A stretch of DNA of 64,000 nt from positions 62,001 through 126,000 of the forward strand of contig NZ_JAALCR010000006.1 in the NCBI RefSeq assembly GCF_011065895.1, in the 5' to 3' direction. The position numbers were made by a program, and so were the translations under genes. Below the pieces are notes generated by a model that did no database searches, was not told the DNA's origin, and was given only the letters and a program-made list of their open reading frames with translations. Positions within the stretch are counted from its first letter, which is position 1. The number at the start of each line of letters is the position of its first letter. Shown in pieces: positions 1 to 64,000 of the stretch. Source of the DNA: Paludisphaera rhizosphaerae. GTDB lineage: Bacteria > Planctomycetota > Planctomycetia > Isosphaerales > Isosphaeraceae.

Positions 1-2
1 TG

Positions 3-155
3 GACGAAGCGCTCGCCGCCGCGTCTCATGGGCCGTCAGCCGAGGCGATTAGAACCGATCGCGCTCCCGGAAGCCACCGGATAATCACCCCCGAACCCGT
101 GGCGTCGTGGGATCGGCGACGGACCATTCGCGGCCCAGCTTGCTCTGAGGCATGA
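3..155 (+). other. open frame at left edge, possible C-terminal tail of an upstream gene
   Basis: A frame open from the left edge runs 50 codons to a TGA at 153-155. The translation is Ala/Arg/Pro-rich with no recognisable motif. It could be the end of a truncated gene or a chance open frame in GC-rich DNA. Nothing else is seen before the first confident gene. Confidence 0.15.
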
Positions 156-231
156 TGACGTCCTACTATTTTCTTAGTGGCGATTCCGACGCCAAGGCTT
201 GCCAACGCTCTTCAGCACGGAGCCCCTCTCG

Positions 232-1656
232 ATGCGACCGATGCTCGCCATCTGCTTGACCTTGCTGGCCTCGTACGCGGCGGCGCAAGATGACAGGCCG
301 ATCCCGCAAGACCACGCCAAGATGGAAGCGCTCGACCGCGAATGCCGGGAGTGGCACCTCCAGACGTTCCCGCAGGCGTACGATCGTGTCGGCAAAAAGA
401 ACCCCAAGTGGGACGACCTGGCCCGAGGCGCCCTGGATCTACTCGCTCGCAAGGCCTCGGATCAAATCGATCCGCCCATCACGGACGCTGATATTCGCGA
501 CGCGATGAAGAAGGCGGTCGACGCCGGCTGCGACGACCCGCTCGTCCGCTTTTATCTCGCCTTTCTCTCGCCGCCCGCGAAGGCGGAGATGGCGGAGTTC
601 ACGAAGAAACTACGGGCGATCTCTGACGCGATGAAGCAGAGTGCCTACCCGCCGATCCGTAAAGCGTTCGTCTTCCTCGCCGCCGCGGATTATGCGTCGT
701 TGAAGGAGAACATCAGCGAGGACGAAAAGAAGCAGGTCGCGCGAGAACTCGACGGCGTCCTGGAATTACTGCCCAAGAGCATGGCCGAGGATCCGAGGGG
801 CGAGCAATGGTATTACCGCTGGAATCAGATCATCCGGTCCGCCGTCGCCATCAACAAAGTGCTCTCCGGCGACCATAAGGCCGCCTTCGACCGCGTCGAC
901 TCCAAGCTCGCCAAGTTCGGGGGGGCCGAATACTCGCGACTGGCGGCCAAGGGGGCCTTCTACATCGATTGGGCGTGGGAAGCGCGGGGCGGCGGTTACG
1001 CCAACACGGTCACCGAGGAGGGATTTCGCCTCTTCGATTCGCGGCTCAACGCGGCCAGGGAGGCCCTGGAGCAGGCATGGAAACTGAACCCGGCCAGCAC
1101 GATCGTGCCGAACCTGATGCTGACCGTCGAGACGGGGAACGGGGGCGGCGATCGCGAGGCGATGGAGACGTGGTTCGAGCGTGCGATGCGGAACAACGGG
1201 AACGATCACCGTTCATGCTCGGCGAAACTGAACTGGTTGGATCCCAAGTGGTACGGGGATGAGGAAGGCGAGGAGATGGTGGCTTTCGGCAGGGCTTGCG
1301 CCGCCACCAAGAACTGGGGCGTCGGCCTCCCGATCCTCGCCCTGGACGCTCATTACCGCCGTTTCACGAGGATGGAACCCGGCGAATGGAAGACTTACAT
1401 CAGGAAGCCGGACGTGTGGGCGGATTTCTCGACGGTCTACCCCGAACACCTGAAGCGACACCCCGACGACCATATCGTGCGGAGCAAGTACGCCATGGCG
1501 TGTTTCACGAGCGAGCACTTCCAGGAAGCGAAGGAGCAGTTCGATATCCTGGGCGACAACCTCTGCGAGTGGATCACGGGGCCGAGATGGGATCTTGAGG
1601 AACTGAAGCGATGCCGCGAGGAGACCACGAAGTACCTCGCGTCCCAGAAGAAATAA
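232..1656 (+). CDS. secreted hypothetical protein with helical repeats
   Basis: A 474-residue protein of unknown function. I chose the ATG at 232 because it gives a clean Sec signal peptide (MRPMLAICLTLLASYAAAQ, residues 1-19); an upstream in-frame ATG at 199 would bury it. The mature part is rich in Lys/Glu/Ala helices with TPR-like or DUF4034-like spacing, for example 'REALEQAWKLNPAS' in the middle and 'YAMACFTSEHFQEAKEQFDILGD' split around the C-terminal third. No catalytic motif is visible. A role as a periplasmic scaffold is only a guess from the helical-repeat look. It stands alone: the next gene is convergent and 263 bp away. Confidence 0.75.
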   Translation: MRPMLAICLTLLASYAAAQDDRPIPQDHAKMEALDRECREWHLQTFPQAYDRVGKKNPKWDDLARGALDLLARKASDQIDPPITDADIRDAMKKAVDAGCDDPLVRFYLAFLSPPAKAEMAEFTKKLRAISDAMKQSAYPPIRKAFVFLAAADYASLKENISEDEKKQVARELDGVLELLPKSMAEDPRGEQWYYRWNQIIRSAVAINKVLSGDHKAAFDRVDSKLAKFGGAEYSRLAAKGAFYIDWAWEARGGGYANTVTEEGFRLFDSRLNAAREALEQAWKLNPASTIVPNLMLTVETGNGGGDREAMETWFERAMRNNGNDHRSCSAKLNWLDPKWYGDEEGEEMVAFGRACAATKNWGVGLPILALDAHYRRFTRMEPGEWKTYIRKPDVWADFSTVYPEHLKRHPDDHIVRSKYAMACFTSEHFQEAKEQFDILGDNLCEWITGPRWDLEELKRCREETTKYLASQKK

Positions 1657-1919
1657 GCCGACCTGCCAGGGCGGGGCGCCCGACACCGACCGCCTCGCCT
1701 CGCCCCGCCACGGCCTTGGCGACGACGATCAGGCGGTTGAATCGGCTTCGACGAAGCGCGTGGTGAGCGGGCTGGAACGGCCGTAAGTTCGATCGTCACT
1801 CCACCGTGAATACACCGACCCCAATGCCGGCCGCGGCGGAAAGCGTCAGGGTCGTCAGCCAGAACCGTCGGATGGAAGTCTCGCTGGGCAGCGGTCGCGT
1901 CCCGGATCGTTGAGGGCGG

Positions 1920-4364
1920 TCAATTCCTCTCGCGGACGTTCTCCTGGTTGAGCGAGAAATCCATGAAGCGAACGGTGAGCGGTTCCTTCGAGGCGTTGGA
2001 GCCGATGAGCCCGATTCTGACCTTGTCGGGGAACCTCATCGGGAGCTGCTGGAGGGTGAAGACGAACTGATTTGTGCCGAAGAAACAGCGTACGGCCCCA
2101 TCCAGGCGGACGATCCGGACCTTCAGCGGACCTTCGGGGGCATGCTGGACGAAGGGGCCCTGGAGCCGGCCGTTGTCGCGGAACTCGACGACGACCTCGG
2201 TCTTGGTCGTGGTCCCTCGGCCGCCGTTGAAGCGGTCTCGTTCGACGGTGACGCCTCGCTCGATCCAGACGTAGTTGTTCTTGTCCTCGTAAACGACGAG
2301 GCCGGCCCCCTGGTAGGTGTTGGGCAGAGACTTCCCCTTGTGCTTGGCGGGCTCAAGGCCCGGCAGCAGCGAGCCGCCGACCTGCACGCTCATGTCGAAG
2401 TCCCCCTGGACTTCGGTGAGCGTCATCGGGGACGGCCGCGAGGCGAAGTCCGGTCCCAGCAGGAAGACGCCGGCGGGGACGTCCAGGACGACGCCGTCTT
2501 CGCGTTTGGTCAGCTTGCAGGCCTTTGATGGGTCGACGAGGTCGCCGGGGTTGATCGAGCTGGCTCCGTCGTCCCCCCCCTGCGCGGGGTTGCGCACCAC
2601 GAGGGTCGAGGCGCCGGGGACGGAGGGGACGACATAGCGGAAGGGCTTCTCCCGGATCGTCGCCCCAGACTCGTCGCGGGCGCAGATCTGAAAACTCATC
2701 GCCCGTCCGTTCGTCGGCCGAACGCGGATCGTGCCCGAGAGCCGACCGGCTCGATTCTCGAGCGGCGCTCGGTCCGCGCCGGGGATCTCCGCCCAACCCG
2801 CGATTGGATCAGGGGATGCGGGCGACTCCGGTCCGGCGAGCAGTTCCACCGATCGGAGCTTGCTGAACGGGTCGATCGCCGCTCCGCGGACGTCGAGGAC
2901 GGTCTCGCCGCCCTTCGTCGACATGACTCCCAGGCGGACGCGTCCGACGCGGCCGGCGATCATCCGCACCAACTCGGAGGCAGGGACCGCGAAGCCGATG
3001 TTGGTGTTCGCGATCTTCGCCACGGCCAGTCCGACCAGCCGGCCCTTCTCGTCGACCACCGGGCCGCCGCTGTTGCCCGGATTGATCGAGCCGTCGATCT
3101 GGACCACCGTCAGGCGGCCGGCCTCGTCGTACTGGAGCCGCGACACCGAGCCCCGCGCGGTCGAGGCCGAGGGATTGCGGTGGTCCCCCGGGTCGCTCGC
3201 GCCGGGGAGCATGCCGGGAAGATCGCCGAACGGGAAGCCGCAGATGAGGACCGGCGTCGTCTCGGTTGCGTCCGAGACGGAAGACGGCTCGATCGGGGCC
3301 GGCGGCGACGGGACGCCGTCGACTTGCAAGAGGGCCAGGTCCCGATTCCCCTCGCGATCGTAGGCGATCACCCGGGCCATCCTGCTGACCTCGCGGCCTC
3401 CCGGCATACCGCTGCGGAAGACCGCCGTGATCGAGGAACGGGAAGCGGCGGTCGTCTCGTCGCCCTCGGTCTCCTGGGCGTTGCGCATGCCCACGACGTG
3501 GTGGTTGGTGGCGATGTAGGCCGTGTTCCCGTCGACCCGGACGACGAATCCCGTTCCGCTCGACTGCTCTCGACCCTGGCCGACCTTCAGGTAGACGGTC
3601 GCCTCCTTGATCCGGGTCACCAGGTCCGTAAGGCTCGGCGCGGAGGCCGGCGGAGTCGCCGATGGAGCGGCCGGCGGGGCTGCCGGGGCAGCGGCCGGCG
3701 GGATCGCCGGAGGAGCGGTCGGTGGGATCGCCGGAGGAGCTGCTGGTTTCGAGGCGGCCTGGACCACGGCGGGATTTGCGGCCGGCGGTGCGATCGGGCC
3801 CGGAGAAGAAGGCGCCCCGGCAAGTCCCGGCTGCACCCCCAAATTCGGAGGCTGCGGGGGCAGGTTCAGTGGTTGCAGGGGAGTCGACAGACCCGTGAGC
3901 GGCGTGGCTGCCAAAGGGCCGTTCGTCGGCCGGATCCAGGTGCGAGGGTTGGAGGGGAACTTCGCGACGGGCGGCGGCGGACTGGGGGCGAGCAGCCTCG
4001 TCACGGCGATCCAGGCAAGCGCCGCGACCAGGAGCCCGGCGCTTCCAGCCCCCAGCCGTTTGGGCGTCCAGAACGGGGCTTCATACTCCTCATCGAGCCA
4101 GTCGTCGTCCTCTTCCGCCCCCGGATCCTCGGGCGGGGCTTCCGAGGGCGGAATCGGTTCGGAATCGACCTGGGGACGACTCTTCGTCATGGTCAGCGCG
4201 GTGGGTTCCTCTGGCTCGTCGTCGACGGCAGGAGCGGCTGCCGGGGCATGACGCGTTACGGTGACCAGATTCCGGCAGGAGACGCAGACGGCGCGGGGAC
4301 CGACGAACCCCTCGGGGAGCGAATGCGTGGCGTTGCAATAAGGGCAGGTGAACTCGGTCGCCAT
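1920..4364 (-). CDS. zinc-ribbon, membrane-anchored HtrA-like serine protease with C-terminal lectin-like domain
   Basis: An 814-residue multi-domain protein. Order: an N-terminal zinc ribbon (CPYC near residue 8, CVSC near 27); an acidic linker; one transmembrane helix near residues 107-127; a long Pro/Ala-rich linker (about 130-245); a trypsin-like S1C domain with the triad in NHHVV (near 287), NRDLALL (near 340) and PGNSGGP (near 431), then IGFAVPASEL typical of HtrA/DegP; and a C-terminal beta-sandwich resembling DUF1349/concanavalin folds (GAGLVVYEDKNNYVWIERG). No PDZ domain is evident, which is unusual for HtrA proteins; the lectin-like module may replace it. The topology suggests a cytoplasmic zinc ribbon and an extracytoplasmic protease, possibly for envelope quality control or signalling. 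It is monocistronic, convergent with the preceding gene. Confidence 0.85.
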   Translation of the reverse strand: MATEFTCPYCNATHSLPEGFVGPRAVCVSCRNLVTVTRHAPAAAPAVDDEPEEPTALTMTKSRPQVDSEPIPPSEAPPEDPGAEEDDDWLDEEYEAPFWTPKRLGAGSAGLLVAALAWIAVTRLLAPSPPPPVAKFPSNPRTWIRPTNGPLAATPLTGLSTPLQPLNLPPQPPNLGVQPGLAGAPSSPGPIAPPAANPAVVQAASKPAAPPAIPPTAPPAIPPAAAPAAPPAAPSATPPASAPSLTDLVTRIKEATVYLKVGQGREQSSGTGFVVRVDGNTAYIATNHHVVGMRNAQETEGDETTAASRSSITAVFRSGMPGGREVSRMARVIAYDREGNRDLALLQVDGVPSPPAPIEPSSVSDATETTPVLICGFPFGDLPGMLPGASDPGDHRNPSASTARGSVSRLQYDEAGRLTVVQIDGSINPGNSGGPVVDEKGRLVGLAVAKIANTNIGFAVPASELVRMIAGRVGRVRLGVMSTKGGETVLDVRGAAIDPFSKLRSVELLAGPESPASPDPIAGWAEIPGADRAPLENRAGRLSGTIRVRPTNGRAMSFQICARDESGATIREKPFRYVVPSVPGASTLVVRNPAQGGDDGASSINPGDLVDPSKACKLTKREDGVVLDVPAGVFLLGPDFASRPSPMTLTEVQGDFDMSVQVGGSLLPGLEPAKHKGKSLPNTYQGAGLVVYEDKNNYVWIERGVTVERDRFNGGRGTTTKTEVVVEFRDNGRLQGPFVQHAPEGPLKVRIVRLDGAVRCFFGTNQFVFTLQQLPMRFPDKVRIGLIGSNASKEPLTVRFMDFSLNQENVRERN

Positions 4365-4571
4365 GAGCGCCTCGCTCGACTGGAGTCGGGGTTCGGGATT
4401 CGCAATGTCGCCTGTGCGATGCGATGCATTTTGCGACTCCAGTCTAACCTGGCGCGAGTCATGGCGGAAAGAGTTTGGAATCGTCTCTCTGGAGCGAATC
4501 CCGTCGCCATGGACCGGGAATGAGAGAACACCTGGCCGTTGGGTAAGCGAGGCGTCTCTCCTTTCCTCAGC

Positions 4572-5057
4572 TCAGCCTTTGCCCCGGCGCGCGGCCTCAA
4601 TCGCCGCGATGTCGATCTTCCCCATCGTCATCATGGCTTCCATGGCTCGCTTCGCGGCGGCTCGATCCGGGTCGGTCGTCGCTTCGAGCAGCACGCGCGG
4701 CGTGATCTGCCAGGAGAAGCCCCACTTGTCCTTGCACCAACCGCAGGCGCTCTCCTCGCCGCCGTGGTCGACGATCGCGTTCCAGTAGCGGTCGGTTTCT
4801 TCCTGGTTCTCGGTCAGCACCATGAAGCTGACTGACTCGTTCGGCTTGAAATTCGGCCCGCCGTTGAGGCCGATGTAATCCTGGCCCAGGACGGTGAACT
4901 CGACGATCAGTTCCTCGCCCTCCTTCATGGACGGATTGTCCGCGGCGGAGGCGTGCCCCTTCCCGACGTGGCTGTCGGGGAACACGCTGGCGTAGAACTC
5001 GGCCGCCTCGCGGGCCTTGCCATGATCGAACCACAGGCAGGTCTTCATTTTGTTCAT
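4572..5057 (-). CDS. VOC family protein (PhnB/3-demethylubiquinone methyltransferase-like fold)
   Basis: 161 residues. The opening KMKTCLWFDHGKAREAAEFY and the segments VEFTVLGQDYIGLNGGP and GWCKDKWGFSWQITP match the PhnB / '3-demethylubiquinone-9 3-methyltransferase' branch of the vicinal-oxygen-chelate superfamily, a betaalphabetabetabeta fold that often works as a dimer. Many members are not methyltransferases and their substrates are unknown, so I assign no reaction. Length is normal for the family. It stands 207 bp from the protease gene on the same strand and is probably transcribed separately. Confidence 0.85.
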   Translation of the reverse strand: MNKMKTCLWFDHGKAREAAEFYASVFPDSHVGKGHASAADNPSMKEGEELIVEFTVLGQDYIGLNGGPNFKPNESVSFMVLTENQEETDRYWNAIVDHGGEESACGWCKDKWGFSWQITPRVLLEATTDPDRAAAKRAMEAMMTMGKIDIAAIEAARRGKG

Positions 5058-5336
5058 ATCTCGCTCTCCTCGCTTGGAGCCGACGAAACTGAAGGGATGA
5101 CCCGGTCATCTCTCCTGGAGAGATCACGACGTCAGGGGATTGAAACCAGTTATCGACGATAAGTCAACATGCGTACAGTAAAAATCTGGCTTTCGCGGCA
5201 GTTGGTGGATTCGTCGCAAGGTTGCGTCGAGGCGGCCGGCGCTCCAGAATGGAGCGATTCGGTCCTCGGCGCGACATCTGCCGCCCCGGGACGTCGACCT
5301 TGTTTCGGAATACGACTCAGCCAGGGGGAAGACGAG

Positions 5337-6680
5337 ATGAACGGCGAGACGAGGACTAGCCGGCGCGGGTTCCTGATGGGGGCCGGCGCGGGCGCGGCGG
5401 CGGGCCTGGCGTTCCCGACGATCCTGACGAGCAAGACGCGGGCCGGCCTGGTCGCTCCGTCCGAGCGGATCCGGCTCGGGTTCATCGGCGTCGGTCGGCA
5501 GGGGAACGACAACCTCAAGGGCTTCCTGGGCAAGAAGGAAGTCGAGGTCGTCGCCCTGGCGGACGTTGACAAGAAGCACCTGGCCTCCACGGCCGACGTC
5601 GTCCAGAAGGCTGGCGGCAAGCCGGCGACGTTCGGCGACTACCGCAAGCTGCTCGACGACGACTCGATCGACGCCGTCGTCGTCTGCACCCCCGACCACT
5701 GGCACGCCCTGGCGACGACCGACTCCTGCGCCGCCGGCAAGGACGTCTACTGCGAAAAGCCGCTCAGCCTGACCATCGCCGAGGGGCGACGGATGGTCGA
5801 CGTGGCCCGCGCCTCCAAGCGGGTCGTGCAGACCGGCAGCCAGCAGCGCTCCGACGACCGCTTCCGCCTGGCCTGCGAGCAGGTCCGCAGCGGTCGGCTG
5901 GGGAAGATCAAGGAGGTCCACGTCCTGCTGCCGAAGGTCAACTTCGCCGGCCCGGCCGTCGCCGACTCCACCCCTCCCGCCGAGCTGGACTACCAGTTCT
6001 GGCTTGGCCCCGCCCCCGAGCGGCCCTACAACGAGAAGCACGTCCACTACCTCTTCCGCTTCTTCTGGGACTACTCCGGCGGCCAGATGACGAACTTCGG
6101 CGCCCACCACCTGGACATCGCCCAGTGGGCCCTCGGCCGCGACGAATCCGGCCCGTCGGAGATCGAGGCGACGGCCACCTTCAACAAGGACCACTGGTTC
6201 GAGGTCGCCGAGACCAGCAAGATCGTCTACACCTACGATGACGGCGTGAAGCTCCTCTGCCTGCAGGGCGAGGGCAAGGGCCACTCGGTCCAGTTCAAGG
6301 GCGAGAAGGGCGAAATCGGCGTCTCCCGCGGCAGCATCTCCGCCAGCAATCCGGATCTGCTCAAGCAGGAGGGCCACAGCGACACGGTCCACCTGTACGT
6401 CAGCAAGAACCACCACCAGAACTTCCTCGACTGCGTCAAGTCGCGCAAGAACCCGATCTGCGACGTCGAGATCGGCCACCGCTCGGCGACCGTCTGCCAC
6501 CTGGGGAACATCGCCATCCGGGCCGGCCGGAAGATCAAGTGGGACCCCAAGGCCGAGACGATCGTCGGCGACGCCGAGGCCGCCTCGATGCTCTCCCGCC
6601 CGTATCGCTCCCCCTGGAAGCTCCCTGACCCGGCCGCCGTCAAGCCCAAGGCCGTCGCCGCGGCCGCCGCGGGCGCCTGA
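5337..6680 (+). CDS. Tat-exported Gfo/Idh/MocA family oxidoreductase
   Basis: 447 residues from the ATG at 5337, which places a twin-arginine leader (TSRRGFLMGAGAGAAAG) at the N-terminus; the open frame begins earlier but without a leader. The NAD(P)-binding Rossmann motif is GFIGVGRQGNDN, followed by the family signature YCEKPLS and the C-terminal domain with GGQMTNFGAHHLDIAQW, whose His pair lies at the active-site face. Family members oxidise or epimerise sugars and cyclitols; export through Tat suggests it folds with cofactor in the cytoplasm and acts outside the inner membrane, a very common planctomycete arrangement. Substrate cannot be read from sequence. A strong terminator follows at once, so it is monocistronic. 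Confidence 0.92.
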   Translation: MNGETRTSRRGFLMGAGAGAAAGLAFPTILTSKTRAGLVAPSERIRLGFIGVGRQGNDNLKGFLGKKEVEVVALADVDKKHLASTADVVQKAGGKPATFGDYRKLLDDDSIDAVVVCTPDHWHALATTDSCAAGKDVYCEKPLSLTIAEGRRMVDVARASKRVVQTGSQQRSDDRFRLACEQVRSGRLGKIKEVHVLLPKVNFAGPAVADSTPPAELDYQFWLGPAPERPYNEKHVHYLFRFFWDYSGGQMTNFGAHHLDIAQWALGRDESGPSEIEATATFNKDHWFEVAETSKIVYTYDDGVKLLCLQGEGKGHSVQFKGEKGEIGVSRGSISASNPDLLKQEGHSDTVHLYVSKNHHQNFLDCVKSRKNPICDVEIGHRSATVCHLGNIAIRAGRKIKWDPKAETIVGDAEAASMLSRPYRSPWKLPDPAAVKPKAVAAAAAGA

Positions 6681-6716
6681 GGCGTCGACCGGATCGAGAC
6701 GAATTTGTTAGGATTT

Positions 6717-6759
6717 AACGACGCACGCCGCGAAGCCGCGGCGTGCGTCGTTGTGTTTT
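6717..6759 (+). terminator. Rho-independent terminator after the Gfo/Idh/MocA gene
   Basis: A perfect 16-bp stem (6717-6732 with 6737-6752) closes a 4-nt AAGC loop and is followed by a T-rich stretch with four consecutive T at 6756-6759. It lies 37 nt after the stop codon and is the clearest intrinsic terminator in the window. Confidence 0.9.
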
Positions 6760-6951
6760 GATGGATGACTTCCTGAGACTCTTCACGGATCCCCTCCCCC
6801 GGGCTTCGGTTTCGGCCGGGTGTCGGGTGCCATGCCCATGCTTGCGTAGCCATGGCAGCCGATTCGAAAGGCGGCGTCGACGATGAGTCGTCGTGGGCTG
6901 GACGGAGATGAGTGAGGAGTCTCGATGTTCTTGATCTGTCGAGGCGGACTG

Positions 6952-8712
6952 ATGCGCAGGCGAGAGTTCCTCGGGGCTTGGGGTGCGGGTTTGGCGTTGG
7001 CGGCGACTGCGCGAGGGCCTCTCGCTCGGGGAGCGGCGGCGGCCGCCGGGACGGTTTACGCGGACTTCGACGTCGTGATCGCCGGCGGGACGACGGCGGC
7101 CTTCGCGGCGGCCGTGGCTGCGGCCGAGTCGGGCGCGCGGACCTGCCTCATCGAGCCGACCGACTGGGTCGGCGGCCAGATTACCTCGAGCGCCGTGCCG
7201 GCCATCGACGAGGCCTGGCACACGATCAAGGACAAGAAGACCGGCGAGTCCTACAAGGTCTTCTCCATCGCCCGCGACCGCGTCAACATGACGCCCAACT
7301 TCCGCGCGATGCTCGACGCCACCGGCAACCCCGGTCAGGGATGGGTCAGCAACTACTGCTTCGAGCCCAAGAACTTCCTCGACCAGCACCTGCTGCCGCT
7401 GGAGAAGAAGCTCGTCGAATCCGGCAAGCTGGTCGTCTTCCGCGACACCGTCATCAAGAAGGTTGACGCGGCCGGCGATCGCATCACGGCGATCACGGCG
7501 ATCCGCCGCACGCCCAGGCCGGGCGTCGCCGCTGGGGGCTATGATCTTCTCCCCTCGAAGGACCTGGCCGACTGGTACAGCCCCGAGCCTTCCTCGCGGT
7601 TCGACAAGGAAGTGATCCGCTTTGAGGCCCCCGCCGGGCGTCCTGTCGTCTTCCTGGACGCCACCGAGTGGGGCGAGGTTCTCGTCCTGGCCGACGCTCC
7701 CTATCTCCAGGGCGTGGAGACCGAGGACGGCGGCCGCGTTGGCGACGACCGCTGCGGCCAGTCGACGGTCTACGACTTCGTCCAGCGCTTCGCCGCCGAG
7801 GGCGCCGACGAGCCCGCCGGTCCCGAGGGCGTCACCGGCTTCGGCTACGACGAGTTCCACGGCAAGGCTGAGGCCTGGAACAAGATCTGGACCTATCGCC
7901 GGATCAAGAGCGCCAAGGGGGGCGGCCCGGCGGCCGTCGGCGACCTCTGCCTCCAGAACTGGGGATACTCGCCCAAGCTCCAGGCCGGCGGCAACGACTA
8001 TCCGTTCGGCTACCTCTTCATCTCGAAGACCGACGCCGAGGCCCAGAAGGCTGACTGGAAGGGGGGCGTCGACCTGGCCGTAATGGCCGAGGCCGAGCGC
8101 CGGGCGTTGGGCTGGCACCACTGGTTCAAGCAGCACGCTCCCGAGGGGATCGACCCCCGGCAAATCCTGCTCGACGGTTCGGTCCTGGGGACCTCGCACG
8201 GCCTGGCGAAGCTCCCCTACATCCGCGACACCCGGCGCTCGATCGGCGTCGACGGCTACGTCCTGAAGGGGAGCGACCTGACCGGCTCGGTCGCGAAGAA
8301 GACGGGCCGACGCTTCTTCGACCGGGTCGCGCTGGGGGCCTACCCGATGGACGTCCACCCGATGTCCACCTGCAAGATGCCCGCCTACATCACTTCGGCC
8401 CATGACACGCTGCCGTTCTACATCCCGTTCCGCGCCCTGACGAACGAGAAGTACGGCAACCTGCTCGTCGCCGGCAAGACGATGGCCCAGAGCTTCCTGG
8501 CCAACGCCGCGACCCGCCTGCACCCGATCGAGTGGTCCACCGGCACCGCCGCCGGCGTCGCCGCCGCCGACATGGCCAAGAACCGCCTCACCACCCGCGA
8601 CGAACTGGAACGGATCGAGTCCCTCCAGGCCCTCGTCCGCCAGAAGACCCCGACCGAGTGGACCATCGACGGCAAGCTCTACCCCGGCGCGGACGTCGGC
8701 GTGGGAGAGTGA
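6952..8712 (+). CDS. Tat-exported FAD-dependent oxidoreductase
   Basis: 586 residues from the ATG at 6952, giving a Tat leader (MRRREFLGAWGAGLALAA). The frame is open from 6925, but the extra nine residues precede the twin arginines and look untranslated. The FAD motif is DVVIAGGTTAAFAAAVAAA followed by the acidic residue in CLIEPTDWVGGQ, as in the FAD_oxidored (PF12831) group that includes putative xanthan-lyase-like proteins. The C-terminal NLLVAGKTMAQSF and GTAAGVAAADMAKN complete the FAD site. Substrate is unknown; neighbouring Gfo-type oxidoreductases suggest carbohydrate work, but this is inference. It is separated from the previous gene by a strong terminator. Confidence 0.9.
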   Translation: MRRREFLGAWGAGLALAATARGPLARGAAAAAGTVYADFDVVIAGGTTAAFAAAVAAAESGARTCLIEPTDWVGGQITSSAVPAIDEAWHTIKDKKTGESYKVFSIARDRVNMTPNFRAMLDATGNPGQGWVSNYCFEPKNFLDQHLLPLEKKLVESGKLVVFRDTVIKKVDAAGDRITAITAIRRTPRPGVAAGGYDLLPSKDLADWYSPEPSSRFDKEVIRFEAPAGRPVVFLDATEWGEVLVLADAPYLQGVETEDGGRVGDDRCGQSTVYDFVQRFAAEGADEPAGPEGVTGFGYDEFHGKAEAWNKIWTYRRIKSAKGGGPAAVGDLCLQNWGYSPKLQAGGNDYPFGYLFISKTDAEAQKADWKGGVDLAVMAEAERRALGWHHWFKQHAPEGIDPRQILLDGSVLGTSHGLAKLPYIRDTRRSIGVDGYVLKGSDLTGSVAKKTGRRFFDRVALGAYPMDVHPMSTCKMPAYITSAHDTLPFYIPFRALTNEKYGNLLVAGKTMAQSFLANAATRLHPIEWSTGTAAGVAAADMAKNRLTTRDELERIESLQALVRQKTPTEWTIDGKLYPGADVGVGE

Positions 8713-8767
8713 GGAAGGATTTGAGCGAAGGGATTCCATCCAGTCAGCCGAACTCGCGAACGACCTT

Positions 8768-8953
8768 ATGCTCGACGAGGCTCTCGACCTGTGGGAAAGC
8801 GAAAATGCCCTTCCCGCAGGTCGAGAGCCGACGTTTCAGGCCATCCAGCGAAGCCTGGACGACATGAACAAGCGGCGGACGGTGGACGCCTACGAGTCGG
8901 CAGCGCGATTGTCATCACGCCCTGACGTGGGAGGCGAAAGGAAGTGCCGATGA
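8768..8953 (+). CDS. small hypothetical protein, ATGA-coupled to the WD40-like gene
   Basis: A 61-residue open frame (MLDEALDLWESENALPAG...) whose TGA at 8951-8953 overlaps the ATG at 8950 of the next gene, the classic arrangement for translational coupling. The frame stays open upstream, in a different phase, back into the end of the FAD gene, with further helical-looking sequence, so the true start is uncertain and no good ribosome site is seen. The composition is amphipathic-helical and charged. It may be a small partner of the WD40-like protein or a decayed remnant. Confidence 0.4.
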   Translation: MLDEALDLWESENALPAGREPTFQAIQRSLDDMNKRRTVDAYESAARLSSRPDVGGERKCR

Positions 8954-10845
8954 ATCTTCTGGATCGCGTTACGGAATACGGGAAGCCCATATCCAAGGTC
9001 GTCTTCCTCCCCGCCGGCGACGGGTTTCTGGCACTCTCCGGGGCCGACGATGAGATCACTCGCTGGGACGTGGCAGGCGACAAGATCGTCCGTGCCTGGT
9101 CGATCGGCGGCCGGCAGTCGGTTCAACAGAGGATCTTCGACGCCAGCGTCCACCCCGACGGCGACCGCTTCGCCTGCGTAGGCAGGGGCCGCGCGATCGA
9201 TATCCGGTCCACGGCGGACGGATCGCTCCTCTCCACTCTGGGGCGACGCCCGAAAAGCAAGAAGAGCCTGGGATATGGCAGTTGTTCATTCTCCGTCGAC
9301 GGACGGTTGATTCTGGCCTGGGCCGTGAACGACGACGGCGACACCCGTGCTTTCAACGTCGCGGACGGAGCCGAGTTTGCCTCGTTAGATGAAAATGTTT
9401 ACGACTGCGTTGTTGCCATTGCCGCGCATCCTGAAGGTGAAATCTTCGCACTCGTGGGCGCCGGGGCGGACAGCTCATGTGTACGGTTCGCGAGGTTTGA
9501 CTCCTCCAGTGTTTACAGCACCTCTCTAGATCTGGACCTGAAATACCTCGCTCAGCACATCCGATTTAGCCCGGCCGGCGATTACCTGGCCATCGTCGGC
9601 GATATCCCTCCAGTGACGTTCGACGTGGTCAAATTCCCCTCCCTCGAGCACGTCGTCCACTATCGCGTCAACGCCGACGTCGATCCCTACGACACCGACA
9701 TCCCTCTCTTCATGAAATCCGCTGCCGACGACGATGAACGGGACGTTTACGACGAAGCCCCTATCGCCAACGGACTCGCCTTCACCGGCGACGGCGCCGG
9801 GGTGATCCTCCCGGATTTCTCGGGCGATCTCGTGGAGTTCTCGCTGGCGAAGGGCGAGGAAGTCGGGCGATGGCGGGGTCACGAAAACGTCGCCACCTCG
9901 GTGGACGTCAATCGCGACTTCACGCGCTACATCAGCTCGGGTCTCGACGGCTCGTTGGCCCTCTGGGGCCGATCGAAGGCAGGTCTGCGTTCGGCAGACT
10001 CCGCGAGCAAGCCCATGACGACGGAGTTCATCGGCCTCTATAAGCAGTACGCCCCCAAGGATCTTCCATTGGGACGAAAGAGCGTGTTCATCGATCGAGC
10101 AAAGCCGGCAAGTCAGGATTCCAGCGCTGAAGCCATGCAATCTGAATCGCGGAATTCAGGGGGCTCCCCAGAAGCGACGGGCCCGACCCAGACCACGCCT
10201 GATAGCGACGGTTCGACTTCGGGGCCTTCAGAGACTGGAGCGAAAATGCTTCAGTACAGTGTGCTGGTTCGGCGGATACGGTCCGTTTGGGACCTAGCTA
10301 CGGTGATGGTCGAGGCTTCCTCCAGAGACGAAGCATCAGAGATTTGTGATGACTATTATAAGATCGCGAAGCTCGATCCCGAATGGAAGCTTGAGCGGGA
10401 CTCTATTGAAGAGAGTCACGCGGTAAACATCGAACCGCTGTCGAACCGACTCGTGAAGAAATCAGATTCGGTGGATGTTCTCTTGAAGGATGCCTCAACC
10501 TACCTCAAGACACTCTACGACCGGCTTGTCGTCGAGCCCGCCATGTATAAGATCCTCGGCAAGATGGTCCGGCTTCTCGCCGAGGGCGGGTATGACCAAC
10601 TCGGAGAAGTCGGTCAGGCGGTCGGGACCTATGAGGATCCCGAGTACCCCAAGGACTGGGACTGGAACGACTGCAACAACCTCAAGGAAGCGGTTCGGGA
10701 GCGGATCCAGGGGGCGGCGGGAGCGATCTCCGACTGGTTGAAGGCTCACCCGGAGATCACGGCGGCGAAGCGAAAGAAGTTGGAGAAGGCTCGCAAAGAT
10801 CTCGGCAAGGAAGCGGACGTTCTGGCTTCCCTCGATCTGTCATAG
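8950..10845 (+). CDS. WD40-like repeat protein with uncharacterised C-terminal domain
   Basis: About 631 residues; the ATG at 8950 overlaps the preceding small frame (GTG at 8944 is an alternative). Residues 1 to about 350 are a degenerate beta-propeller: repeats such as LSGADDEITRWDVAGD, GHENVATSVDVNRDFTRYIS and SGLDGSLALWGRS show the WD40 spacing with some Trp-Asp pairs. A Ser/Thr/Pro-rich linker (about 385-430) leads to a charged helical C-terminal domain of about 200 residues with DWDWNDCNN and a lysine-rich end. No signal peptide or membrane helix, so probably a cytoplasmic scaffold. I do not recognise the C-terminal domain. It is convergent with the metallophosphoesterase gene 66 bp away. 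Confidence 0.8.
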   Translation: MNLLDRVTEYGKPISKVVFLPAGDGFLALSGADDEITRWDVAGDKIVRAWSIGGRQSVQQRIFDASVHPDGDRFACVGRGRAIDIRSTADGSLLSTLGRRPKSKKSLGYGSCSFSVDGRLILAWAVNDDGDTRAFNVADGAEFASLDENVYDCVVAIAAHPEGEIFALVGAGADSSCVRFARFDSSSVYSTSLDLDLKYLAQHIRFSPAGDYLAIVGDIPPVTFDVVKFPSLEHVVHYRVNADVDPYDTDIPLFMKSAADDDERDVYDEAPIANGLAFTGDGAGVILPDFSGDLVEFSLAKGEEVGRWRGHENVATSVDVNRDFTRYISSGLDGSLALWGRSKAGLRSADSASKPMTTEFIGLYKQYAPKDLPLGRKSVFIDRAKPASQDSSAEAMQSESRNSGGSPEATGPTQTTPDSDGSTSGPSETGAKMLQYSVLVRRIRSVWDLATVMVEASSRDEASEICDDYYKIAKLDPEWKLERDSIEESHAVNIEPLSNRLVKKSDSVDVLLKDASTYLKTLYDRLVVEPAMYKILGKMVRLLAEGGYDQLGEVGQAVGTYEDPEYPKDWDWNDCNNLKEAVRERIQGAAGAISDWLKAHPEITAAKRKKLEKARKDLGKEADVLASLDLS

Positions 10846-10911
10846 CAGTGACTGCAAGCCCATCGCAAATCGTGTCATCTTCGTGATTCCGCGTGGAGGG
10901 CGGGCGGCTCG

Positions 10912-12162
10912 TCACGGCTTCGTCCAGGACTGCTCCGCGCCGACGGTCCCGTTCGACTGGAAGCGTCGAATGCGGAGGGTCTTCGGGGCGGCGTCGACGC
11001 GGAGGACGGTGGCCCTGGCGAGGGGGTGGGCGTCGCCGATGAAGACGGGGAACTGGAAGCCCTTGGACGGGTCGGGGTGGGGTGGGACGACGTCGGCGCG
11101 GTGGTTGTGGGCGCAGACGGCCAGGTCGATCTTGCCGGCGTCGAAGAGGGGGACGAACAGCTTCTCGACGCGCGTCGGGCCGTACCACTTCTTGTCGAGC
11201 GGCGTGCGGTAGTCGGGCGGGATGTGCTCGACGACGACGTGCCAGGTCGCCGCCTTGTAGACGTCGGAGGCGATCTCCTTCGCGAGCCAGTCGCGCTCCT
11301 CTTCCATGTACGTATCGAAATCGTTGAGGCCGCTGTATTCCTTGCTGGAATCGGGCTTGTCCTCGCCCGAGTCGAGCAGCAGGAGCCGGAGCGGGCCGAA
11401 GGTCATGGCGGCGTAATAGCGGTCTTCCGGCAGCAGCAGATATTCGTGCAGTCGGCGGGCCATCGCGCCTCGGGTCTCGTGGTTACCGCGGAGGAAGTAG
11501 CAGGGGATCCCCTTCGAGGCGAACCAGGCCATCGGCAGGAGGAGGCTTTCGACCACCTGCTGCTCGGTCATCGGGTCGGTGAGGACGTCGCCGTTGAAGA
11601 CCATGAAGTCGACGCCCGGCCCTGGCAGCGGGGTGAGCAGCGGATAGAACTGGATCCGGTCGTGGACGTCGTTGAAGACCAGGAACGAGGCCGAGCCGTC
11701 GGCGTGGCGGATCGGCGGGATGCGGACCTCCTTCGACGTCGTCGGCTCGCCGTAGACCACCTGGTAGGGCTTGAACGTCGTGATCGGCCGCGAAACCGCC
11801 CGCAGGCGCAGGGGCTTCGACGGGTCGTAGCCCTTGAGGACGGCCTTCTGGACGGTCGAGTTCGCCTGCACCAGGCCATAGCGGGACGTGGAGGCGTTCT
11901 TCCAGGCGACCTGGGTGTCGGGCTCCGCGTCCTGGGTCCACTCGACGCGGCCGTCGCCGGGGCCGGAGGTCATCCAGCCGACGCCGACGGCGTCGCCGGC
12001 GAGGAGCTGGATCCAGGGCGGCACGGTGATGAAGCCCTCGCCGCGGAGGGCGAGGATCTCGTCGCGGGCGGTTTTCTCGGCCGGCGTGATCTCCGGGCGT
12101 TGCTGGGCGAGGGCCGTCGGTGCGATGGCGGCCAGGGCCGCGAGCGCGAGCAGGCGTTTCAT
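10912..12162 (-). CDS. secreted metallophosphoesterase (purple acid phosphatase-like)
   Basis: 416 residues with a Sec signal peptide (MKRLLALAALAAIAPTALAQ). An N-terminal fibronectin-like segment (about 45-150) precedes the calcineurin-like phosphoesterase core: FNDVHD, FNGDV, the block FLRGNHETRG, VVVEHIPP and CAHNHRAD supply the expected Asp/Asn/His ligands of a two-metal site. This order matches bacterial purple-acid-phosphatase-like enzymes that hydrolyse phosphate esters in the periplasm. It is downstream of the XylR-like regulator gene by 34 bp on the same strand, so they may be co-transcribed, an unusual pairing of a sugar-type regulator with a phosphoesterase. Confidence 0.9.
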   Translation of the reverse strand: MKRLLALAALAAIAPTALAQQRPEITPAEKTARDEILALRGEGFITVPPWIQLLAGDAVGVGWMTSGPGDGRVEWTQDAEPDTQVAWKNASTSRYGLVQANSTVQKAVLKGYDPSKPLRLRAVSRPITTFKPYQVVYGEPTTSKEVRIPPIRHADGSASFLVFNDVHDRIQFYPLLTPLPGPGVDFMVFNGDVLTDPMTEQQVVESLLLPMAWFASKGIPCYFLRGNHETRGAMARRLHEYLLLPEDRYYAAMTFGPLRLLLLDSGEDKPDSSKEYSGLNDFDTYMEEERDWLAKEIASDVYKAATWHVVVEHIPPDYRTPLDKKWYGPTRVEKLFVPLFDAGKIDLAVCAHNHRADVVPPHPDPSKGFQFPVFIGDAHPLARATVLRVDAAPKTLRIRRFQSNGTVGAEQSWTKP

Positions 12163-12196
12163 GGGTCGTTTCTCCGAGAGTGAGCGCCGGGAGCGT

Positions 12197-13402
12197 TCAG
12201 AGGGTCGCTTCGCGGGCGCGGTCGCGGGCGTGCTGCTGGCGGTAGGCGGCGGGGGTGACGCCGGTGGCCTGGCGGAAAACGGTGCTCATGTAGCCCAGGT
12301 AGGTGAACCCGGCGCGTTCGGCGACGGCCTCGTAGCCCAGGTCGGTCTCGACGAGGAGTTGCTCGACGCGGCGGATCCGCTCGCGGGCGATGGTCTCGTG
12401 GATCGTCCGGCCGATCTCCTCGCGGAACAGGCGCTGGAGCTTGCTGCGCGAGACGGTGACGTGTCGCAGGACGTCGTCGACGCGGATGCCCTGGCAGGCG
12501 TGGTCGCGGATGTAGCGGACGGCCTCGGCGACGCAGGGGTCCTCGATGGCCGTGATCTCGGTCGAGCGTCGGACGGAGACACCCAGCGGGGGGATCGTCA
12601 ACAACTCGCGTGGGGGGCGTTCGCCCTTCATCATGCGGTCGAGCAAGGCGGCCGCCTGGTAGCCGATGGCGGCGCAGTCGGGGATCACGCTGGAGAGGGG
12701 CGGGTTGGCCATCTCGCAGGCGAGCGTCTCGTCGTCGGCCCCCACGACGGCGACCTCCTCCGGGACCGAAACCCCGGCGCGGCGGCAAGCTTCCAGCGCC
12801 TGGATACCTCGGAAGTCGTTGCAGGTCATCAGACCCAGCGGCTTGGGGAGCGAGGCGATCCAGCGCGAGGCGGTCTCCATCTCCTCTTCCCAGGCGGGGA
12901 GCTGGTGGCCCCACGACGCCGTCTGGCCGCCGCGGTAAAGCCGGCACTCAAAGCCCTCGCGACGGACGCGCTCGGCGAAGCCCTCGTAGTTGGCCGAGGA
13001 CCAGCGGAAGCCGGGGTAGCCGAAGAAGCCGAAGCGCTTGAACCCGCGTTCCAGCAGGTGTTCGGCCGCCAACGCGCCGATCGCCCTGTGATCGCTCTGA
13101 ATGTGCGGGCGCCCCCCCTGGTCGTCGAGGTCGACGATCGGAACGCGACGCGTGGGGCGGACCCCCTTCAACCCGTGGGAGACGCCCAGGATGATCCCGT
13201 CGCCGTCCCACGAATTCAGCCAGGGCGGGAGCGGATCCTGTCGTGACCGAGGTTCGAAATAGAACGTCCAGGGCCCGTGCTCATGCGCGTAGCGGGCGAT
13301 CCCCTGCAGGATCTTGCGGCCGTACGCCATCGAGGTCTGGACCACCAGGGCGACGTGCGGGGGCCCGTCGCGTCGGCAGGCGGGGGGCGGAGGTCCAGGC
13401 AT
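12197..13402 (-). CDS. XylR-like transcriptional regulator (LacI-type sensor plus AraC DNA-binding domain)
   Basis: 401 residues. The N-terminal two thirds (about 18-290) are a periplasmic-binding-protein/LacI-type ligand domain: VALVVQTSMAYGRKILQGI, GFFGYPGFRWSS, LGLMTCNDFRGIQALEACRRAG and VAVVGADDETLACEM. The last 100 residues are an AraC/XylS double helix-turn-helix (VSRSKLQRLFREEIGRT ... GYMSTVFRQATGVTPAAYR). This architecture is that of E. coli XylR, which activates genes on binding xylose. In planctomycetes the family is much expanded and the ligands are mostly unknown. The gene is 34 bp upstream of the metallophosphoesterase gene. Its first residues (Pro/Arg-rich) are uncertain; the start could lie a few codons downstream. 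Confidence 0.92.
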   Translation of the reverse strand: MPGPPPPACRRDGPPHVALVVQTSMAYGRKILQGIARYAHEHGPWTFYFEPRSRQDPLPPWLNSWDGDGIILGVSHGLKGVRPTRRVPIVDLDDQGGRPHIQSDHRAIGALAAEHLLERGFKRFGFFGYPGFRWSSANYEGFAERVRREGFECRLYRGGQTASWGHQLPAWEEEMETASRWIASLPKPLGLMTCNDFRGIQALEACRRAGVSVPEEVAVVGADDETLACEMANPPLSSVIPDCAAIGYQAAALLDRMMKGERPPRELLTIPPLGVSVRRSTEITAIEDPCVAEAVRYIRDHACQGIRVDDVLRHVTVSRSKLQRLFREEIGRTIHETIARERIRRVEQLLVETDLGYEAVAERAGFTYLGYMSTVFRQATGVTPAAYRQQHARDRAREATL

Positions 13403-13522
13403 GCGTACCGGCCTTGATCGAGGTTTGACGAGGAGAGGCGTCGCGTCGGATTTCTACTCTACATGTTTACGAACTCTCCTTTATGGTAGCCGGCAGGCCG
13501 TTCCGGGGCCAGGCGACGCAAA

Positions 13523-13699
13523 CCGAAAGTTAGAAAACGAATATCGAATATTGAATTGCTCGTGTGTTCGGTCGGTTCTACCGTGGTCTCTCTCTCCCTT
13601 CTCCGGTCTGGATCGAATCCGGTCCAAACTTTTCGCTCAGGGCGTGCGGTTCAGCGCGCCGGTATCTCGCCTGGCTTAATCGCCGTGGAGTGTCTCCGT
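13523..13699 (+). promoter_or_regulatory. duplicated leader/promoter region, copy 1
   Basis: The 177 nt before the first DUF1559 start align without obvious length change to the 177 nt before the second DUF1559 gene (15453-15629). Both open with CCGAAAGTTAGAAA, pass through GAATATTGAATTG or GAAAATTGAATTG, and end in CGCCGTGGAGT just before the ATG. Conservation of non-coding sequence implies that promoter and 5' untranslated region were duplicated with the genes, or are under selection. Confidence 0.6.
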
Positions 13700-14722
13700 A
13701 TGACCGCGATCCCATGCAAAGCTCGCCCTCGGGCTTTCACGCTGATCGAACTACTCGTCGTCATCGCCATTATCGCCGTTTTGATCGCCCTGCTGCTCCC
13801 AGCCGTGCAGGCCGCCCGCGAAGCGGCTCGCCGCGCCCAGTGCACCAACAACCTCAAGCAGATGGGTTTGGCTTTTCACAACTACATGAGTGCGGTCGGC
13901 GCCCTGCCGCCGCCGAAGATCTACTCGGGGAGCTGCAGCTACGGGCTCAACCCCAACGGCTTCGTCCTGAATACGACGGCGTTCTCCCTCATCCTGCCGT
14001 ACTTCGAGCAGACCACGCTGTCGAACGCCTACAACTACATGCAGGCCTCAAACAACACGAATTTCGGCGGCGTGAACACGGTGGTGGTCGGCTCGGAAGT
14101 CGTGAACACGACGGTCGTCGGCGCGATGGTCAGCTCGTTCTGGTGCCCCAGCGACGTGGAGCCGGACGCGCCGAACGACGCCTCGACCGGGAGCTACCAC
14201 CGCAACCTCACCCGGCGATCCAATTACCTTTTGAATTGTACCGTTTACACCGACTACTACTGCCCGGGCAGCGGCTCCAAGGTCTATGCCGCGAACTCCT
14301 CTCAGATGGGCCCCTTCTACAACGACACCTCGGCGTCGATCGCCGCGATGACTGACGGCACCAGCAACACGATGCTCGCCGGCGAGTCGGTCAACGGGTA
14401 TTCGAAGTATTCCTCGGCGTACGGCCCGTACTGGGGGTCGGGCACGCACACGGCGGTCCACGGCCGCATCGATCCGCCCAGCAGCACGTCGGCGATCTCG
14501 TTCCTCCCCAACGCCGGCTCCGGCTACCTCTATCCCGCTGCGACCGAATTTCAGAAAAAGGCTCCGTACGCCTGGGTCTTCTCCAGCAAACACTCCGGCG
14601 GCGTGAACATGCTGATGGGCGACGGCAGCGTCCGGTTCATCAAGAACTCCATCAGCGTCTACACCTGGTGGAGCGTCGCGACCATGGCCGGCGGGGAAAT
14701 CGTCAGCGCCGACGCTCTGTGA
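13700..14722 (+). CDS. DUF1559 protein with type IV pilin-like N-terminus (cassette copy 1)
   Basis: 340 residues from the ATG at 13700 (the frame is open from 13556, inside the leader). The N-terminal prepilin signal [20 protein letters not shown] and the adjoining [18 protein letters not shown] with [14 protein letters not shown] are the DUF1559 hallmark found in large planctomycete paralogue families. The C-terminus has the conserved [18 protein letters not shown]-x-G-G/G-D-G element. A prepilin peptidase should process it before the Phe; it is probably a secreted, pseudopilin-like surface protein. It is 77% or so similar by eye to the copy at 15630. A lipoprotein gene follows 89 bp downstream. 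Confidence 0.93.
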   Translation: MTAIPCKARPRAFTLIELLVVIAIIAVLIALLLPAVQAAREAARRAQCTNNLKQMGLAFHNYMSAVGALPPPKIYSGSCSYGLNPNGFVLNTTAFSLILPYFEQTTLSNAYNYMQASNNTNFGGVNTVVVGSEVVNTTVVGAMVSSFWCPSDVEPDAPNDASTGSYHRNLTRRSNYLLNCTVYTDYYCPGSGSKVYAANSSQMGPFYNDTSASIAAMTDGTSNTMLAGESVNGYSKYSSAYGPYWGSGTHTAVHGRIDPPSSTSAISFLPNAGSGYLYPAATEFQKKAPYAWVFSSKHSGGVNMLMGDGSVRFIKNSISVYTWWSVATMAGGEIVSADAL

Positions 14723-14811
14723 GTCTGGTCGGCCCATCGGACCCCCACTCCGCTTCGCGGCGGCGTCCCGATTGACCAGGACGCCGCTCGCTTTTTCCAC
14801 GGGAGAGCCCC

Positions 14812-15336
14812 ATGGTTTTCCAGAAGACGATGCGATTCATCATCCCTCTGGCCGTCCTGATCATGACAGTCGGCTGCGGCGATGAGGATTCCTCGATCTC
14901 CCTGGCGCCCGTCAAGGGAAAGATCACGATGAACGGCGAGGCTCTGGCGAACGCGCAGATCGCCTTCGTCCCCGATCCCTCCAACAAGGACCAGACGCCG
15001 GGGGGCGACGTCACCGGGCCCGCCGGCACCTATCTCGCCCGTTTCAAGACCCGCTCGGGCCTTGCTCCCGGCAAGTACAAGGTCAGCATCTCGCCGCCCG
15101 AAGATACGGGTGATCTGAAGATTGACGCCGCCCTGCAGGAGGACTTCAAGGACGATCCCTTCATGCTGGGCGAGATGAAGAAGGGCCTCGCCGCCACCGG
15201 CAAGGCCCGCGGCAAGCGTCCCCCTCAGCCGAAGGTGGAATTCGACGCCGAGGTGGAGGCCGACGGCTCGACGATCGATCACGACGTCAAGCGGGCGGGC
15301 CAGGACGCTGCAAAGACCGCGACCCTCGGTCGCTGA
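14812..15336 (+). CDS. small transthyretin-like lipoprotein (cassette copy 1)
   Basis: 174 residues with a lipoprotein signal (lipobox IMTVGC near residues 17-22), so it should be lipid-anchored after signal peptidase II cleavage. The mature part starts with [20 protein letters not shown], the beta-sandwich start common to carboxypeptidase-regulatory/transthyretin-like planctomycete lipoproteins that sit next to DUF1559 genes, and has GTYLARF and LAPGKYKV strands. No enzymatic motif. Its constant position after DUF1559 genes suggests that the pair works together at the cell surface; the function is not known. Confidence 0.88.
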
Positions 15337-15452
15337 CCGGGGCCTCTTGCGGGGGAGAGGATTCGCCGATGAGCCCTTCGGACGAGTCGAATCGTCGCCG
15401 GTCAGACTCTCGAACCTCGGCCGAACGCGCGCCGGGTGAGAGAGCGTTCAGG

Positions 15453-15629
15453 CCGAAAGTTAGAAATCGAATGCCGAAAATTGAATTGCCGGCCGCGGCT
15501 GACGAATCTACCTTGGGTTCCACTCTCCTTTCCCTTGTTCGGATTGATTCCGATCCTCGGCTCTTCCCGTGGCGTGCGATCCCGCGCGCCGATACCTCGC
15601 CCGCCCTTCTCGCCGTGGAGTTTTATCGA
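15453..15629 (+). promoter_or_regulatory. duplicated leader/promoter region, copy 2
   Basis: Second copy of the 177-nt leader described at 13523-13699, at the same distance from its DUF1559 start. The shared blocks are the CCGAAAGTTAGAAA start, an AT-richer ATTGAATTG, a pyrimidine-rich CTCTC stretch and the terminal GCCGTGGAGT. The AT-richer part is the best candidate for the promoter. Confidence 0.6.
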
Positions 15630-16691
15630 ATGAGCGCGACCCCTCGCAGCGCCCCTCGTCGGGCGTTCACTCTGATCGAGCTGCTCGTCGTCATCGCGAT
15701 CATCGCCGTGTTGATCGCCCTGCTCTTACCGGCCGTTCAGGCCGCCCGCGAGGCCGCGCGGCGCGCCCAGTGCACCAACAACTTGAAGCAGATGGGTCTG
15801 GCCTTCCACAACTACCTCAGCGCCGTCGGCGCCTTTCCTCCGGCTAAGATCTATTCGGGCAGCTGCCTCTACCTGAATCCTGGTGGGCAGGTCTTGAACA
15901 CCACGGCCTTCGTGATGATCCTGCCGTACTTCGAGCAGACGGCGCTGGCCAACGCCTACAACTACATGCAGGCGGGGAACAACACGTACTTCGGCTCCAG
16001 CCCGAACACCATCGTCATCGGCTCGGACCTGGTCAACACGACGGTCTGCAGCACGATGGTCAGCTCGTTCTGGTGCCCCAGCGACGTCGAGCCCGACGCC
16101 CCGACCGACGCCAACACGGCGGCGAATTGGCCCTATCGCCGGATCCTCGCCCGGCGCGCCAACTACCAGCTCAACTGCACCAACCTGACCGACTACTACT
16201 GTCCGGGCAGCGGCACGAACGTCTATGCTGCGAATTCGGCGGCTCGCGGGGCCTTCTACAATGACATGGCCACGACCATCGCCGCGATGACCGACGGCAC
16301 CAGCAACACGTTCCTCGCCGGCGAGTCGGTCAACGGCATCTCGAAGTACGACCAGGGATCGACCACCGCGCCGATTTCGCCGCCCCGTTTCGGCCCCTAC
16401 TGGGGGTCGGGCACGCACACGGCGGTCCACGGCCGCATCGACCCGCCCAGCAGCACGTCGGCGATCTCGTTCTTGCCCAACGCCGGGTCGGGTTACCTCT
16501 ACCCCGCTTCCTCGGAGTTCGGCAAGAAAGCTCCGTACGCCTGGACCTTCTCCAGCAAGCACTCCGGCGGGCTGAACATGCTGATGGGCGACGGCAGCGC
16601 CCGGTTCATCAAGAATTCCATCAGCGTCTACACCTGGTGGAGCGCCGCCACGATCGCCGGCGGCGAAATCATCAGCTCGGACGCCTTCTGA
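15630..16691 (+). CDS. DUF1559 protein with type IV pilin-like N-terminus (cassette copy 2)
   Basis: 353 residues from the ATG at 15630. Prepilin signal [36 protein letters not shown] and the C-terminal [17 protein letters not shown] identify DUF1559. It is a recent paralogue of the protein at 13700: long stretches are identical (for example [14 protein letters not shown] and [19 protein letters not shown]), with a 14-residue insertion after NGISKYDQ. The first 87 codons of the longer open frame are the conserved leader and not protein. Followed 88 bp on by its lipoprotein gene, as in copy 1. Confidence 0.93.
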
Positions 16692-16779
16692 TCGTCGTCG
16701 CGACGAAGACCAGACGCACCAGTCCGCCCCGCGGCGCTCTTGTCCTCAAGAGCGCCGCCCAGCTTTTCGCGAGGGCTCC

Positions 16780-17295
16780 ATGGATTTCCTGAAGACGACG
16801 AAACGGCTCGTCCCCATCGCGGCGCTCCTGATTGTGACCGGTTGCGGCGACGAGGATTCCGCGATCTCTCTCGTCCCCGTGAAGGGGACGATCACGATGA
16901 ACGGCGAACCTCTGGCGAACGCCCAGATCGCCTTCGTCCCTGATCCTTCCAACAAGGACCAGACGCCGGGGGGCGACGTCACCGGGCCCGCCGGCACCTA
17001 TCTCGCCCGTTTCAAGTCGCGGTCGGGGTTGGCCCCCGGCAAGTACAAGGTCAAGGTCGCCCCGCCCGAAGTCAGCGATGTCAAGGCGGATTCCGTCGCC
17101 GCCGAGGCCTTCAAGGACGACCCCTTCATGCTGGGCGAGATGAGAAAAGCCGCGCCCAAACCCCGCAGTAAGCGAGCGCCCGAGCCCGAGGTCGAGTTCG
17201 ACGCTCAGGTGGAGGCCGGCGGCTCGCCGATCGACTACGACGTCAAGCGTTCGGCTTCAGCGGCGACTGCCATCAAGCAGACCAACGCCAAGTAA
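16780..17295 (+). CDS. small transthyretin-like lipoprotein (cassette copy 2)
   Basis: 171 residues, lipobox LLIVTGC; paralogue of the lipoprotein at 14812, with the block from GDEDS through [19 protein letters not shown] nearly unchanged. Divergence is concentrated in the C-terminal basic region (RSKRAPEPEVEFDAQ versus [14 protein letters not shown]). The same role as copy 1 is expected. The 26-bp gap to the next lipoprotein gene suggests an operon of DUF1559, this gene and the third lipoprotein. Confidence 0.88.
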   Translation: MDFLKTTKRLVPIAALLIVTGCGDEDSAISLVPVKGTITMNGEPLANAQIAFVPDPSNKDQTPGGDVTGPAGTYLARFKSRSGLAPGKYKVKVAPPEVSDVKADSVAAEAFKDDPFMLGEMRKAAPKPRSKRAPEPEVEFDAQVEAGGSPIDYDVKRSASAATAIKQTNAK

Positions 17296-17321
17296 CAGGC
17301 CCACTGTCCGAGGGATCGTCC

Positions 17322-17876
17322 ATGAACGCCCGCAACTCCTCCCGACTCGCCGCTCTCTGGCTGTTTGCCGCCCTGGCCGCCGGCTGCGGCGGCAATTCGG
17401 ACGATTTCATGGACGAGCGTCTCGCCATGCTCGAGAAGCTCGTCCCCGCTTCCGGGACGGTCAAGGTCGGCGGTAAACCCCTCAAAGGCGTGGTCGTCAC
17501 GTTCTTGCCGAAAGAATGGACCTCGTCCGTAGGCGAGACCGACGACGAGGGCCGCTTTGAGTTGATGACGGCCAGCCGACCAGGGGGCCTGCCGGGCGAA
17601 TACAAGGTCGCCCTGAGCTATCTGGTCTCGGCCGACGGCCGGGTCCTCGGGGCCTCATCTCGAGGCGGCATGGTTCCCGACCCGGCCATCGCCACGGCCG
17701 TCGAGAACATCCCTCCCAACTTCTCCTCGCTCGATAAGACCACCCTGAGCGCCGTCATCCCTCCGGAAGGCTCCACGAACCTCACCTTCGAAGTCGACGT
17801 TCAGGTCGAGCCCGCCAAACCCAAGGCTGAGCCGAAGGAAGAGTCCGAGAAGCCCGCCGAGGCTCCTCAGAACTGA
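17322..17876 (+). CDS. third transthyretin-like lipoprotein
   Basis: 184 residues with lipobox ALAAGC and then GTVKVGGKPLKGVVVTFLP, a carboxypeptidase-regulatory/transthyretin-like beta-sandwich of the same broad family as the two preceding lipoproteins but clearly more divergent. The middle has GRFELMTASRPGGLPGEYKVAL. The C-terminus is a Pro/Lys/Glu-rich tail (EPAKPKAEPKEESEKPAE) that may be disordered. It closes the DUF1559 operon and precedes the ketoacyl synthase by 97 bp. Confidence 0.85.
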   Translation: MNARNSSRLAALWLFAALAAGCGGNSDDFMDERLAMLEKLVPASGTVKVGGKPLKGVVVTFLPKEWTSSVGETDDEGRFELMTASRPGGLPGEYKVALSYLVSADGRVLGASSRGGMVPDPAIATAVENIPPNFSSLDKTTLSAVIPPEGSTNLTFEVDVQVEPAKPKAEPKEESEKPAEAPQN

Positions 17877-17973
17877 TCGCGACTTCCCGCCCATCCCCCT
17901 CGTCTTGACGTTGAAGGACGGTCGTCCTATCATTCGTCGCGATCACGGGGGGAAGGGTGTGGAGGACTTCGCG

Positions 17974-19257
17974 ATGCGGCGACGTGTAGTGGTCACGGGG
18001 ATGGGGATGATCACGCCGGTCGGCAGGGACGTCGAGTCCTCTTGGGAGGCCCTGCGCGAGGGCCGGGGGGGCGTCGGGCCGATCACGCTCTTCGACGCCG
18101 GGACGTTTCCGACCCGGATTGCGGCCGAGGTCTCGGGCTTCGACCTGGGCGCTTACCGCGACGATTCGGCCCGCTGGACCGAGCACAGCCGAACGTCGCA
18201 GTTCGCGCTGGCGGCGGCGACCCAGGCGGTGGCGCACGCCGGGCTCGACGTGGCGAAGTTGGACTCCTCGCGGTTCGGCGTCTACCTGGGCTCGGGCGAG
18301 GGGCAGCAGGACTTCGGCCGGTTCGTGGAACTGGTTCACGGCTCCAATCAGGGCGGGAAGGTGGACACCGCCGCGTTCACCCGGATGGGCCTCCGCCGGT
18401 TGCACCCCACCCGCGAGGACGATCAGGAGCCGGGGAAGGCGGCCGGGCACCTGGCGTCGGTCTTCGGCGCTCGGGGGGCCAACATGACCTGCCAGACGGC
18501 CTGCGCCGCCAGCGCCCAGGCGATCGGCGGGGCCGTCGACCTGATCCGTCGCGGCGAGTTGGACGTCGTCCTGGCCGGCGGCGCGCACAGCATGATTCAC
18601 CCGCTAGGCGTCACCGGCTTCATTCTATTGACCGCCATGTCCACCCGCAACGACGACCCCGCGCGGGCGAGTCGCCCCTTCGACCGCGACCGCGATGGCT
18701 TCGTGCTTGGCGAGGGGGGGGGCGTCCTTGTGCTGGAGGACCTGGAGCACGCCCGCGCCCGAGGCGCTCAGATCCTCGGCGAGATCGCCGGCCACGGCTC
18801 CACGGCCGACGCCTTCCGCCTGACCGACAGCCACGATCAAGGCCGCGGGGCCATCGCCGCCATGCGGATCGCGCTTGAGGATGCGGAGATGGACCCCTCC
18901 GAGGTCGGCTACATCAACGCCCACGGCACGAGCACCCCGTCGAACGACTCGATCGAGACGCTGGCGATTAAGAGGGTCTTCGGCGACCGGGCCTACACGA
19001 TGCCGATCTCCAGCACCAAGAGCATGACCGGCCATCTGGTCTCCGCCGGCGGGGCCGTCGAGGCGATCGCTTCGCTCCTCGCCATTCGCGACGGCGTCCT
19101 GCCGCCGACGATCAACCTGGAAAGCCCCGATCCCGAGTGCGACCTCAACTATCTCCCCGGCGAAGCCCACGAGCGCCGGGTGGACGTCGTTCTGTCCAAC
19201 AGCTTCGGCTTCGGCGGCCAGAACACGGCTCTGATCCTCCGCCGCTTCGCGGGGTGA
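17974..19257 (+). CDS. fabF: 3-oxoacyl-ACP synthase II (FabF/KAS II type)
   Basis: 427 residues from the ATG at 17974; the frame is open from a TTG at 17905, but the extra residues precede the family's canonical start RRVVVTGMGMITPVG. KAS II condenses malonyl-ACP with an acyl-ACP during chain elongation. The catalytic Cys lies in MTCQTACAASAQAIGGA, the two His in NAHGTSTPSND and STKSMTGHLVSAGG, and the C-terminal NSFGFGGQNTALILRRF is typical. No acpP or other fab gene is adjacent, so this could be a specialised KAS for secondary or polyunsaturated lipid synthesis instead of the housekeeping enzyme. A decayed copy of its 3' end lies at 20990-21110. Confidence 0.9.
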   Translation: MRRRVVVTGMGMITPVGRDVESSWEALREGRGGVGPITLFDAGTFPTRIAAEVSGFDLGAYRDDSARWTEHSRTSQFALAAATQAVAHAGLDVAKLDSSRFGVYLGSGEGQQDFGRFVELVHGSNQGGKVDTAAFTRMGLRRLHPTREDDQEPGKAAGHLASVFGARGANMTCQTACAASAQAIGGAVDLIRRGELDVVLAGGAHSMIHPLGVTGFILLTAMSTRNDDPARASRPFDRDRDGFVLGEGGGVLVLEDLEHARARGAQILGEIAGHGSTADAFRLTDSHDQGRGAIAAMRIALEDAEMDPSEVGYINAHGTSTPSNDSIETLAIKRVFGDRAYTMPISSTKSMTGHLVSAGGAVEAIASLLAIRDGVLPPTINLESPDPECDLNYLPGEAHERRVDVVLSNSFGFGGQNTALILRRFAG

Positions 19258-20002
19258 CGAGGCGCGCACGGAGAACGTCGCAGGTGCCCCGAGAGGCCGG
19301 GGCAGGCGGTCGTCCGCCTGCTCCGCCGTCGACGACTCAGCCCGCTTGCCCCAGAACCGGCCGGCGAAGTCCATGAATCGCTGCCAGGCGTAGGGGGCAG
19401 GTCGTGGACTCCGGGTCGGAAGGCCACCGGGAGGCCGATCGTCTGTTTTGGGCAAGGATGGCGGACCAGGGGCGGTCGAAGATCCCGTTGCCGGTCTGTC
19501 TGCTTCACCTGACCCCTCCCTGGGGGCGCGGCGCTCGCGTCTATGGCCAGGGTTTTCGTGCTGACGGGAGGGGCATGCCAATCTATGGCTTGTCTAGCCC
19601 CTCCACGCTCGCTGTTTTCAATGCGTCGGCAGAAAATCATGAGTCGGCTGGTCGTGAAGGCGTTATTGAAAGCGTCGGATCTGATCGCGTTGTCAAAGGG
19701 CTGGATGGCGAAGACATAAGGGCGTGATGATTTGCAATGAGATGATGGCCTGCTTTGGTTTGCGTGTGCGCTGTTTGAATAGACTTGTATGCACACATTG
19801 TGCAAAACAAGCTTGTCTTCGTTTGTCTGTTTGGATACGGTTCACTTGCATTTCGCGCGAGTTCGATGGTCGAACTCGGGGGAGGAAGTGATGGCAGTTC
19901 TCTTCGCCCCCATGGGGAAGTTCCCATGAGAGTCAGTCGGGGGGGTTCACCAGTGTGGCGACCAGAGTTGCTCGAACCATGGCTGGGGAGGGAGGACGGG
20001 AG
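19258..20002 (+). other. 745-bp intergenic region without a convincing gene
   Basis: Open frames here lack motifs and have no supporting ribosome sites. A weak 6-bp hairpin at 19285-19304 could end the fabF transcript. The stretch about 19730-19850 is noticeably less GC-rich than its surroundings and probably contains the promoter of the PEP-CTERM gene at 20003, but I could not fix -35/-10 or -24/-12 elements. Confidence 0.4.
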
Positions 20003-20692
20003 ATGAAGCGTTGGCTCAAGGCGATGCCGGCCGTACTTCTCGTGCTCGGAGCCATCGGCACTGAATCGGCCAGGGCGTCGTTGACTCAGTATTACACCCA
20101 ATCCGTCAATTCGGGGCTGGCCGGCTATGACATCACGAAGCTGACCGGCAGCGCGGTCTTTACCGCGGACAATTCAACCCACACTCTTGACATCGTCATC
20201 AGTAACACGGCGGGCATCAACGCCGACATCGCAGTGATCTTCTTCAACTACAATGGAAATGTAGACCCGGCCACTCTCAGTACGACGGCCTCCGTCGTCT
20301 CAACGACCCAGTCGGGGCTCACCGTGAGCGGCCAGAACGGCGGCGGCAGCGCCGATGGTTTCGGCAAGTTCGACTACAACCTCAGTTTCAACGGAGGGCC
20401 GTCGACTTACCTGAAGCAGGGCCAGTCGATCGAGGTGAAGATCACCTATACGGGGACGATCACCGATCTCAACCTCATGGCCACGACGGTGGGCGGCAAT
20501 CCCGGCGGCCCCTTCGTGGGTGCGATCGATTGGAAGCCTAACGGGGGCGACACCGGATATGGCTCGGCCAGCTTGAGGTCGGTCACGGCCAACCCCGAAC
20601 CCTCGACGATCGTCTCGGCCTTCCTGGGCCTTGCGGCCACGGGGCTGACGGCCTTGCGACGCCGGAGCCGAGGCGACAAGACCAAGGTCTGA
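20003..20692 (+). CDS. PEP-CTERM sorting-domain exoprotein
   Basis: 229 residues from the ATG at 20003, preceded by GGGAGG-type ribosome sites; the frame opens at 19955 but the signal peptide (LKAMPAVLLVLGAIGTESARA) starts after MKRW. The mature domain is a beta-rich adhesin-like module. The C-terminus carries NPEPSTIVSAFLGLAATGLTALRRRSR: a PEP motif, a hydrophobic helix and a basic tail, the signal recognised by exosortase. The protein should be released or anchored at the surface with exopolysaccharide. No exosortase gene is in this window. A hairpin follows the stop. Confidence 0.9.
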   Translation: MKRWLKAMPAVLLVLGAIGTESARASLTQYYTQSVNSGLAGYDITKLTGSAVFTADNSTHTLDIVISNTAGINADIAVIFFNYNGNVDPATLSTTASVVSTTQSGLTVSGQNGGGSADGFGKFDYNLSFNGGPSTYLKQGQSIEVKITYTGTITDLNLMATTVGGNPGGPFVGAIDWKPNGGDTGYGSASLRSVTANPEPSTIVSAFLGLAATGLTALRRRSRGDKTKV

Positions 20693-20701
20693 AAACGGAA
20701 A

Positions 20702-20730
20702 GCCGTGGTTCGCTCCAGGGCAACCACGGC
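20702..20730 (+). terminator. hairpin after the PEP-CTERM gene
   Basis: A perfect 9-bp stem (GCCGTGGTT at 20702-20710 with its complement at 20722-20730) around an 11-nt loop, beginning 10 nt after the stop codon. No T-tract follows, so intrinsic termination is not certain. A second, imperfect GC-rich hairpin lies at about 20772-20806. Confidence 0.55.
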
Positions 20731-20989
20731 ATCGAAACATCCTCCGGTCTGAATCGTCGACCGAGAAACGGGCCCCGGGTGAGCCTGCTGAGCAGGTCCC
20801 TCGGGGCATTGTCGTTGGGGAACTCGCTCTAGCCCTTCTCCGCGACCATTAGACGATCCTGGTCGAGGGTGTCGGCGATGGCTTGCACCAGGGCTGGCGC
20901 CGTTCTGGCGCCGTCCAACGCAGGCGAGTCCCGCGCTTCGAAAGCACCAGCACCGCTTCGGTCGTGATGTCGCTGAGCCTGCACGGCGA

Positions 20990-21110
20990 CAGTCAAGAAC
21001 CATGGCCGATGACCATGGGGGCCGTCGAGACGCTCGCCTCGCCGCTGGTCCCCCGCGACAGTCCCCTGCCCCGACGATCGACCTTGATCCTCCGCCGCTT
21101 CGCCGGTTGA
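20990..21110 (+). pseudogene. decayed fabF 3'-end fragment
   Basis: The translation of about 21010-21110 reads GAVETLASPLVPRDSPLP then LILRRFAG and stop, matching fabF's GAVEAIASLLAIRDGVLPP and its exact final residues LILRRFAG. DNA alignment is direct up to CGACGATC, after which about 110 nt of fabF sequence is missing and the match resumes at TTGATCCTCCGCCGCTTCGC. The piece therefore looks like a duplicated ketoacyl synthase tail with an internal deletion. There is no upstream reading frame of matching sequence, so it cannot be functional. Confidence 0.55.
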
Positions 21111-21256
21111 GGAAAGGGGCTTAGGCCGAAGGTCGGCAATGCGCCGGCTCGGGCGGCGCAGAGTCGCCCCGGAAGCGGCCTTGCCGCCAGCCGTACCGGA
21201 CGTTAGAAGCTGCCATGTCGTTGTGGCAATCAACCGTCCCGGGGCGATCAATCAAG

Positions 21257-21646
21257 ATGACGACGGACCCAATCCCGAAATGGCAGCGTGTGACCGGCTG
21301 GGTGCTCTCGGGCATCCTCGCCCTTGCGTTCCTGCCCAGCGCGTTCTTCAAGATCGCCCAGCCCGGGGACTTCGCCGAGAAGTGGTCCAAGGACTACCCG
21401 TCCAGCTCGGCCCTGCCGATCGGGGTCATCGAGCTGACGATCTTCGTCCTGTATCTCATCCCGAAGACCCGCTACCTCGGCGGCCTCCTCATGCTTGCCT
21501 ACCTGGGCGGAGCGGTGGCGACCCACGTCCACATCAACGACGGGCGCTTCTTTTTTCCCGTCATCGTCGGCGTCATCGCCTGGCTTGGGCTCTATCTCCG
21601 GGACCGCAAGCTCCGCGCTCTTGTGCCGCTCGTGAGCGAGGGCTGA
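21257..21646 (+). CDS. DoxX-like family membrane protein
   Basis: 129 residues from the ATG at 21257 (the frame is open from 21215). Four hydrophobic segments: about 12-30 (VLSGILALAFLPSAFFKIA), 50-66 (IGVIELTIFVLYLIP), 72-88 and 97-113. The order, with an N-terminal helix ending in F-x-K and a Glu in the second helix, fits the DoxX-like (PF13564) group of quinone-related or uncharacterised small membrane proteins. Function unknown. It is convergent with the gene at 21667, only 20 bp away. Confidence 0.8.
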   Translation: MTTDPIPKWQRVTGWVLSGILALAFLPSAFFKIAQPGDFAEKWSKDYPSSSALPIGVIELTIFVLYLIPKTRYLGGLLMLAYLGGAVATHVHINDGRFFFPVIVGVIAWLGLYLRDRKLRALVPLVSEG

Positions 21647-21666
21647 CTGGTGTCGGGCCGATGTGC

Positions 21667-23013
21667 TCACCGCGACCCGGCTAACTCGATGTCCGAGCCG
21701 AAGGTCGAAATCCTGACCTCGGCGGCTCCGAAGCCCGTGTCGAAGTAGGCGATGACCAGGGTTGCCGCGGGCTTCTTGTCGAGCGAGGCGGAATCGGCCA
21801 GCGGCTCGAACTTCGGCGTCTTGCCCTTCCAGCCGTCCCTCACGAGGGCGGAGTGGATCGCCTTGACTGCGCCGGCGGCCTGACCAGCCGGAAGGCGGAA
21901 CTCAAGCTCGTCGCGGGCGTGCTTCACGGAGTTCGCGCCGGCGGGCAGCTTGATGGCGACCTTCACCCGATTCTGGGCCTCCTTCTCGGCGGCCTTGCGA
22001 GCGTACTCCTCGGCGTCGGCTTTCCGCTTGGCTTCGGCCTCGCGGGCGAGTCGCATCGCCTCCTCAAGCTCGGCGGCGGTTCGCTGCTCAAGGTCCGCCC
22101 GCAGCTTGCCGTTCGATTCGTGTATCTTCAGGGTCAGGATGTCCTTCGCCTCGTTGCGGAAGATCAGCAGATCGCGGAAGTCGATCTTCGACGCCTGCTC
22201 CGTCGTGGGCTTCCACCCAGCTCTTCCGAGCCTGTCCTTGTAGAAGGCCACGAGCGCCTGGGGAGTCATGTCGACTTCCAGGGAGAGCGCCTTGGTGACG
22301 TCGGCGTAGGCGGCGTTGACGGCTTCCGCCGGCGCGGGCAGGTCGACCGACATCAACTCGCTCGACAACTGGATCACCGTCTTGCCCCCCTGGGCCGGGG
22401 CGGTCGACGGGAAGGCCGAGACCTTGACCGCGTTCTTCTTGAAGTAGAGGGAGTCGCCCGCCTGACCGTAGGGGGCCCATCCCTGCGCCGTCATCAGCGT
22501 CCGGATGGCGTCGGCAGTCTCCTTGACGGGCTTCTCCGTGACGTAGGCCGCGACTGTGGGGAATGAGTAGAGGGGCCTGGCGTCCGGCGGAACCGGCAGC
22601 TTGCCGACCTCGACGTTGCCATGATTCGTCAGGTGCACGTCCACCTTGCCCGCGGCGTTGGGCTCATAAGAGGGCGTGGTCGTCACCGAGATCGTGTACC
22701 CGCCCTTCACGAACGTGCCGCTCGACGACTGATCGCTCTGGTACCCGCCGGGGGCCTCCTTCCAGCCCCGCTCTTCGAGCATCTTCTTCTGGAAGGCGTA
22801 CGCCCCGCGCACGTCGCCCTGGGCGGTGTAGTCGAGGCCAGCCAGACGTCGGGACGCCTTCGATTCGCCGCCGGGCATCAGGGGAAACGTCGCCAGGTTG
22901 AGCATCGCGGCCGCCTCCGCAACGGTGGCCGGTTCATCGGCCGAAGCCGGGGCCGCAGCGAGGGGGAGCAGCGAGGCAAAAAGTCCGAGGAAGAGACGGC
23001 GCGACGCTAGCAT
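21667..23013 (-). CDS. secreted hypothetical protein with four GWK-type repeats
   Basis: 448 residues from the ATG at 23013; the much longer open frame upstream is antisense to the LCIB-like gene. The N-terminus (MLASRRLFLGLFASLLPLAAAPASA) is a signal peptide with a double arginine. Four diverged units each contain a helix ending in G-W: MLEERGWKEAP, LMTAQGWAPYG, RLGRAGWKPTT and LVRDGWKGKTP, each followed by beta strands; a Lys/Ala/Glu-rich coiled-coil segment lies between units 3 and 4 (EEAMRLAREAEAKRKADAEE). I do not recognise the family; a periplasmic repeat or binding protein is plausible. Confidence 0.8.
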   Translation of the reverse strand: MLASRRLFLGLFASLLPLAAAPASADEPATVAEAAAMLNLATFPLMPGGESKASRRLAGLDYTAQGDVRGAYAFQKKMLEERGWKEAPGGYQSDQSSSGTFVKGGYTISVTTTPSYEPNAAGKVDVHLTNHGNVEVGKLPVPPDARPLYSFPTVAAYVTEKPVKETADAIRTLMTAQGWAPYGQAGDSLYFKKNAVKVSAFPSTAPAQGGKTVIQLSSELMSVDLPAPAEAVNAAYADVTKALSLEVDMTPQALVAFYKDRLGRAGWKPTTEQASKIDFRDLLIFRNEAKDILTLKIHESNGKLRADLEQRTAAELEEAMRLAREAEAKRKADAEEYARKAAEKEAQNRVKVAIKLPAGANSVKHARDELEFRLPAGQAAGAVKAIHSALVRDGWKGKTPKFEPLADSASLDKKPAATLVIAYFDTGFGAAEVRISTFGSDIELAGSR

Positions 23014-23172
23014 TGGCCTGTTTCCTGTGACGGGGCCGGACGGCTGATACCCATCTCTAACATAGGCGCTGGAAGAACTCGGGCGTGGAACTGCGCTCGG
23101 GCCCAATCCACCGGGAGGTTCTGAGAGGATCGATGTCTGGCTGTCGCGAAAGTGTCCTGAATTGTCTTGAGA

Positions 23173-24066
23173 ATGGATCGGCGGCCGGCCGAAATGGACG
23201 GCCTGCATTGGAACCGGATTTCCTACTGCGAGGGGATTGAGCTCATGTTCCAGCTTCGCGCCCGGCCGATCGTCCAGGAGTATTATCCGGACGCCATCGA
23301 GTCCTCCCAGCTTGTCGAGGCGTTTCTGCGTTTTACGGAGTCCACGCTGGGGATCGGGGCCGAGGATATCGCGTTTCTCAGCAGCGTGTGCAGCGACGAC
23401 CTGAACAGCGTGCAACTGCCGAGTCACGGCATGGTCGGACCGTTCACCCAGGGCGGCCTCGACGGCTACCCCTTCGTCGGCAAGACCGGGATCGGGGCGT
23501 TCTCGCACCACCTGCCCGACTGCGGCGCAGCCCTCATGTTCGTCGCCCCGCATGTCGGCATCACCCACGACGGCCAGGTCGGGATGATCTTCCGCCCCAG
23601 GCAATCCGAGGCGACCACTTGCTGCGGAGCTGGGGCGGCCGCTCTCAAGAAGCTCGAAGAGGGGAAGATCACGCCGAAGGACCCCAAGTGCTTTGCCTTC
23701 GACGACTACCAGCAGGAGACCCTCGAGCAGATCCTGCTCCGACATTCCAACGAGATCCTCCACCTGGGCAAGCCCGGGTACGCCTGGCGCTTCGTCCGGA
23801 TGTCCGAAGTCGTCTACCGCGAGTCCATCGAGGCGTTCTTCAACCTGCTGAAGTCCGTGGAGTTCCACAACCCAGCCTTCGTTTTCGGCGGGATACTCAT
23901 CAACAAGGACGGCGATGAAGGTGCAGACATCGCGCTCCGTCACGCGATCCGCGTGGACAACGGAGAGTTCATCGACATGACCGACGACTTCAGGGAATGG
24001 GCGGAAGAGAAGTTCCAGATGATCGAGAAGGGGGATAAGGACGCCCTCCGCCGGCGCGAGCCCTGA
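23173..24066 (+). CDS. LCIB-like protein, putative beta-type carbonic anhydrase
   Basis: About 297 residues (ATG at 23173; 23194 or 23245 also possible). The central region shows the layout of algal LCIB/LCIC proteins, which fold like beta-carbonic anhydrases: VCSDDLN (Cys near residue 73), the GGLDGYPFVGKTGIGAFSHH block (His near 112-113), LMFVAPHVGITHDGQVG, and TTCCGAGAA (Cys near 150-151). The Cys/His/Cys set would bind zinc and the Asp after the first Cys is in place for an active site. Some LCIB homologues are active CO2 hydratases and others are not, so activity is unproven. No signal peptide. A 51-aa membrane peptide gene follows 180 bp on. Confidence 0.7.
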   Translation: MDRRPAEMDGLHWNRISYCEGIELMFQLRARPIVQEYYPDAIESSQLVEAFLRFTESTLGIGAEDIAFLSSVCSDDLNSVQLPSHGMVGPFTQGGLDGYPFVGKTGIGAFSHHLPDCGAALMFVAPHVGITHDGQVGMIFRPRQSEATTCCGAGAAALKKLEEGKITPKDPKCFAFDDYQQETLEQILLRHSNEILHLGKPGYAWRFVRMSEVVYRESIEAFFNLLKSVEFHNPAFVFGGILINKDGDEGADIALRHAIRVDNGEFIDMTDDFREWAEEKFQMIEKGDKDALRRREP

Positions 24067-24246
24067 CCCCGTCACGGGGCGAAGGGAGGCGATCACGAAG
24101 CTCTTAAGATCGATCGGCACGCATCGTGCAGGGAGGATAGGCAGACTGCCCATGCCGGGAGGACTTGATAATGTCCACCGGCGGCGAGTGACGGCGATGC
24201 GGTTTTTGCTCTCCGCGTCGTAAGCTTCAGCCAAGGAGGCTCTGCC

Positions 24247-24402
24247 ATGATCATCCTCGCTTACCCATTGGCTGTCGTCTTCTTCCTGTGCCTTTTCAGG
24301 TCCGGCGCCGCGGCCGATCGCGTCTGGGAAGAGGGCCCCCAACCAGTCCGGCTCGACGAGCCTCATGAGGTCGGGAAACTCTACCTCAAGCCCGGTCTTT
24401 GA
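24247..24402 (+). CDS. 51-residue single-span membrane peptide
   Basis: A short frame, MIILAYPLAVVFFLCLFR followed by a soluble, acidic then basic tail ending in LKPGL. An excellent Shine-Dalgarno AAGGAGG lies at 24233-24239, 7 nt before the ATG, which is why I accept so short a gene. Residues 2-17 form one membrane helix or uncleaved signal. It lies 180 bp after the LCIB-like gene and is followed by a strong hairpin. Function unknown; membrane recruitment of a neighbour's product is a speculation. Confidence 0.65.
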   Translation: MIILAYPLAVVFFLCLFRSGAAADRVWEEGPQPVRLDEPHEVGKLYLKPGL

Positions 24403-24439
24403 CCGCGAGTCGATCCTTCCAGAGAGACCTCGATACGCT

Positions 24440-24472
24440 CGTTGGCCGGGCGTCCTCGACGCCCGGCCAACG
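24440..24472 (+). terminator. perfect inverted repeat, probable terminator
   Basis: A perfect 15-bp stem (24440-24454 with 24458-24472) around a 3-nt loop, 37 nt after the small membrane gene's stop, followed by TCCTTTCCCC. The stem is strong; the pyrimidine run is a poor T-tract. As it is symmetrical it could serve both strands. Confidence 0.65.
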
Positions 24473-25051
24473 TCCTTTCCCCCGAGCCTGGAGGTTCGAC
24501 GCAGAGAAGCCCCTGCTCGTGTTTTCGGTGCGTTCGGACCGCTTCCCCGGCCCTCCTCGTCGACTTGCCGCATCCTGAAGCCGTCTCACCGGCCCTCGGC
24601 AGGCTCGCCGTTCACTCCTTCCCGATCTTCGACCCACCGCTCTGGGCTGCACAGGCCCTGGCCCGGGCCACACAGACGTTCTGTCACCCAATGCTGGCGT
24701 AAGTGTTGACCTGGCACCCAATCCGGGCAACCTCGGCCGTCTCTGAAGCCTGGCGGCCGTCGCGGTACTGCTATTTTGGGGATACGGTGGATAGGCGTCG
24801 ATCAGTGTTTTGGGTTCGAATGCACAGGATTGGAGCGATGAGGAGAACGTCGATCCAGGGCCACACTGCGGTCCAAGCTCATCGACGCCTCGGGTTACGC
24901 CCGGGCATCCTGCGTCTCGCGGTGGGGCCGGCGGGTGAGGCTCGGCGGCGGCGGAGCCTCGCGTCGCAAGGATTGGATCGTCGAACAGTTGCTCACGAGG
25001 GCGACGAATTCCGATCCCCACTGAGCGAACGAAGCTCGTGTTGACCCTGCT
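24473..25051 (+). other. intergenic region, no gene seen
   Basis: About 580 bp between the hairpin and the end of the minus-strand DUF1559 gene. Open frames on both strands lack starts, ribosome sites and recognisable motifs. Confidence 0.4.
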
Positions 25052-26038
25052 TCAGTAGGCATCGCTCGAGACCACTTCGCCAAGATTTCGCGTGCAGATG
25101 GCCCACATCGTGGGGAGGCTCATGGTGGTCTTGACGAACCGCACCGAGCCGTCCATGAAGAGGAAATTGCCACCACTCGAGTGCTGCGACTGGAAGGCCC
25201 CTGGACTGGCGTCCGGGGCATTGACGGTAAACTGACGACCGTGGGCCAACACGGCGACCAATGGCGGCCGCCAGTTGTTGCAGCCCAGGCCTCGTTGCGG
25301 GTTGTAGATGGCCTCGGCCCCGGGGATCACGCCAACCCAGTTGGTGGTCACGAAGTAGTCGTCCCGCTCCCCGATACCGACGGTGTTCGAGGTCCCATCC
25401 GTGATCTCGGAGATTCGGACGCGGCTGTTCCTGTGGAACATGCCGTTGAACGGTTGATACTCGTAACAACCGACAAGGGACGTGGGGTAGCCGCCGTCGG
25501 CTCCTCCCAGGCAGCCGACGTAGCTATTAGGCCCGAGGTTGTCGACGACGGGGCGGGGAATATTGCCGGCGGTGGGCGGGTCGCCGCAATCGTACATCGA
25601 AACGTTGGTCGTTGCGGCATCGCTCGGACACATGTATGTCGCGATCCGCGTCTCTCGCGTAGTCCGGTTGGTCGGGTCGGCGATCAGCAGGCTGAAGTTG
25701 AGGGAGTTGGTCAAGACCTGCCGCTCCAGGTATGGGGATATCAGAGCAAACAGGCTCCAACCTGGCCCGAGGTCGGTGGGGAAGGCCGTGCACTGCCCGG
25801 GCGGCATCGTCCAGTTCGGATTCGCAAGGGCTGATATCACGCCGGAGGGGAAAGAACCGGTCCTGCCCTCGTAGTTGTGCAGCGCCAGGCCGATCTGTTT
25901 GAGGTTGTTGGTGCACTGCAACCGTCGAGCCGCCTCGCGGGCGGCCTGGACGGCTGGCAGCAGCATCCCAACCAGGACGGCGATGATTGCGATCACCACC
26001 AGCAACTCGATTAAGGTAAACCCTCGCATGCGAGGCAT
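25052..26038 (-). CDS. DUF1559 protein with type IV pilin-like N-terminus
   Basis: 328 residues: [20 protein letters not shown], then [17 protein letters not shown] with [16 protein letters not shown], and the C-terminal [18 protein letters not shown] element with [11 protein letters not shown] complete DUF1559 protein of usual length, processed by prepilin peptidase and displayed outside. It belongs to a different subfamily from the 13.7/15.6-kb pair. It is the last of four minus-strand genes (GH31, copper oxidase, small secreted protein, this gene), with a 213-bp gap upstream that may hold its own promoter. Confidence 0.93.
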
Positions 26039-26251
26039 GAAGGTGCTCCCATCGATGAGGACTTCCGATCTCGGCGAGCGTCAAACGGTGCGTGGTCAAG
26101 CAATCAAATCGTGGCAGGCGTGGCATTCGTCGCTCGCCAATCGATTCAGACGCGAGCACGGTGGGCGAGTGGGACGAGCAACAAGCGGACGTGCTGGATC
26201 GATGACGCGGCTGGCAGGGTGGTGACGAGTCGAGGCTCTGTCGGATCGAGC

Positions 26252-26905
26252 TCACCTCTGCGGGGCTGCGTATGTGCTCTGGGTCTGCGGAAAGTACTCG
26301 CGGACCTCGAGCGTGTACCCCGTGTCGGACTTCGTAAGAGGACCCGTCACCTGCACCTTCAGCCCCTCGCCGTTCGGATTCTTCACCATGGAAGCCAGTT
26401 GCTCATAGGCGTTCAGCTCGTCGGGTTCGGGCTGCCGGGGGGCGTGCTTCTTTGAATTCCATTGGAGCTTGTGCTCGAAGCGTCGGAGGGCAATGGGGCG
26501 GTCGACGCCGGGGATGTGCAGGGTGAGGCCGCCGTCGGTGCTTGAGACAGCGCCGTCGGCAGTCAACTCGACGCCCCGGAAGATGTAAGCCTGGCCGACA
26601 CACTCCTTGAACTTCGAAGCCCACGCCTCGGGGTCGGGAAAGGCATTGTCCTCGAGGTATACCCGGGCCGTACAAGTGTAACCGTTGCCGGCCTTGTCGA
26701 CGGCTTTGACGCCGTCGAGCTGCATCAACGCCCAATAGGCGCCGCTCCAGCATCCGCCTTCGATGGCATTCTCATAGGGGCAAGTCATCGTGATCCCCAC
26801 CACAGTCTGCCTTACCTGTGCGACTGCGGGCTCAGCCCACAGGGCGAGCGCCAAGAGCAAGCAGAGAAGGTATTGGCATCGAAGCATTCGTTGGGTGCGA
26901 CGCAT
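26252..26905 (-). CDS. small secreted protein with a HMA-like Cys-rich first half
   Basis: 217 residues with a signal peptide (LLCLLLALALWAEPAVAQ). Residues about 32-130 read TVVGITMTCPYENAI, CWSGAYWALMQLDGVKAVD, CTARVYLEDNAFPDPEAW and AYIFRGVELTADG: strand-helix-strand-strand-helix-strand spacing and the 'LDGV' turn of heavy-metal-associated folds, but the CxxC is replaced by separated cysteines. I infer, without proof, a metal-handling or ferredoxin-like fold. Its place directly after a copper-radical oxidase gene (75 bp) makes copper delivery an attractive hypothesis. Confidence 0.7.
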   Translation of the reverse strand: MRRTQRMLRCQYLLCLLLALALWAEPAVAQVRQTVVGITMTCPYENAIEGGCWSGAYWALMQLDGVKAVDKAGNGYTCTARVYLEDNAFPDPEAWASKFKECVGQAYIFRGVELTADGAVSSTDGGLTLHIPGVDRPIALRRFEHKLQWNSKKHAPRQPEPDELNAYEQLASMVKNPNGEGLKVQVTGPLTKSDTGYTLEVREYFPQTQSTYAAPQR

Positions 26906-26980
26906 GGATGGGTTCCTTCGTTAAGGTTTCGTCCCGGTGCGAATCTGGCGTCCCTGAGATGGTCCTACGTGTGTTCGGGC

Positions 26981-28552
26981 TTACGGCAGGATCTGGATCG
27001 TCTGGGCGATGGAGGGGACGCCGTTGTTGTTCAAGAGGAACAGCATGTAATGGCCTGGGGGACAGCCGTTGGGATCGGCGGGGGCCGTCACCTTGAGCGA
27101 AGCCGCATCGGGGGTGAAGGTCAGAAAGTTGATCCGCTGGTTGGAGTTGAAGGAGTGGGTGACGGACGACAGACGGACCCAACTCACTTTGCCGATCGCG
27201 CCAGGAGTGGTCGTTCCCACCGTGAATGTTTCGCCGTACTTCACCTTGGTGGGCGCTGAGGTGATGTCGGGTCGAGGGGCCCGAGTCCCGTTAGCAAGAA
27301 ACAGGTATGGGGGTGAAAAAATCTGGGCGTCGTGGTGCGTGTCGACTGGCGGGTTCGGGTGGCCGTCGTTGTTTGGGCTGTACTCGCCCCCCCCCGCGTT
27401 TAGCACGGTTGCGTCGGGCAAGAGGACGGCCGTGGAGTGATAGCAGCGGTCGACCGCGGCTTTTGCCAGCTTCTTCCATTTGCCGGTCTTCGGGTCCCAG
27501 AGTTCGGCTGATCGGAGCGGCTGGCCGATGACAAGATTGTTGAACCCGTTCCCCTTGGTCCCCCCCATGACGACGACCGTGCCGTCGGGGAGCAGAGTGG
27601 CGTTGTGCTGGCGGCGTGGGAAGTTCATCGGGTCGGTCTTCACCCACTCCCAGGCGGCCATCGGTTTGGTGAAGTCGATCGTCTCGGCGTCGGCGATCGG
27701 ACCGTCGCCTCCGCCGGCGTAAAGCACCTTGCCCTCGTCGTACATGACCGAGGGCGCGTACTCCTGCAAGAAATGGCTCTTGCGGCTGGACAGGTCGATC
27801 GCGCGGTGGATGTCCGGGTCGGGACGAAGGAACATCCACTTCTTGGCGACCGTGTCGAGCAGTTGGGTCAGCGGCAGAGGACCGGTCATGAAGACCTGGC
27901 CGCTTGGGGCGACGTGCATTCGTGGGTAGAAGGGGAGGACGTCGGGCGGAAAGTCGAAGTTCTGGTTCGGCATCCAATGGCCGTCTTTCCAGATTTGCTG
28001 TGTTGGATTATGGGTCCCGTCCGTTCCGGTGCCGAACGAGACGAGGACGCCGCCGTCGGCCAAGGTAACGACCGTCGGGTACCACCTGCCGCCGGTCATC
28101 AACTCAGGGACGCGATCCCAGTGGTTCATCGCCGGGTCGTAGATCACCGCGAACGGCTCGCCTTTGCCGTCCGCGATGTGACCTCCGGCGACGAACAGGC
28201 GGCCGTCGGGTAGGAACGAGTGCCCGCTGCAGAACAGGTTGTGCCCCGGCATGTTGGTCGTGGAGAACGCGGCGGGTCCCGTCCCCTTCGAGGGATCCCA
28301 GATGCGGGGCTGGCAGTTGCGCGGCGCCGGCGGATTGAGGCCCTCGCCCGCCTCTCGGCGCCCCCAGAAGAGCACCTTGCCGTCGGGCAAGACGCTCACA
28401 TGGATCATGACGTTGGGCGTATCGAAGAGCGGGGACCATTCCCCCTGATCCGCCGACTGAGCCGAGGCCGGAGTCGGGGCTGACGCTGCGAAGGACATCA
28501 GCACTACCAGCAGCGATACTAGCGGGCGGTGCGCGCGAACGTCGCGGGGCAT
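26981..28552 (-). CDS. copper-radical oxidase (galactose oxidase/glyoxal oxidase-like, kelch propeller plus DUF1929)
   Basis: 523 residues from the ATG at 28552 (the frame is open to 28792). Signal peptide LLVVLMSFAASAPTPASA. A seven-bladed kelch propeller carries repeated LPDG.LFVAGG motifs and is followed by the C-terminal DUF1929 domain. All residues of the mononuclear copper/cysteinyl-tyrosine site seem present: Cys in LFCSGHSFLPDG, axial Tyr in GGRWYPTVV, the Tyr-His pair in RCYHSTAVLLPD, and the C-terminal His in VTHSFNSNQRINF. Such enzymes oxidise primary alcohols or aldehydes to H2O2; bacterial relatives (GlxA) modify exopolysaccharide. It lies 70 bp after the GH31 gene, on the same strand. 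Confidence 0.88.
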   Translation of the reverse strand: MPRDVRAHRPLVSLLVVLMSFAASAPTPASAQSADQGEWSPLFDTPNVMIHVSVLPDGKVLFWGRREAGEGLNPPAPRNCQPRIWDPSKGTGPAAFSTTNMPGHNLFCSGHSFLPDGRLFVAGGHIADGKGEPFAVIYDPAMNHWDRVPELMTGGRWYPTVVTLADGGVLVSFGTGTDGTHNPTQQIWKDGHWMPNQNFDFPPDVLPFYPRMHVAPSGQVFMTGPLPLTQLLDTVAKKWMFLRPDPDIHRAIDLSSRKSHFLQEYAPSVMYDEGKVLYAGGGDGPIADAETIDFTKPMAAWEWVKTDPMNFPRRQHNATLLPDGTVVVMGGTKGNGFNNLVIGQPLRSAELWDPKTGKWKKLAKAAVDRCYHSTAVLLPDATVLNAGGGEYSPNNDGHPNPPVDTHHDAQIFSPPYLFLANGTRAPRPDITSAPTKVKYGETFTVGTTTPGAIGKVSWVRLSSVTHSFNSNQRINFLTFTPDAASLKVTAPADPNGCPPGHYMLFLLNNNGVPSIAQTIQILP

Positions 28553-28622
28553 GCTTAGGCCTTTCAGGAAAAGGGGAACGGGAGTCCGAGGCAGAGGGTC
28601 TGTCGACCCTTGGCGCCTGGGT

Positions 28623-31154
28623 TCAGAACGTGAGGGTTGTGGTCCCGCCGGCGTGGGGGAATTTGATGTGGAGGACGGCTGGGTCAGAACGCCATGCCGA
28701 AGATGCGGCGTCGAACGCCGTCTGGCTCGCGGCCTCGGGGAGGGCGCCTCCGTCGCGGCGTACGCCAGTGGCGGGGCGCGGAGCCAGTACACGGAACTCG
28801 ACCGCGCGGGATGTCGCGGTCAGCGTCAGAGTCGTACCGGCCGCCGTGGAATCGCAACGGATGAAGGTGCCGTCGAACGCCGTGAACTGGGAGTCGCCTG
28901 AGGGATAAACGCGGATTTCCAGGCCGCCGTCCCAGGTCTTTACGTTGGCGTCGTTCACGTAGTCGGCGTCACAGAGAGTCTGGACGTCGTCCCCCAGGAT
29001 GAGCGGGATGATGGCCCCGAGCTTGACGAAGACAGGGATCTTTGAGACGGGCCGGGATGGCTGCACGGGGTTCTTCCAGGTGATCAACCGCTTGCCCGCA
29101 TGGGGCTCATCCGTCCAGAAGTCGATCCAGTCCCCTTCTGGAAGGTAGAGGTCGCGGCCGTCCGCTTTGGGCGCGATCACCGGCGCGACGAGGAGACTTT
29201 CACCGAAGTAGTAGACGTGTTGGACGGGGATTGTCCGTGGGTCGTCCGGATGGATCAGGACGAGCGGGCGGAGGATTGGAATGCCGGTCTCGGTCGAGTG
29301 TTTGGCCTGGGTGTACAGGTACGGGAAGAGCCTGGTGTGAAGCGTCGCATAGAACCGGTAGTTCTCCAACGCACGGTTCTTATCGGTCGTCTCCCCGGCC
29401 TCGGCGTAGCCCCAGGGGTATTGCCGAAGGTTGGACCCGTCGACCTGTCTGTGCATCTGCATGATGGGGGAGAAGCAGCCAAATTGGGTCCAGCGGATGA
29501 AAAGATCGGTGGGTGAGACCGTTGAGAAGTTGCGGTTGAGGTAGCCCCCAACGTCGTGGCCCCAGATCGAAAACCCACTCATCGCGGCGGAGAGGCCGGC
29601 GACGATCACGCTGGGCAGGCCGTTGGCATCGCCGAAGTTCGGTTCGTTGTCGCCGGCCCAGCAGCCGGGGAACGCCTGGGTGCCCGTGAATCCGCTGCGG
29701 GCGAACACAAGGGTTCCTTCCCCGCCGACCTCGCGGAGGATCTCGAAGACAGCCTTGTGGTATTCCAGGCAGTAGCCATTCTGCATCTCCACACCGGTAG
29801 TGCCGTTGTGGTAGCGGGCCTCGAGTGGGATGTACAACCCCTTGGCATTGCCGTTGGCCCCTGGCTTCGTTGCGGCTTCGCCGTCGTCGGTCTTGATGCC
29901 GCCGACGGCGGACTCCTTCGCGCCGGACTTCGTGACGACCTCGGTCTGTTTGAGCAGTCGGGTGAGTTGGTCCTTCATGAAGGCCCGGCCCTCGGGCGCC
30001 GTGAAGTCGACGGGGCTCCCCTGGCCCTTCCACCACTTCACTGGCAGCGGCTTGTGGTCGGCACCCTGCACGAATACTCCCTTGGCCGCGATCGCATCGA
30101 AGTCCTTGACCGAACGCTGCTGGCCGCGGACCTCCAGGGTATTGTTGAGAATGCTGGTGTTGACGAACGGGGTCATCCAGCAGACGACCTTGAGCCCCTG
30201 CTTCTGGAAGAACGCCATCATCTCGGCGAGGTTCTTGAAGCCGGGGTAACTGTGGGTGGCCGAGGCGGGAAGGTTCTCGAAATCGCCGCCGTGGCCGAAC
30301 TGCGTGGCGGAGTCGGCCGTGGGGCCGGCGCCGATGTTGAAGTTGAAGTCGTTGTAAGCGATCTCCCAGGGGGAATCGAAGACGAACCCCGAGACGGGGA
30401 TGCCACGCTCGCGAAACTTGGTCACGGCGTAGTTGACCTCGCCGCCGTCGCGCCAGATGTCGGAGGAGATCCATGGGCCGAAGGCGAAGGCGGGCGGCAG
30501 TGCAGGCCGGCCGGTGAGTCCGGTGTAGCGGGACACGACCTCGGTCAGGGCTGGGCCGTAAACGACGTGGTAGGCGAGCGAACCGGAGCGGTTGGTGACG
30601 GTGTAACGACCCGCCGCCGTTCGCATGTCGAAGGAGCTGCGCGAGGTCGAGTCGAGGTGAAAGCCGTAGCCCCGCGTACTGACGAACCAGGGAGCGACCT
30701 TGTAGGAGAGGTCTCCCTTCTCCAGGGGGCCGTCGAACGTCAGAACATCGATGATTTTCCCCGTCTGGTCGAGGGCGTTGAACTTCTCGCCGAAGCCGTA
30801 GAAGTGCTCGTCCCCGGCGGCGGCCACCGTGATCGAGGTCTGGTTGGGCTTCAGCCCGTTCCAGTCGGTCACCTCGTACCGCAGCACGCCGTCGACTGGG
30901 AACGAGAGCCGCGACTTGACGTCCGTCGCGCCGGCGTTTTGGACAAGGTCGAAGCCGTCCGAGCGGGGGATCGATGAGACGACGCGGCCGACCGTCCGCT
31001 TCGCGCCGCCCACGGTGACGACCGGAGGATCGAAGGCGATGACGGTTGCCAGAGGGGCGCCCAATCGGTCGGGGCCTGACAACTCGACCCCCCCGGTGGT
31101 TTCGGAGATCCGCGCCTGAAGCGGCCCTGAATTGAAAGTCAGAACATCCGCCAT
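28623..31154 (-). CDS. glycoside hydrolase family 31 (alpha-xylosidase/alpha-glucosidase type)
   Basis: 843 residues, no signal peptide (MADVLTFNSGPLQARI), so probably cytoplasmic or wrongly started. Domains: N-terminal beta-sandwich (1-230) with HFYGFGEKFNALDQTGK; GH31 (beta/alpha)8 barrel about 230-640, with the nucleophile Asp in GGIKTDDGEA and the acid/base Asp in CWAGDNEPNF; C-terminal beta domains with YFGESLLVAPVI. KTDxGE is the signature of the alpha-xylosidase-like branch, which releases xylose or glucose from alpha-linkages. First gene of a likely operon with the copper oxidase. An orphan Tat leader lies about 250 bp upstream in the same orientation. Confidence 0.92.
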   Translation of the reverse strand: MADVLTFNSGPLQARISETTGGVELSGPDRLGAPLATVIAFDPPVVTVGGAKRTVGRVVSSIPRSDGFDLVQNAGATDVKSRLSFPVDGVLRYEVTDWNGLKPNQTSITVAAAGDEHFYGFGEKFNALDQTGKIIDVLTFDGPLEKGDLSYKVAPWFVSTRGYGFHLDSTSRSSFDMRTAAGRYTVTNRSGSLAYHVVYGPALTEVVSRYTGLTGRPALPPAFAFGPWISSDIWRDGGEVNYAVTKFRERGIPVSGFVFDSPWEIAYNDFNFNIGAGPTADSATQFGHGGDFENLPASATHSYPGFKNLAEMMAFFQKQGLKVVCWMTPFVNTSILNNTLEVRGQQRSVKDFDAIAAKGVFVQGADHKPLPVKWWKGQGSPVDFTAPEGRAFMKDQLTRLLKQTEVVTKSGAKESAVGGIKTDDGEAATKPGANGNAKGLYIPLEARYHNGTTGVEMQNGYCLEYHKAVFEILREVGGEGTLVFARSGFTGTQAFPGCWAGDNEPNFGDANGLPSVIVAGLSAAMSGFSIWGHDVGGYLNRNFSTVSPTDLFIRWTQFGCFSPIMQMHRQVDGSNLRQYPWGYAEAGETTDKNRALENYRFYATLHTRLFPYLYTQAKHSTETGIPILRPLVLIHPDDPRTIPVQHVYYFGESLLVAPVIAPKADGRDLYLPEGDWIDFWTDEPHAGKRLITWKNPVQPSRPVSKIPVFVKLGAIIPLILGDDVQTLCDADYVNDANVKTWDGGLEIRVYPSGDSQFTAFDGTFIRCDSTAAGTTLTLTATSRAVEFRVLAPRPATGVRRDGGALPEAASQTAFDAASSAWRSDPAVLHIKFPHAGGTTTLTF

Positions 31155-31285
31155 CGTTCGCCCTCGCTCGATCCTTCCCGACCTGATGAGGAGATCCGCG
31201 GTTGAGCCGCGGCAATGTGTGTGGAAGCCGCGAGTGCTTCACCACCGTTGAGATGATGGTGAGAAACCCCGGCGATTCGGCCTTG

Positions 31286-31356
31286 AAGGCGAATTCGCCT
31301 TCCCACGAATCGACGGTGGCGGAGGAGTCGCTTGCGACCTTTGAGTCGCAAGCGAC
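31286..31356. repeat. two adjacent palindromes upstream of the GH31 gene
   Basis: AAGGCGAATTCGCCTT at 31286-31301 is a perfect 16-bp palindrome. Thirty bases on, GTCGCTTGCGAC (31327-31338) and its exact complement (31345-31356) form a 12-bp stem with a 6-nt loop. They lie 130-200 bp upstream of the GH31 start. They could be operators for a sugar regulator or parts of decayed sequence around the orphan leader. Confidence 0.45.
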
Positions 31357-31401
31357 GATTGACGCAACTCGATCGGGCGACCTAACGGCGTCAGCGGTCG
31401 G

Positions 31402-31503
31402 TTAGTCGCCGAGGTCGGCGGAAGACGCGGCGGAGCCTGTTGCCAGGCTGGCTGCTCCTGCCGTCAGGAGAGTGCGTCGGGATAGTACATCATGAGTCGC
31501 CAT
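31402..31503 (-). pseudogene. orphan Tat signal peptide (33 codons), truncated gene
   Basis: The minus strand from ATG at 31503 reads MATHDVLSRRTLLTAGAA and on to SADLGD, then TAA at 31402-31404. This is a textbook twin-arginine leader with nothing attached. The same phase continues past the stop with plausible protein sequence (SWEGEFAFKAESPGFLTII), so a Tat-exported protein was probably inactivated here. It is not in frame with the GH31 start downstream. Confidence 0.5.
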
Positions 31504-32359
31504 CTCTAATGGCCTTCCTGCCGGGGACAATTTCGGCCGAATGGGAGGTAGACGAAAAACGCACGCGAGAACCACATGCGCCTGCTGTCATGAGGGACGC
31601 TTCTCCCCCTTGCCGCGGTTCACGGTCTCTGGCTTATTTCGACCCGCCAGCCGCGGTTTGCTCGAATCAAGGTCGACCGCTCGTGATATGGAGCTGCGTG
31701 CCGAAACCTCTGCGGCCCTTCAAGCCGCGGGTGACCCGATTTTGACGCCGGAAGTGCTTGCTCGCCCGGCGAGGGAGGCGAGGTGGAGGCGTCGAGTCTA
31801 TGGAAGTTAAGATAACGTTTTGAACATTGCAAGTCTTTTTTGAAAGTTTTCTTGGGGGGTAGGCGGAGTTGGTAGTCGGCTCATCGTCACGATGCGGCAA
31901 GAGCTCTTGGCGTCGAGAGACGAGCCGAAGTCGACGAAGCACTCGAGATAGGAGGGATCATGATCGGGCTTATCAATGCTCATGACTCATATCTTCGATA
32001 AAGCAAAGAATGTTCATGTGTATGTACCAAGATGCGAGTCGTCGCTTTAAGTCTTCCAGTCTCCTTCCGCGGTCGCAAATTTCCCTCGGTCGGAGTCAGC
32101 AAGGTATCACGGGGAAGCTTCCCAGGCCGGGACGGTCGAGTAACGCTGGGCAGCGGTCTTCATGGCGACTCTCGATGAGGAGGAACGACTCAAAGTCTGA
32201 GCGGATCAGTGTGCCCAAGTCTTGCCTTCAGGTCGAGAAGCGTCTGCGAGCGGCTAACGCGACTCACCATGCCGGACGACGCGATTCGTGCGACGGCACA
32301 ATCGGGTTATTCAGCGTGCATGTGAGCATGTTTTCTGATTACAAGCATGATCGGAGGGG
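31504..32359 (+). other. intergenic region, no gene seen
   Basis: No motif-bearing frame on either strand. The part about 31800-32050 is AT-richer than the chromosome and may hold an old promoter. A weak resemblance of 31690-31810 to a sulfatase C-terminus is recorded under rejected items. Confidence 0.35.
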
Positions 32360-32543
32360 GCTCGCTCCACGGAAGCCGCCCACGCCGCCGTCCGTTGTTC
32401 CGGCGACGCTGTCTCGATTTTGATCGCCCTGTTCAACGTCGAAGGACTGGCGCTGGTGAAGTCTCGCCAGGGCGGCGGGCGACGCTCGACCTACGACGCC
32501 GCGGCTCGGGAACGCATTTCCCGCGAGGCCCGCAGGATGCCCC
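32360..32543 (+). pseudogene. IS630-family transposase fragment (N-terminal helix-turn-helix)
   Basis: The frame from 32360 reads EAAHAAVRCSGDAVSILIAL, then FNVEGLALVKSRQGGGRRST and YDAAARERISREARRMP. This matches the N-terminal winged-helix region of IS630-type transposases, whose usual form is 'EAAR..GRRSGDAV..LVARFNREGLAAL..RHGGG...YD...RERI..EARR.P'. No DDE catalytic domain follows and no ATG precedes it, so it is a remnant. It lies 300 bp before the haloperoxidase gene. Confidence 0.65.
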
Positions 32544-32654
32544 CCCTGAAGGCCGGCGGGTTCCCCGTGGTCTTAGTCGACACCTTCAGTCAAAAAAAAC
32601 ATCTGTTGAACGGTTGGCAAAATTTGTGGTTCGTATTATTTAGAAAAAATTGAG

Positions 32655-32684
32655 TTGATATGTGGGTCTTGGTTTTGGCATGAT
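32655..32684 (+). promoter_or_regulatory. candidate sigma70-type promoter for the haloperoxidase gene
   Basis: TTGATA at 32655-32660 and CATGAT at 32679-32684, spaced by 18 nt, in an unusually AT-rich stretch about 180 nt before the haloperoxidase ATG. A -10 with 4 of 6 consensus bases is weak evidence. Confidence 0.25.
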
Positions 32685-32863
32685 TTCGCTTAATCCACTT
32701 TTCGCCGCGATTGCTGGTCGAGTCGCATCAACTCCACGGCCGGCTTGTGTACGCAGCTTGAACAACCCGCTCCACGATCGTGATCGCGACGCCACTCGGT
32801 CTCGTGCCGCGAGGCTGGTACGCTTCCAGTCTTGCTTATTTCTTCGTGAGGGGGAGCTTCTCG

Positions 32864-34636
32864 ATGAGCCAATCGCACGCCGCAAGTTGTACGGCAATCT
32901 TATGCTGCGCCTTCTCCGCGACGGTGTTTGTCGCAAGTTCGATCGCGCAGGAGCAGCCTCGCCAGGAGCAGACCAGGGCGGATTTCTCAAAGTACTTCGA
33001 ACTCCAGAAGAAGGTCGCGGAAGCCCCTTCCGCGCCGCTGGGTGCTCGCAGGATGGCGGCGGCTGCCGCGGTCAAGGCGGCCCCTAGCAAGGACGCGGTG
33101 CGAAGCCGTCTGCTTAAGGCCCAAGAGGAACGAACTCCTCAGCCTAGCGCGATGGACTTCGTTGCGAACAACCCGGTCCTTGAGGAGGTCTCCGCCAGCG
33201 GCGATCCCGAGTTCGCCCAAGTCGTTTTCTGGAACGAAGTCGCTCTGAGGATTACGGCGAACGATCACACGGCGCCGCCGCCGGGCTCGAACCTGGATAC
33301 CCACCCGTTCGAGCAGGTGGGTCCCGTGCGCACCAGCCGCGCTCTGGCCATCGTGCACATCGCGATGTTCGAGTCCATCAATGCCGTGCAGCGAAAGTTC
33401 GAAAGCTATAAGAATATTCAGCAAAAAATCTTCCAGACGACGTCGCTGCCGGCAGACATCGACGCCTCTCAGGTCTCGATCCGCCACGCGATCGCCCAAG
33501 CGGCGCATCGCGCGTTGACTGCGTTGTACCCGGGAAAGACGCCCGATCTGAATCTGACGCTGGCCGCTAACCTGACCGCCATTCAGGAGACCCCGGTCCG
33601 GGCGATCAACGGGCTGGCGATTGGCGACGCAGCCGCCAACGCCATCCTTGACCTCCGTAAGCTCGACGGATCGGAGATGCCCGACCCAGACGTCGCCGGC
33701 TTCCAGACCACTGACCCGCTCAAGTGGCAGCGCGATCCTCTGAGTCTGGACGTTGCCACTGCGCTGGGGGCGAACTGGCGGTACGTCAAACCGTTCGTGC
33801 TTGAGAAGGCTGACGTGTTCCGCCCCCCTCTGCCGCCCCCGGTGGGCGACTCGAGGTTTGTCGCCGCGTTTAAGGAGGTTTTGGAGAAGGGGGGCGACCC
33901 GGCCGCAGGCATGACCGATCCACCAGGCAACGCCGACCGTAGGCCAACCCCAACGACCCGGACCGACGATGAGACTTTCATTGGAAAGTTCTGGGCCTAC
34001 GACGGAACGGCGCTGCTCTGCGCCCCGCCGCGGCTCTACAACATGATCGCGACGTCGCTGGCGCTCCGCGAGAAGAAGGACACAATCACTACGGCGCTTG
34101 ATCTGGCCCGGTTCCTTGCGCTGGTCAACGTCGCCCTGGCCGATGCGGGGATCGCCGCCTGGGAAGCCAAATTCTGTTACATCTACCCTCGGCCGATTAC
34201 GATGATCCGCGCGGCGAGCCCGGGCATGTTTCCAGTCGACGCCCCCCGCCCATTCTGGACACCGCTTGGGGCGCCGGTCAGCAACGGCCGTGCGGGGCGG
34301 CTCAATTTCTCGCCGCCATTTCCAGCTTACCCCTCGGGTCACGCCGTCTTCGGGGGGGCGCTGTTCCAGATGTTCCGAAAATACTGGGCGGACCCAGCCG
34401 GTCCCGCGTTCACGTTCGTTTCGGACGAGTTCAACGGGCACAACAGCGACCCCGGCGCCAGTCAGCCCCGCCCACTTCTCCCGGTGACATTTCCGGGATT
34501 CGCGAAGGCCGAAATGGACAACGCCGAGAGTCGGATCTTTCTGGGGATCCACTGGCGGCCCGACGCTGAGGAGGGCATCATCCAGGGCAATAAAGTCGCC
34601 GATTACGTATTTGATCACGTCTTCAAACCGCTGTGA
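32864..34636 (+). CDS. secreted vanadium-dependent haloperoxidase (PAP2 superfamily)
   Basis: 590 residues from the ATG at 32864, giving a signal peptide (AILCCAFSATVFVASSIAQ). The C-terminal half has the complete vanadate/phosphate-binding signature: KFCYIYPRP (K-x6-R-P), YPSGHAVFGGAL (PSGH), and SRIFLGIHWRPD (S-R-x5-H-x3-D). A helical N-terminal region with RTSRALAIVHIAMFESINAV is typical of bacterial vanadium haloperoxidase-like proteins. Such enzymes oxidise halides with H2O2; some relatives are acid phosphatases, so halide activity is likely but unproven. The gene stands alone, with transposase fossils on each side. Confidence 0.88.
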   Translation: MSQSHAASCTAILCCAFSATVFVASSIAQEQPRQEQTRADFSKYFELQKKVAEAPSAPLGARRMAAAAAVKAAPSKDAVRSRLLKAQEERTPQPSAMDFVANNPVLEEVSASGDPEFAQVVFWNEVALRITANDHTAPPPGSNLDTHPFEQVGPVRTSRALAIVHIAMFESINAVQRKFESYKNIQQKIFQTTSLPADIDASQVSIRHAIAQAAHRALTALYPGKTPDLNLTLAANLTAIQETPVRAINGLAIGDAAANAILDLRKLDGSEMPDPDVAGFQTTDPLKWQRDPLSLDVATALGANWRYVKPFVLEKADVFRPPLPPPVGDSRFVAAFKEVLEKGGDPAAGMTDPPGNADRRPTPTTRTDDETFIGKFWAYDGTALLCAPPRLYNMIATSLALREKKDTITTALDLARFLALVNVALADAGIAAWEAKFCYIYPRPITMIRAASPGMFPVDAPRPFWTPLGAPVSNGRAGRLNFSPPFPAYPSGHAVFGGALFQMFRKYWADPAGPAFTFVSDEFNGHNSDPGASQPRPLLPVTFPGFAKAEMDNAESRIFLGIHWRPDAEEGIIQGNKVADYVFDHVFKPL

Positions 34637-34879
34637 TCAACCTCCAGTTGGGGCTTCGTAGAGCCGCCTAACGCGGGGGCGGTCCATCAACGCCGGCGTC
34701 GCACATTCGGACGCGTCCCGAGCCGATTGAGAGACGCCGGCATGGGAGGCCCTCCGCCAAGGGTTTGAGGCTGGATAGCGACCGGTCGCTCCCAGTAGGG
34801 GGGCATCCTCCCAACAGCGATCGAGTTCCATGGACCTGGCCAGACGTCGGTCGGACCGGCCAAGGCTCAGACATTGGCC

Positions 34880-35295
34880 AGGCATCGGTGATGGACAACC
34901 TCATGCACCTGTTGATCCTCCCTGCATCGCCGTGGGGCCGGGGATGGTCGGACGTGGAGGTTGCCCACCACTGACTGACGCTCTTCCCGATTTGCAACCT
35001 CGCCTGGAGCGCTCTGCCAATCCTCGACGAGCGTGTCTACAAGTTCACCCCCCGCCTACGCCTGGATCGTCCGCATCCGGGCTTTATTGTCGGACCTGGG
35101 CTGGTTCCTGAATGCCTGAAGGTGCCGCTCGCCCACCGCGCCGACCGCGAGGACGACCGACGCGTTCTGGGAGGGGCGATTCCGCTGCGAACCAGTGCAG
35201 GGCGAGGAAGCCATTCCGGCCCTGGCCGCCTCCATCGACCTGAACTCGCACGAAGCCGCGAGGGTCGTTTCAACAGCCCTCTCCAGCAGGGGTTG
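34880..35295 (+). pseudogene. REP-associated (Y1/HUH, TnpA_REP-like) transposase fossil
   Basis: In one frame: SVMDNLMHLLILPA, GWSDVEVAHH (then TGA where the family has Trp), LTLFP, ECLKVPLAHRADREDD; after one frameshift: FWEGRFRCEPVQGEEAI and SIDLNSHEAARV. These correspond in order to the family blocks 'VMDNHLHVLLR', 'GWSDEEVARRW..LFP', 'CLKEPLARLANREDG', 'FWEGRFKS.A.LDE.A' and 'YIDLNPVRAG'. The HUH motif is destroyed (NLMH for NHLH). Start and end are approximate. Confidence 0.7.
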
Positions 35296-35369
35296 TCGCT
35301 CATCCTTGTTTCTCGCGTCAGCACCGGCGGGGATCGATCCCCTCGGCCGTTGAATCAGGTTGAGGCCGG

Positions 35370-35535
35370 GAAATCGGTTTGATCGTCGTCGTTGGAGCCG
35401 CCTTTGTACGTCTTCGCGGCGGGGCGACGAATTCTCGTTTCGAAGTCGCGATCCGAGCCCACAGTCTTCGATAGAGGGCGCTTTTTGATAATTCGGAAGT
35501 TGGTTCGTCGGTGTGAGTCGGGCGATGGCCTACCC
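35370..35535 (+). repeat. diverged direct repeat, copy A
   Basis: Aligns without gaps to 35641-35806 over about 165 bp, with shared blocks TGATCGTC, GAATTCTC, GTCGCGATC/GTTGCGATC, GCCCA and GATAGAG. Both copies encode a short hydrophobic stretch (GLIVVVGAA in this copy) ahead of a polar tail, suggesting an old duplicated membrane-peptide gene or its leader. Confidence 0.5.
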
Positions 35536-35640
35536 AACCCAAGGGGGTTCGGAGCGGTCCACACTTTCAGCCTCCGATCGGCTCACGCCTCGGTCATCGT
35601 GTGGACCCAAGGGTGGATGTGGAAATGCAGGTCGCAACCC

Positions 35641-35806
35641 GGCTGGGAATCGTCCTGATCGTCATCGGCGGAGTGGTTGCCGCGGGCGGTCGTGATGGGA
35701 CGTGGAATTCTCATTCCCTGGTTGCGATCTGAACCCATGGTATTGGATAGAGAGCCTGCCCGGATTCGGTGGTCGGTTTGCGCGGAGCGATTCGCACGTG
35801 ATGGCG
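35641..35806 (+). repeat. diverged direct repeat, copy B, with a 35-codon membrane peptide frame
   Basis: Second copy, 271 bp downstream of copy A. The frame ATG 35625 to TGA 35732 reads MQVATRLGIVLIVIGGVVAA and a 15-residue polar tail, a single membrane helix. The ribosome site is poor (GTGGAA). No other gene is seen between 35300 and the sulfotransferase at 36297. Confidence 0.45.
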
Positions 35807-36296
35807 ACCAAGAGCACCGGAGTCGTAGGCGTAGCTTCTAGAAGTCGCCGAACGAACCCGACTGCAGCAGGGTTGAATCAGATGGCAATCTTTTATGGGA
35901 ATGGGGGTTGCGTCGATCGGCCTGGCTCGTCGTCCGGGGCGAACGGAGCCAATCGCGGGCTGCCGCGTAACAACCGTCGACGGCATCAGCATGACGAGGA
36001 TCTGCACGGCTGTCAGAGCGAGGTTGTCCGAGGTGAAACGCGTCAGGCTTCGGATCGAATTCTGGTCGATCGAAGCCAATTCGCGGGCGGCTTTATGGGC
36101 TGTAAATCGCTTGTTCGTAAAGGGTTGAGATTCGGGTCCGGCAGCCGTGCGGCGGGCGAACGAAGCCAGACGGACCCGCGAGGCCCAACGAGGGGGGCGG
36201 CGGCGGCGATCGCGAGATGTGGGTCGGTATGTCTCGGCTGCGGGAGAATCGCTAGAATTCAACCTTTCCGTAAACCCCATTGGGAGGCCGTTGGAC

Positions 36297-36893
36297 ATGA
36301 GCGCGCCGGTGATGGCGGATCAGGAGATCGTGATCGTCTCGGGCCTGCCGCGGTCCGGGACGTCGCTGATGATGCAGATGCTGGATCAGGGCGGCATCGA
36401 GGCCGTCACCGACCGCCAGCGCACGCCGGACGTCGACAATCCCCGGGGCTATTACGAGTTCGAGATCGTCAAGAAGATCAAGGAAGACGCCTCGTGGCTT
36501 CCGGAGACGCGCGGCAAGGTCTTCAAGATGGTCTCGCAACTGCTCTACGACCTGCCGGCCTCGGAGACGTACCGCATCGTCTTCATGAGGCGCGACTTCG
36601 ACGAGATGCTGGCCTCGCAGGAGAAGATGCTCGCCCGCCTGGGCCGGCCTTCGGCTCCTCGCGACGAGATCAAGCGGGCCTTCACCCAGCATCTGCAGAG
36701 GCTCTTCGCCTGGCTGGAAAAGCAGCCGAACATGCACGTCCTGTTCGTCGACCACCACGACCTGGTCGCCGACCCTTCCCCGCAGGTCGCGCGGATCAAC
36801 GCGTTCTTCGGCGGCCGGCTCGACGAGGCGAAGATGATCGAGGCCGTCGACCCGTCGCTCTACCGCAACCGCAAGGGCGAAACCGCCGGTTGA
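36297..36893 (+). CDS. sulfotransferase family protein
   Basis: 198 residues from the ATG at 36297, preceded by TGGGAGG at a good distance; the longer frame lacks a plausible start. The N-terminal 5'-phosphosulfate-binding loop is IVSGLPRSGTSLMMQMLDQ, and the 3'-phosphate part is probably RIVFMRRDFDEMLASQ. These are features of PAPS-dependent sulfotransferases, which transfer sulfate to sugars, proteins or small molecules. At 198 residues it is shorter than most; acceptor unknown. It is monocistronic and convergent with the YTV-like gene, with a hairpin between them. Confidence 0.85.
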   Translation: MSAPVMADQEIVIVSGLPRSGTSLMMQMLDQGGIEAVTDRQRTPDVDNPRGYYEFEIVKKIKEDASWLPETRGKVFKMVSQLLYDLPASETYRIVFMRRDFDEMLASQEKMLARLGRPSAPRDEIKRAFTQHLQRLFAWLEKQPNMHVLFVDHHDLVADPSPQVARINAFFGGRLDEAKMIEAVDPSLYRNRKGETAG

Positions 36894-36912
36894 GTCGGCT
36901 TCGAAACGAGAA

Positions 36913-36938
36913 CGGGGCCGGCGTGAAAGCCGGCCCCG
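36913..36938 (+). terminator. hairpin between convergent genes
   Basis: A perfect 10-bp GC stem (CGGGGCCGGC at 36913-36922 with 36929-36938) and a GTGAAA loop, 20 nt after the sulfotransferase stop and 39 nt before the end of the convergent YTV-like gene. No T-tract on the plus side. Confidence 0.6.
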
Positions 36939-36976
36939 CCTTGGGGACGCTGAGCGAGAATCCGTCGCGTGCGGGA

Positions 36977-37837
36977 TCAGCCCTGCTTCGACGGAGCGGC
37001 CTGCATCGAGGGAGCCACGGCCTGAGGGGCCGGGGCGACGGCCGGGGCGGCGTACTCGACGGGCGCGGCGTAGGTCACCGGAACCATCTGGGTGACCTTC
37101 TTGTAGCAGGTGACCGGGACCACTTCGCAGACCTTGCGGGGGATCTGCTTGGTCACGACGCGGGGCTCACAGGTCCAGGTGGTGCAGGGAACGCGGTCGG
37201 TGACGACCTCCTGAACCATCCGGCACTGACGGACCTTGCGGACCTCGTTGACGACTTCCTGCACGTAACGGGTGCGGGTCACCGGCACCTGCCGGGTCTG
37301 GCACTCGCGGACGAACGTGGTGGTGACCACGTCCTTGACCGTCGGCACGGCCGTGTAGGTCGTCTGGGCGACGACCTTGCACTCGCCGCAGGCCGACTTG
37401 TGGTGCAGGAAGCACTTCTTCACCGGCACCGTGACGTACGAGGTCGAGGGGACGTACTCGCAAGACTGCACCTGCGTCGTCGTCTGGACCGGACGGCACA
37501 CGGTGTAGTTCTGGGTGACGTACTCCGTCTCCTGGATCGGCTTGCATACGACCCGCTGAACCGGCACGTCGATCGTGTCGTACACCGGCTTGCAGACGAC
37601 CCGCTGCCGCTCGACGTAGGTCGTGTGGGGGACCTTCTGCATCACGGTCTTCTGGACCGTGTCGTACTCGGTCCGCCAGACCTTCTTGTAGACCGTGTAC
37701 GGGACCATCTCGGTCACGCACTGGTAGGCCGGCTGGGTGTAGGTGCAGGGGGTCTTGTGGCACGTGCCGCACGCCCAGGCCGTCTGACCGGCCGCCAGCA
37801 AGCACGCCGCCATCGCCAGGCTCATTCGAAACCGCAT
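36977..37837 (-). CDS. cysteine-rich planctomycete surface protein (YTV-type repeats)
   Basis: 286 residues from the ATG at 37837, chosen because GGAGG lies 9 nt before it; a signal peptide follows (MSLAMAACLLAAGQTAWA). The mature protein starts with CGTCHKTPCTY and is built of short repeats rich in Val, Tyr, Thr and Cys: MVPYTVYKKVWRTEY, MQKVPHTTYVERQRVVCKPVY, VQRVVCKPI, TQNYTVCRPV, and so on, ending in an Ala/Pro tail. These are features of the YTV-type proteins described as part of planctomycete proteinaceous walls. It is probably disulfide-crosslinked and structural. The antisense frame is a low-complexity artefact. Confidence 0.85.
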   Translation of the reverse strand: MRFRMSLAMAACLLAAGQTAWACGTCHKTPCTYTQPAYQCVTEMVPYTVYKKVWRTEYDTVQKTVMQKVPHTTYVERQRVVCKPVYDTIDVPVQRVVCKPIQETEYVTQNYTVCRPVQTTTQVQSCEYVPSTSYVTVPVKKCFLHHKSACGECKVVAQTTYTAVPTVKDVVTTTFVRECQTRQVPVTRTRYVQEVVNEVRKVRQCRMVQEVVTDRVPCTTWTCEPRVVTKQIPRKVCEVVPVTCYKKVTQMVPVTYAAPVEYAAPAVAPAPQAVAPSMQAAPSKQG

Positions 37838-38038
37838 GTCTGTCATCCTCCGGGTGTCCATCACCGACTCGTCTCGCCCCAGGTCGCTCGCTCGAGGTCT
37901 CGGCATGAGACGTTCAAAGCAAGTGTACAACATGGGTGATTTAGGTGGTTCAGAAAATTTGTATCGGTAGCGGACTCTGGGTGTTTCTTCTGGCCGATCC
38001 AGAATAGCAAAACCAGGGCCGGAGCCAATTCATTTTCC

Positions 38039-39253
38039 CTAAACCTTCAGGAAGAGCTGGCGACGGTACATCCAGAATAGGATGAGCCATAGGATTGACA
38101 AGATCCCGACGCCCCGCACAAACGGTTCGTACGGAGCGCCGAAGGCCTGGAAGACGTCAGAGCCGAGGTGGGTGCGGAAGGCCTCGGTGATGAAGTTCTC
38201 CACGAGGTGAGCCAGCACGTAGGCGGCGATGGAGTTCATCCCGATGACTCGTAACGGGAAGGCCCAGCCCTTCCAGCCCAGGATATCCATCACGGTGTAG
38301 AAACCGGCGAGGATCAGGAAGCAGAGGCCTCCGGAATAGAGCGTCCAGGAGGGGGTCCAGATCCGTTTGACGACTGGACAGGCTCCGACGGCGCCGAGCC
38401 CCCAGCCGGCGGCCGTGGCGACGACCCCGGCGAGGACGAGCCGGCCGACGGTGTTCCACGAGGGGCGTTGTTCCCTAAGTGCTTGCCCAGCCAACAGTCC
38501 GAGGAGCATGGTGGCGAGGGTCGGGATGAAACTCAGCGTGGCGTAGCCGCCACGGTTGTACTCGAAGGCTTTCTCGCGAGGGAACAGGTTCAGGAACCAG
38601 TGGTCGAAGGCCCAGGCCGGGTTGCTGTTCTTGTCCCAGTGTGCTGCGAAACCGGTCGGGTGGTGAGGCCAGTCCGCCGCGACCCCGTGGGCGGGGAAGT
38701 CGAAGTCCGTCCCCGGCGCGGGATAGGCCGCGAACAGGAGCCAGTAGCCGAGCAGGATCGCCGCCAGGGCCCCCCCCTGCACTCTCCGCGACTGCCAGCC
38801 CAGCCAGAACAGGATCGGATAGCCGAGGCCGATCTGCGAGAGCGTGTCCTCGAAGGTCCAGTTCGTCTGGGGCTTGCCGACCGACCGCAGGAAGACGCCC
38901 AGCAGCACCAGCACCAGACCTCGCCAGAGGGCGTGGAGCGTCATCTGCCGCTTCGACTGTCCCTTTGCGGCGCGCGAGGCGATCGAGAACGGCAAGGCGA
39001 CGCCGACCAGGAACGAGAAGGACGGCTGGATCATGTCGTGGACGACGCAGCCCACCCATTCGACGTGCGACTGCTGCTCGGCCAGGAATTTCCAGACCTT
39101 GCTCTCGGGGAAGTTCTTCGCCATCGCGCCGAGGCGCAGGGCCTCGGCCATCATCAGGAACATCACCAACCCGCGGTAGGCGTCGATGGAATCGAGCCGA
39201 GCCGTCTTCGGGGCCGGTTCGTCGGCGACGGGGGGAGTCGTCTCGCTGCTCAT
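38039..39253 (-). CDS. DUF5009/YeiB-like multi-span membrane protein (putative acyltransferase)
   Basis: 404 residues with about 10 membrane helices. The start ARLDSIDAYRGLVMFLMM and later VHDMIQPSFSFLVGVALPFS, GYATLSFIPTLATMLLGLLAG and VIGMNSIAAYVLAHL are the conserved blocks of the DUF5009 group, related to heparan-alpha-glucosaminide N-acetyltransferase (HGSNAT) and YeiB. In HGSNAT a membrane acetyl-CoA donor site feeds a luminal glucosamine; by analogy this may acetylate an exported glycan. Monocistronic. Confidence 0.85.
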   Translation of the reverse strand: MSSETTPPVADEPAPKTARLDSIDAYRGLVMFLMMAEALRLGAMAKNFPESKVWKFLAEQQSHVEWVGCVVHDMIQPSFSFLVGVALPFSIASRAAKGQSKRQMTLHALWRGLVLVLLGVFLRSVGKPQTNWTFEDTLSQIGLGYPILFWLGWQSRRVQGGALAAILLGYWLLFAAYPAPGTDFDFPAHGVAADWPHHPTGFAAHWDKNSNPAWAFDHWFLNLFPREKAFEYNRGGYATLSFIPTLATMLLGLLAGQALREQRPSWNTVGRLVLAGVVATAAGWGLGAVGACPVVKRIWTPSWTLYSGGLCFLILAGFYTVMDILGWKGWAFPLRVIGMNSIAAYVLAHLVENFITEAFRTHLGSDVFQAFGAPYEPFVRGVGILSILWLILFWMYRRQLFLKV

Positions 39254-39720
39254 CGTGCTTCCTCGCGGCCGTTCCGGTCAGGGTGGGGTTCCCCAGCCAC
39301 CATACCTCGTCCGGAGCCCTCTCGCGAGCGTCTCGACGTGCACAAGGCCACTCATCCGGGCTGTGCCGGGCATCAATGTCGGGCCTGGGTGTTTTAGGCG
39401 ATAAGAGCGATTGGCTGAATCCTCTGTTCCACCCGTTCTCAGCGCGTAGCCAGCCGGCGTGGTCGGTGGCCAGCTAATGAGATCAGATCCCCCCATCTTG
39501 CCCAGGGGTTCGCATGGAGTGTGTGGACACAACGCCATGCAAGATCAACCTCTGTTGTGTTTGAGCAACGCGATCGCCATTTTTTTCGAGTGATCCACCA
39601 CAATTCTTGATCGGCCTGTTCTGCCCGATTAGTTTCAATCGCCGCTGCGATGGAGACATGATATCTATCGTCATCGTCTGAGTTCGGATTATTGCAAATA
39701 CGGATAGGTGGAGTCTTTCA
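39254..39720 (+). other. 467-bp intergenic region, promoters of divergent genes
   Basis: No convincing gene. The half near 39720 is AT-richer and probably holds the PEP-CTERM gene's promoter. The half near 39254 should hold the promoter of the DUF5009 gene. No clear operator. Confidence 0.4.
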
Positions 39721-40416
39721 ATGACTGTGGCAACTCGCAAGGCAAGTCTCATCGGAAACGCCGATCGTATTCTGGCCAGGGCAGCCACGGTCGCGGCGGC
39801 TGCGACGGGGGCTGGGCTGGTGGGCCAGGCCGGGACGACCCACGCGGACGTCGTCTACAGTGGGCCGGTCAATATCAACATCCCGACCGCCACCGCCGGT
39901 ATTTATCTGAACGTGGTGACCGGCGTCACCGGAACGAGCCCCGGCAGCGTTGCGGGCTGGGATCTCAATCTTTGGGGTTCGAGCGCGTTCTTTGCCTGGG
40001 CGAACAACTCCGCCTCGCCCAATGACGGTATTGTCAGCGGCTTGGGCACTTCGACGACGCTCGTGGACAACCTGGCGATCGGCACGATCGTGGACGGCGC
40101 AGCGACCTACAGCCGGACCGCCAGTATCGAGACGACTGGTTCCACCGCCTTCCAACTCAATAGCACCGGCAACTACATCGGCTTCCGGTTCCTCAACGAA
40201 TCGACGGGGGCGATCAATTACGGCTGGTTGCAGATCAGCCTGTCCAGCACCTACAACAGCCAGCCGCGTTCGATCATTGGCTACGCCTACGAGGACACGG
40301 GCGCCAGCATCGCCGTCGGCCAGGTCTCCGCAGTCCCCGAGCCCGCGTCGCTCGCGATGCTGGCGACGGGCCTGGCCGGCCTGACCGCCTTCCGCCTTCG
40401 TCGCCGCGCCGTCTGA
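39721..40416 (+). CDS. PEP-CTERM sorting-domain exoprotein
   Basis: 231 residues. A signal peptide (AATVAAAATGAGLVGQAGTTHA) precedes a beta-rich domain with Asn/Ser/Thr abundance (FLNESTGAINYGWLQISLS), a pattern shared with planctomycete PEP-CTERM proteins that carry a 'YGWL' strand. The C-terminus is VPEPASLAMLATGLAGLTAFRLRRR, the exosortase signal. A GGTGGAG ribosome site lies just before the ATG. It is unrelated in its main domain to the PEP-CTERM protein at 20003. Confidence 0.9.
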   Translation: MTVATRKASLIGNADRILARAATVAAAATGAGLVGQAGTTHADVVYSGPVNINIPTATAGIYLNVVTGVTGTSPGSVAGWDLNLWGSSAFFAWANNSASPNDGIVSGLGTSTTLVDNLAIGTIVDGAATYSRTASIETTGSTAFQLNSTGNYIGFRFLNESTGAINYGWLQISLSSTYNSQPRSIIGYAYEDTGASIAVGQVSAVPEPASLAMLATGLAGLTAFRLRRRAV

Positions 40417-40516
40417 GCCCGGGCGAACGGTCGTTGCCGACGGAACTTGACCGAAACCGAAATGGTCCATGCCGACGCTGGCATGGGCCGTTTCTTTGGC
40501 GCTCGGAGGTGGCCCG

Positions 40517-42502
40517 TTGACTGGTCCGCGACTGGCCTCGAAGGTCCTGCTCATCGGCTGGGACGCGGCCGATTGGAAGTTCATCAACCCGCTGCTGGAC
40601 GCCGGCCTGATGCCGAACCTGTCGCGGCTGGTGGAGGGGGGCGTGATCGGCAATCTCGCCAGTCTCCGACCTTGCCTGTCACCGATCCTCTGGACGTCGA
40701 TCGCTACCGGCAAGACGGCGGACAAGCACGGCATCTCCGGCTTCGTGGAGCCGATCCCGGACGGGGCGGGCGTTCGGCCGTCCACGAGTACGTCAAGGAC
40801 CACCAAGGCCCTCTGGAACATGCTTTCGCAGAGCGGCTTGGACTGCGTGGTGGTCAACTGGTACGCCAGCCATCCGGCCGAGCCGATCCGCGGGGTTTGC
40901 GTCTCCGACCGCTTCTTCGACGGGCTTCCCACGCGCCCTGGCGAGCTCTGGCCGGTGACGGCCGGCGCCGTCCATCCCGAGTCGCTCATCCCGAAGCTGG
41001 CGGATTGCCGGATGCACCCGGCCGAGTTGAGCCCACCCGACCTGAGCCGCCTGATCCCAGAGATCGACCGGATCGACCTCGCGGCCGACCCTCGCCCCTG
41101 GAGGCTGGCGGAGGTCGTGACCCGCACCGTGTCGATCCATAGCGTGGCGACCACACTGATGGAGGCCGAGCCGTGGGATTTCCTGGCGGTCTATTACGAC
41201 GGTCTGGACGTCGCGGGGCATCGATTCATGCCCTACCACCCGCCTCGCATGGCGACGGTGGCCGAGAACGATTTCCGACGCTACCAGGGCGTCATGCGGG
41301 AGTTGTACCTGTTTCACGACGAGATGCTCGGCACATTGCTGGACCTCGCCGGCGATGAGGCGACGGTTCTGCTCGTCTCGGACCACGGGTTCCACTGCGA
41401 CCACCTGCGGCCATCCGGGCCCGCCGGGTCGGTGGAGGAGGACGCGGCGGCGTGGCACCGACACTACGGCGTGCTGGCGATGCGAGGCCCGGGCATCCTG
41501 GCGGACGAACGGATTTACGGCGCCACCTTGCTGGACGTCGCGCCCACGGTGCTGCACCAGTTCGGTCTTCCCGTGGGTCGGGACATGGACGGCAGGCCGC
41601 TCTTGCAGGCGATGGAACGACCGTCTCCGTCGTTTCCCATGATTCCCAGTTGGGACCGATTGCCGGGGGATGACGGCAGACACCCGGCCGACGCCCGGCA
41701 GACCAAGCTCGAATCGCCGGCCGCCCTCAAGCAGTTGATCGCCCTGGGCTACCTCCCGGCCGCGACCGCGGAACAGCGGCAGGCCGTGGCCATCGCAGAG
41801 GCCGAATCCCGATTCAACCTGGCGGCCGTGCACTCCAGTCACGGAAGGACCGAGGAAGCCCTCGTATTGCTAGAGGCGCTGCACGACGATTACCCCGGCC
41901 ACGACCGGTATGCGTTGGCGCTCGCTCGAGCGTACGCCGACCTCGGCCAGCATCGTCGGGTTTTGGCGATCGTCGAGGGCCTGGAAGCATCCGGTCGGCG
42001 GTCGCCCGACGGTGACCTGCTGCTCGCCGCCGCCTGGTTCCACGACGGACAGCCGGAACACGCCCTCGGCCGTCTCGCCGATTGTGAGCGACGTTATCCC
42101 CCGGACGCGGCGCTCTTCGGCCTGATCGGCAACTTGCACTTGGCTCGTCAGGGCTGGCAAGACGCGGCGCGAGCATTCGCCAAGGCGCTGGCGATGGACG
42201 ACGACGACCCTCATTCGCACAACGGCCTGGCCCGGGCGGCCTGGATGCTGGGCGACCACGAACGCGCCGGCGAGCACGCTCTGCGGGCGGTCGGCCTGCT
42301 CTTCTTCTTTCCGCAGGCCCATTTCCACCTGGGAATGGCGTTCCTGGGAATGGGCGATCGGGAGCGAGCACGGCGATCTCTGAAGCTGGCGGTCACGCAG
42401 GCCCCTGGTTTCTTCGAGGCGCGACTCGAGTTGGAGAATCTCGGCGAACCGGCCCCCCCACTCCGGCCGTTGCTCGTCCAACTGGCTGTCGAGTCGTCGT
42501 AG
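40517..42502 (+). CDS. alkaline-phosphatase-superfamily phosphodiesterase/TPR fusion
   Basis: About 661 residues starting at TTG 40517, supported by GGAGG at 40505-40509; an ATG at 40469 would add 16 residues without a ribosome site. Residues about 8-400: type I phosphodiesterase/nucleotide pyrophosphatase domain with VLLIGWDAADW (first metal Asp), CLSPILWTSIATGK (nucleophile Thr), YYDGLDVAGHRF, and SDHGFHCDH. Residues about 420-640: TPR units such as SRFNLAAVHSSHGRTEEAL, AALFGLIGNLHLARQGW and AHFHLGMAFLGMGDRERA. The substrate is unknown. Similar phosphodiesterase-TPR proteins occur in planctomycetes, where TPRs probably dock partners. No signal peptide. Confidence 0.88.
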   Translation: MTGPRLASKVLLIGWDAADWKFINPLLDAGLMPNLSRLVEGGVIGNLASLRPCLSPILWTSIATGKTADKHGISGFVEPIPDGAGVRPSTSTSRTTKALWNMLSQSGLDCVVVNWYASHPAEPIRGVCVSDRFFDGLPTRPGELWPVTAGAVHPESLIPKLADCRMHPAELSPPDLSRLIPEIDRIDLAADPRPWRLAEVVTRTVSIHSVATTLMEAEPWDFLAVYYDGLDVAGHRFMPYHPPRMATVAENDFRRYQGVMRELYLFHDEMLGTLLDLAGDEATVLLVSDHGFHCDHLRPSGPAGSVEEDAAAWHRHYGVLAMRGPGILADERIYGATLLDVAPTVLHQFGLPVGRDMDGRPLLQAMERPSPSFPMIPSWDRLPGDDGRHPADARQTKLESPAALKQLIALGYLPAATAEQRQAVAIAEAESRFNLAAVHSSHGRTEEALVLLEALHDDYPGHDRYALALARAYADLGQHRRVLAIVEGLEASGRRSPDGDLLLAAAWFHDGQPEHALGRLADCERRYPPDAALFGLIGNLHLARQGWQDAARAFAKALAMDDDDPHSHNGLARAAWMLGDHERAGEHALRAVGLLFFFPQAHFHLGMAFLGMGDRERARRSLKLAVTQAPGFFEARLELENLGEPAPPLRPLLVQLAVESS

Positions 42503-42644
42503 CCTACCCAGCGTGATTGGGCGACCTGATCGTCCGTCGCTGACGGATGCAGTCGACGACGCGCCGCCAACAGGGCCGCAAGTGAGAGCCCAGACGGAAG
42601 CGAAGAGGAAGGATCGGAGAGATAACACAGCCGTCGCGAGGGCC

Positions 42645-43454
42645 TCATGTCGAGGCGTACTTCCCGACCGGGATCGCCCGGCGGATCTCGGCGACGCGCG
42701 ACAGGTCGATCTCGGCCAGGGCGAGGCCTTCGGCGACGTCGGGGGCGGTGGCGAGGACGACGCCCCAGGGGTCGACGATCATCGCCCGGCCGTAGCTCTC
42801 GCGCAGCTCGGCCTCGCCGTGGCGGCCGTATTGCGCGGGGGCGATCACGAACGACTGGCACTCGATCGCCCGGGCGCGGAGGAGTTCCGACCAGTGGTCG
42901 CGACCGGTCCGAGCCGTGAAGGCGGCGGGGACGCAGATGACATCGGCCCCCATGCGGACGAGCCGGCGATACTGGTCGCCGAAGCGAAGGTCGTAGCAAA
43001 CGCTCAGGCCGAAATTCCCCAGCGCGGTCTCGGCGACGACGTGCTCGTCTCCCGACTCGATCGTTCGCGACTCCATCGCCCGGACGGCCTCGGAGTGGTC
43101 GACGTCGAAGAGGTGGATCTTGCGGTAGACCGCCAGCCGAGAGCCGTCCGGGCCGAACAGGACGCTCGTGTTCCGACAGCGCTCCGGGGAAGTCCCTCGC
43201 TCGTTGAACGAGCCGAGCAACAGGTGGATTCCGTGCCGCTTCGCGAGGTCGGCGAATCGCCTGCAGGTCGGACCGTCGAAGGATTCCGCCAGCCTCACCT
43301 TCTCGTCGGCCTGTCCGAGGAAGTTGGAGTTCTCGGGCGTGGCGACGAACTTCGCCCCATAGCCGGCCGCGCGGTCGACGAGAGCCTCGATCGTCGCCAG
43401 GTTGCGTCCGACGTCGGTCGTCGAGGAGATCTGGATGGCGGCTGCCAGGAACAT
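42645..43454 (-). CDS. carbon-nitrogen hydrolase (nitrilase superfamily, Nit-like)
   Basis: 269 residues starting at MFLAAAIQISS; an ATG at 43481 overlaps the preceding gene's TGA (TGATG), and would add nine residues by translational coupling. The catalytic Glu-Lys-Cys triad is in TPENSNF, YRKIHLFD and SVCYDLRF, exactly as in Nit1/Nit2-like amidases, which remove deaminated glutathione or act on omega-amides. Length is normal. It is probably co-transcribed with the lipoate-ligase-like gene before it. Confidence 0.9.
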   Translation of the reverse strand: MFLAAAIQISSTTDVGRNLATIEALVDRAAGYGAKFVATPENSNFLGQADEKVRLAESFDGPTCRRFADLAKRHGIHLLLGSFNERGTSPERCRNTSVLFGPDGSRLAVYRKIHLFDVDHSEAVRAMESRTIESGDEHVVAETALGNFGLSVCYDLRFGDQYRRLVRMGADVICVPAAFTARTGRDHWSELLRARAIECQSFVIAPAQYGRHGEAELRESYGRAMIVDPWGVVLATAPDVAEGLALAEIDLSRVAEIRRAIPVGKYAST

Positions 43455-43480
43455 GCGTTTGCGCCTTTCTGGGTCGCGCA

Positions 43481-44224
43481 TCAGCGCTTGTGGTTCCATC
43501 CCGGAGTGCGGTAGACATCCCGCTCGATTCGCAGGGCGTCGGTCAGCATGTCGTCGGGAGGGTCGGCGGGGATGGGATCCATTCCAAGGTCGCGGACAAG
43601 CCGGTCGGCGACGACGCCGGACCAGGCGCGGGGGTCGTCGGCCAGGTCGGCCAGGTCGGCCGCGCCGGGGAGTTCGGGGACGGCGGCGGCTCTTCGCAAG
43701 AGGAGCGAGCTGTGCTGGAGGACGGCCCCCGCCCTCCTCCGCTGGGCGCTGCCGACGAGCTTGACGCCGCCGGCGACCAGGTCCTCGCCGTCTCGGCCGG
43801 CGAAGCAGAGGAACGGGTGCGAGGCCTCGGCGGCGGGGTCGACGTCGCCGTGCCGGCGCGCGTCGAGGCCGTGCGCGGCGAGGATCTCGGCCGTCGCCCG
43901 GTGGACGGCCCGGTAGAGCGCCGTGTTCGGTCGGGCGAGTGGGTGCGTCGAAGGGATCACGATCGCGAATGTGAGTTCGTGCTCATGCCAGATCGCCCCG
44001 CCGCCGGTGGCGCGGCGCACCTTGGCGGCGTTTCGCCAGCGGGGCTCGGCCTCGACCTCCGCCCATGGCTGGAAGTAACCCAGGCTGAGGGTGGGGACCG
44101 ACCAGCCGTAGGTGCGGAACCAGGCTTCGGACGGATCGCGGGCCACGTGTTCGAGCATGGCCTCGTCGAGGGCCATGTTGGTCGGTCCATCGGCGACGCG
44201 GTACGGCAGCACTCGGCAGATCAT
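43481..44224 (-). CDS. lipoate-protein ligase A-like protein
   Basis: 247 residues: [49 protein letters not shown] (the lipoyl-binding RRxTGGGxxxH) and [24 protein letters not shown] with the invariant Lys. These are the signature blocks of the BPL/LplA/LipB fold. Such proteins attach lipoate or octanoate to the E2 domains or transfer between them. The C-terminal accessory domain is short, closer to the LipM/LipL-type octanoyltransferases, so the exact reaction is open. The stop overlaps a start of the nitrilase gene. Confidence 0.88.
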
Positions 44225-44321
44225 CGGTCCCCCCGGGCGGATCGGCCCGCGCGGGGCCCTTCCCTTGTCCTCGATTCTATACTGTCATCGGACATCCGAC
44301 CAAGGACGAGGGTATCGACGC

Positions 44322-45314
44322 ATGCCGCACGATTTGCCGATCCACAAGCTGGGGCCTCTCGAAGTTCGCGCTCCGGGCCTGGGCTGCATGGGGATGAGCG
44401 AGTTCTACGACCCCAAGGATCAGGACGACGCCGAGTCGATCCGCGTGATCCACCGGTTCCTCGACGAGGGGGGCGACTTCCTGGACACGGCCGACATGTA
44501 CGGCTCGGGTCGGAATGAAGTGCTCGTCGGCAAGGCGATCGCCGACCGTCGCGACCGCGTCGTGCTGGCGACCAAGTTCGGCAACGTGCGCGGACCCGCC
44601 GGCGAGTTCCTCGGCGTCCGGGGGGACGCGGCCTACGTCAAGGAGTGCTGCGATGCCTCACTGAAGCGGCTGAAGGTCGACCATATCGACCTTTACTACC
44701 AGCACCGCGTCGACACCAAGGTCCCCATCGAGGAGACCGTCGGCGCGATGGCCGAACTGGTCCAGTCGGGGAAAGTCCGCTACCTGGGCCTCTCGGAAGC
44801 TGCGACCGAGACGATCAAGCGGGCGGCGGCCGTGCATCCGATCGCCGCTCTCCAGACCGAGTACTCGCTCTGGACGCGTGAGCCCGAGGTTGAGATCCTC
44901 CCCACCGTGCGAGCCCTGGGAATCGGCTTCGTCGCCTACAGTCCGCTCGGGCGAGGGTTCCTCACGGGCCGCTACAAGTCGCCCGAGGATCTGGCCCCGG
45001 ACGACTACCGCCGCAACTCGCCGCGGTTCCAGGGCGACAATTTCCAGAAGAACCTCGACCTGGTGAAGGTCGTCGAGGAGATGGCCGAGGCCAAGGGCTG
45101 CACGCCGAGCCAGTTCGCCCTGGCCTGGACGCTGGCGCAGGACGTCGTGCCCATCCCGGGGACGAAGCGGGCGAAGTATCTCGACGAGAACCTGGGCGCG
45201 GCCGACGTCGTCATTACCGATGAGGACTTGAAGAAGATCGACTCCCTCTTGCCGGCGGGCTCGGCGACGGGCGACCGCTACCACGCCCAGGCGATGCAGG
45301 CCGTTAACAAGTGA
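44322..45314 (+). CDS. aldo/keto reductase
   Basis: 330 residues from the ATG at 44322. [32 protein letters not shown] (catalytic Asp and Tyr), VLATKFGN (catalytic Lys) and DLYYQHRVD (catalytic His) complete the tetrad; [17 protein letters not shown] is the NADPH 2'-phosphate-binding end. It is of the AKR13/YakC-like group and reduces aldehydes or ketones with NADPH. Substrate unknown. Divergent from the lipoate ligase-like gene over 97 bp. Confidence 0.92.
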
Positions 45315-45390
45315 CCTGGGGGCTGCGGCCGGCGTCTGGTACAGTCGTTTTGACGCGATGGGAGGATGGAGGGCGCGGAACGGAGCGGCG

Positions 45391-46713
45391 ATGAAGACGC
45401 GCGGGCGGTGGCGGCTCTCGGTGATGATGGGCCTCTTGTACGCGGTCCAGGGAGCGTTCTGGCCCCTGCTGGGGGTCCATCTGTCCGAGTTAGGGATCGA
45501 CGGTCGCTGGCGGGGCCTGATCTTTGCCTCGCAGGCCCTCGCGGCCACGCTCATGCCCCTCGGCGCCGGTCAGCTCGTCGACCGGCTGATGCCCACGCAG
45601 AGCTTCCTCGTCGCGGCCTATTCGGCGGGGACGCTTCTGCTGGCGGCGCTGGCCAGCGGCGGGATCACAGGCGGTCCGGCGCTCTGCGCGACGTTCCTGC
45701 TCTACTTCGCGATCATCATGCCGACGCACAGCCTGAGCAGCTCGTTGGCGATGCGGAATCTGGACGATCCCCGCCGCGAGTTCGCCGCGGTTCGGCTCTG
45801 GGGGACCATCGGTTGGATGGCCGTCGGCTGGGCCGTGTCGGGCGTGATGCTCGCCCTGAACGGCGGGCGAGTCCCGTCGGTGAGTCCGGGAGGAATGCAC
45901 GAGGTCTTCTGGATCGCCTCGGGGCTTTCAGCCGCGATGGCGGTCTATTGCTCGACGCTCCCCAACACGCCCCCCCTGGCGGGCGAGACGACCGGGCGAG
46001 CCAACCTCCGCAAAGGAGTTGAGCTGCTCCGGGAGCGGGACGTTCGGGTCTTCCTGATCACCACCTTCGGGGTTTTTCTGACGATCCCCCTGGCCTACCA
46101 GGTCGTCCCTGGCTACCTGGCCGCCCGAGGAATGCCGAGGCCCTGGATCGCGACGGCCGTTTCGATCAACCAGGTCCCGGAGATTATCGCCCTGGCGGCG
46201 ATGCCCTGGCTGCTGACGCGACTCGGATACAAGGGGACGATGGCGCTGGGGCTGGGCGCGTGGACCCTTCGTTATCTCATCCTGTCGCTTCATCCTCCGC
46301 TCTGGCTGGCGGTCGGAGTGGGGGTCTTGCAGGGGGTGGGGATCGCCTGTTTCTCGATCGGCGGTCAGGTCTTTCTGGATGGCCGTGCGCCGGCGACCCA
46401 CCGGGCGAGCGTCCAGGCCCTCTTCCTGGTGGCGTCGACGGGGCTCCCCTCGCTCCTGGGGAGTTTGGCGGCCGGCGAGTGGGTTCGGAGGGCCGGTCTG
46501 GGGGCCGACGCCTGGGTCTTCGTGGTCCCTTGCATCCTCAATGGGGCGCTGCTAGTTTATTTTCTGAGAGGATTTCGAGCGCAGCCCTCGATTTCGGGTC
46601 GTCCCGGCGCAGCGGTCTCTCAGATAGACGCCGACACCCCTCAACGACAACACACCAGGCGAGGCGCGATCGCTTGCGTAGGGGACTTGACGACGGAGTC
46701 GGCCGATGGGTGA
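45391..46713 (+). CDS. MFS transporter (MFS_1-like/nucleoside symporter type)
   Basis: 440 residues from the ATG at 45391 with 12 predicted membrane helices. The first part, MGLLYAVQGAFWPLLGVHLSELG, and FAAVRLWGTIGWMAVGWAVSG resemble the NupG/LacY-like 'MFS_1-like' sugar or nucleoside proton symporters. The two six-helix halves are separated by a charged loop with LRKGVELLRERDVRV. The C-terminal tail after YFLRGF is hydrophilic. The stop overlaps the next gene's first eight bases, so both are translated from one mRNA. Confidence 0.88.
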   Translation: MKTRGRWRLSVMMGLLYAVQGAFWPLLGVHLSELGIDGRWRGLIFASQALAATLMPLGAGQLVDRLMPTQSFLVAAYSAGTLLLAALASGGITGGPALCATFLLYFAIIMPTHSLSSSLAMRNLDDPRREFAAVRLWGTIGWMAVGWAVSGVMLALNGGRVPSVSPGGMHEVFWIASGLSAAMAVYCSTLPNTPPLAGETTGRANLRKGVELLRERDVRVFLITTFGVFLTIPLAYQVVPGYLAARGMPRPWIATAVSINQVPEIIALAAMPWLLTRLGYKGTMALGLGAWTLRYLILSLHPPLWLAVGVGVLQGVGIACFSIGGQVFLDGRAPATHRASVQALFLVASTGLPSLLGSLAAGEWVRRAGLGADAWVFVVPCILNGALLVYFLRGFRAQPSISGRPGAAVSQIDADTPQRQHTRRGAIACVGDLTTESADG

Positions 46714-47323
46714 CTATCTCCGCCTGTTGACCGTCGACGACCGCAACATCCCCCTCGCCACCCTCCAGCGGGCCGTCCCGTTCGGGGCCGTCTGGTCGGT
46801 CGACCATCCCGGGATGCTGGGGAATTACCTGGCGATCGGCCCAGACGCCAATGACCTGCACCACGTCTGGGCGACGATCGAGCTGAACCCCGTCGGCCCG
46901 AACACACTGGGCGCCGAGGAGGTCGCCGAGTTCATCGACAGCCTGGAGAGCGGCGGTCCCCCTTCGGCGGCCCGTTGGCTGGGCGACTACCTGGAGAGCG
47001 TCCGGGCGATCTACGCCATCCGGGTCTATCCCGAGGCCATCGGCGAGCACCCCAAGGCGCTCGACGCCGTCTACGCCGTCCGCTCAGCCCTTCGTGCGGC
47101 GGTCGGCGGAGTCGGTCAGTGGGACAGCCAGGGATTCACCAATGAGGATGACCGCCTCGTCTGGACCAGGTCCGAGACCACCCTCCGCGGCAAGACGGAT
47201 GCGGCCCTCCTCGACGAGTCCACCGGCCTGTGGATTCCGTTCGAGCTGGATCTGGACGATCCCCGCGCCGTCGCCGCCTTCATCCGCGGTGAGATGCCCG
47301 AGTCGCGACGTTCCCACCGCTAG
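46706..47323 (+). CDS. hypothetical protein overlapping the MFS gene
   Basis: 205 residues. The ATG at 46706 lies inside the MFS stop region (ATGGGTGA), so translation is probably coupled. No signal peptide or membrane helix; mixed alpha/beta sequence with conserved-looking AVWSVDHPGMLGNYLAIG and TTLRGKTDAALLDESTGLWIP. I do not recognise the family. Coupling suggests a cytoplasmic partner, or an enzyme working on the transported compound. Confidence 0.7.
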   Translation: MGDYLRLLTVDDRNIPLATLQRAVPFGAVWSVDHPGMLGNYLAIGPDANDLHHVWATIELNPVGPNTLGAEEVAEFIDSLESGGPPSAARWLGDYLESVRAIYAIRVYPEAIGEHPKALDAVYAVRSALRAAVGGVGQWDSQGFTNEDDRLVWTRSETTLRGKTDAALLDESTGLWIPFELDLDDPRAVAAFIRGEMPESRRSHR

Positions 47324-47360
47324 GCGTGGAGTCGAGGCGGGTCGGCGTCGCGGACAATGA

Positions 47361-47391
47361 AGGAAGCCCCCCGGTGGACGGAGGGCCTCCT
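47361..47391 (+). terminator. imperfect hairpin between convergent genes
   Basis: AGGAAGCCCCCC (47361-47372) pairs with GGAGGGCCTCCT (47380-47391) at 10 of 12 positions around a 7-nt loop, between the hypothetical gene's stop (47323) and the desaturase stop (47404). Confidence 0.45.
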
Positions 47392-47403
47392 GAAAGACAT
47401 CGA

Positions 47404-48408
47404 TCAGACCCCGGTTTCCTGGGGCTTCGTCTCCTTCACGACCTGCTCGACGGCCGCGGGGACGGGGGCGGAGGCCGGCTCGGCGGCCGTGCGAGGGGGG
47501 ACGGCCGGGCGGACGTCGGTCTCGATCAGGCTGCCGTCGGCGTTCTTGCGGATCTTGGGGAGCTTGATGTCACTGGCCAGGCCCAGGCCCTGCATCACCT
47601 TGATCGTCCAGTAGGTCGGGTCGACCTCCCACCAGTCCAGGCCGTGGCGGGCCGAGGTCTGGAAGGCGTGATGGTTGTTGTGCCAGCCTTCGCCGTAAGT
47701 CAGGGCGGCGCACCACCAAAGGTTGGTCGACTGGTCGCGGGTGGCGTGGCTGCGGTAGCCCCAAACGTGGCTCGCCGAGTTGACCAGCCAGGTCGTGTGC
47801 CAGACGAAGAGGGTCCGGACGAAGCCGCCCCAGACCAGCCAGCTCAGGCCCATCCCGCCGTACCACTGGCCGGCGGCGTAAAGCGCCGCGAACAGGCCCA
47901 GCGGGAAGAGGATGAAGGCGCTGTTCAGCCAACGCTGGACAGGGTCGCGGTAGAGGTCGGGAGCCCAACGCTTGTAGTACGCCTCAGTGGGGCGGGCGAT
48001 CTCGTCGGTGACCATGAACCACCCCATGTGAGCCCAGAACAGCCCCCGGAGCGGCGAGTGGGTGTCCAACTCCTCGTCGGAATAGGCGTGGTGTCGACGG
48101 TGGTCGGCCACCCAGCCGATCGCCCCGCCCTCGGACGCCATCATGCCGATCATCGTCAGCGGATATTCCAGCCACTTCGGCCAGAGCTTGAAGCTGCGGT
48201 GGGTGAGGAGACGGTGGTAAACCAGGCAAATACCGACGCCGCCGGTCAGCCAGTGCAGAGCGAGGCCGATCAACAGGCCCGACCATGAGAAGAGGGAGGG
48301 GACGAGCGCCAGCAAGGCGAGGACGTGCATGCCTCCAATGTAGAAGATCGTCGGCCAGGCGAGGCGTTTGGTGGACGCCTGGGCGGTCGTCGTCATGCTC
48401 ATGGTCAA
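47404..48408 (-). CDS. acyl-CoA/fatty acid delta-9 desaturase
   Basis: 334 residues (ATG at 48408, or 48402). The eight-histidine diiron signature is complete: HRLLTHRSF, DHRRHHAYSD and GWHNNHHAFQ. Four membrane helices alternate with these boxes, and the C-terminal WWEVDPTYWTIKVMQGLGLA is that of delta-9 acyl-CoA desaturases. It inserts a cis double bond into saturated acyl chains in the membrane, so controls fluidity. The C-terminus carries a Pro/Ala/Glu-rich tail. It is monocistronic. Confidence 0.93.
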   Translation of the reverse strand: MTMSMTTTAQASTKRLAWPTIFYIGGMHVLALLALVPSLFSWSGLLIGLALHWLTGGVGICLVYHRLLTHRSFKLWPKWLEYPLTMIGMMASEGGAIGWVADHRRHHAYSDEELDTHSPLRGLFWAHMGWFMVTDEIARPTEAYYKRWAPDLYRDPVQRWLNSAFILFPLGLFAALYAAGQWYGGMGLSWLVWGGFVRTLFVWHTTWLVNSASHVWGYRSHATRDQSTNLWWCAALTYGEGWHNNHHAFQTSARHGLDWWEVDPTYWTIKVMQGLGLASDIKLPKIRKNADGSLIETDVRPAVPPRTAAEPASAPVPAAVEQVVKETKPQETGV

Positions 48409-48681
48409 CCTTCTGCGCGTGGCTCTGTTGAGGAGGGCCGTCGCCGGCGATCGGCCGGGGCGGCTATGAATCGGGGGGGCGGGCCGGAACTCCTTCCGGC
48501 GCGCGGAAACCCGCCGTGAGAGGCGGGCGAAACGCCCCGGCCCTTCGTCTTGGGCATCTAGATCAAGAGGGTTCGCGAGGTATCGGACGTCGACTCGCCC
48601 GTTCCTCGCCCTTTTGTACCATTTTTCACGAATACGACGCGAGCCCGGGTCGCGGAATCGCGGCCGTCGCCTTCGCCCGCC

Positions 48682-50247
48682 TCAGTAAACGTTCACCAGT
48701 TCCCGGGCTCCGCTCTTGGCGTTCTGAGCCATCGTCCAGGAATGGTAGTGCATCGCCATGTGCAGGACGTAGAACATCACCAGTCCGGGGCGGCGGTGGA
48801 CCTTGACGAAGTTCTTGAACCGCTGGCGGTATTCGCGCTTCAACTCGGGATCGGAGACGTTTCGGACCAGTCGGGCGTACAGCACCAGGCCTTCGACCGC
48901 GCTCTTGGCCTCGGAGATCGCCCAGCGTGGGGAGATCCGCCACCATTTCTTCTTCTTGGTGATCCCAATCTCGAAGTTCGGGTCCAGAAAAAGGGCGTCG
49001 GTCCGCTCGAAATAAGCCTTGGGATCGTAGAGCCGGCCGATGACGTCGAAGTATCCCGACAGGAGTTCCTCGCGGGACATCTTCAGGGGGATGACGTTGG
49101 TGCCGAACTCGGGACGGTCGGACAGGTCGAGGCGGCCTTCCTCGGCGAGCCGGGCGTGCAGCGGCGTCTTGGGGATGGCGGCGAGCATCCCGCTCATCGA
49201 GAACGAGATCCGGCTCTTCTGGATGAACTCCACCTGACGGTCGAAGATGGTGTGATCGTCGCTGTCGAACCCCATGATCATGCCGCACCAGACCGCCATG
49301 CCGGCGTCCTGGATGCGCCGGATTTTCTCCAGCAGCGTCCCCCCCTGGCGGACGTTCTGGAATTTCTTGGTCTCGCGGAGGGCTTCCTCGTTGGGGCTCT
49401 CGATGCCGATGAAGACGGCCACGAAGTTGGCCTCGGTCATGAGGTCCATCAGTTCGGGGTCGTCGGCCAAGTCGATGGACGCCTCGGTGAACAGGCTGAG
49501 CGGGTAGCCGTGCTTCTTTTGCCAGGCGATCACGTCCTTGAGGACCAGCTTGATCGCCTTCTTGTTGCCGATCAGGTTGTCGTCGACGACGAACGCGATC
49601 CGCATCCCCGTCTTCCAGATCGCCTCCAGCTCGGCGATCACCTGCTCATTCGTCTTGATTCGGGGGCGGCGTCCGAAGGTCACGATGATGTCGCAGAACT
49701 CGCACTGGAACGGGCATCCGCGCGAGAACTGGAGGCTGCCGAAGGCGTACCGCTTCATGTCGAGCATGTCGAAGCGGGGCGTCGTCACCTTGGACATATC
49801 GGTCTTCTGGAGCTGCTCGTAGCGATACTGGTTCAGCCCCTGCTTCCACTCGCGGAGGAACTGCGGCCAGGTCTCCTCGGCCTCTCCGATGAAGATCGCG
49901 TCGGCCGGCTCGTCGTCGAAGTAATCTTCCTGCACCGTGATCCACGGGCCGCCGAGGACGACGAAGCAGCCTCGCGCCTTCAGCTCCGTCATGATCTCCT
50001 TCATGCGGAACCGTTGAACGCTCATCCCCGTCATCGCCACGATGTCGGCCTTGGCGCAGCGGTCGAAGTCGATCTCCTGGACGCTCTCGTCGATCAGCGT
50101 GACCGTGTGTTCTTCGGGGGTCAGGGCCGCCAGCAACGGCAGCGAGGCGACCGGCAAGTTCGCAGCCTTCCCCATGAACGGAAGCAGGTGGTCCATCCCC
50201 CAGTACGACGGCTCGAATCTGGGATTGATGATGACGATGTCAGCCAT
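48682..50247 (-). CDS. B12-binding radical SAM protein, DUF4070 type (HpnP-like)
   Basis: 521 residues from the ATG at 50247; the longer frame crosses the divergent promoter. Residues 1-150: cobalamin-binding domain (MADIVIINPRF, AMTGMSVQRFRMKEIM, FVVLGGPWITVQE). The radical SAM cluster is in FSRGCPFQCEFCDIIVTFG (CxxxCxxC), with IKTNEQVIAELEAI after it, followed by the DUF4070 C-terminal domain. HpnP, the hopanoid C-2 methylase, has the same order and very similar cluster sequence; but many class B methylases of this group act on other substrates, so the target is open. Divergent from the alpha/beta hydrolase. Confidence 0.85.
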   Translation of the reverse strand: MADIVIINPRFEPSYWGMDHLLPFMGKAANLPVASLPLLAALTPEEHTVTLIDESVQEIDFDRCAKADIVAMTGMSVQRFRMKEIMTELKARGCFVVLGGPWITVQEDYFDDEPADAIFIGEAEETWPQFLREWKQGLNQYRYEQLQKTDMSKVTTPRFDMLDMKRYAFGSLQFSRGCPFQCEFCDIIVTFGRRPRIKTNEQVIAELEAIWKTGMRIAFVVDDNLIGNKKAIKLVLKDVIAWQKKHGYPLSLFTEASIDLADDPELMDLMTEANFVAVFIGIESPNEEALRETKKFQNVRQGGTLLEKIRRIQDAGMAVWCGMIMGFDSDDHTIFDRQVEFIQKSRISFSMSGMLAAIPKTPLHARLAEEGRLDLSDRPEFGTNVIPLKMSREELLSGYFDVIGRLYDPKAYFERTDALFLDPNFEIGITKKKKWWRISPRWAISEAKSAVEGLVLYARLVRNVSDPELKREYRQRFKNFVKVHRRPGLVMFYVLHMAMHYHSWTMAQNAKSGARELVNVY

Positions 50248-50493
50248 GGGATGCCTTGATCCTTGGTGCCCGGGGATGGGTGGTTTCCGGGGTGTGCGCA
50301 GATTTCCGCGTGTGAACATCCTAGACAAGTGAGAGAACCCCGCCCAGGGGCTTTCTTCGATTTCGCTGGCCGGTCGTCGCGAGGACGCGGGTGGTCCCGG
50401 ATGCGACGGGCCTCGTACAATGCTGAGGCGGCCCTTCAGGATGGGACGACGTCGTTCCCTCGGTCGACCGCACGGCCCATCTATCCAAGTTTC

Positions 50494-51510
50494 ATGCCGG
50501 ACTCTCTTGATCCGCCCAACGGCTTGCCGATTTCCTTCGACCCCCACCCCTGGTTCCGGGGCGGCCATGCCCAGACGATCGTCGGTCGCTACATCGGGCC
50601 GAACCGGATCGGAGTTCCTTCGCGGGCCGAGACGATCGACCTCCCCGACGGCGACCGCCTCTCCTTACTTGATTCAACTCCCGACGGCTGGCGTCCAGGC
50701 GCTCCGGCGGCCCTGCTGCTGCACGGCCTGGCGAGTTCGGCCGAGGCTCCGTACATCGTTCGTATGGCACGACGCCTGAACGATTTAGGCGTTCGAGCCG
50801 TCCGGATGAACCTGCGAGGAGCCGGGGCGGGGTTTGGGATGGCCCGGCGGATCTATCACGCCGGTCGGACGGAGGACGTTCAGGAGGCGCTGGCCTGGCT
50901 GGCGGCGAGTTCCCAGGGGTCGCCGATCGCCGTCGTGGGCTTCTCATTGGGGGCGAACCTGGCTCTGAAGCTGGCGGCGGAGGCGTCGCGGTCGTCGTAT
51001 GAGGGGGCCCCGATCGACTCCGTCGTCGCGGCCAATCCGCCGATCGATCTCTCAGCCTGTTGCCAGGCGATGCTCCGCCGCGAGAACCGAGTCTACGACT
51101 GGAGCTTCGTCCGTTGGCTGCGCAGCGAGGTGCGCAGGTTGCACGCACGCTTTCCCGACCTGGGGCCGGCGGGGATCGAGGGCGTCCGTTCGGTCTATGA
51201 GTTCGACGACCGTTACACGGCCCCCCGCAACGGGTTCGACGGGGCCGAGGACTACTACCGCAAGAGCAGCGCCGGGCCGCTGGCGCCGGAGATCGCGATC
51301 CCCGGCCTGGTCGTCCACGCCGCCGACGACCCGTTCATCCCGGGCTCGGTCTTTGACGGCGTCCAGTTCCCGCCCAACGTGCGGTTTGAACTCCTCCCGG
51401 CCGGCGGCCACCTGGGCTACATCGCCCGCCGCCCCTGGCGTGGAGACCGCCGTTGGCTGGAGACACGTCTGGCCGACTGGCTGGCCCAAAGGTGGGGAAT
51501 GAATCGGTAA
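50494..51510 (+). CDS. alpha/beta hydrolase, YheT/ABHD1-3 type
   Basis: 338 residues from the ATG at 50494. Family start FDPHPWFRGGHAQTIVGRY, oxyanion element LLLHGLASSAEAPY, nucleophile Ser in VVGFSLGANLALKLA (G-x-S-x-G), Asp in HAADDPFIPG and His in GGHLGYIAR form the full triad. YheT-like hydrolases are esterases of uncertain substrate. It is monocistronic, immediately before the split tRNA gene. Confidence 0.9.
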   Translation: MPDSLDPPNGLPISFDPHPWFRGGHAQTIVGRYIGPNRIGVPSRAETIDLPDGDRLSLLDSTPDGWRPGAPAALLLHGLASSAEAPYIVRMARRLNDLGVRAVRMNLRGAGAGFGMARRIYHAGRTEDVQEALAWLAASSQGSPIAVVGFSLGANLALKLAAEASRSSYEGAPIDSVVAANPPIDLSACCQAMLRRENRVYDWSFVRWLRSEVRRLHARFPDLGPAGIEGVRSVYEFDDRYTAPRNGFDGAEDYYRKSSAGPLAPEIAIPGLVVHAADDPFIPGSVFDGVQFPPNVRFELLPAGGHLGYIARRPWRGDRRWLETRLADWLAQRWGMNR

Positions 51511-51607
51511 CGAACCCTAGCACTCCCGGCCTTGTCTTTCACATCGCGACCGGCGATGATATGTCCCGTTCGTCGGGCCGTCTCTCTCCCAAACGGTCTT
51601 GGTTCTT

Positions 51608-51943
51608 GCGGCCCTAGCTCAACGGCAGAGCAGGGGACTCATCAGTACAAGGTGGCGCCGGGGGGCGACCCTCGAACGCGAACCGGGTGAATTGCGGGAA
51701 ACCTAAACCTCCGAGAGGGGGCAAGGCAATCCGCAGCCGAGCCTGGCCGGGCGAAAGGTGGCCAGGAAGGTTCAGAGACTAGCGGGGTGAGACCCAACGA
51801 TAATCCCCGCCGCGAGCGCCCGGCCTCCCCCGCCCTCCCCTGCCTCTCCCGGTCGGCGGAGCGAGGATGAGATAGTCCAAGCCCCGTGGAAACGCGGGGG
51901 CCCTTGAATCCCTTGGTTGCAGGTTCGAATCCTGCGGGCCGCA
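51608..51943 (+). tRNA. tRNA with CAU anticodon, interrupted by a group I intron
   Basis: Exon 1 (51608-51642) and exon 2 (51907-51943) fold to a complete 72-nt cloverleaf: acceptor GCGGCCC/GGGCCGC, D arm GCTC/GAGC with GG in its loop, anticodon stem GGGGA/TCCCT, loop CT-CAT-AA, 5-nt variable loop TGGTT, T arm GCAGG-TTCGAAT-CCTGC, discriminator A. CCA is not encoded. The G1-C72 pair argues against initiator tRNA. The TTGGT variable loop resembles tRNA-Ile2 (CAU read with lysidine), but elongator tRNA-Met cannot be excluded. Confidence 0.92.
51643..51906 (+). ncRNA. group I self-splicing intron (IC3-like), 264 nt
   Basis: The intron begins directly after the anticodon CAU and ends with the terminal G at 51906. 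The internal guide GTG at 51652-51654 pairs with the 5' exon's CAU, including the U-G wobble that defines the splice site. The core elements are present in order: P as ATTGCGGGAAA (51691-51701), Q as AATCCGCAGCC (from 51728), R as GTTCAGAGACTA (from 51780), and S as GATAGTCC (from 51871), then a P9 hairpin CCCCGT-GGAA-ACGCGGGG. There is no homing endonuclease frame. Both anticodon-loop position and guide match the Azoarcus tRNA-Ile(CAU) intron type. Confidence 0.92.
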
Positions 51944-51958
51944 CTACCCCCCTCTCCC

Positions 51959-52456
51959 ATGCCGACTCCTTCCGAACCACTGAAGCCCCAGATCGCCCAG
52001 GAGCAGCTCGAGCGCCTCCTGGACGGCATCGACCCCGCTCTTCGGGCAAGGTCGCGGGGCCCGTTCGAAGAGGCCGACGCGCGCGGCCTCGCCGTGGTCC
52101 ACGGCCTCTTCCGGGCGGTCGGCGAAGGAGACTTCTCCGCCATGGCCGCGATGTTCCACGAGGAGATCGAACTCGAGATCACCGGTCCGCCGAGCGTCCC
52201 GTTCCTCGGCGCGTGGAGCGGCCGGGAGACCGTCGCCGAGACGGTCCGGCGCAACTTTGAGATGCTCGACGCCCAGGCCCCCGAGGTCGTCTCAATGAGC
52301 GTCCAGGGGGACCACGTCGTCGTGATCCTTCGCGAACGGGGTCGCTACATCGCCACCGACCTCGAATACTCCGTTCGATGCGCCCAGGTCTTCACCCTGT
52401 CCGACGGCCTCGTCCGCCGCGTCCGGGAGATCATCGTCGACGAACCGGCGGACTAA
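51959..52456 (+). CDS. NTF2/SnoaL-like protein
   Basis: 165 residues from the ATG at 51959, 15 nt after the tRNA. After a helical N-terminus, residues about 45-160 (VVHGLFRAVGEGDFSAMAAMFHEEIELEI, FLGAWSGRETVAETVRRNFEMLD, FTLSDGLVRRVREIIVD) fit the cone-shaped NTF2/SnoaL fold of isomerases, dehydratases and ligand-binding proteins. No active-site residues can be assigned. Its stop is 10 bp from the convergent end of the giant M56 gene. Confidence 0.78.
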   Translation: MPTPSEPLKPQIAQEQLERLLDGIDPALRARSRGPFEEADARGLAVVHGLFRAVGEGDFSAMAAMFHEEIELEITGPPSVPFLGAWSGRETVAETVRRNFEMLDAQAPEVVSMSVQGDHVVVILRERGRYIATDLEYSVRCAQVFTLSDGLVRRVREIIVDEPAD

Positions 52457-52466
52457 CGGCCAACGA

Positions 52467-55400
52467 TCAGCGAAGGTCTGTCAGCTTCGCGGTAACGATT
52501 CGCGGAGCTTCGAACCGCTCGACGCCCCAGGGGACGATGATCTTGTGCTCCGCACCCACAGCCGGAATCGATTCGAAGCCGGCAGGCAGGGCGCGGACGA
52601 TGATGCGAGCCTCCCCCTCCGGCAGGCGCAGATGATAAAGTCCGTCCAGGTCGGTGGTCGCCGTCCGACCCCCGGGGCGGGCTTCCACCACGGCGCCGGG
52701 GAGTCCGCGGCCCTGCATTGAGTCGATGACCTTTCCCACGACCTCGACGCCTTCGATCGCTTCCAAGTCGACGTGAAGCGTGCCGTCGACCGGCGGCTTG
52801 AGGTCATCCTTCGCGCGATAGGTCCACAGCTTGCATTCGTCCGGCCCGTGGAGCACGAGGTCGACCGCGGCAGGCACAATGGGACCGATCCTGTAACGGC
52901 CGTCCGCCCGCACCGAGACCCGGTTCAGGCCGCGGGGATGAACCGAGAAAGCGTCGCTCTTCGGTTCTCGGCCGACGGCCTCGACCGACAATTGCGAGAG
53001 ATCGAGTCCGGGGATCTCCGTCGAGACTCGGCCTTCGATCCAGGAAGCCGGCACGGCCGCCAGCGTCGGCCGGTCGCCGGGGCGAAATTCGGCCGCGTTC
53101 AACGGAGCCGGGTCACCTTGCGAGTTGATACGCGCCGGACGGACTGTCACCGGTCGGCCCTGGCCGTCCGTGATCTCCAACCATAGAGTCGTCTCCGTGT
53201 TCGGCAGCGATTCCGAGAACTGGAACGAACCATCGACGGCCGTCGTCGCGACGACTGGGAGCCGTCCCGGGGCGTGAAGCCCCTGCGGGTCATCGGGGAT
53301 GGGCAGGCGAATGCGGTGGATCATTCGATTGTCACCCGTGCCCTGATAAAATTGGGCCCGAGTCGCCTGGATGCGTGCGCCGGCCATGGGATGACCGTCT
53401 CGATCGACGAGGACGCCGCCGAATTCTCCGGGCCGATCGAGCTTGACGTTGAAGTCGCGGCCCGTCTCGGCATTGAACCTCGGATTGGTCGCCCACAAAT
53501 CAGATCCGACCGCGGAAACAAAACCCGGCGCGCGTGCCAGCACGCAAACCAGGCTGACCGACGGGTCGACTTTCCAGGAGTATCGCCCACGATCATCGCT
53601 CGTGAGCGAGGCTCGAAGACGCCCCGGCAAGGGCCCGTTTCCCGCGTCCTCGATGACCACTGTGGCACCCGGAACGGGTCTACCCTCCGGGTCGAGGACG
53701 ACGCCCTTGAGTTCCATGGCGGGTTCCTCGCGAGGGGGCAGGACGACCTCGACGAGCCCGTCGGCCGTGGGTTGGATCTCGAATGGCTGTTCCTGGCCGC
53801 CGGGCGAGGCGATCTTCAGTGCGAAGGGGGCGTCCGAGGGGATCTTGATTCGGGAGGCCATTATGGGGTCGAGCGTCAGGCGCCCGTCGGCGTTCGTCGT
53901 GCCGTTCCGAAGACCCATCAAGCCGTCTCGGCCGGGCCAGGAGATCCTCGCCCCGGCGACGGGCCGGTGGTCGGCGTCGACGACGCGGAACCGAGCGACG
54001 ACGTAAGGCGGCACCTCGATCGTCGGGACCTCGAACCGCTCAACGCCCTCCGGGACTTGCACGCCGCGCTTGGACTCCAGTCGCAGGATGGGTGAGTCTC
54101 CTCGGACGTCGACGCCGACCATCTGGCGGATCATCGACTCGCCCCGGATACGGTAGCGGCCTTCGGCGTCGGTGCGGGTTCGAGCCATGCGGTTGAGCAA
54201 ATGGATCTCGGGCATGTAAAGGCCGACCGTCGCCCCGGCCATGGGCCGGTTCGTCCCCCGCTCCACCACCTTCCCGATCATCTCAACGCCCCGCCGCAGG
54301 GTGACGGACGCCTCGGTCGTGGCACCTAACGTCGGGGAGACGCTCAAGGCATCATTGGTGATCCAGTCCTGATCACGGCCCGGTCCTTCGACGAGGAGGT
54401 CGACCTTCTCCGCGTCCAGGTAGTCCAGCGTGAACTTGCCGTCTGCGGCGACGGGAACTGCGCAGGAGCGGTTAAGGTCGAGGTTGTCCATTCGGCCTCG
54501 CGTGAGCCGGACGCGGATCCACAACCTGGAAAGGTCTACGTCAGGAACCTCGGATCGGACCTTCCCTTCGACCCGGGCCGACGGAACCGCCGTGATCTGG
54601 GTTTGGGCCTTGGTCGAGACGGCGACAAGCTTCTCCAGCCAGGCATTGTGAAGCCAGCGGCGATCCGAGGCGGGTTGAGGGATCATGGGCCGGCCGTCGG
54701 CGGTCCGGATTTCAAGCCGGACCTCGGTGCCCCAATCCTTGCAACCGTGGGGGAACGAGAACGAGCCATCGGCGGCCGTCGTCGTGGTCGTATTGGGGAC
54801 GAGGGAGTCGATATCCAGCGCCACGGGCCCGCTCCGACCTGTACTATCGCCCTCGGTTCGAACCAGGGCGATCTGGGCCAGTCGCACCGTCGCTCCGGCG
54901 ACCGGCTTCCCACGCTCATCGACCAGTCGACAGGAGAACGGCGCGGCCGCCGGGAACTTCAAGAGCCACTCCAGGCCGCCGGGCCGATAGTCCGGAGACA
55001 TGCCACCGTACGACGGCACGCATCCCGGGGCCCAGAACAGGAAGCGGCTGCGGTCCTTCAGGTCGACCCCCTTGAGGGCGAACCGCCCACCAGCGTCGGT
55101 GCGGACGGTGAGTCGCCCTCCGACTCGCGGGTTCGCCTCGACGCCGACGACGCCGGCAAGCGGCTGCCCTTGCGGGTCGACAACCATCCCGCGGAACTCG
55201 TCGGCGCCACCCTCGCGACGAGGCAGCGTTATCTTGACGACTTCCTCGCCTGCGGCGTGGACCTGGAGTTTGTGCGTCTGCCCTCCGGGCGCGACGACCT
55301 CCACCATTGCCGGCTCGTCGCCGGGGATTGTGTTCCACGGGGAGGCGGCGACGAGGAGGCCGTCGGCACCGGTCTTCCCGAAGACGGGCCAGTATTCGAC

Positions 55401-58400
55401 GCCCTTGAGAAGCAGGTCATCGACCTGCGGTTTCGCGCCGGGCACCGATGGGATGAACGAGATCGCGAACTTGACGCTTGAATAGATCTTGTCTCCCGAA
55501 GCGATGGTCGTCGTCCAGGAGCCGGCGGGAGCGTCGGCGGGAACGAAGAGAGTGGGCTTCCCGGCGCTGACCGTGACACTCGCGTCGGCAACCGGTCGGC
55601 GGTCAGCGTCGATGACGCGAATGCGCGGCACGATGTGGGGCGGGGCCTCGATCGTCGGGGGCTCGAAGGCGGCGACGCCATCGGGGATCGTCACAAATCG
55701 CTTGGATTCCACTTGCGGTACGAGCGCGTGGGACCGGGGATCGACGCCGAAGACGTACCGACGAGGTGAAAGGCGCAGTCGGTAACGGCCATCGACGTCG
55801 GTGCGGACCTGGACGGTCTGATCGAAAAACTGCATGTCCGCCACCTGCGCGACGAACGCCACCCCCGCCAGGGGGCGGCCCGTTTTCCGCTCGACGACCT
55901 TGCCGATCACTTCCACACCCGGGCGGAGCGACAACGACGCTTCGGTCGTCGCGCCGAGAGTGGGTTGAATGTCCCTCGCGTCGTCGACGATCCAGTCCTG
56001 GTGGCGGCCAGGGCCTTCGACTCTAAGATCGACCTTCGTGTTGCTCAGACAGTCGAATGCGAACCAGCCGTCGGCGGTGACGGGGACGCTCGGGAGGACG
56101 TCCTCCAGCGATGCAAACCGCGCCAGCGACGACCGGACCTTCACTCGCAACTGGGAAAGGTCGACTCCCGGGACCTGGGAGGTGATCTTGCCCGAAAGCC
56201 GCGCGGCGGGGACGACTGTGATTTGGGTCTTCTCCGTGGTCGAGACGGCGACCGACTCGATCGTCCAGGGGAATCCTGGCCTGGGAGTGATTGGCTTCGC
56301 GAAGGGTTGGGGGACCATCATCCGGCCGTCTCGCGTGCGGATCGTTAGATTCACCTCCGTCGCCGCCGACTTCGACGCATACGGAAAGGTGAACGATCCG
56401 TCGTCGTTCGTCGTCGTGGTCGTCTCGGGAAAGGGCGAATCGCTCTGGAGAGGGACAAGGTCGCATGAGCCGCTTTGGCCGTCCTTCGAATCGATGACAG
56501 CGACTTGTGTCAAGCGTACCGTCGCGCCGGTGATCGGCTTCCCGACCGCGTCGACGATCCGCCCGGAGAACGGCGCGGCCTCCTGAAGTTTGCAGACCCA
56601 CTTCGTGTCTTGGGGGCGATCGACGAACGGAATGGTCGGGGACGCCGGGAAGTAACCCGGGGCGGAGAAGACGAAGCGGACGGGCTTGTTCCGGTCGACA
56701 TTATCCAGCGTGAACCGGCCGTCGGCATCGGTGACGACTCGTCGGGCATTGCGGCCGAGGGGCGCTTCCACCCCGACAGCACCGGCGATGGGACGGTTTT
56801 GGGGATCGACGACCATCCCGTGGAACACATCAGCTGCGCCCTGTCTCGGCGGCAGCACGACCTCGACGCCGCCGGTCGCGGAGGCGAACCTGGATTCATG
56901 CTTCGTGCCATCGGGAAGATCGACCCACACCTTGACGGGTTCATCGCCGGGCACAAGGTCCGAGGACTCAGTGACGGCAAGTCGCCCGTCCGCGTCCGTC
57001 TCGCCAAAGACGGTCCAAAACTCCGCACTCTTGAGACGTTGAGCATCAGAAAACGACTTCGCATCAGCGTCTGAAACGACGCTAACCGTGAAGTTGTCCT
57101 CTCCTCCGCCGGTCAATGGAAGTGCAGGGACGGGAGTCGGGAAGTAACTCCCGACGCACGCCGTGACCTTCATCCCCGCGAGTGGCCGATGGTCGGCATC
57201 GACCACGCGGACGCGGGCGGCGACGTAAGGCGGCATCTCGATCGTCGGCGCCTCGAATCTGGCGACTCCCTCGGGGACCGTCACGAATCGCTTGGATTCC
57301 ATCTCTTGCCACTGATCCCATCCTGCGTGGACGCTGACGCCGAAGATGCGTCGGCCATGCTCCATTCGAAGCTTATAACGTCCCTGGGCGTCTGTGGTGA
57401 CCCGGGCGGCATGGTGGCCAAACATGAGCTTCGGATCGCTCGCCCCCAAGGTGACTCCCGAGGCCGGGCGACCCGTGCCCCTCTCGACGACCTTGCCGAC
57501 GACTTCGACGCCGGTCCTCAGTGTCAGGGTGGCCTTTGTAGTTGCACCCAGGATCGGCTGGATATTCCTGGCGTCAGAGGCAATCCAGTCCTGGTCACGC
57601 CCCGGCCCTTCGACACGGAGATCGATGCTGCCGGCGTTCAGGCCGTCGATCGTGAATCGGCCGTCGGCGGCGACGGGGACGCTGGGAGTTTCGTCGAGAG
57701 GGAATGGCCCCGGCGACCGTCCGATCGACGGCCAGGTCCGAACTCTGAGCTGGGAGAGATCCACTCCCTGGACCTGTGAAGCAACACTGCCCTCCAGCCG
57801 CGCCGCTGGGACAACCGTAATCCGAGTATTCTCCACGGTCGAGACGGCGACCAGTCCGATCGTGAACGGATTACGGGGATTGAACGGAGAGTCTTTCCAC
57901 TCGACACGAGGCACCATCAGGCGGCCGTTGCCCGTTCTGATCTCCAGGTCCACGTCTGTCGACACAGTGCTGGAAGCGTAGGGGAAGGTGAATGAGCCGT
58001 CGGCGGCCGTCGTCCCCGAGAGGCCGGGTGCGGGCCAGTCGGCGCCGATGGGGAAGGTGCTGGTTTTGAAACCATTGTCACCCTGCTTCTCGCTGGCGAC
58101 GATCCGCTTCAGACGCACTGTCGCGCCGGCGATAGGCTCGCCGTGATCGTCGACGACCTGGCCTGAAAATGGCGAGGCCTCTCGGAGAGGGAATCTCCAC
58201 TTCGTGGCTTGCGGACGAGAGATGAACTTGACCAGCCCACGCGCAGGGATGTACCCGGGGGCCCAGAAGACGAAAGGAGTGTGTTTCGTCAGGTTCGCCC
58301 CTTCGAGCGTGAATCGACCTTCGGCGTCCGTGACGACGCGTCGGGATGACGGTCCAATGGGTATCTCGACGCCGGTCACACCGGCGATCGGACGCCCTTG

Positions 58401-59582
58401 CGAGTCGATGATCTCCCCGCTGAAGACGTCGAACTTGGGGGCGGGGCGTCCTGCTGCGGGGGGCGGTTCCTGGCGCGGTGGTTCACTCGCCTCGGAGAGG
58501 CGGACGCGCAGGCCGCCGATGCCCAGTGCGGCGACAAGCGCAAGAGGGCCGATGGTCAGGGTGCGGAACAGCGAAGGGCGTGAGAGCGAACGCGTCATGT
58601 CATCCTCCAGGAGGCGTTCGATGCGGATCGCCGTGGTTCGGCGGTCCAGGAAGGGGAGCGAGGTCGACGGGACGGAGCGGCCGGTCGGCCGGCGGGACAG
58701 CTCCAGGAGCAGTCGGGCCAGGCCTTTCGGGTCGTCGCCCAGGGATACGGCCGCCTCGTCGCAGAGCAACTCCCGCTCGCGGTCAAGGCGGCTCAGAAGC
58801 CAGTGGACCAAAGGGTGATGCCACGACGGGACGCGGATCAGCTCCTGCAAGAGCTTCCACGCGTCGTCATATCGTCGGACGTGCGCGAGTTCATGCCAGA
58901 GCGCCGCCCGACGCTGGTCGGTGGATCGCTCGTCCCAGGCTTCGGCTCCAGGAAGGAGGATCAGCGGCCGGAAGCCGCCGACGACCACCGGCGACGTCGT
59001 TCCTGAATGCCTGGCGAGTCGGACGGGCCGCGATGTCGGCAACTCGGCGCGGCATTCGTCGAACAGGGATAAGTCGTCGGCCGACGCCGAGACGGCCCGT
59101 CGCGACCACCTGGCGAGCGAGCCGGCCCCTAGCAGGAGTCTCGCGAGCATCATGATCGTTCCGGCGGCCCAGACGCCGGCCGCTGAACGCCAGGCGACCT
59201 TCGGCCAATCGATCGGCTCCGGCGGGGGCGCCGCGGGGATCTCGACGGCGACGATGGGTTCGATCTCGGCGATCGTCTCCACGATCGGTTCGCGGGGCAT
59301 GACGAGCGGCGGCGGGGGCTCGTGGAGGGGCACGCTCGGTGGTGCCGGCGCAGGTGTTGCAACGGCCGGCGCCGGCCAGGGGATGGCGGCGTCTCCCCAG
59401 CGCGGGGAGACGGCCAAGAGCGGGCCAGCCAGCAGGACGGCGGTGCAAAGTGCGTGTCGGGTGGCCGCACGCCTCGGCGGGCGGATCGCCAGCCAGACGG
59501 CCAGCGCGGCGATCAGGAAGCCCCATCGGATCGATGTGTCGACGAGTCGATAAACGAGGATGGCGGCGGGGTCGTCGCTCAT
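52467..59582 (-). CDS. giant BlaR1-like M56 metallopeptidase with four carboxypeptidase-regulatory-like repeat units
   Basis: 2371 residues. Residues 1 to about 360 form an M56/BlaR1 peptidase: N-terminal membrane helices (about 18-32 and 42-58), another near 132-150, HELAH (in LWHELAHVRRYDD, near 232) and the downstream Glu in LLCDEAAVSLG, then a helix near 340. BlaR1-type sensors cleave their BlaI repressor when an extracellular domain binds a ligand. Here the usual penicillin-binding sensor is replaced by four long units starting near residues 384, 913, 1461 and 1952, each with several beta-sandwich blocks (GQVVDDHGEPIAGATVRL-type) of the carboxypeptidase-regulatory family. Start ATGA overlaps the blaI-type stop. 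Among the longest genes of this type I would expect. Confidence 0.9.
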   Translation of the reverse strand: MSDDPAAILVYRLVDTSIRWGFLIAALAVWLAIRPPRRAATRHALCTAVLLAGPLLAVSPRWGDAAIPWPAPAVATPAPAPPSVPLHEPPPPLVMPREPIVETIAEIEPIVAVEIPAAPPPEPIDWPKVAWRSAAGVWAAGTIMMLARLLLGAGSLARWSRRAVSASADDLSLFDECRAELPTSRPVRLARHSGTTSPVVVGGFRPLILLPGAEAWDERSTDQRRAALWHELAHVRRYDDAWKLLQELIRVPSWHHPLVHWLLSRLDRERELLCDEAAVSLGDDPKGLARLLLELSRRPTGRSVPSTSLPFLDRRTTAIRIERLLEDDMTRSLSRPSLFRTLTIGPLALVAALGIGGLRVRLSEASEPPRQEPPPAAGRPAPKFDVFSGEIIDSQGRPIAGVTGVEIPIGPSSRRVVTDAEGRFTLEGANLTKHTPFVFWAPGYIPARGLVKFISRPQATKWRFPLREASPFSGQVVDDHGEPIAGATVRLKRIVASEKQGDNGFKTSTFPIGADWPAPGLSGTTAADGSFTFPYASSTVSTDVDLEIRTGNGRLMVPRVEWKDSPFNPRNPFTIGLVAVSTVENTRITVVPAARLEGSVASQVQGVDLSQLRVRTWPSIGRSPGPFPLDETPSVPVAADGRFTIDGLNAGSIDLRVEGPGRDQDWIASDARNIQPILGATTKATLTLRTGVEVVGKVVERGTGRPASGVTLGASDPKLMFGHHAARVTTDAQGRYKLRMEHGRRIFGVSVHAGWDQWQEMESKRFVTVPEGVARFEAPTIEMPPYVAARVRVVDADHRPLAGMKVTACVGSYFPTPVPALPLTGGGEDNFTVSVVSDADAKSFSDAQRLKSAEFWTVFGETDADGRLAVTESSDLVPGDEPVKVWVDLPDGTKHESRFASATGGVEVVLPPRQGAADVFHGMVVDPQNRPIAGAVGVEAPLGRNARRVVTDADGRFTLDNVDRNKPVRFVFSAPGYFPASPTIPFVDRPQDTKWVCKLQEAAPFSGRIVDAVGKPITGATVRLTQVAVIDSKDGQSGSCDLVPLQSDSPFPETTTTTNDDGSFTFPYASKSAATEVNLTIRTRDGRMMVPQPFAKPITPRPGFPWTIESVAVSTTEKTQITVVPAARLSGKITSQVPGVDLSQLRVKVRSSLARFASLEDVLPSVPVTADGWFAFDCLSNTKVDLRVEGPGRHQDWIVDDARDIQPTLGATTEASLSLRPGVEVIGKVVERKTGRPLAGVAFVAQVADMQFFDQTVQVRTDVDGRYRLRLSPRRYVFGVDPRSHALVPQVESKRFVTIPDGVAAFEPPTIEAPPHIVPRIRVIDADRRPVADASVTVSAGKPTLFVPADAPAGSWTTTIASGDKIYSSVKFAISFIPSVPGAKPQVDDLLLKGVEYWPVFGKTGADGLLVAASPWNTIPGDEPAMVEVVAPGGQTHKLQVHAAGEEVVKITLPRREGGADEFRGMVVDPQGQPLAGVVGVEANPRVGGRLTVRTDAGGRFALKGVDLKDRSRFLFWAPGCVPSYGGMSPDYRPGGLEWLLKFPAAAPFSCRLVDERGKPVAGATVRLAQIALVRTEGDSTGRSGPVALDIDSLVPNTTTTTAADGSFSFPHGCKDWGTEVRLEIRTADGRPMIPQPASDRRWLHNAWLEKLVAVSTKAQTQITAVPSARVEGKVRSEVPDVDLSRLWIRVRLTRGRMDNLDLNRSCAVPVAADGKFTLDYLDAEKVDLLVEGPGRDQDWITNDALSVSPTLGATTEASVTLRRGVEMIGKVVERGTNRPMAGATVGLYMPEIHLLNRMARTRTDAEGRYRIRGESMIRQMVGVDVRGDSPILRLESKRGVQVPEGVERFEVPTIEVPPYVVARFRVVDADHRPVAGARISWPGRDGLMGLRNGTTNADGRLTLDPIMASRIKIPSDAPFALKIASPGGQEQPFEIQPTADGLVEVVLPPREEPAMELKGVVLDPEGRPVPGATVVIEDAGNGPLPGRLRASLTSDDRGRYSWKVDPSVSLVCVLARAPGFVSAVGSDLWATNPRFNAETGRDFNVKLDRPGEFGGVLVDRDGHPMAGARIQATRAQFYQGTGDNRMIHRIRLPIPDDPQGLHAPGRLPVVATTAVDGSFQFSESLPNTETTLWLEITDGQGRPVTVRPARINSQGDPAPLNAAEFRPGDRPTLAAVPASWIEGRVSTEIPGLDLSQLSVEAVGREPKSDAFSVHPRGLNRVSVRADGRYRIGPIVPAAVDLVLHGPDECKLWTYRAKDDLKPPVDGTLHVDLEAIEGVEVVGKVIDSMQGRGLPGAVVEARPGGRTATTDLDGLYHLRLPEGEARIIVRALPAGFESIPAVGAEHKIIVPWGVERFEAPRIVTAKLTDLR

Positions 59583-60007
59583 GGCTTCTTCCTCCGCCTG
59601 GTCGCCTTCTTCGGTTCGGCCTCGCCCCCCTGCTCCGCCTCGGCGAGCTTCGATTCGATGGCCCGGAGGTCGTCGGGGGCGATCTGCTCGGAGTCGACGA
59701 GTCCGAGGATCAGCTTCTCCGCCGATCCGTGGAAGAACCGCGCGAGGAAGTCCGAAAGCAGGCTGCCGGTCGCCTCGCGACTCGACACCGCAGGCCGGTA
59801 AACGTGCGTCTGGCCGTCCTTGTCGTGCTCCACGAGCCCGGCCTTCTCCATCTGCTGGAGCAGCCCGAGGACCGTCGTGTAAGGCTGCCGATCCCCGCGC
59901 GGGAGGTGCTCCATCAGCCCCCGCACCGTCAGCGGCCCGTGTTCCCAGAGGACCCGGAGGACCGCGAACTGTCGCTCCGTCATCGCCAGCACCTTACGCC
60001 CCGCCAT
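59579..60007 (-). CDS. BlaI/MecI/CopY family repressor
   Basis: 142 residues: MTERQFAVLRVLWEHGPLTVRGLMEHL and PYTTVLGLLQQMEKAGLVEHDKDG form the winged helix, and YRPAVSSREATGSLLSDFLARFF leads to the dimerisation helices. BlaI proteins repress operators with dyad TACA-type sites and are inactivated by cleavage by the cognate M56 protease. The stop overlaps the M56 gene's ATG by 4 nt, so the two are translationally coupled. Autoregulation from the 60008-60120 region is expected; I could not identify the operator with confidence. A Lys/Arg-rich C-terminal tail is unusual. Confidence 0.93.
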   Translation of the reverse strand: MAGRKVLAMTERQFAVLRVLWEHGPLTVRGLMEHLPRGDRQPYTTVLGLLQQMEKAGLVEHDKDGQTHVYRPAVSSREATGSLLSDFLARFFHGSAEKLILGLVDSEQIAPDDLRAIESKLAEAEQGGEAEPKKATRRRKKP

Positions 60008-60127
60008 TGCGATCCTCCTCGTGCGAACTTCGGCCTACGCGGCTGAACGTACGGATTGTTGCGTAGGTTGTGCGGCGGGTCAAGGGGGGATCGCGGGTGG
60101 GAGATCCTGGTGATACGATGAGCCTTT

Positions 60128-60176
60128 CTCGCCTTCTCCCCCCGGGAGAAGGTGGCCGGTACGGCCGGATGAGGGT
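60128..60176 (+). repeat. 49-bp inverted repeat, left arm
   Basis: Reads CTCGCCTTCTCCCCCCGGG and on to GGCCGGATGAGGGT; the exact reverse complement stands at 60709-60757. Each arm contains its own hairpin potentials (CTTCTCCC/GGGAGAAG and GGCCG-TAC-CGGCC). Repeats of the pattern CCCTCATCCGGCC...CACCTTCTCCC are widespread in bacterial intergenic DNA. Confidence 0.9.
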
Positions 60177-60249
60177 TGTAGCGTTTCAAGGCAGCCGATG
60201 ATTTCGAGGATCCTTCCCGTCTACTTCGACCGGATGAGCAGGCGATCGC

Positions 60250-60651
60250 ATGAACGATGACGGCCCTTCGAGGAATGGGAAAAAGCCGCGGCTTGATCCC
60301 GAACTGAAGCGGCGGGCGAAGATGAATCGCAGGGAGCCGACAGCGCCCGAGCGGCTGCTTTGGCAAGTCTTGCGCGGGGGGCGTCTCCGTGGGACGAAGT
60401 TCCGCCGTCAGGTCGTAATCGAGCCTTATGTAGTCGACTTTTTCTGTCACGAATCAAGGTTGGCTGTGGAGGTTGACGGCGAGAGCCACGCTGATCGAGG
60501 CGAGGCCGATTTGACCCGTCAGCGGTGGCTGGAAGCCCAGGGGATTCGCGTGCTTCGAGTCGGGAACGACGACGTGTTGAAGGATATGGAAACTGTGGTT
60601 GAAGCGATCCTTCTCGCTTTGGATCGAGCAAAGGCGCTAGGGAGCGGTTGA
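60250..60651 (+). CDS. DUF559 protein, putative Vsr-like endonuclease
   Basis: 133 residues. RRAKMNRREPTAPERLLWQVL, GTKFRRQVVIEPYVVDFFCH, LAVEVDGESHADRGEADLTR and GIRVLRVGNDDVLKD are the DUF559 blocks. The Asp of VVDFFC, Glu of VEVDGESH and His fit the PD-(D/E)XK/Vsr-type nuclease core. No methylase or other restriction gene is near, so a role in defence has no support here. It is bracketed by perfect 49-bp inverted repeats, 73 bp before its start and 57 bp after its stop. Confidence 0.9.
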   Translation: MNDDGPSRNGKKPRLDPELKRRAKMNRREPTAPERLLWQVLRGGRLRGTKFRRQVVIEPYVVDFFCHESRLAVEVDGESHADRGEADLTRQRWLEAQGIRVLRVGNDDVLKDMETVVEAILLALDRAKALGSG

Positions 60652-60708
60652 GTCTCCAGTGAGCCAGGGAGGCTTTTGCGAGCCCCTCATGCCCTCCGAA
60701 CTCCGACG

Positions 60709-60757
60709 ACCCTCATCCGGCCGTACCGGCCACCTTCTCCCGGGGGGAGAAGGCGAG
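60709..60757 (-). repeat. 49-bp inverted repeat, right arm
   Basis: Reads ACCCTCATCCGGCCGTACCG and on to GGGGGGAGAAGGCGAG; identical to the reverse complement of 60128-60176 over all 49 positions. It ends 24 bp before the start of the next gene, so it forms part of that gene's leader. Confidence 0.9.
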
Positions 60758-60780
60758 GAGGGTGTCTCCGATGTGAGAAT

Positions 60781-62793
60781 ATGGCGATGAGCGACGATGA
60801 TTCCATACCCTTCGCCGACGAGCCGCGCGAGGAGATCCCACGAGGCGCGGCGACGATGGATGCGGAGAAACCGCCGGCGCGTTGGTGTCGCTTCATCCCG
60901 TTCGTGCTGATCCTGGCGGCGGGGTTGGGACACGGGTGGGCGATCTGGCGGGGGATGGGGGGCGCGGCAGGGATCGGCGACGAGTGGGTTCCGTGGCGGG
61001 ACGACCACCCGCTGTATTTCCACTCGGCGCTGGTGACGCGGGCGTTCCTGTCGCAGTCGTGGACCACTGCGGGGTACGACCCGTCGTTCATGGCGGGATA
61101 TCCCAAGAGCGTCGTCTTCCCAGCGTCGTCGACGCTCCCCGAGGTCTTCGTCTGGGCGTTCGGCAGCGATCGGCCGGAGCGGGCGTTCAAGATCTACATC
61201 CTGCTCGCGGCGGCTGCTGCGCCTTGGCTCGTGGCGATCGCGGCGTGGGTCTTCGGAATGAGTCGCGTCGGTGTGGCGGCGGCCGTGCTGCTGTTCGTGG
61301 GGTACGTCTGGACCGACTGGCCGATCAACTACGTCGGCTACGGGATGCTCCCGTATTTCGTCGCCGCGCCGATGTGCCTGATCGCCGCGGGGTTGTTCGG
61401 TCGGTTCGTGGACGAGGGGGGCTTCGGCCGATGGCTGGCGGCGGCCCTGACGTGCTCGGCGGCCTTCCTCATGCACCTGACCGCCGGCATGGTCGTCGCG
61501 CCGGCGGGGGTGGCGGCTTATCTGGGCGTCTGGTGGTCGCGTCGGCGTCGCGGCGAGAGCCTCCCCGCGACGCGTCATCTGGGCGTCTGGGCGGTGCCGG
61601 TGGTCGTTCTGGCGCTCAACGCCTTTTGGTGGTCCCCTGCCCTGTGGCTGTCATCGACCAAGGGGGAGAGCGCCTTCGCGTTCGTCCATCCGGAGGGGTC
61701 GCTGGCGAGGATCACACAACTCTTCACCAGCGAGGCCCCGGCCGAGTTGATCCTGATCGGCCTGGGACTGCCGGGGTTGGTTCTGCTTGCGAAGAAAGGC
61801 CTGGGCCGAGGGCTCGCGCTGGCGGGGCTCGCGGCGGCCGGATGGTTCTGGGCGTACACGGCGGCCGACGTCCGGGCGCTCGACTTCCTCCAACCGGGCC
61901 GGCACACGTTTGCGCTGTACTCCGCGCTGGCCGTTGCGTCGGGCGCGGCGATCGCGGCCGGGCTGGCGCGGCTTCGGCCTAAGCCCGGCGCAAAGGGCTC
62001 CGAGGCCGTCCGGCTCGACCGCTGGGCCCTGGTCGCCGCGATCCTGATCGGGATGCGGATTCTCGGGACGCCGACGTGGGCGTCGATCCGGGCTCGCGCC
62101 CTGAGTGCGCCGGCGACCTTCCTATCCAGCCGGCCGCCGCCTCGGTTTTTCTGGATCCTCCAGCACTTTCGCGACTTCGTGAAGCCCGGCGATCGGGTTT
62201 TCTACGAGGAAGGCGGCGAGGAGGTGCCAGGCGTCCCCGACCCCTTCGCCGGCGGTCGGTTCAGCGGGCTGCTGGCCTGGAAGTCGGGGGCCGAGTTGAT
62301 CGGCGGGCCTTACCTCAAGTCGGCGGTGAAGACCAACTTCACCCAGTTCGGCGCTGGCAAGTTGTTCGGCAAAACGGACTGGGACCGGGCCTTCTTCGAG
62401 AAGTACGCCCGACTGTATCGGCCGTCGTTCATCGTCTGCTGGAGCCCGCACGCCCGGCGGTTCTGTCGCGATAATCCCGAGTTGATCTCGGTTCTAGACG
62501 ACGACGGCACCGTGTTGTTCGGGCGAGTGGCGGGGTTTGGGGGAGATGCGATCCGGGGGGCGGCGGAGGTCGAGGCGACGCCAGGCAGGCTAGTGGTTCG
62601 GGAGTTGACCCCCGATCTTGACGGTTCCGTCGTCCTGCGGTATCACTCCGTCCCGAGCCTTCGGGCCCAGCCGGCCGCGTCGGTCGACGAGGAAATGGTG
62701 GAGGGTGATCCGGTTCCATTCATCCGGATCAAGCCCGCCGCGGGTGTATCCGAGGTGACGCTGGAGATGGCGTCGCCCTGGCGAAACCGCTAG
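60781..62793 (+). CDS. large polytopic membrane protein, GT-C glycosyltransferase-like
   Basis: 670 residues from the ATG at 60781 (60787 also possible; an earlier open frame lies in the repeat). After a soluble acidic N-terminus come about 12 membrane helices up to residue 430 (FIPFVLILAAGLGHGW, YILLAAAAAPWLVAIAAW, VAAAVLLFVGYVW), then a soluble C-terminal domain of about 200 residues. Motifs such as DDHPLYFH and DPSFMAGYP in the first external loop look like the Asp-containing loop of GT-C enzymes that use lipid-linked sugars. This is a fold-level inference. A GT87-type gene follows, supporting a glycan role. Confidence 0.7.
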   Translation: MAMSDDDSIPFADEPREEIPRGAATMDAEKPPARWCRFIPFVLILAAGLGHGWAIWRGMGGAAGIGDEWVPWRDDHPLYFHSALVTRAFLSQSWTTAGYDPSFMAGYPKSVVFPASSTLPEVFVWAFGSDRPERAFKIYILLAAAAAPWLVAIAAWVFGMSRVGVAAAVLLFVGYVWTDWPINYVGYGMLPYFVAAPMCLIAAGLFGRFVDEGGFGRWLAAALTCSAAFLMHLTAGMVVAPAGVAAYLGVWWSRRRRGESLPATRHLGVWAVPVVVLALNAFWWSPALWLSSTKGESAFAFVHPEGSLARITQLFTSEAPAELILIGLGLPGLVLLAKKGLGRGLALAGLAAAGWFWAYTAADVRALDFLQPGRHTFALYSALAVASGAAIAAGLARLRPKPGAKGSEAVRLDRWALVAAILIGMRILGTPTWASIRARALSAPATFLSSRPPPRFFWILQHFRDFVKPGDRVFYEEGGEEVPGVPDPFAGGRFSGLLAWKSGAELIGGPYLKSAVKTNFTQFGAGKLFGKTDWDRAFFEKYARLYRPSFIVCWSPHARRFCRDNPELISVLDDDGTVLFGRVAGFGGDAIRGAAEVEATPGRLVVRELTPDLDGSVVLRYHSVPSLRAQPAASVDEEMVEGDPVPFIRIKPAAGVSEVTLEMASPWRNR

Positions 62794-62828
62794 CCTCGGG
62801 CCGACGAGAGGGAAGAATCCAGACCGAG

Positions 62829-64000
62829 ATGAAGCGCACGTCGCTTGCGGATACGTCCCGCGCGGCCTTCTCCAGGGAGGGAGTAGCTGTGCCTGAGATC
62901 GACGCCCCACCCGAGGGCCGCGCCGTCGGACGATACCAGCAGCCTTTCTTCTGGGGCCTCTGGGCGGCCGTCATCTTAACGGCGGCGGCCTTCTACTATC
63001 CCAAGGCGGCCGACTCTCGCAGCGCCTTTGTGCGCTGGCAGCCCCAGGTGCTGCAATTCTGGACCGGGACGAACATCTACGACCGGATGTACTTCCCGAA
63101 CCCGCCGATCATGCCCATTACGCTCTATCCGCTGATGACCCTTCCCCCGGTCGCGGCGGCGATGAGCTGGTTCCTCATCAAGGCGGCCCTGACGTCGGTC
63201 GCGCTTTTGATTCTCTTCAACGCCGTCCGCGTGCGGGGCAAGCCGCTGCCGCCGTTCTTTCAGACGGCCGTGCTGGTGCTCTCGCTGCGCCCGATCCTGG
63301 GCGACCTCCACCACGGCAACATCAACCTGCTGATTCTCTTCTTCCTGGCGGTGATGTTCTACGCCTGGCGGACGGGTCGGGATCGCTTGACGGGGCTGAT
63401 GCTGGGGTTGGCGATCTCGTTCAAGGTGACCCCCGCGCTGTTCTTGCCGTACTTCGTCTACAAACGGTCCTGGCGGGCCGTGGGGTGGACGTTCGCAGGG
63501 CTCGTGTTGTTCCTGCTGGTCGTCCCCAGCGTCGTCGTCGGCCCCCAGTTCAACAAGCTCTGCCTGACGACGTGGTGCCAGCGGATCGTCACGCCGTTCA
63601 TCGTCGAGGGGAACGCCAGTCCGCAGGAACAGAACCAGTCGATGGTCGGGGTTTTGACTCGGCTGCTGACCGAGATTCCGCCGGGGACGAACCGCTACGA
63701 CGTCCAGAACGACCTCAACATTGCGTCGCTGCCGCCGGGACTGGTGGGGATCCTTGTGAAGGCGGTGAGCGTCGGCTGCGTCGCCTTGCTGGCGTTCTTC
63801 TGCCGATCGAAGAATCCCGATCGCAAGACCCTCGCGTACCTCGGCGAGGTCTCGCTGGTGGTCCTGACGATGTTGTTCCTGTCGGAGCGGAGCTGGAAGC
63901 ACCACTTCGTCACGCTCGTCTTCCCGTTCACCTATCTAATGTCCGAGCTGTTCTCCCCGCGAACTTCCCCGAAGGCCCGCTGGGGCGTCTTCATGGCGCT
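62829..64000 (+). CDS. glycosyltransferase family 87 (DUF2029)-like membrane protein, truncated by the window end
   Basis: The plus strand is open from ATG 62829 to the window end with at least 390 codons; GTG at 62889, with GGGAGG 8 nt before it, is the better-supported start. The sequence is highly hydrophobic: FFWGLWAAVILTAAAFYY, then ANIYDRMYFPNPPIMPI-like loop (NIYDRMYFPNPPIM), LSLRPILGDLHHGNINLLIL, LGLAISFKVTPALFLPYF and KHHFVTLVFPF. The NIYD..YF.NPP loop, GNIN and K-x-TP motifs are hallmarks of GT87 polyprenol-phosphate mannosyltransferase-like proteins. It lies 36 bp after the previous membrane gene, so probably in one operon. Confidence 0.85.
   Translation, partial: MKRTSLADTSRAAFSREGVAVPEIDAPPEGRAVGRYQQPFFWGLWAAVILTAAAFYYPKAADSRSAFVRWQPQVLQFWTGTNIYDRMYFPNPPIMPITLYPLMTLPPVAAAMSWFLIKAALTSVALLILFNAVRVRGKPLPPFFQTAVLVLSLRPILGDLHHGNINLLILFFLAVMFYAWRTGRDRLTGLMLGLAISFKVTPALFLPYFVYKRSWRAVGWTFAGLVLFLLVVPSVVVGPQFNKLCLTTWCQRIVTPFIVEGNASPQEQNQSMVGVLTRLLTEIPPGTNRYDVQNDLNIASLPPGLVGILVKAVSVGCVALLAFFCRSKNPDRKTLAYLGEVSLVVLTMLFLSERSWKHHFVTLVFPFTYLMSELFSPRTSPKARWGVFMA

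Follow-up and report, generated by a model that had tools for sequence, protein, structure and literature searches.

A tRNA-Ile(CAU) gene interrupted behind its anticodon

The window analyzed here, a 64,000-nt stretch of the Paludisphaera rhizosphaerae genome, carries a tRNA-Ile(CAU) gene in two halves at positions 51608-51943 of the plus strand, with 264 nt lying between them. The 5' exon (51608-51642; GCGGCCCTAGCTCAACGGCAGAGCAGGGGACTCAT) comprises the 5' strand of the acceptor stem, the D arm, the 5' strand of the anticodon stem, C32, U33, and the anticodon CAU at positions 34-36; it is near-invariant in the alignment of the family Isosphaeraceae. The intervening group I intron (51643-51906; CAGTACAAGG...GGCCCTTG) sits between tRNA positions 36 and 37, and the 3' exon (51907-51943; AATCCCTTGGTTGCAGGTTCGAATCCTGCGGGCCGCA) ends with the discriminator base A, the CCA end not being encoded. 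When the two exons were joined, ARAGORN returned a perfect cloverleaf, tRNA(CAT), and the anticodon loop took on the correct 7-nt sequence CUCAUAA. Run without introns, the program detected no tRNA anywhere in the window; with introns allowed, it found the 264-nt intron and called the tRNA Gln, because it had placed the intron one register off. Neither a promoter nor a terminator consensus could be recognized in the vicinity of the gene.

A default Rfam scan of the window gave no match, because the score of the intron lies under the curated cut-off for Intron_gpI (RF00028), which is 50 bits. With an E-value threshold instead, we obtained a match at 51630-51899 that covers all 253 model positions with 44.3 bits and an E-value of 3.7e-10 for the stretch, or 1.6e-9 when the whole genome was searched. 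The preliminary description of this DNA had named a covariance score below threshold as evidence against its reading. Formally, the score does fall short (44.3 < 50), but this is outweighed by the genome-wide E-value and by 40 homologues that share the exact site; the cut-off was exceeded in 30 of the 45 family genomes. The full-length match and the perfect spliced tRNA bear out what that description had proposed, namely a tRNA(CAU) gene broken by a group I intron directly after the anticodon, and its intron length of 264 nt and its splice sites hold to the exact coordinate. It was also right in claiming that no homing endonuclease is encoded: we found no such ORF in the intron, and 264 nt leave no room for one. 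A minus-strand ORF overlapping the intron (51642-52049) was judged spurious; it continues through the 3' exon.

Anatomy and covariation of the intron

We aligned 24 Isosphaeraceae precursors and scored them against a named structure consisting of P1 to P7, a hairpin between P7 and P3, P8, P9.0, and P9. The internal guide GUG (51652-51654) pairs in P1 with the anticodon CAU, with a U·G pair at the 5' splice site, and is invariant in all 24 family sequences and in 28 of 28 sequences of a second alignment that combined the family with gammaproteobacterial introns. It is followed by the P2 hairpin (51655-51679), which has a GNRA loop (GCGA) and two-sided changes in six of nine pairs, and by the 5' strand of P3 (51683-51689, CCGGGUG; partner CGCCCGG at 51817-51823), with two-sided changes in both alignments. 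Element P (AATTGCGGGAAACC; 51690-51703) supplies the 5' strands of P4 and P5, and P4 changes on both sides between the clades. Elements Q (AATCCGCAGCC; 51728-51738), which contains the 3' strand of P4 and the 5' strand of P6, and S (GAGATAGTCC; 51869-51878), the 3' strand of P7, were placed with the family alignment. The 5' strand of P7, with the guanosine-binding G-C pair, is provided by element R (TTCAGAGACTA, also given as GTTCAGAGACTA; 51771-51781). P7 forms in all sequences and is without covariation, because its pairs never vary.

Between P7 and P3 lies an extra hairpin of 29 nt, P7.1 (51782-51810; GCGGGG...CCCCGC), which covaries between the clades: it reads GCGG/CCGC in the Isosphaeraceae and CCUG/CAGG in the gammaproteobacterial introns, both sides having changed in two of the four pairs. 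P8 (51824-51866) is paired in 95.8% of cells. The 5' strand of P9.0 (51879-51881, AAG) pairs with CTT at 51903-51905, which adjoins the terminal (omega) G at 51906. Here, too, covariation was observed, the first pair being A-U in 17 and G-C in 7 of the 24 relatives with no exception. P9 (51882-51899), with two-sided changes in three of seven pairs, is closed by a GAAA loop, so that L2 and L9 are both GNRA loops. The U·G pair at the 5' splice site and the terminal G are invariant. The intron thus has the core of its class, P3-P8 with the P7 pseudoknot and P, Q, R, and S in order, and all of the elements first described from the DNA, including the final G and the GTG guide to CAU with its wobble at the splice site, are present.

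Across the 24 relatives, 99.1% of cells were paired in the named structure compared with 34-48% when the partners were slid, a control that is favored by construction because the structure was partly read from the same alignment. Two-sided changes were seen in 18 pairs, compared with an average of 8.1 after shuffling, and none of 500 shuffles, which leave the relatedness of the sequences in place, reached any of the five observed covariation values. Covariation in the family supports P2, P3, P5, P6, P9, and P9.0, and the 28-sequence alignment added further two-sided changes in P3, P4, and P7.1. Minimum-energy folding of the GC-rich intron was uninformative (z -0.5).

Occurrence and descent in the Isosphaeraceae

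We compared 45 genomes of the Isosphaeraceae with those of 153 other Planctomycetia. Intron_gpI matched in 43 of the 45 family genomes, and from 40 of them a complete tRNA-Ile(CAU) intron at the identical site (CAT-intron-AATCCC) could be extracted; one further genome holds an intron fragment cut by a contig end. A pattern search allowing up to three mismatches revealed an uninterrupted tRNA-Ile(CAU) in none of the 45 family genomes and in 100 of the 153 others, a few of the latter being other tRNAs that fit the pattern with three mismatches. Four family genomes (64, 74, 77, and 96% complete) yielded the gene in neither form, intact or interrupted. The gene is likewise interrupted in Singulisphaera acidiphila DSM 18658 and Isosphaeraceae bacterium KatS3mg108. 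With the intron at one site in nearly all members, the ribozyme would appear to have been needed for AUA decoding since the family arose.

The intron tree (238 columns) and the RpoB tree were compared for 36 genomes. Twelve of 33 splits were common to both, whereas permuted labels gave a mean of 0.22 and a maximum of 3 (n = 2000), and the rpoB topology explained the intron alignment better than permuted topologies by more than 400 log units. Complete identity of the trees was rejected by the AU test (p 4e-5) but not by the SH test (p 0.10), and one intron branch with 90% bootstrap conflicts with well-supported rpoB branches. Limited exchange of introns within the family, or a misfit of the model caused by stem covariation, may lie behind this conflict. 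Because the two trees agree far beyond chance, inheritance of the intron within the Isosphaeraceae seems to have been mainly vertical. Synteny is no argument for descent, since the neighbors are not conserved across the family: among the flanks compared, a neighbor of the window gene recurred at only two other loci.

Group I introns count among the mobile elements, and gammaproteobacterial relatives occupy the same site, both of which would suit a transient, mobile element that this genome acquired recently by horizontal transfer. Against such an event stand the near-universal presence of the intron in the family, where no intronless gene was found, an intron tree that tracks rpoB, the separation of the family introns as one group (96/95) from the gammaproteobacterial introns, and a length of 264 nt that holds no homing endonuclease. 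We therefore consider a recent acquisition highly improbable.

Relationship to other group I introns

The preliminary description had placed the intron in subgroup IC3 with that of Azoarcus. The IC3 core is not known to contain a P7.1 between P7 and P3; neither is the Azoarcus intron, which measures about 205 nt. With the tRNA-Ile(CAU) intron of Azoarcus sp. BH72 (IC3), the window intron has in common the same tRNA, the 3-nt CAU/GUG guide, the G-U wobble, its small size, and the lack of an ORF, and the GNRA loops in L2 and L9 also speak for IC3. It differs in its length of 264 nt and in the extra hairpin at 51782-51810, a position at which IC3 introns are not known to have one. Furthermore, in a tree computed without the R-to-S columns, a branch with 99/97 support separates the introns that bear P7.1 from those that lack it. 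Forcing the Isosphaeraceae introns together with a P7.1-less planctomycete intron (L092) cost 12 log units, a grouping that is not formally rejected (AU 0.15). Because P7.1 is present and its bearers branch apart, the IC3 assignment is unsupported, and an intron of the Azoarcus type is in our view unlikely.

P7.1 instead groups the window intron with introns from gammaproteobacterial tRNA-Ile and from planctomycete tRNA-Asn. Among the matches listed, the hairpin also occurs in gammaproteobacterial tRNA-Ile(CAU) introns at 36/37 (Lysobacter, Rhodanobacter, Dyella, Woeseiaceae, and others), which resemble those of the Isosphaeraceae in tRNA, site, guide, P7.1, and side of the tree. They differ in the sequences of P4 and P7.1 and form a separate group (97/98) in the same tree in which the Isosphaeraceae introns are one. 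Outside the Isosphaeraceae, P7.1 was found in two planctomycete tRNA-Asn(GUU) introns at site 35/36 (L085, G183:C3; L090, G150:C545), and it was absent from the examined planctomycete introns of tRNA-Leu(UAA), the initiator tRNA, tRNA-Ile 33/34, and tRNA-Arg. The tie to the Gammaproteobacteria implies that the intron was transferred at least once in the distant past. The question whether descent was vertical or horizontal, which the earlier description had asked, has two levels: mainly vertical within the Isosphaeraceae, as judged from the trees, and apparently horizontal at least once in the older history of the lineage.

The P7.1-less intron L092 (G056:C275) comes from a planctomycete of another family and interrupts tRNA-Ile(CAU) at the identical 36/37 position; one site therefore hosts two kinds of intron. 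The tRNA-Ile2 group I introns of Acidovorax and Burkholderia interrupt the same tRNA and were missed by tRNA finders (PMC8450103), in other taxa than here, while further known old group I introns in tRNA anticodon loops occupy different tRNAs and insertion positions.

Probable self-splicing and the decoding of AUA

Self-splicing of group I introns proceeds in two steps initiated by guanosine. As its anatomy suggests, the tRNA-Ile intron probably splices itself out in this manner. The transcript would fold into the group I core, and exogenous guanosine bound in P7 would attack after U36. The 3' end of the anticodon, thus released, would then attack after the terminal G, which P9.0 is predicted to hold, and the exons would be joined to the 7-nt loop CUCAUAA. 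The product would be the precursor of a lysidine-modified tRNA that reads AUA. The combination of a 3-nt guide and a G-U wobble is known from the Azoarcus tRNA-Ile intron (guide GMG, tag CNU; PMC6274277).

Besides the interrupted gene, the chromosomal CAU tRNAs of the genome are two of the initiator type and one of the elongator-Met type, and no tRNA-Ile(UAU) was seen in the genome. TilS, the enzyme that turns CAU into lysidine-AU, is encoded (TilS N-terminal domain, 158 bits). The tRNA of the window, with its CAU anticodon and its distinctness from the initiator and elongator tRNA-Met, is consequently of the lysidine type. On the chromosome, the interrupted gene seems to be the sole provider of an AUA-reading tRNA; as no copy without an intron accompanies it there, the decoding of AUA apparently requires splicing. 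The dependence of this tRNA on splicing, as originally proposed, is thereby supported. Sole dependence is likely rather than proven, because two odd CAT tRNAs on a prophage-like contig might supply some AUA-reading activity.

That contig (L063; G000:C33:38500-56382) carries integrase, Prim-Pol, head-protease, and tape-measure genes together with an array of some 25-30 low-scoring tRNAs, which includes a Lys(UUU) in addition to the two odd CAT tRNAs.

If AUA were read by another tRNA, the gene could be dead or its intron a degenerate relic, and the two odd CAT tRNAs as well as an Intron_gpI score below the Rfam cut-off could be taken in this sense. A dead gene or relic is, however, extremely improbable, as exons and catalytic core are nearly invariant across the family, changes in the stems are compensated, and no chromosomal alternative tRNA was found. 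We conclude with high confidence that the locus is a chromosomal tRNA-Ile(CAU) gene with an ORF-less 264-nt group I intron of the P7.1 lineage at 36/37, and that AUA decoding apparently depends on its splicing.

A second intron in tRNA-Lys(UUU)

The same genome has a second group I intron, located between positions 34 and 35 of tRNA-Lys(UUU) (L002; G000:C14:148227-148516, minus strand). It has no P7.1 and belongs to another lineage, unrelated to the tRNA-Ile intron. tRNA-Lys(UUU) was interrupted at 26 of 30 inspected Isosphaeraceae loci (L317-L346) and uninterrupted at four, all from one genus; by pattern, these four genomes were the only ones with an intact gene, from which the intron is precisely absent. 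Rfam detected only a minority of the tRNA-Lys introns of the family. The tRNA-Lys(UUU) of the prophage-like contig exists in addition to the interrupted one. With introns in both genes, a genome can appear devoid of tRNA-Ile(CAU) and tRNA-Lys(UUU) to default Rfam and tRNA finders.

The long retention of the tRNA-Ile intron, with no loss detected in the family, might also be explained by removal that is not freely autocatalytic but regulated, or dependent on an indispensable helper protein, so that the intron acts as a checkpoint on tRNA-Ile maturation. Many group I introns are generally known to need helper proteins in vivo (for examples, see PMC3984707). However, one genus of the family cleanly lacks the tRNA-Lys intron, so that such introns are dispensable in principle, and we regard a helper or checkpoint as doubtful. 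Still less probable, to the point that we give it little credence, is the idea that the introns of these two essential tRNAs, present in tRNA-Ile(CAU) throughout the Isosphaeraceae and in tRNA-Lys(UUU) in most of them, are kept as a physiological control through ribozyme-governed maturation of the tRNAs for AUA and AAA and not merely tolerated.

Context and further planctomycete introns

A self-splicing tRNA-Ile intron at 36/37 is of a known kind, Azoarcus included, and the interest lies more in its family-wide fixation and its lineage than in its mechanism. The tRNAscan-SE 2.0 paper mentions group I introns in tRNA-Ile(CAU) of Acidovorax and Burkholderia (PMC8450103), and planctomycetes go unmentioned in a review of bacterial group I introns published in 2014 (PMC3984707). 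In the open-access literature, we found no report of tRNA group I introns from planctomycetes or Isosphaera, an absence that is weak evidence; nor did we find there a description of fixation throughout the family, of tRNA-Lys or tRNA-Asn as hosts, or of a lineage marked by P7.1. Besides the cyanobacteria with their tRNA-Leu intron, the Isosphaeraceae would be another lineage in which a ribozyme apparently became established in an essential tRNA and stayed there for as long as the family has existed. The presence of the P7.1 lineage in gammaproteobacterial tRNA-Ile and in planctomycete tRNA-Ile and tRNA-Asn makes descent versus movement between tRNAs testable, and a culturable host exists in Singulisphaera acidiphila.

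Other Planctomycetia (L094, L099, L121, L101-L104) carry tRNA-Ile(CAU) introns at 33/34, with sporadic introns in the initiator tRNA, tRNA-Leu(UAA), and tRNA-Arg(CCU). High-scoring planctomycete Intron_gpI matches without an associated tRNA proved in most cases to be rRNA introns. Among further Planctomycetia (L082, L083, L084, L086, L087, L088, L089), group I introns were observed in 23S rRNA at six loci, one of which has two, and in 16S rRNA at one (L086).

Follow-up and report, generated by a model that had tools for sequence, protein, structure and literature searches.

A putative envelope sensor built on a BlaI-BlaR1-type switch with an amplified beta-rod in Paludisphaera rhizosphaerae

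Introduction

What might a BlaR1-type protease monitor when the domain following its membrane core is a rod of beta-sandwiches? BlaR1 has been studied mainly as an antibiotic-resistance receptor. The locus examined here lies in a window (the whole stretch of DNA analysed) of 64,000 nucleotides from Paludisphaera rhizosphaerae, for which an initial annotation, made from the letters alone, had proposed a BlaI-coupled M56 protease carrying a four-unit beta-rich sensor. Our literature search, for which most subscription journals were beyond reach, found no paper on such a giant beta-rod BlaI-M56 layout.

Results

The features on which the argument turns are as follows, with their coordinates in the window, strand and basis.

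60078..60083 (-), predicted -35 hexamer TTGACC; TTGAC retained by 8 of the 9 orthologs, with 17 nt between it and AACAAT/AATAAT
60055..60060 (-), predicted -10 hexamer AACAAT, within the first dyad; AATAAT in most orthologs
60036..60065 (-), predicted BlaI operator, two overlapping 16-bp dyads TACG-N8-CGTA with a central TA common to both; present at the promoters of 8 of the 9 orthologs
59579..60007 (-), BlaI-family repressor gene, 142 aa; Penicillinase_R profile, matches to solved MecI/BlaI structures and ortholog conservation
52467..59582 (-), M56 metallopeptidase gene with giant C-terminal beta-rod, 2371 aa; open reading frame and Pfam
58488..59582 (-), BlaR1-type core, residues 1-365; structure model and match to S. 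aureus BlaR1 8ext
58881..58895 (-), HELAH zinc motif, residues 230-234; invariance in 6 aligned sequences
58755..58763 (-), CDE motif, residues 274-276, presumed to supply the third zinc ligand; invariance in 6 aligned sequences
56841..58436 (-), sensor unit U1, type A, residues 383-914, five beta-sandwich domains; alignment, profile, model and fold comparison
55212..56837 (-), sensor unit U2, type A, residues 916-1457; 52.1% identity with U1
53721..55211 (-), sensor unit U3, type A, about residues 1458-1954; 48.6% identity with U1
52470..53720 (-), sensor unit U4, type A divergent, four domains, residues 1955-2371; 31-32% identity with U1-U3, outside the U1-U3 clade

The protease gene overlaps the repressor gene in the window, as the initial annotation had it; its start codon overlaps the repressor stop by 4 nt, and ORF coordinates give a 4-nt overlap in 7/8 intact ortholog pairs; a ninth ortholog with a broken M56 frame (L099/L101) was left out of the overlap and module counts. 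No conserved third gene was found in the operon, the repressor-protease pair alone being common to all loci compared. We take the protease gene to be real because relatives have conserved the repressor and the protease core together, and because dS exceeds dN among U1-U3.

The repressor matches Penicillinase_R (PF03965; E 4.3e-25, 88.8 bits against a cut-off of 22.6) and the solved MecI/BlaI structures 2g9w, 1sd6 and 1okr. According to a report on BlaR1-BlaI (PMC9834060), BlaR1 cleaves BlaI, and the scissile bond of S. aureus BlaI is Asn101-Phe102. Alignment with MecI places Gly-Leu where the scissile Asn-Phe would be, with G102 and L103 invariant in 7 aligned sequences; since the S. aureus residues are replaced, the position of cleavage in this repressor stays putative.

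The large protein matches Peptidase_M56 (PF05569; E 2.9e-21, 76.4 bits against a cut-off of 31) over residues 69-301, and in the core alignment H230, E231, L232 and H234, as well as C274, D275 and E276, are invariant in 6 aligned sequences. A structure model of residues 1-915, covering the core and U1 only and of moderate quality (10 sequences, mean pLDDT 69.9, pTM 0.48), places membrane helices at 5-33, 39-56, 126-162 and 338-355, with the protease fold between the last two. All of the top four structural matches of this model are S. aureus BlaR1, namely 8ext (chain A against the core: Z 15.8, rmsd 3.6, 242 residues), 8exs (Z 15.4), 8exp (14.6) and 8exr (13.9); the next row (10.9) is a match to a sensor domain. 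By sequence, a PDB search gave no match for the whole protein and one chance match for the core alone. With regard to the autocleavage of BlaR1 in the loop before helix 4, an invariant LPF (309-311) is a candidate counterpart: it falls near BlaR1 Phe284 if one goes by where the structural alignment stops (316 to 289). Judged by these alignments and the model, the core is a BlaR1-type four-helix protease with intact zinc motifs.

With respect to topology, the loop after helix 1 carries a charge of +4 and that between helices 2 and 3 a charge of -5. These charges, together with the N-out/C-out topology reported for BlaR1 in PMC9834060, predict that the repeats lie outside the cytoplasmic membrane, on the side opposite the protease. 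Both points on which the initial annotation had been left open to challenge, the integrity of the M56 active site and the side of the membrane on which the repeats lie, hence come out in its favour as far as prediction goes. Its statement that a beta-lactamase-like sensor is missing also holds, no beta-lactamase or transpeptidase model being among the 14 Pfam families found in the large protein, which scores 54.9 bits with NCBIfam blaR1_generic against a cut-off of 400.

Instead, residues 383-2371 consist of four units of transthyretin/CnaB-like beta-sandwiches, with CarboxypepD_reg (PF13620) matching in 7 stretches (E 3.4e-81, 268.1 bits against a cut-off of 32.3), in agreement with the proposed four-unit sensor of about 2000 residues. 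Because BLAST of the protein against itself returned no off-diagonal matches, the units were compared by pairwise alignment, which gave 52.1% identity for U1-U2, 48.6% for U1-U3, 49.2% for U2-U3 and 31.0-32.4% for U4 against the other three (Z 17 to 77 against 50 shuffles). Each unit comprises five beta-sandwich domains (anchored in U1 at 386/469/592/690/784), which stay in register as 5+5+5+4, about 19 domains in total. The motifs described earlier as aligning in order across all four units do so in U1-U3, but not in U4, which is divergent and ends after four of the five domains. The modelled U1 is all beta. In fold, its domains resemble the SusC N-terminal extension (9hfj, Z 10.9), the transthyretin-like domains of carboxypeptidases N and D (2nsm, Z 10.4; 5aq0, Z 9.4), teneurin and CnaB2 (8bdw, Z 8.4). 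Foldseek places adhesins and pilins first; their TM-scores are low (0.05-0.16), as one would expect for rods of many domains.

A recent tandem array at the DNA level was rejected: Tandem Repeats Finder detected no tandem repeat, the repeat being visible in the protein alone, and U1-U3 are separated pairwise by a dS of about 1.0-1.2 (dN 0.43-0.50).

Orthologous cassettes are present in 9/45 family genomes, including its own (repressor match at least 74%, next best 44%); named carriers are Paludisphaera soli, Planctomycetales bacterium 71-10, two Isosphaeraceae MAGs, Aquisphaera insulae and Singulisphaera acidiphila. Conservation drops along the system, from the repressor (71-90% identical across 6 aligned orthologs) through the protease core (42-59%, 6 orthologs, BLAST) to U1 (24-32% across orthologs, BLAST). 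When the 8 intact orthologs were typed with a U1-U4 profile and by alignment of the remainder, their sensors resolved into modules A and B, each of about 490 residues and varying in number: four A in the window, two A in 71-10, A+B in G003, L096 and A. insulae, a single A in P. soli, one short A in G028, and B only in S. acidiphila. Module B has about 485 residues; any two of its four carriers share 52.3-64.6% identity in it, and its identity to A is 24-30%.

In the unit tree, which has long branches on U4, several forks and the outgroups and from which we use the U1-U3 clade alone, these three units group together with support of 100/100, and U4 and every other A module fall outside the group. 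The proposed internal amplification is thereby upheld, and, on this grouping, the triplication most likely took place in the window's lineage, once this had diverged from P. soli and 71-10. The older copy looks to be U4, although it sits on a long branch. At the locus left out of the counts (L101:1-3300, on a contig shared with L099), the ortholog repressor is intact, but the M56 frame is fragmented and no operator is present; this may be a decaying copy or an assembly error.

A search for the BlaI operator, which the initial annotation had recommended, led to the promoter of the repressor. The 9 aligned upstream regions have TTGAC, 17 nt and AATAAT (AACAAT in the window), and in 8/9 orthologs, with small changes, one TACG-N8-CGTA dyad spans the -10 box and is followed by a second that shares its middle TA. 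Among the matches listed, the exact double dyad occurs once in its own genome, at the window promoter. With up to 2 mismatches it occurs 8 times there against 7 for the reversed control, again among the matches listed, and other genomes scatter both ways (9 against 2 in G004, 3 against 26 in G031). Across 8 genomes, the pattern TACKNRAYAATNMGTA matched 9 times, at the 8 repressor promoters that had served to build it and at one place in G035:C1; its reversed control matched once. Neither the TACKNRAYAATNMGTA search nor the double-dyad searches revealed a second target gene. One known cop/BlaI-type operator is given in PMC7253601 as TACANNTGTA inside a 16-base site; this classic box is absent from the repressor promoter, which instead has TACG-N8-CGTA twice, and is present in the window only at 26671.

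The genome of P. rhizosphaerae (8.05 Mb, 110 contigs) holds 18 M56 proteins over the cut-off and 16 BlaI proteins by profile search. All 18 M56 genes lie in 15 BlaI-led cassettes, with three BlaI genes each leading two M56 genes (contigs C1, C8 and C12; loci L025, L029 and L031) and one BlaI gene (C5:246895) having no adjoining M56 gene. CarboxypepD_reg is over its cut-off in 11/18 of these M56 proteins, one of which is a second giant of 2430 aa. The genome-wide search suggested at the outset thus had a positive result, and we rejected the notion of a singular architecture. More widely, M56 proteins occur in at least 117/148 sampled genomes of the class (about 14 candidates scored per genome), with open frames of up to 2993 aa among the matches listed (M56 match of the longest at G116:C70:13323-13919).

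In addition, 100-nt upstream stretches of 15/16 of the genome's repressor genes, all except C5:246895, were each compared with 300 dinucleotide shuffles. Jointly, the 15 regions are enriched in dyads (Fisher P 1.8e-8), with the best single values at C9, C10, C40 and C5 (P 0.003) and the worst at C7 (0.86). The dyad of the window promoter is not significant by itself (P 0.08), so that the case for this operator rests on its conservation among orthologs. Dyads differ between paralogs, with CTACGGTGAAAACCGTAG at C1, two TACGAA...TTCGT types at C40, TACTACGATATGTAGTA at C8 and AGACAGACAGTCTGTCT at C4b, while TAC-N10-GTA is common to the C1, C40 and window promoters. We read this variation as pointing to private operators for the paralog cassettes. 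The dyad TACTACGATATGTAGTA, upstream of the L031 BlaI gene (near G000:C8:87453), resembles the mec operator, and those of the other paralogs differ from it.

Discussion

In this study, we consider it fairly probable, from sequence comparison and the partial model, that the locus encodes a BlaR1-like, self-regulating putative envelope sensor: a two-gene BlaI-BlaR1-type switch whose sensor has been swapped and amplified. Repressor dimers would bind both of the overlapping dyads at the -10 box, thereby silencing their own operon. Outside the cytoplasmic membrane, the rod would bind an envelope or surface ligand, or change state, upon which the cytoplasmic protease would cleave the repressor at the putative site; the operon would then be derepressed, and the receptor would make more of itself. 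The signals named in the initial annotation, a surface polymer or a mechanical or cell-wall state, are candidates only. Evolution would have kept repressor, operator and protease while changing the rod by adding, losing and swapping modules of about 490 residues, changes that may tune what is sensed or the distance from the membrane.

As in BlaR1-BlaI (MecR1-MecI) of S. aureus, a BlaI-type repressor adjoins a four-helix M56 protease of the same core fold, and the layout predicted here likewise is N-out/C-out, with an extracytoplasmic C-terminal domain after helix 4. In contrast to the S. aureus system, the window protein has about 1990 residues of beta-sandwich modules in place of a penicillin-binding sensor of about 250, as well as a Pro-rich loop at 61-132; the scissile residues of BlaI are changed, and no adjacent resistance gene is seen at the window locus. 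The protease-repressor pair is a BlaR1-type system, and the receptor, since the penicillin sensor is absent, is not BlaR1. Its domains share their fold with CarboxypepD_reg/transthyretin-like domains (the SusC N-terminal extension, the carboxypeptidase D TTL) and with CnaB pilin domains, but rather than a SusC plug extension, a carboxypeptidase appendage or a CnaB pilus shaft, they make up a rod attached to a protease. The same layout recurs in further M56 proteins of Planctomycetia (e.g. the 11 counted above), from which the window protein is set apart by its own module type A, its own predicted operator and its apparently lineage-specific triplication.

A different account would make the rod cargo rather than sensor: signal peptidase would clip the protein after helix 4, the shed rod would be the product, and BlaI-M56 would meter its synthesis. 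The operator found only at its own promoter in its own genome, among the matches listed, and the lack of a conserved third gene would indeed make the receptor itself the regulated product. Moreover, the motif [AVSTG]xA[QEDS] follows helix 4 in 4/7 orthologs and 8/18 of the genome's paralogs, against 20% of control stretches, and PMC9834060 documents that signal peptidase sheds the BlaR1 sensor by cutting the corresponding linker. The enrichment is nevertheless weak, a looser motif being found in 17/18 paralogs and 6/7 orthologs against 63% of controls; the motif in the window, SEA|S, is only a fair site; and the shedding of BlaR1 is proposed as turnover, not as output. On balance, we regard the cargo account as unlikely. 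That the operon belongs to a true regulon, reached through weaker or differently spaced operators and with autoregulation as one part of it, is a real possibility, if short of probable, and is compatible with a self-regulating sensor. Operators of the CopR/CopY family are poorly predicted by short palindromes, according to PMC7253601, and our search patterns required exact spacing or a -10 box; the near-equal counts of double dyad and reversed control in its own genome argue against such a regulon.

Given a core and a repressor of the same families as BlaR1/BlaI, the protein might be taken for a beta-lactam sensor and thus BlaR1 proper. We hold this to be extremely improbable, with the Pfam families found including no transpeptidase or beta-lactamase domain, the C-terminal part matching beta-sandwich families throughout, and the modelled U1 being beta. 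Scarcely more credible is a cytoplasmic repeat region or a dead protease. Helix 4 is moderately hydrophobic only, which could favour the former, but it is predicted at 338-355 and a hydrophobic stretch is there in all 7 orthologs listed; the invariant zinc residues speak against the latter.

Returning to the self-regulating sensor, we may extend it to a bolder and, in our estimation, doubtful proposal. Planctomycete BlaI-M56 systems would be multiplied, insulated one-protein circuits with private operators, the receptor being the regulated product and its giant beta-rod both reporting on the envelope and being shed into it, and sensor length would grow in 490-residue steps by module duplication. 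The signal-peptidase-like motifs after helix 4 and the shedding described for BlaR1 in PMC9834060 leave room for a shed rod as product.

One genome here carries the protease-repressor pair in 15 cassettes, many of whose sensors are non-antibiotic and modular and whose upstream dyads vary. The interest of the system lies in lineage-specific amplification, module shuffling and putative private operators. The natural series of 0, 1, 2 and 4 type-A modules on one conserved core offers a handle on how sensors are read by cores of the BlaR1 type; the system may also provide a route to finding what planctomycetes monitor in their unusual envelope.

Some further observations accompany this work. A second giant M56 protein of P. 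rhizosphaerae (L028:5215-12507, 2430 aa) has a different beta-sandwich array, and genome G004 contains a frame of 2431 aa that matches M56 (L072). The BlaI-family gene at L111:3755-4273 has no M56 neighbour. Elsewhere in the window, 32780-34636 gives a weak, below-cut-off match to the vanadium chloroperoxidase N-terminal domain, and an exact, cop/bla-box-like TACAAGTGTA stands at 26671-26680, where 0.02 such sites would be expected in the window.
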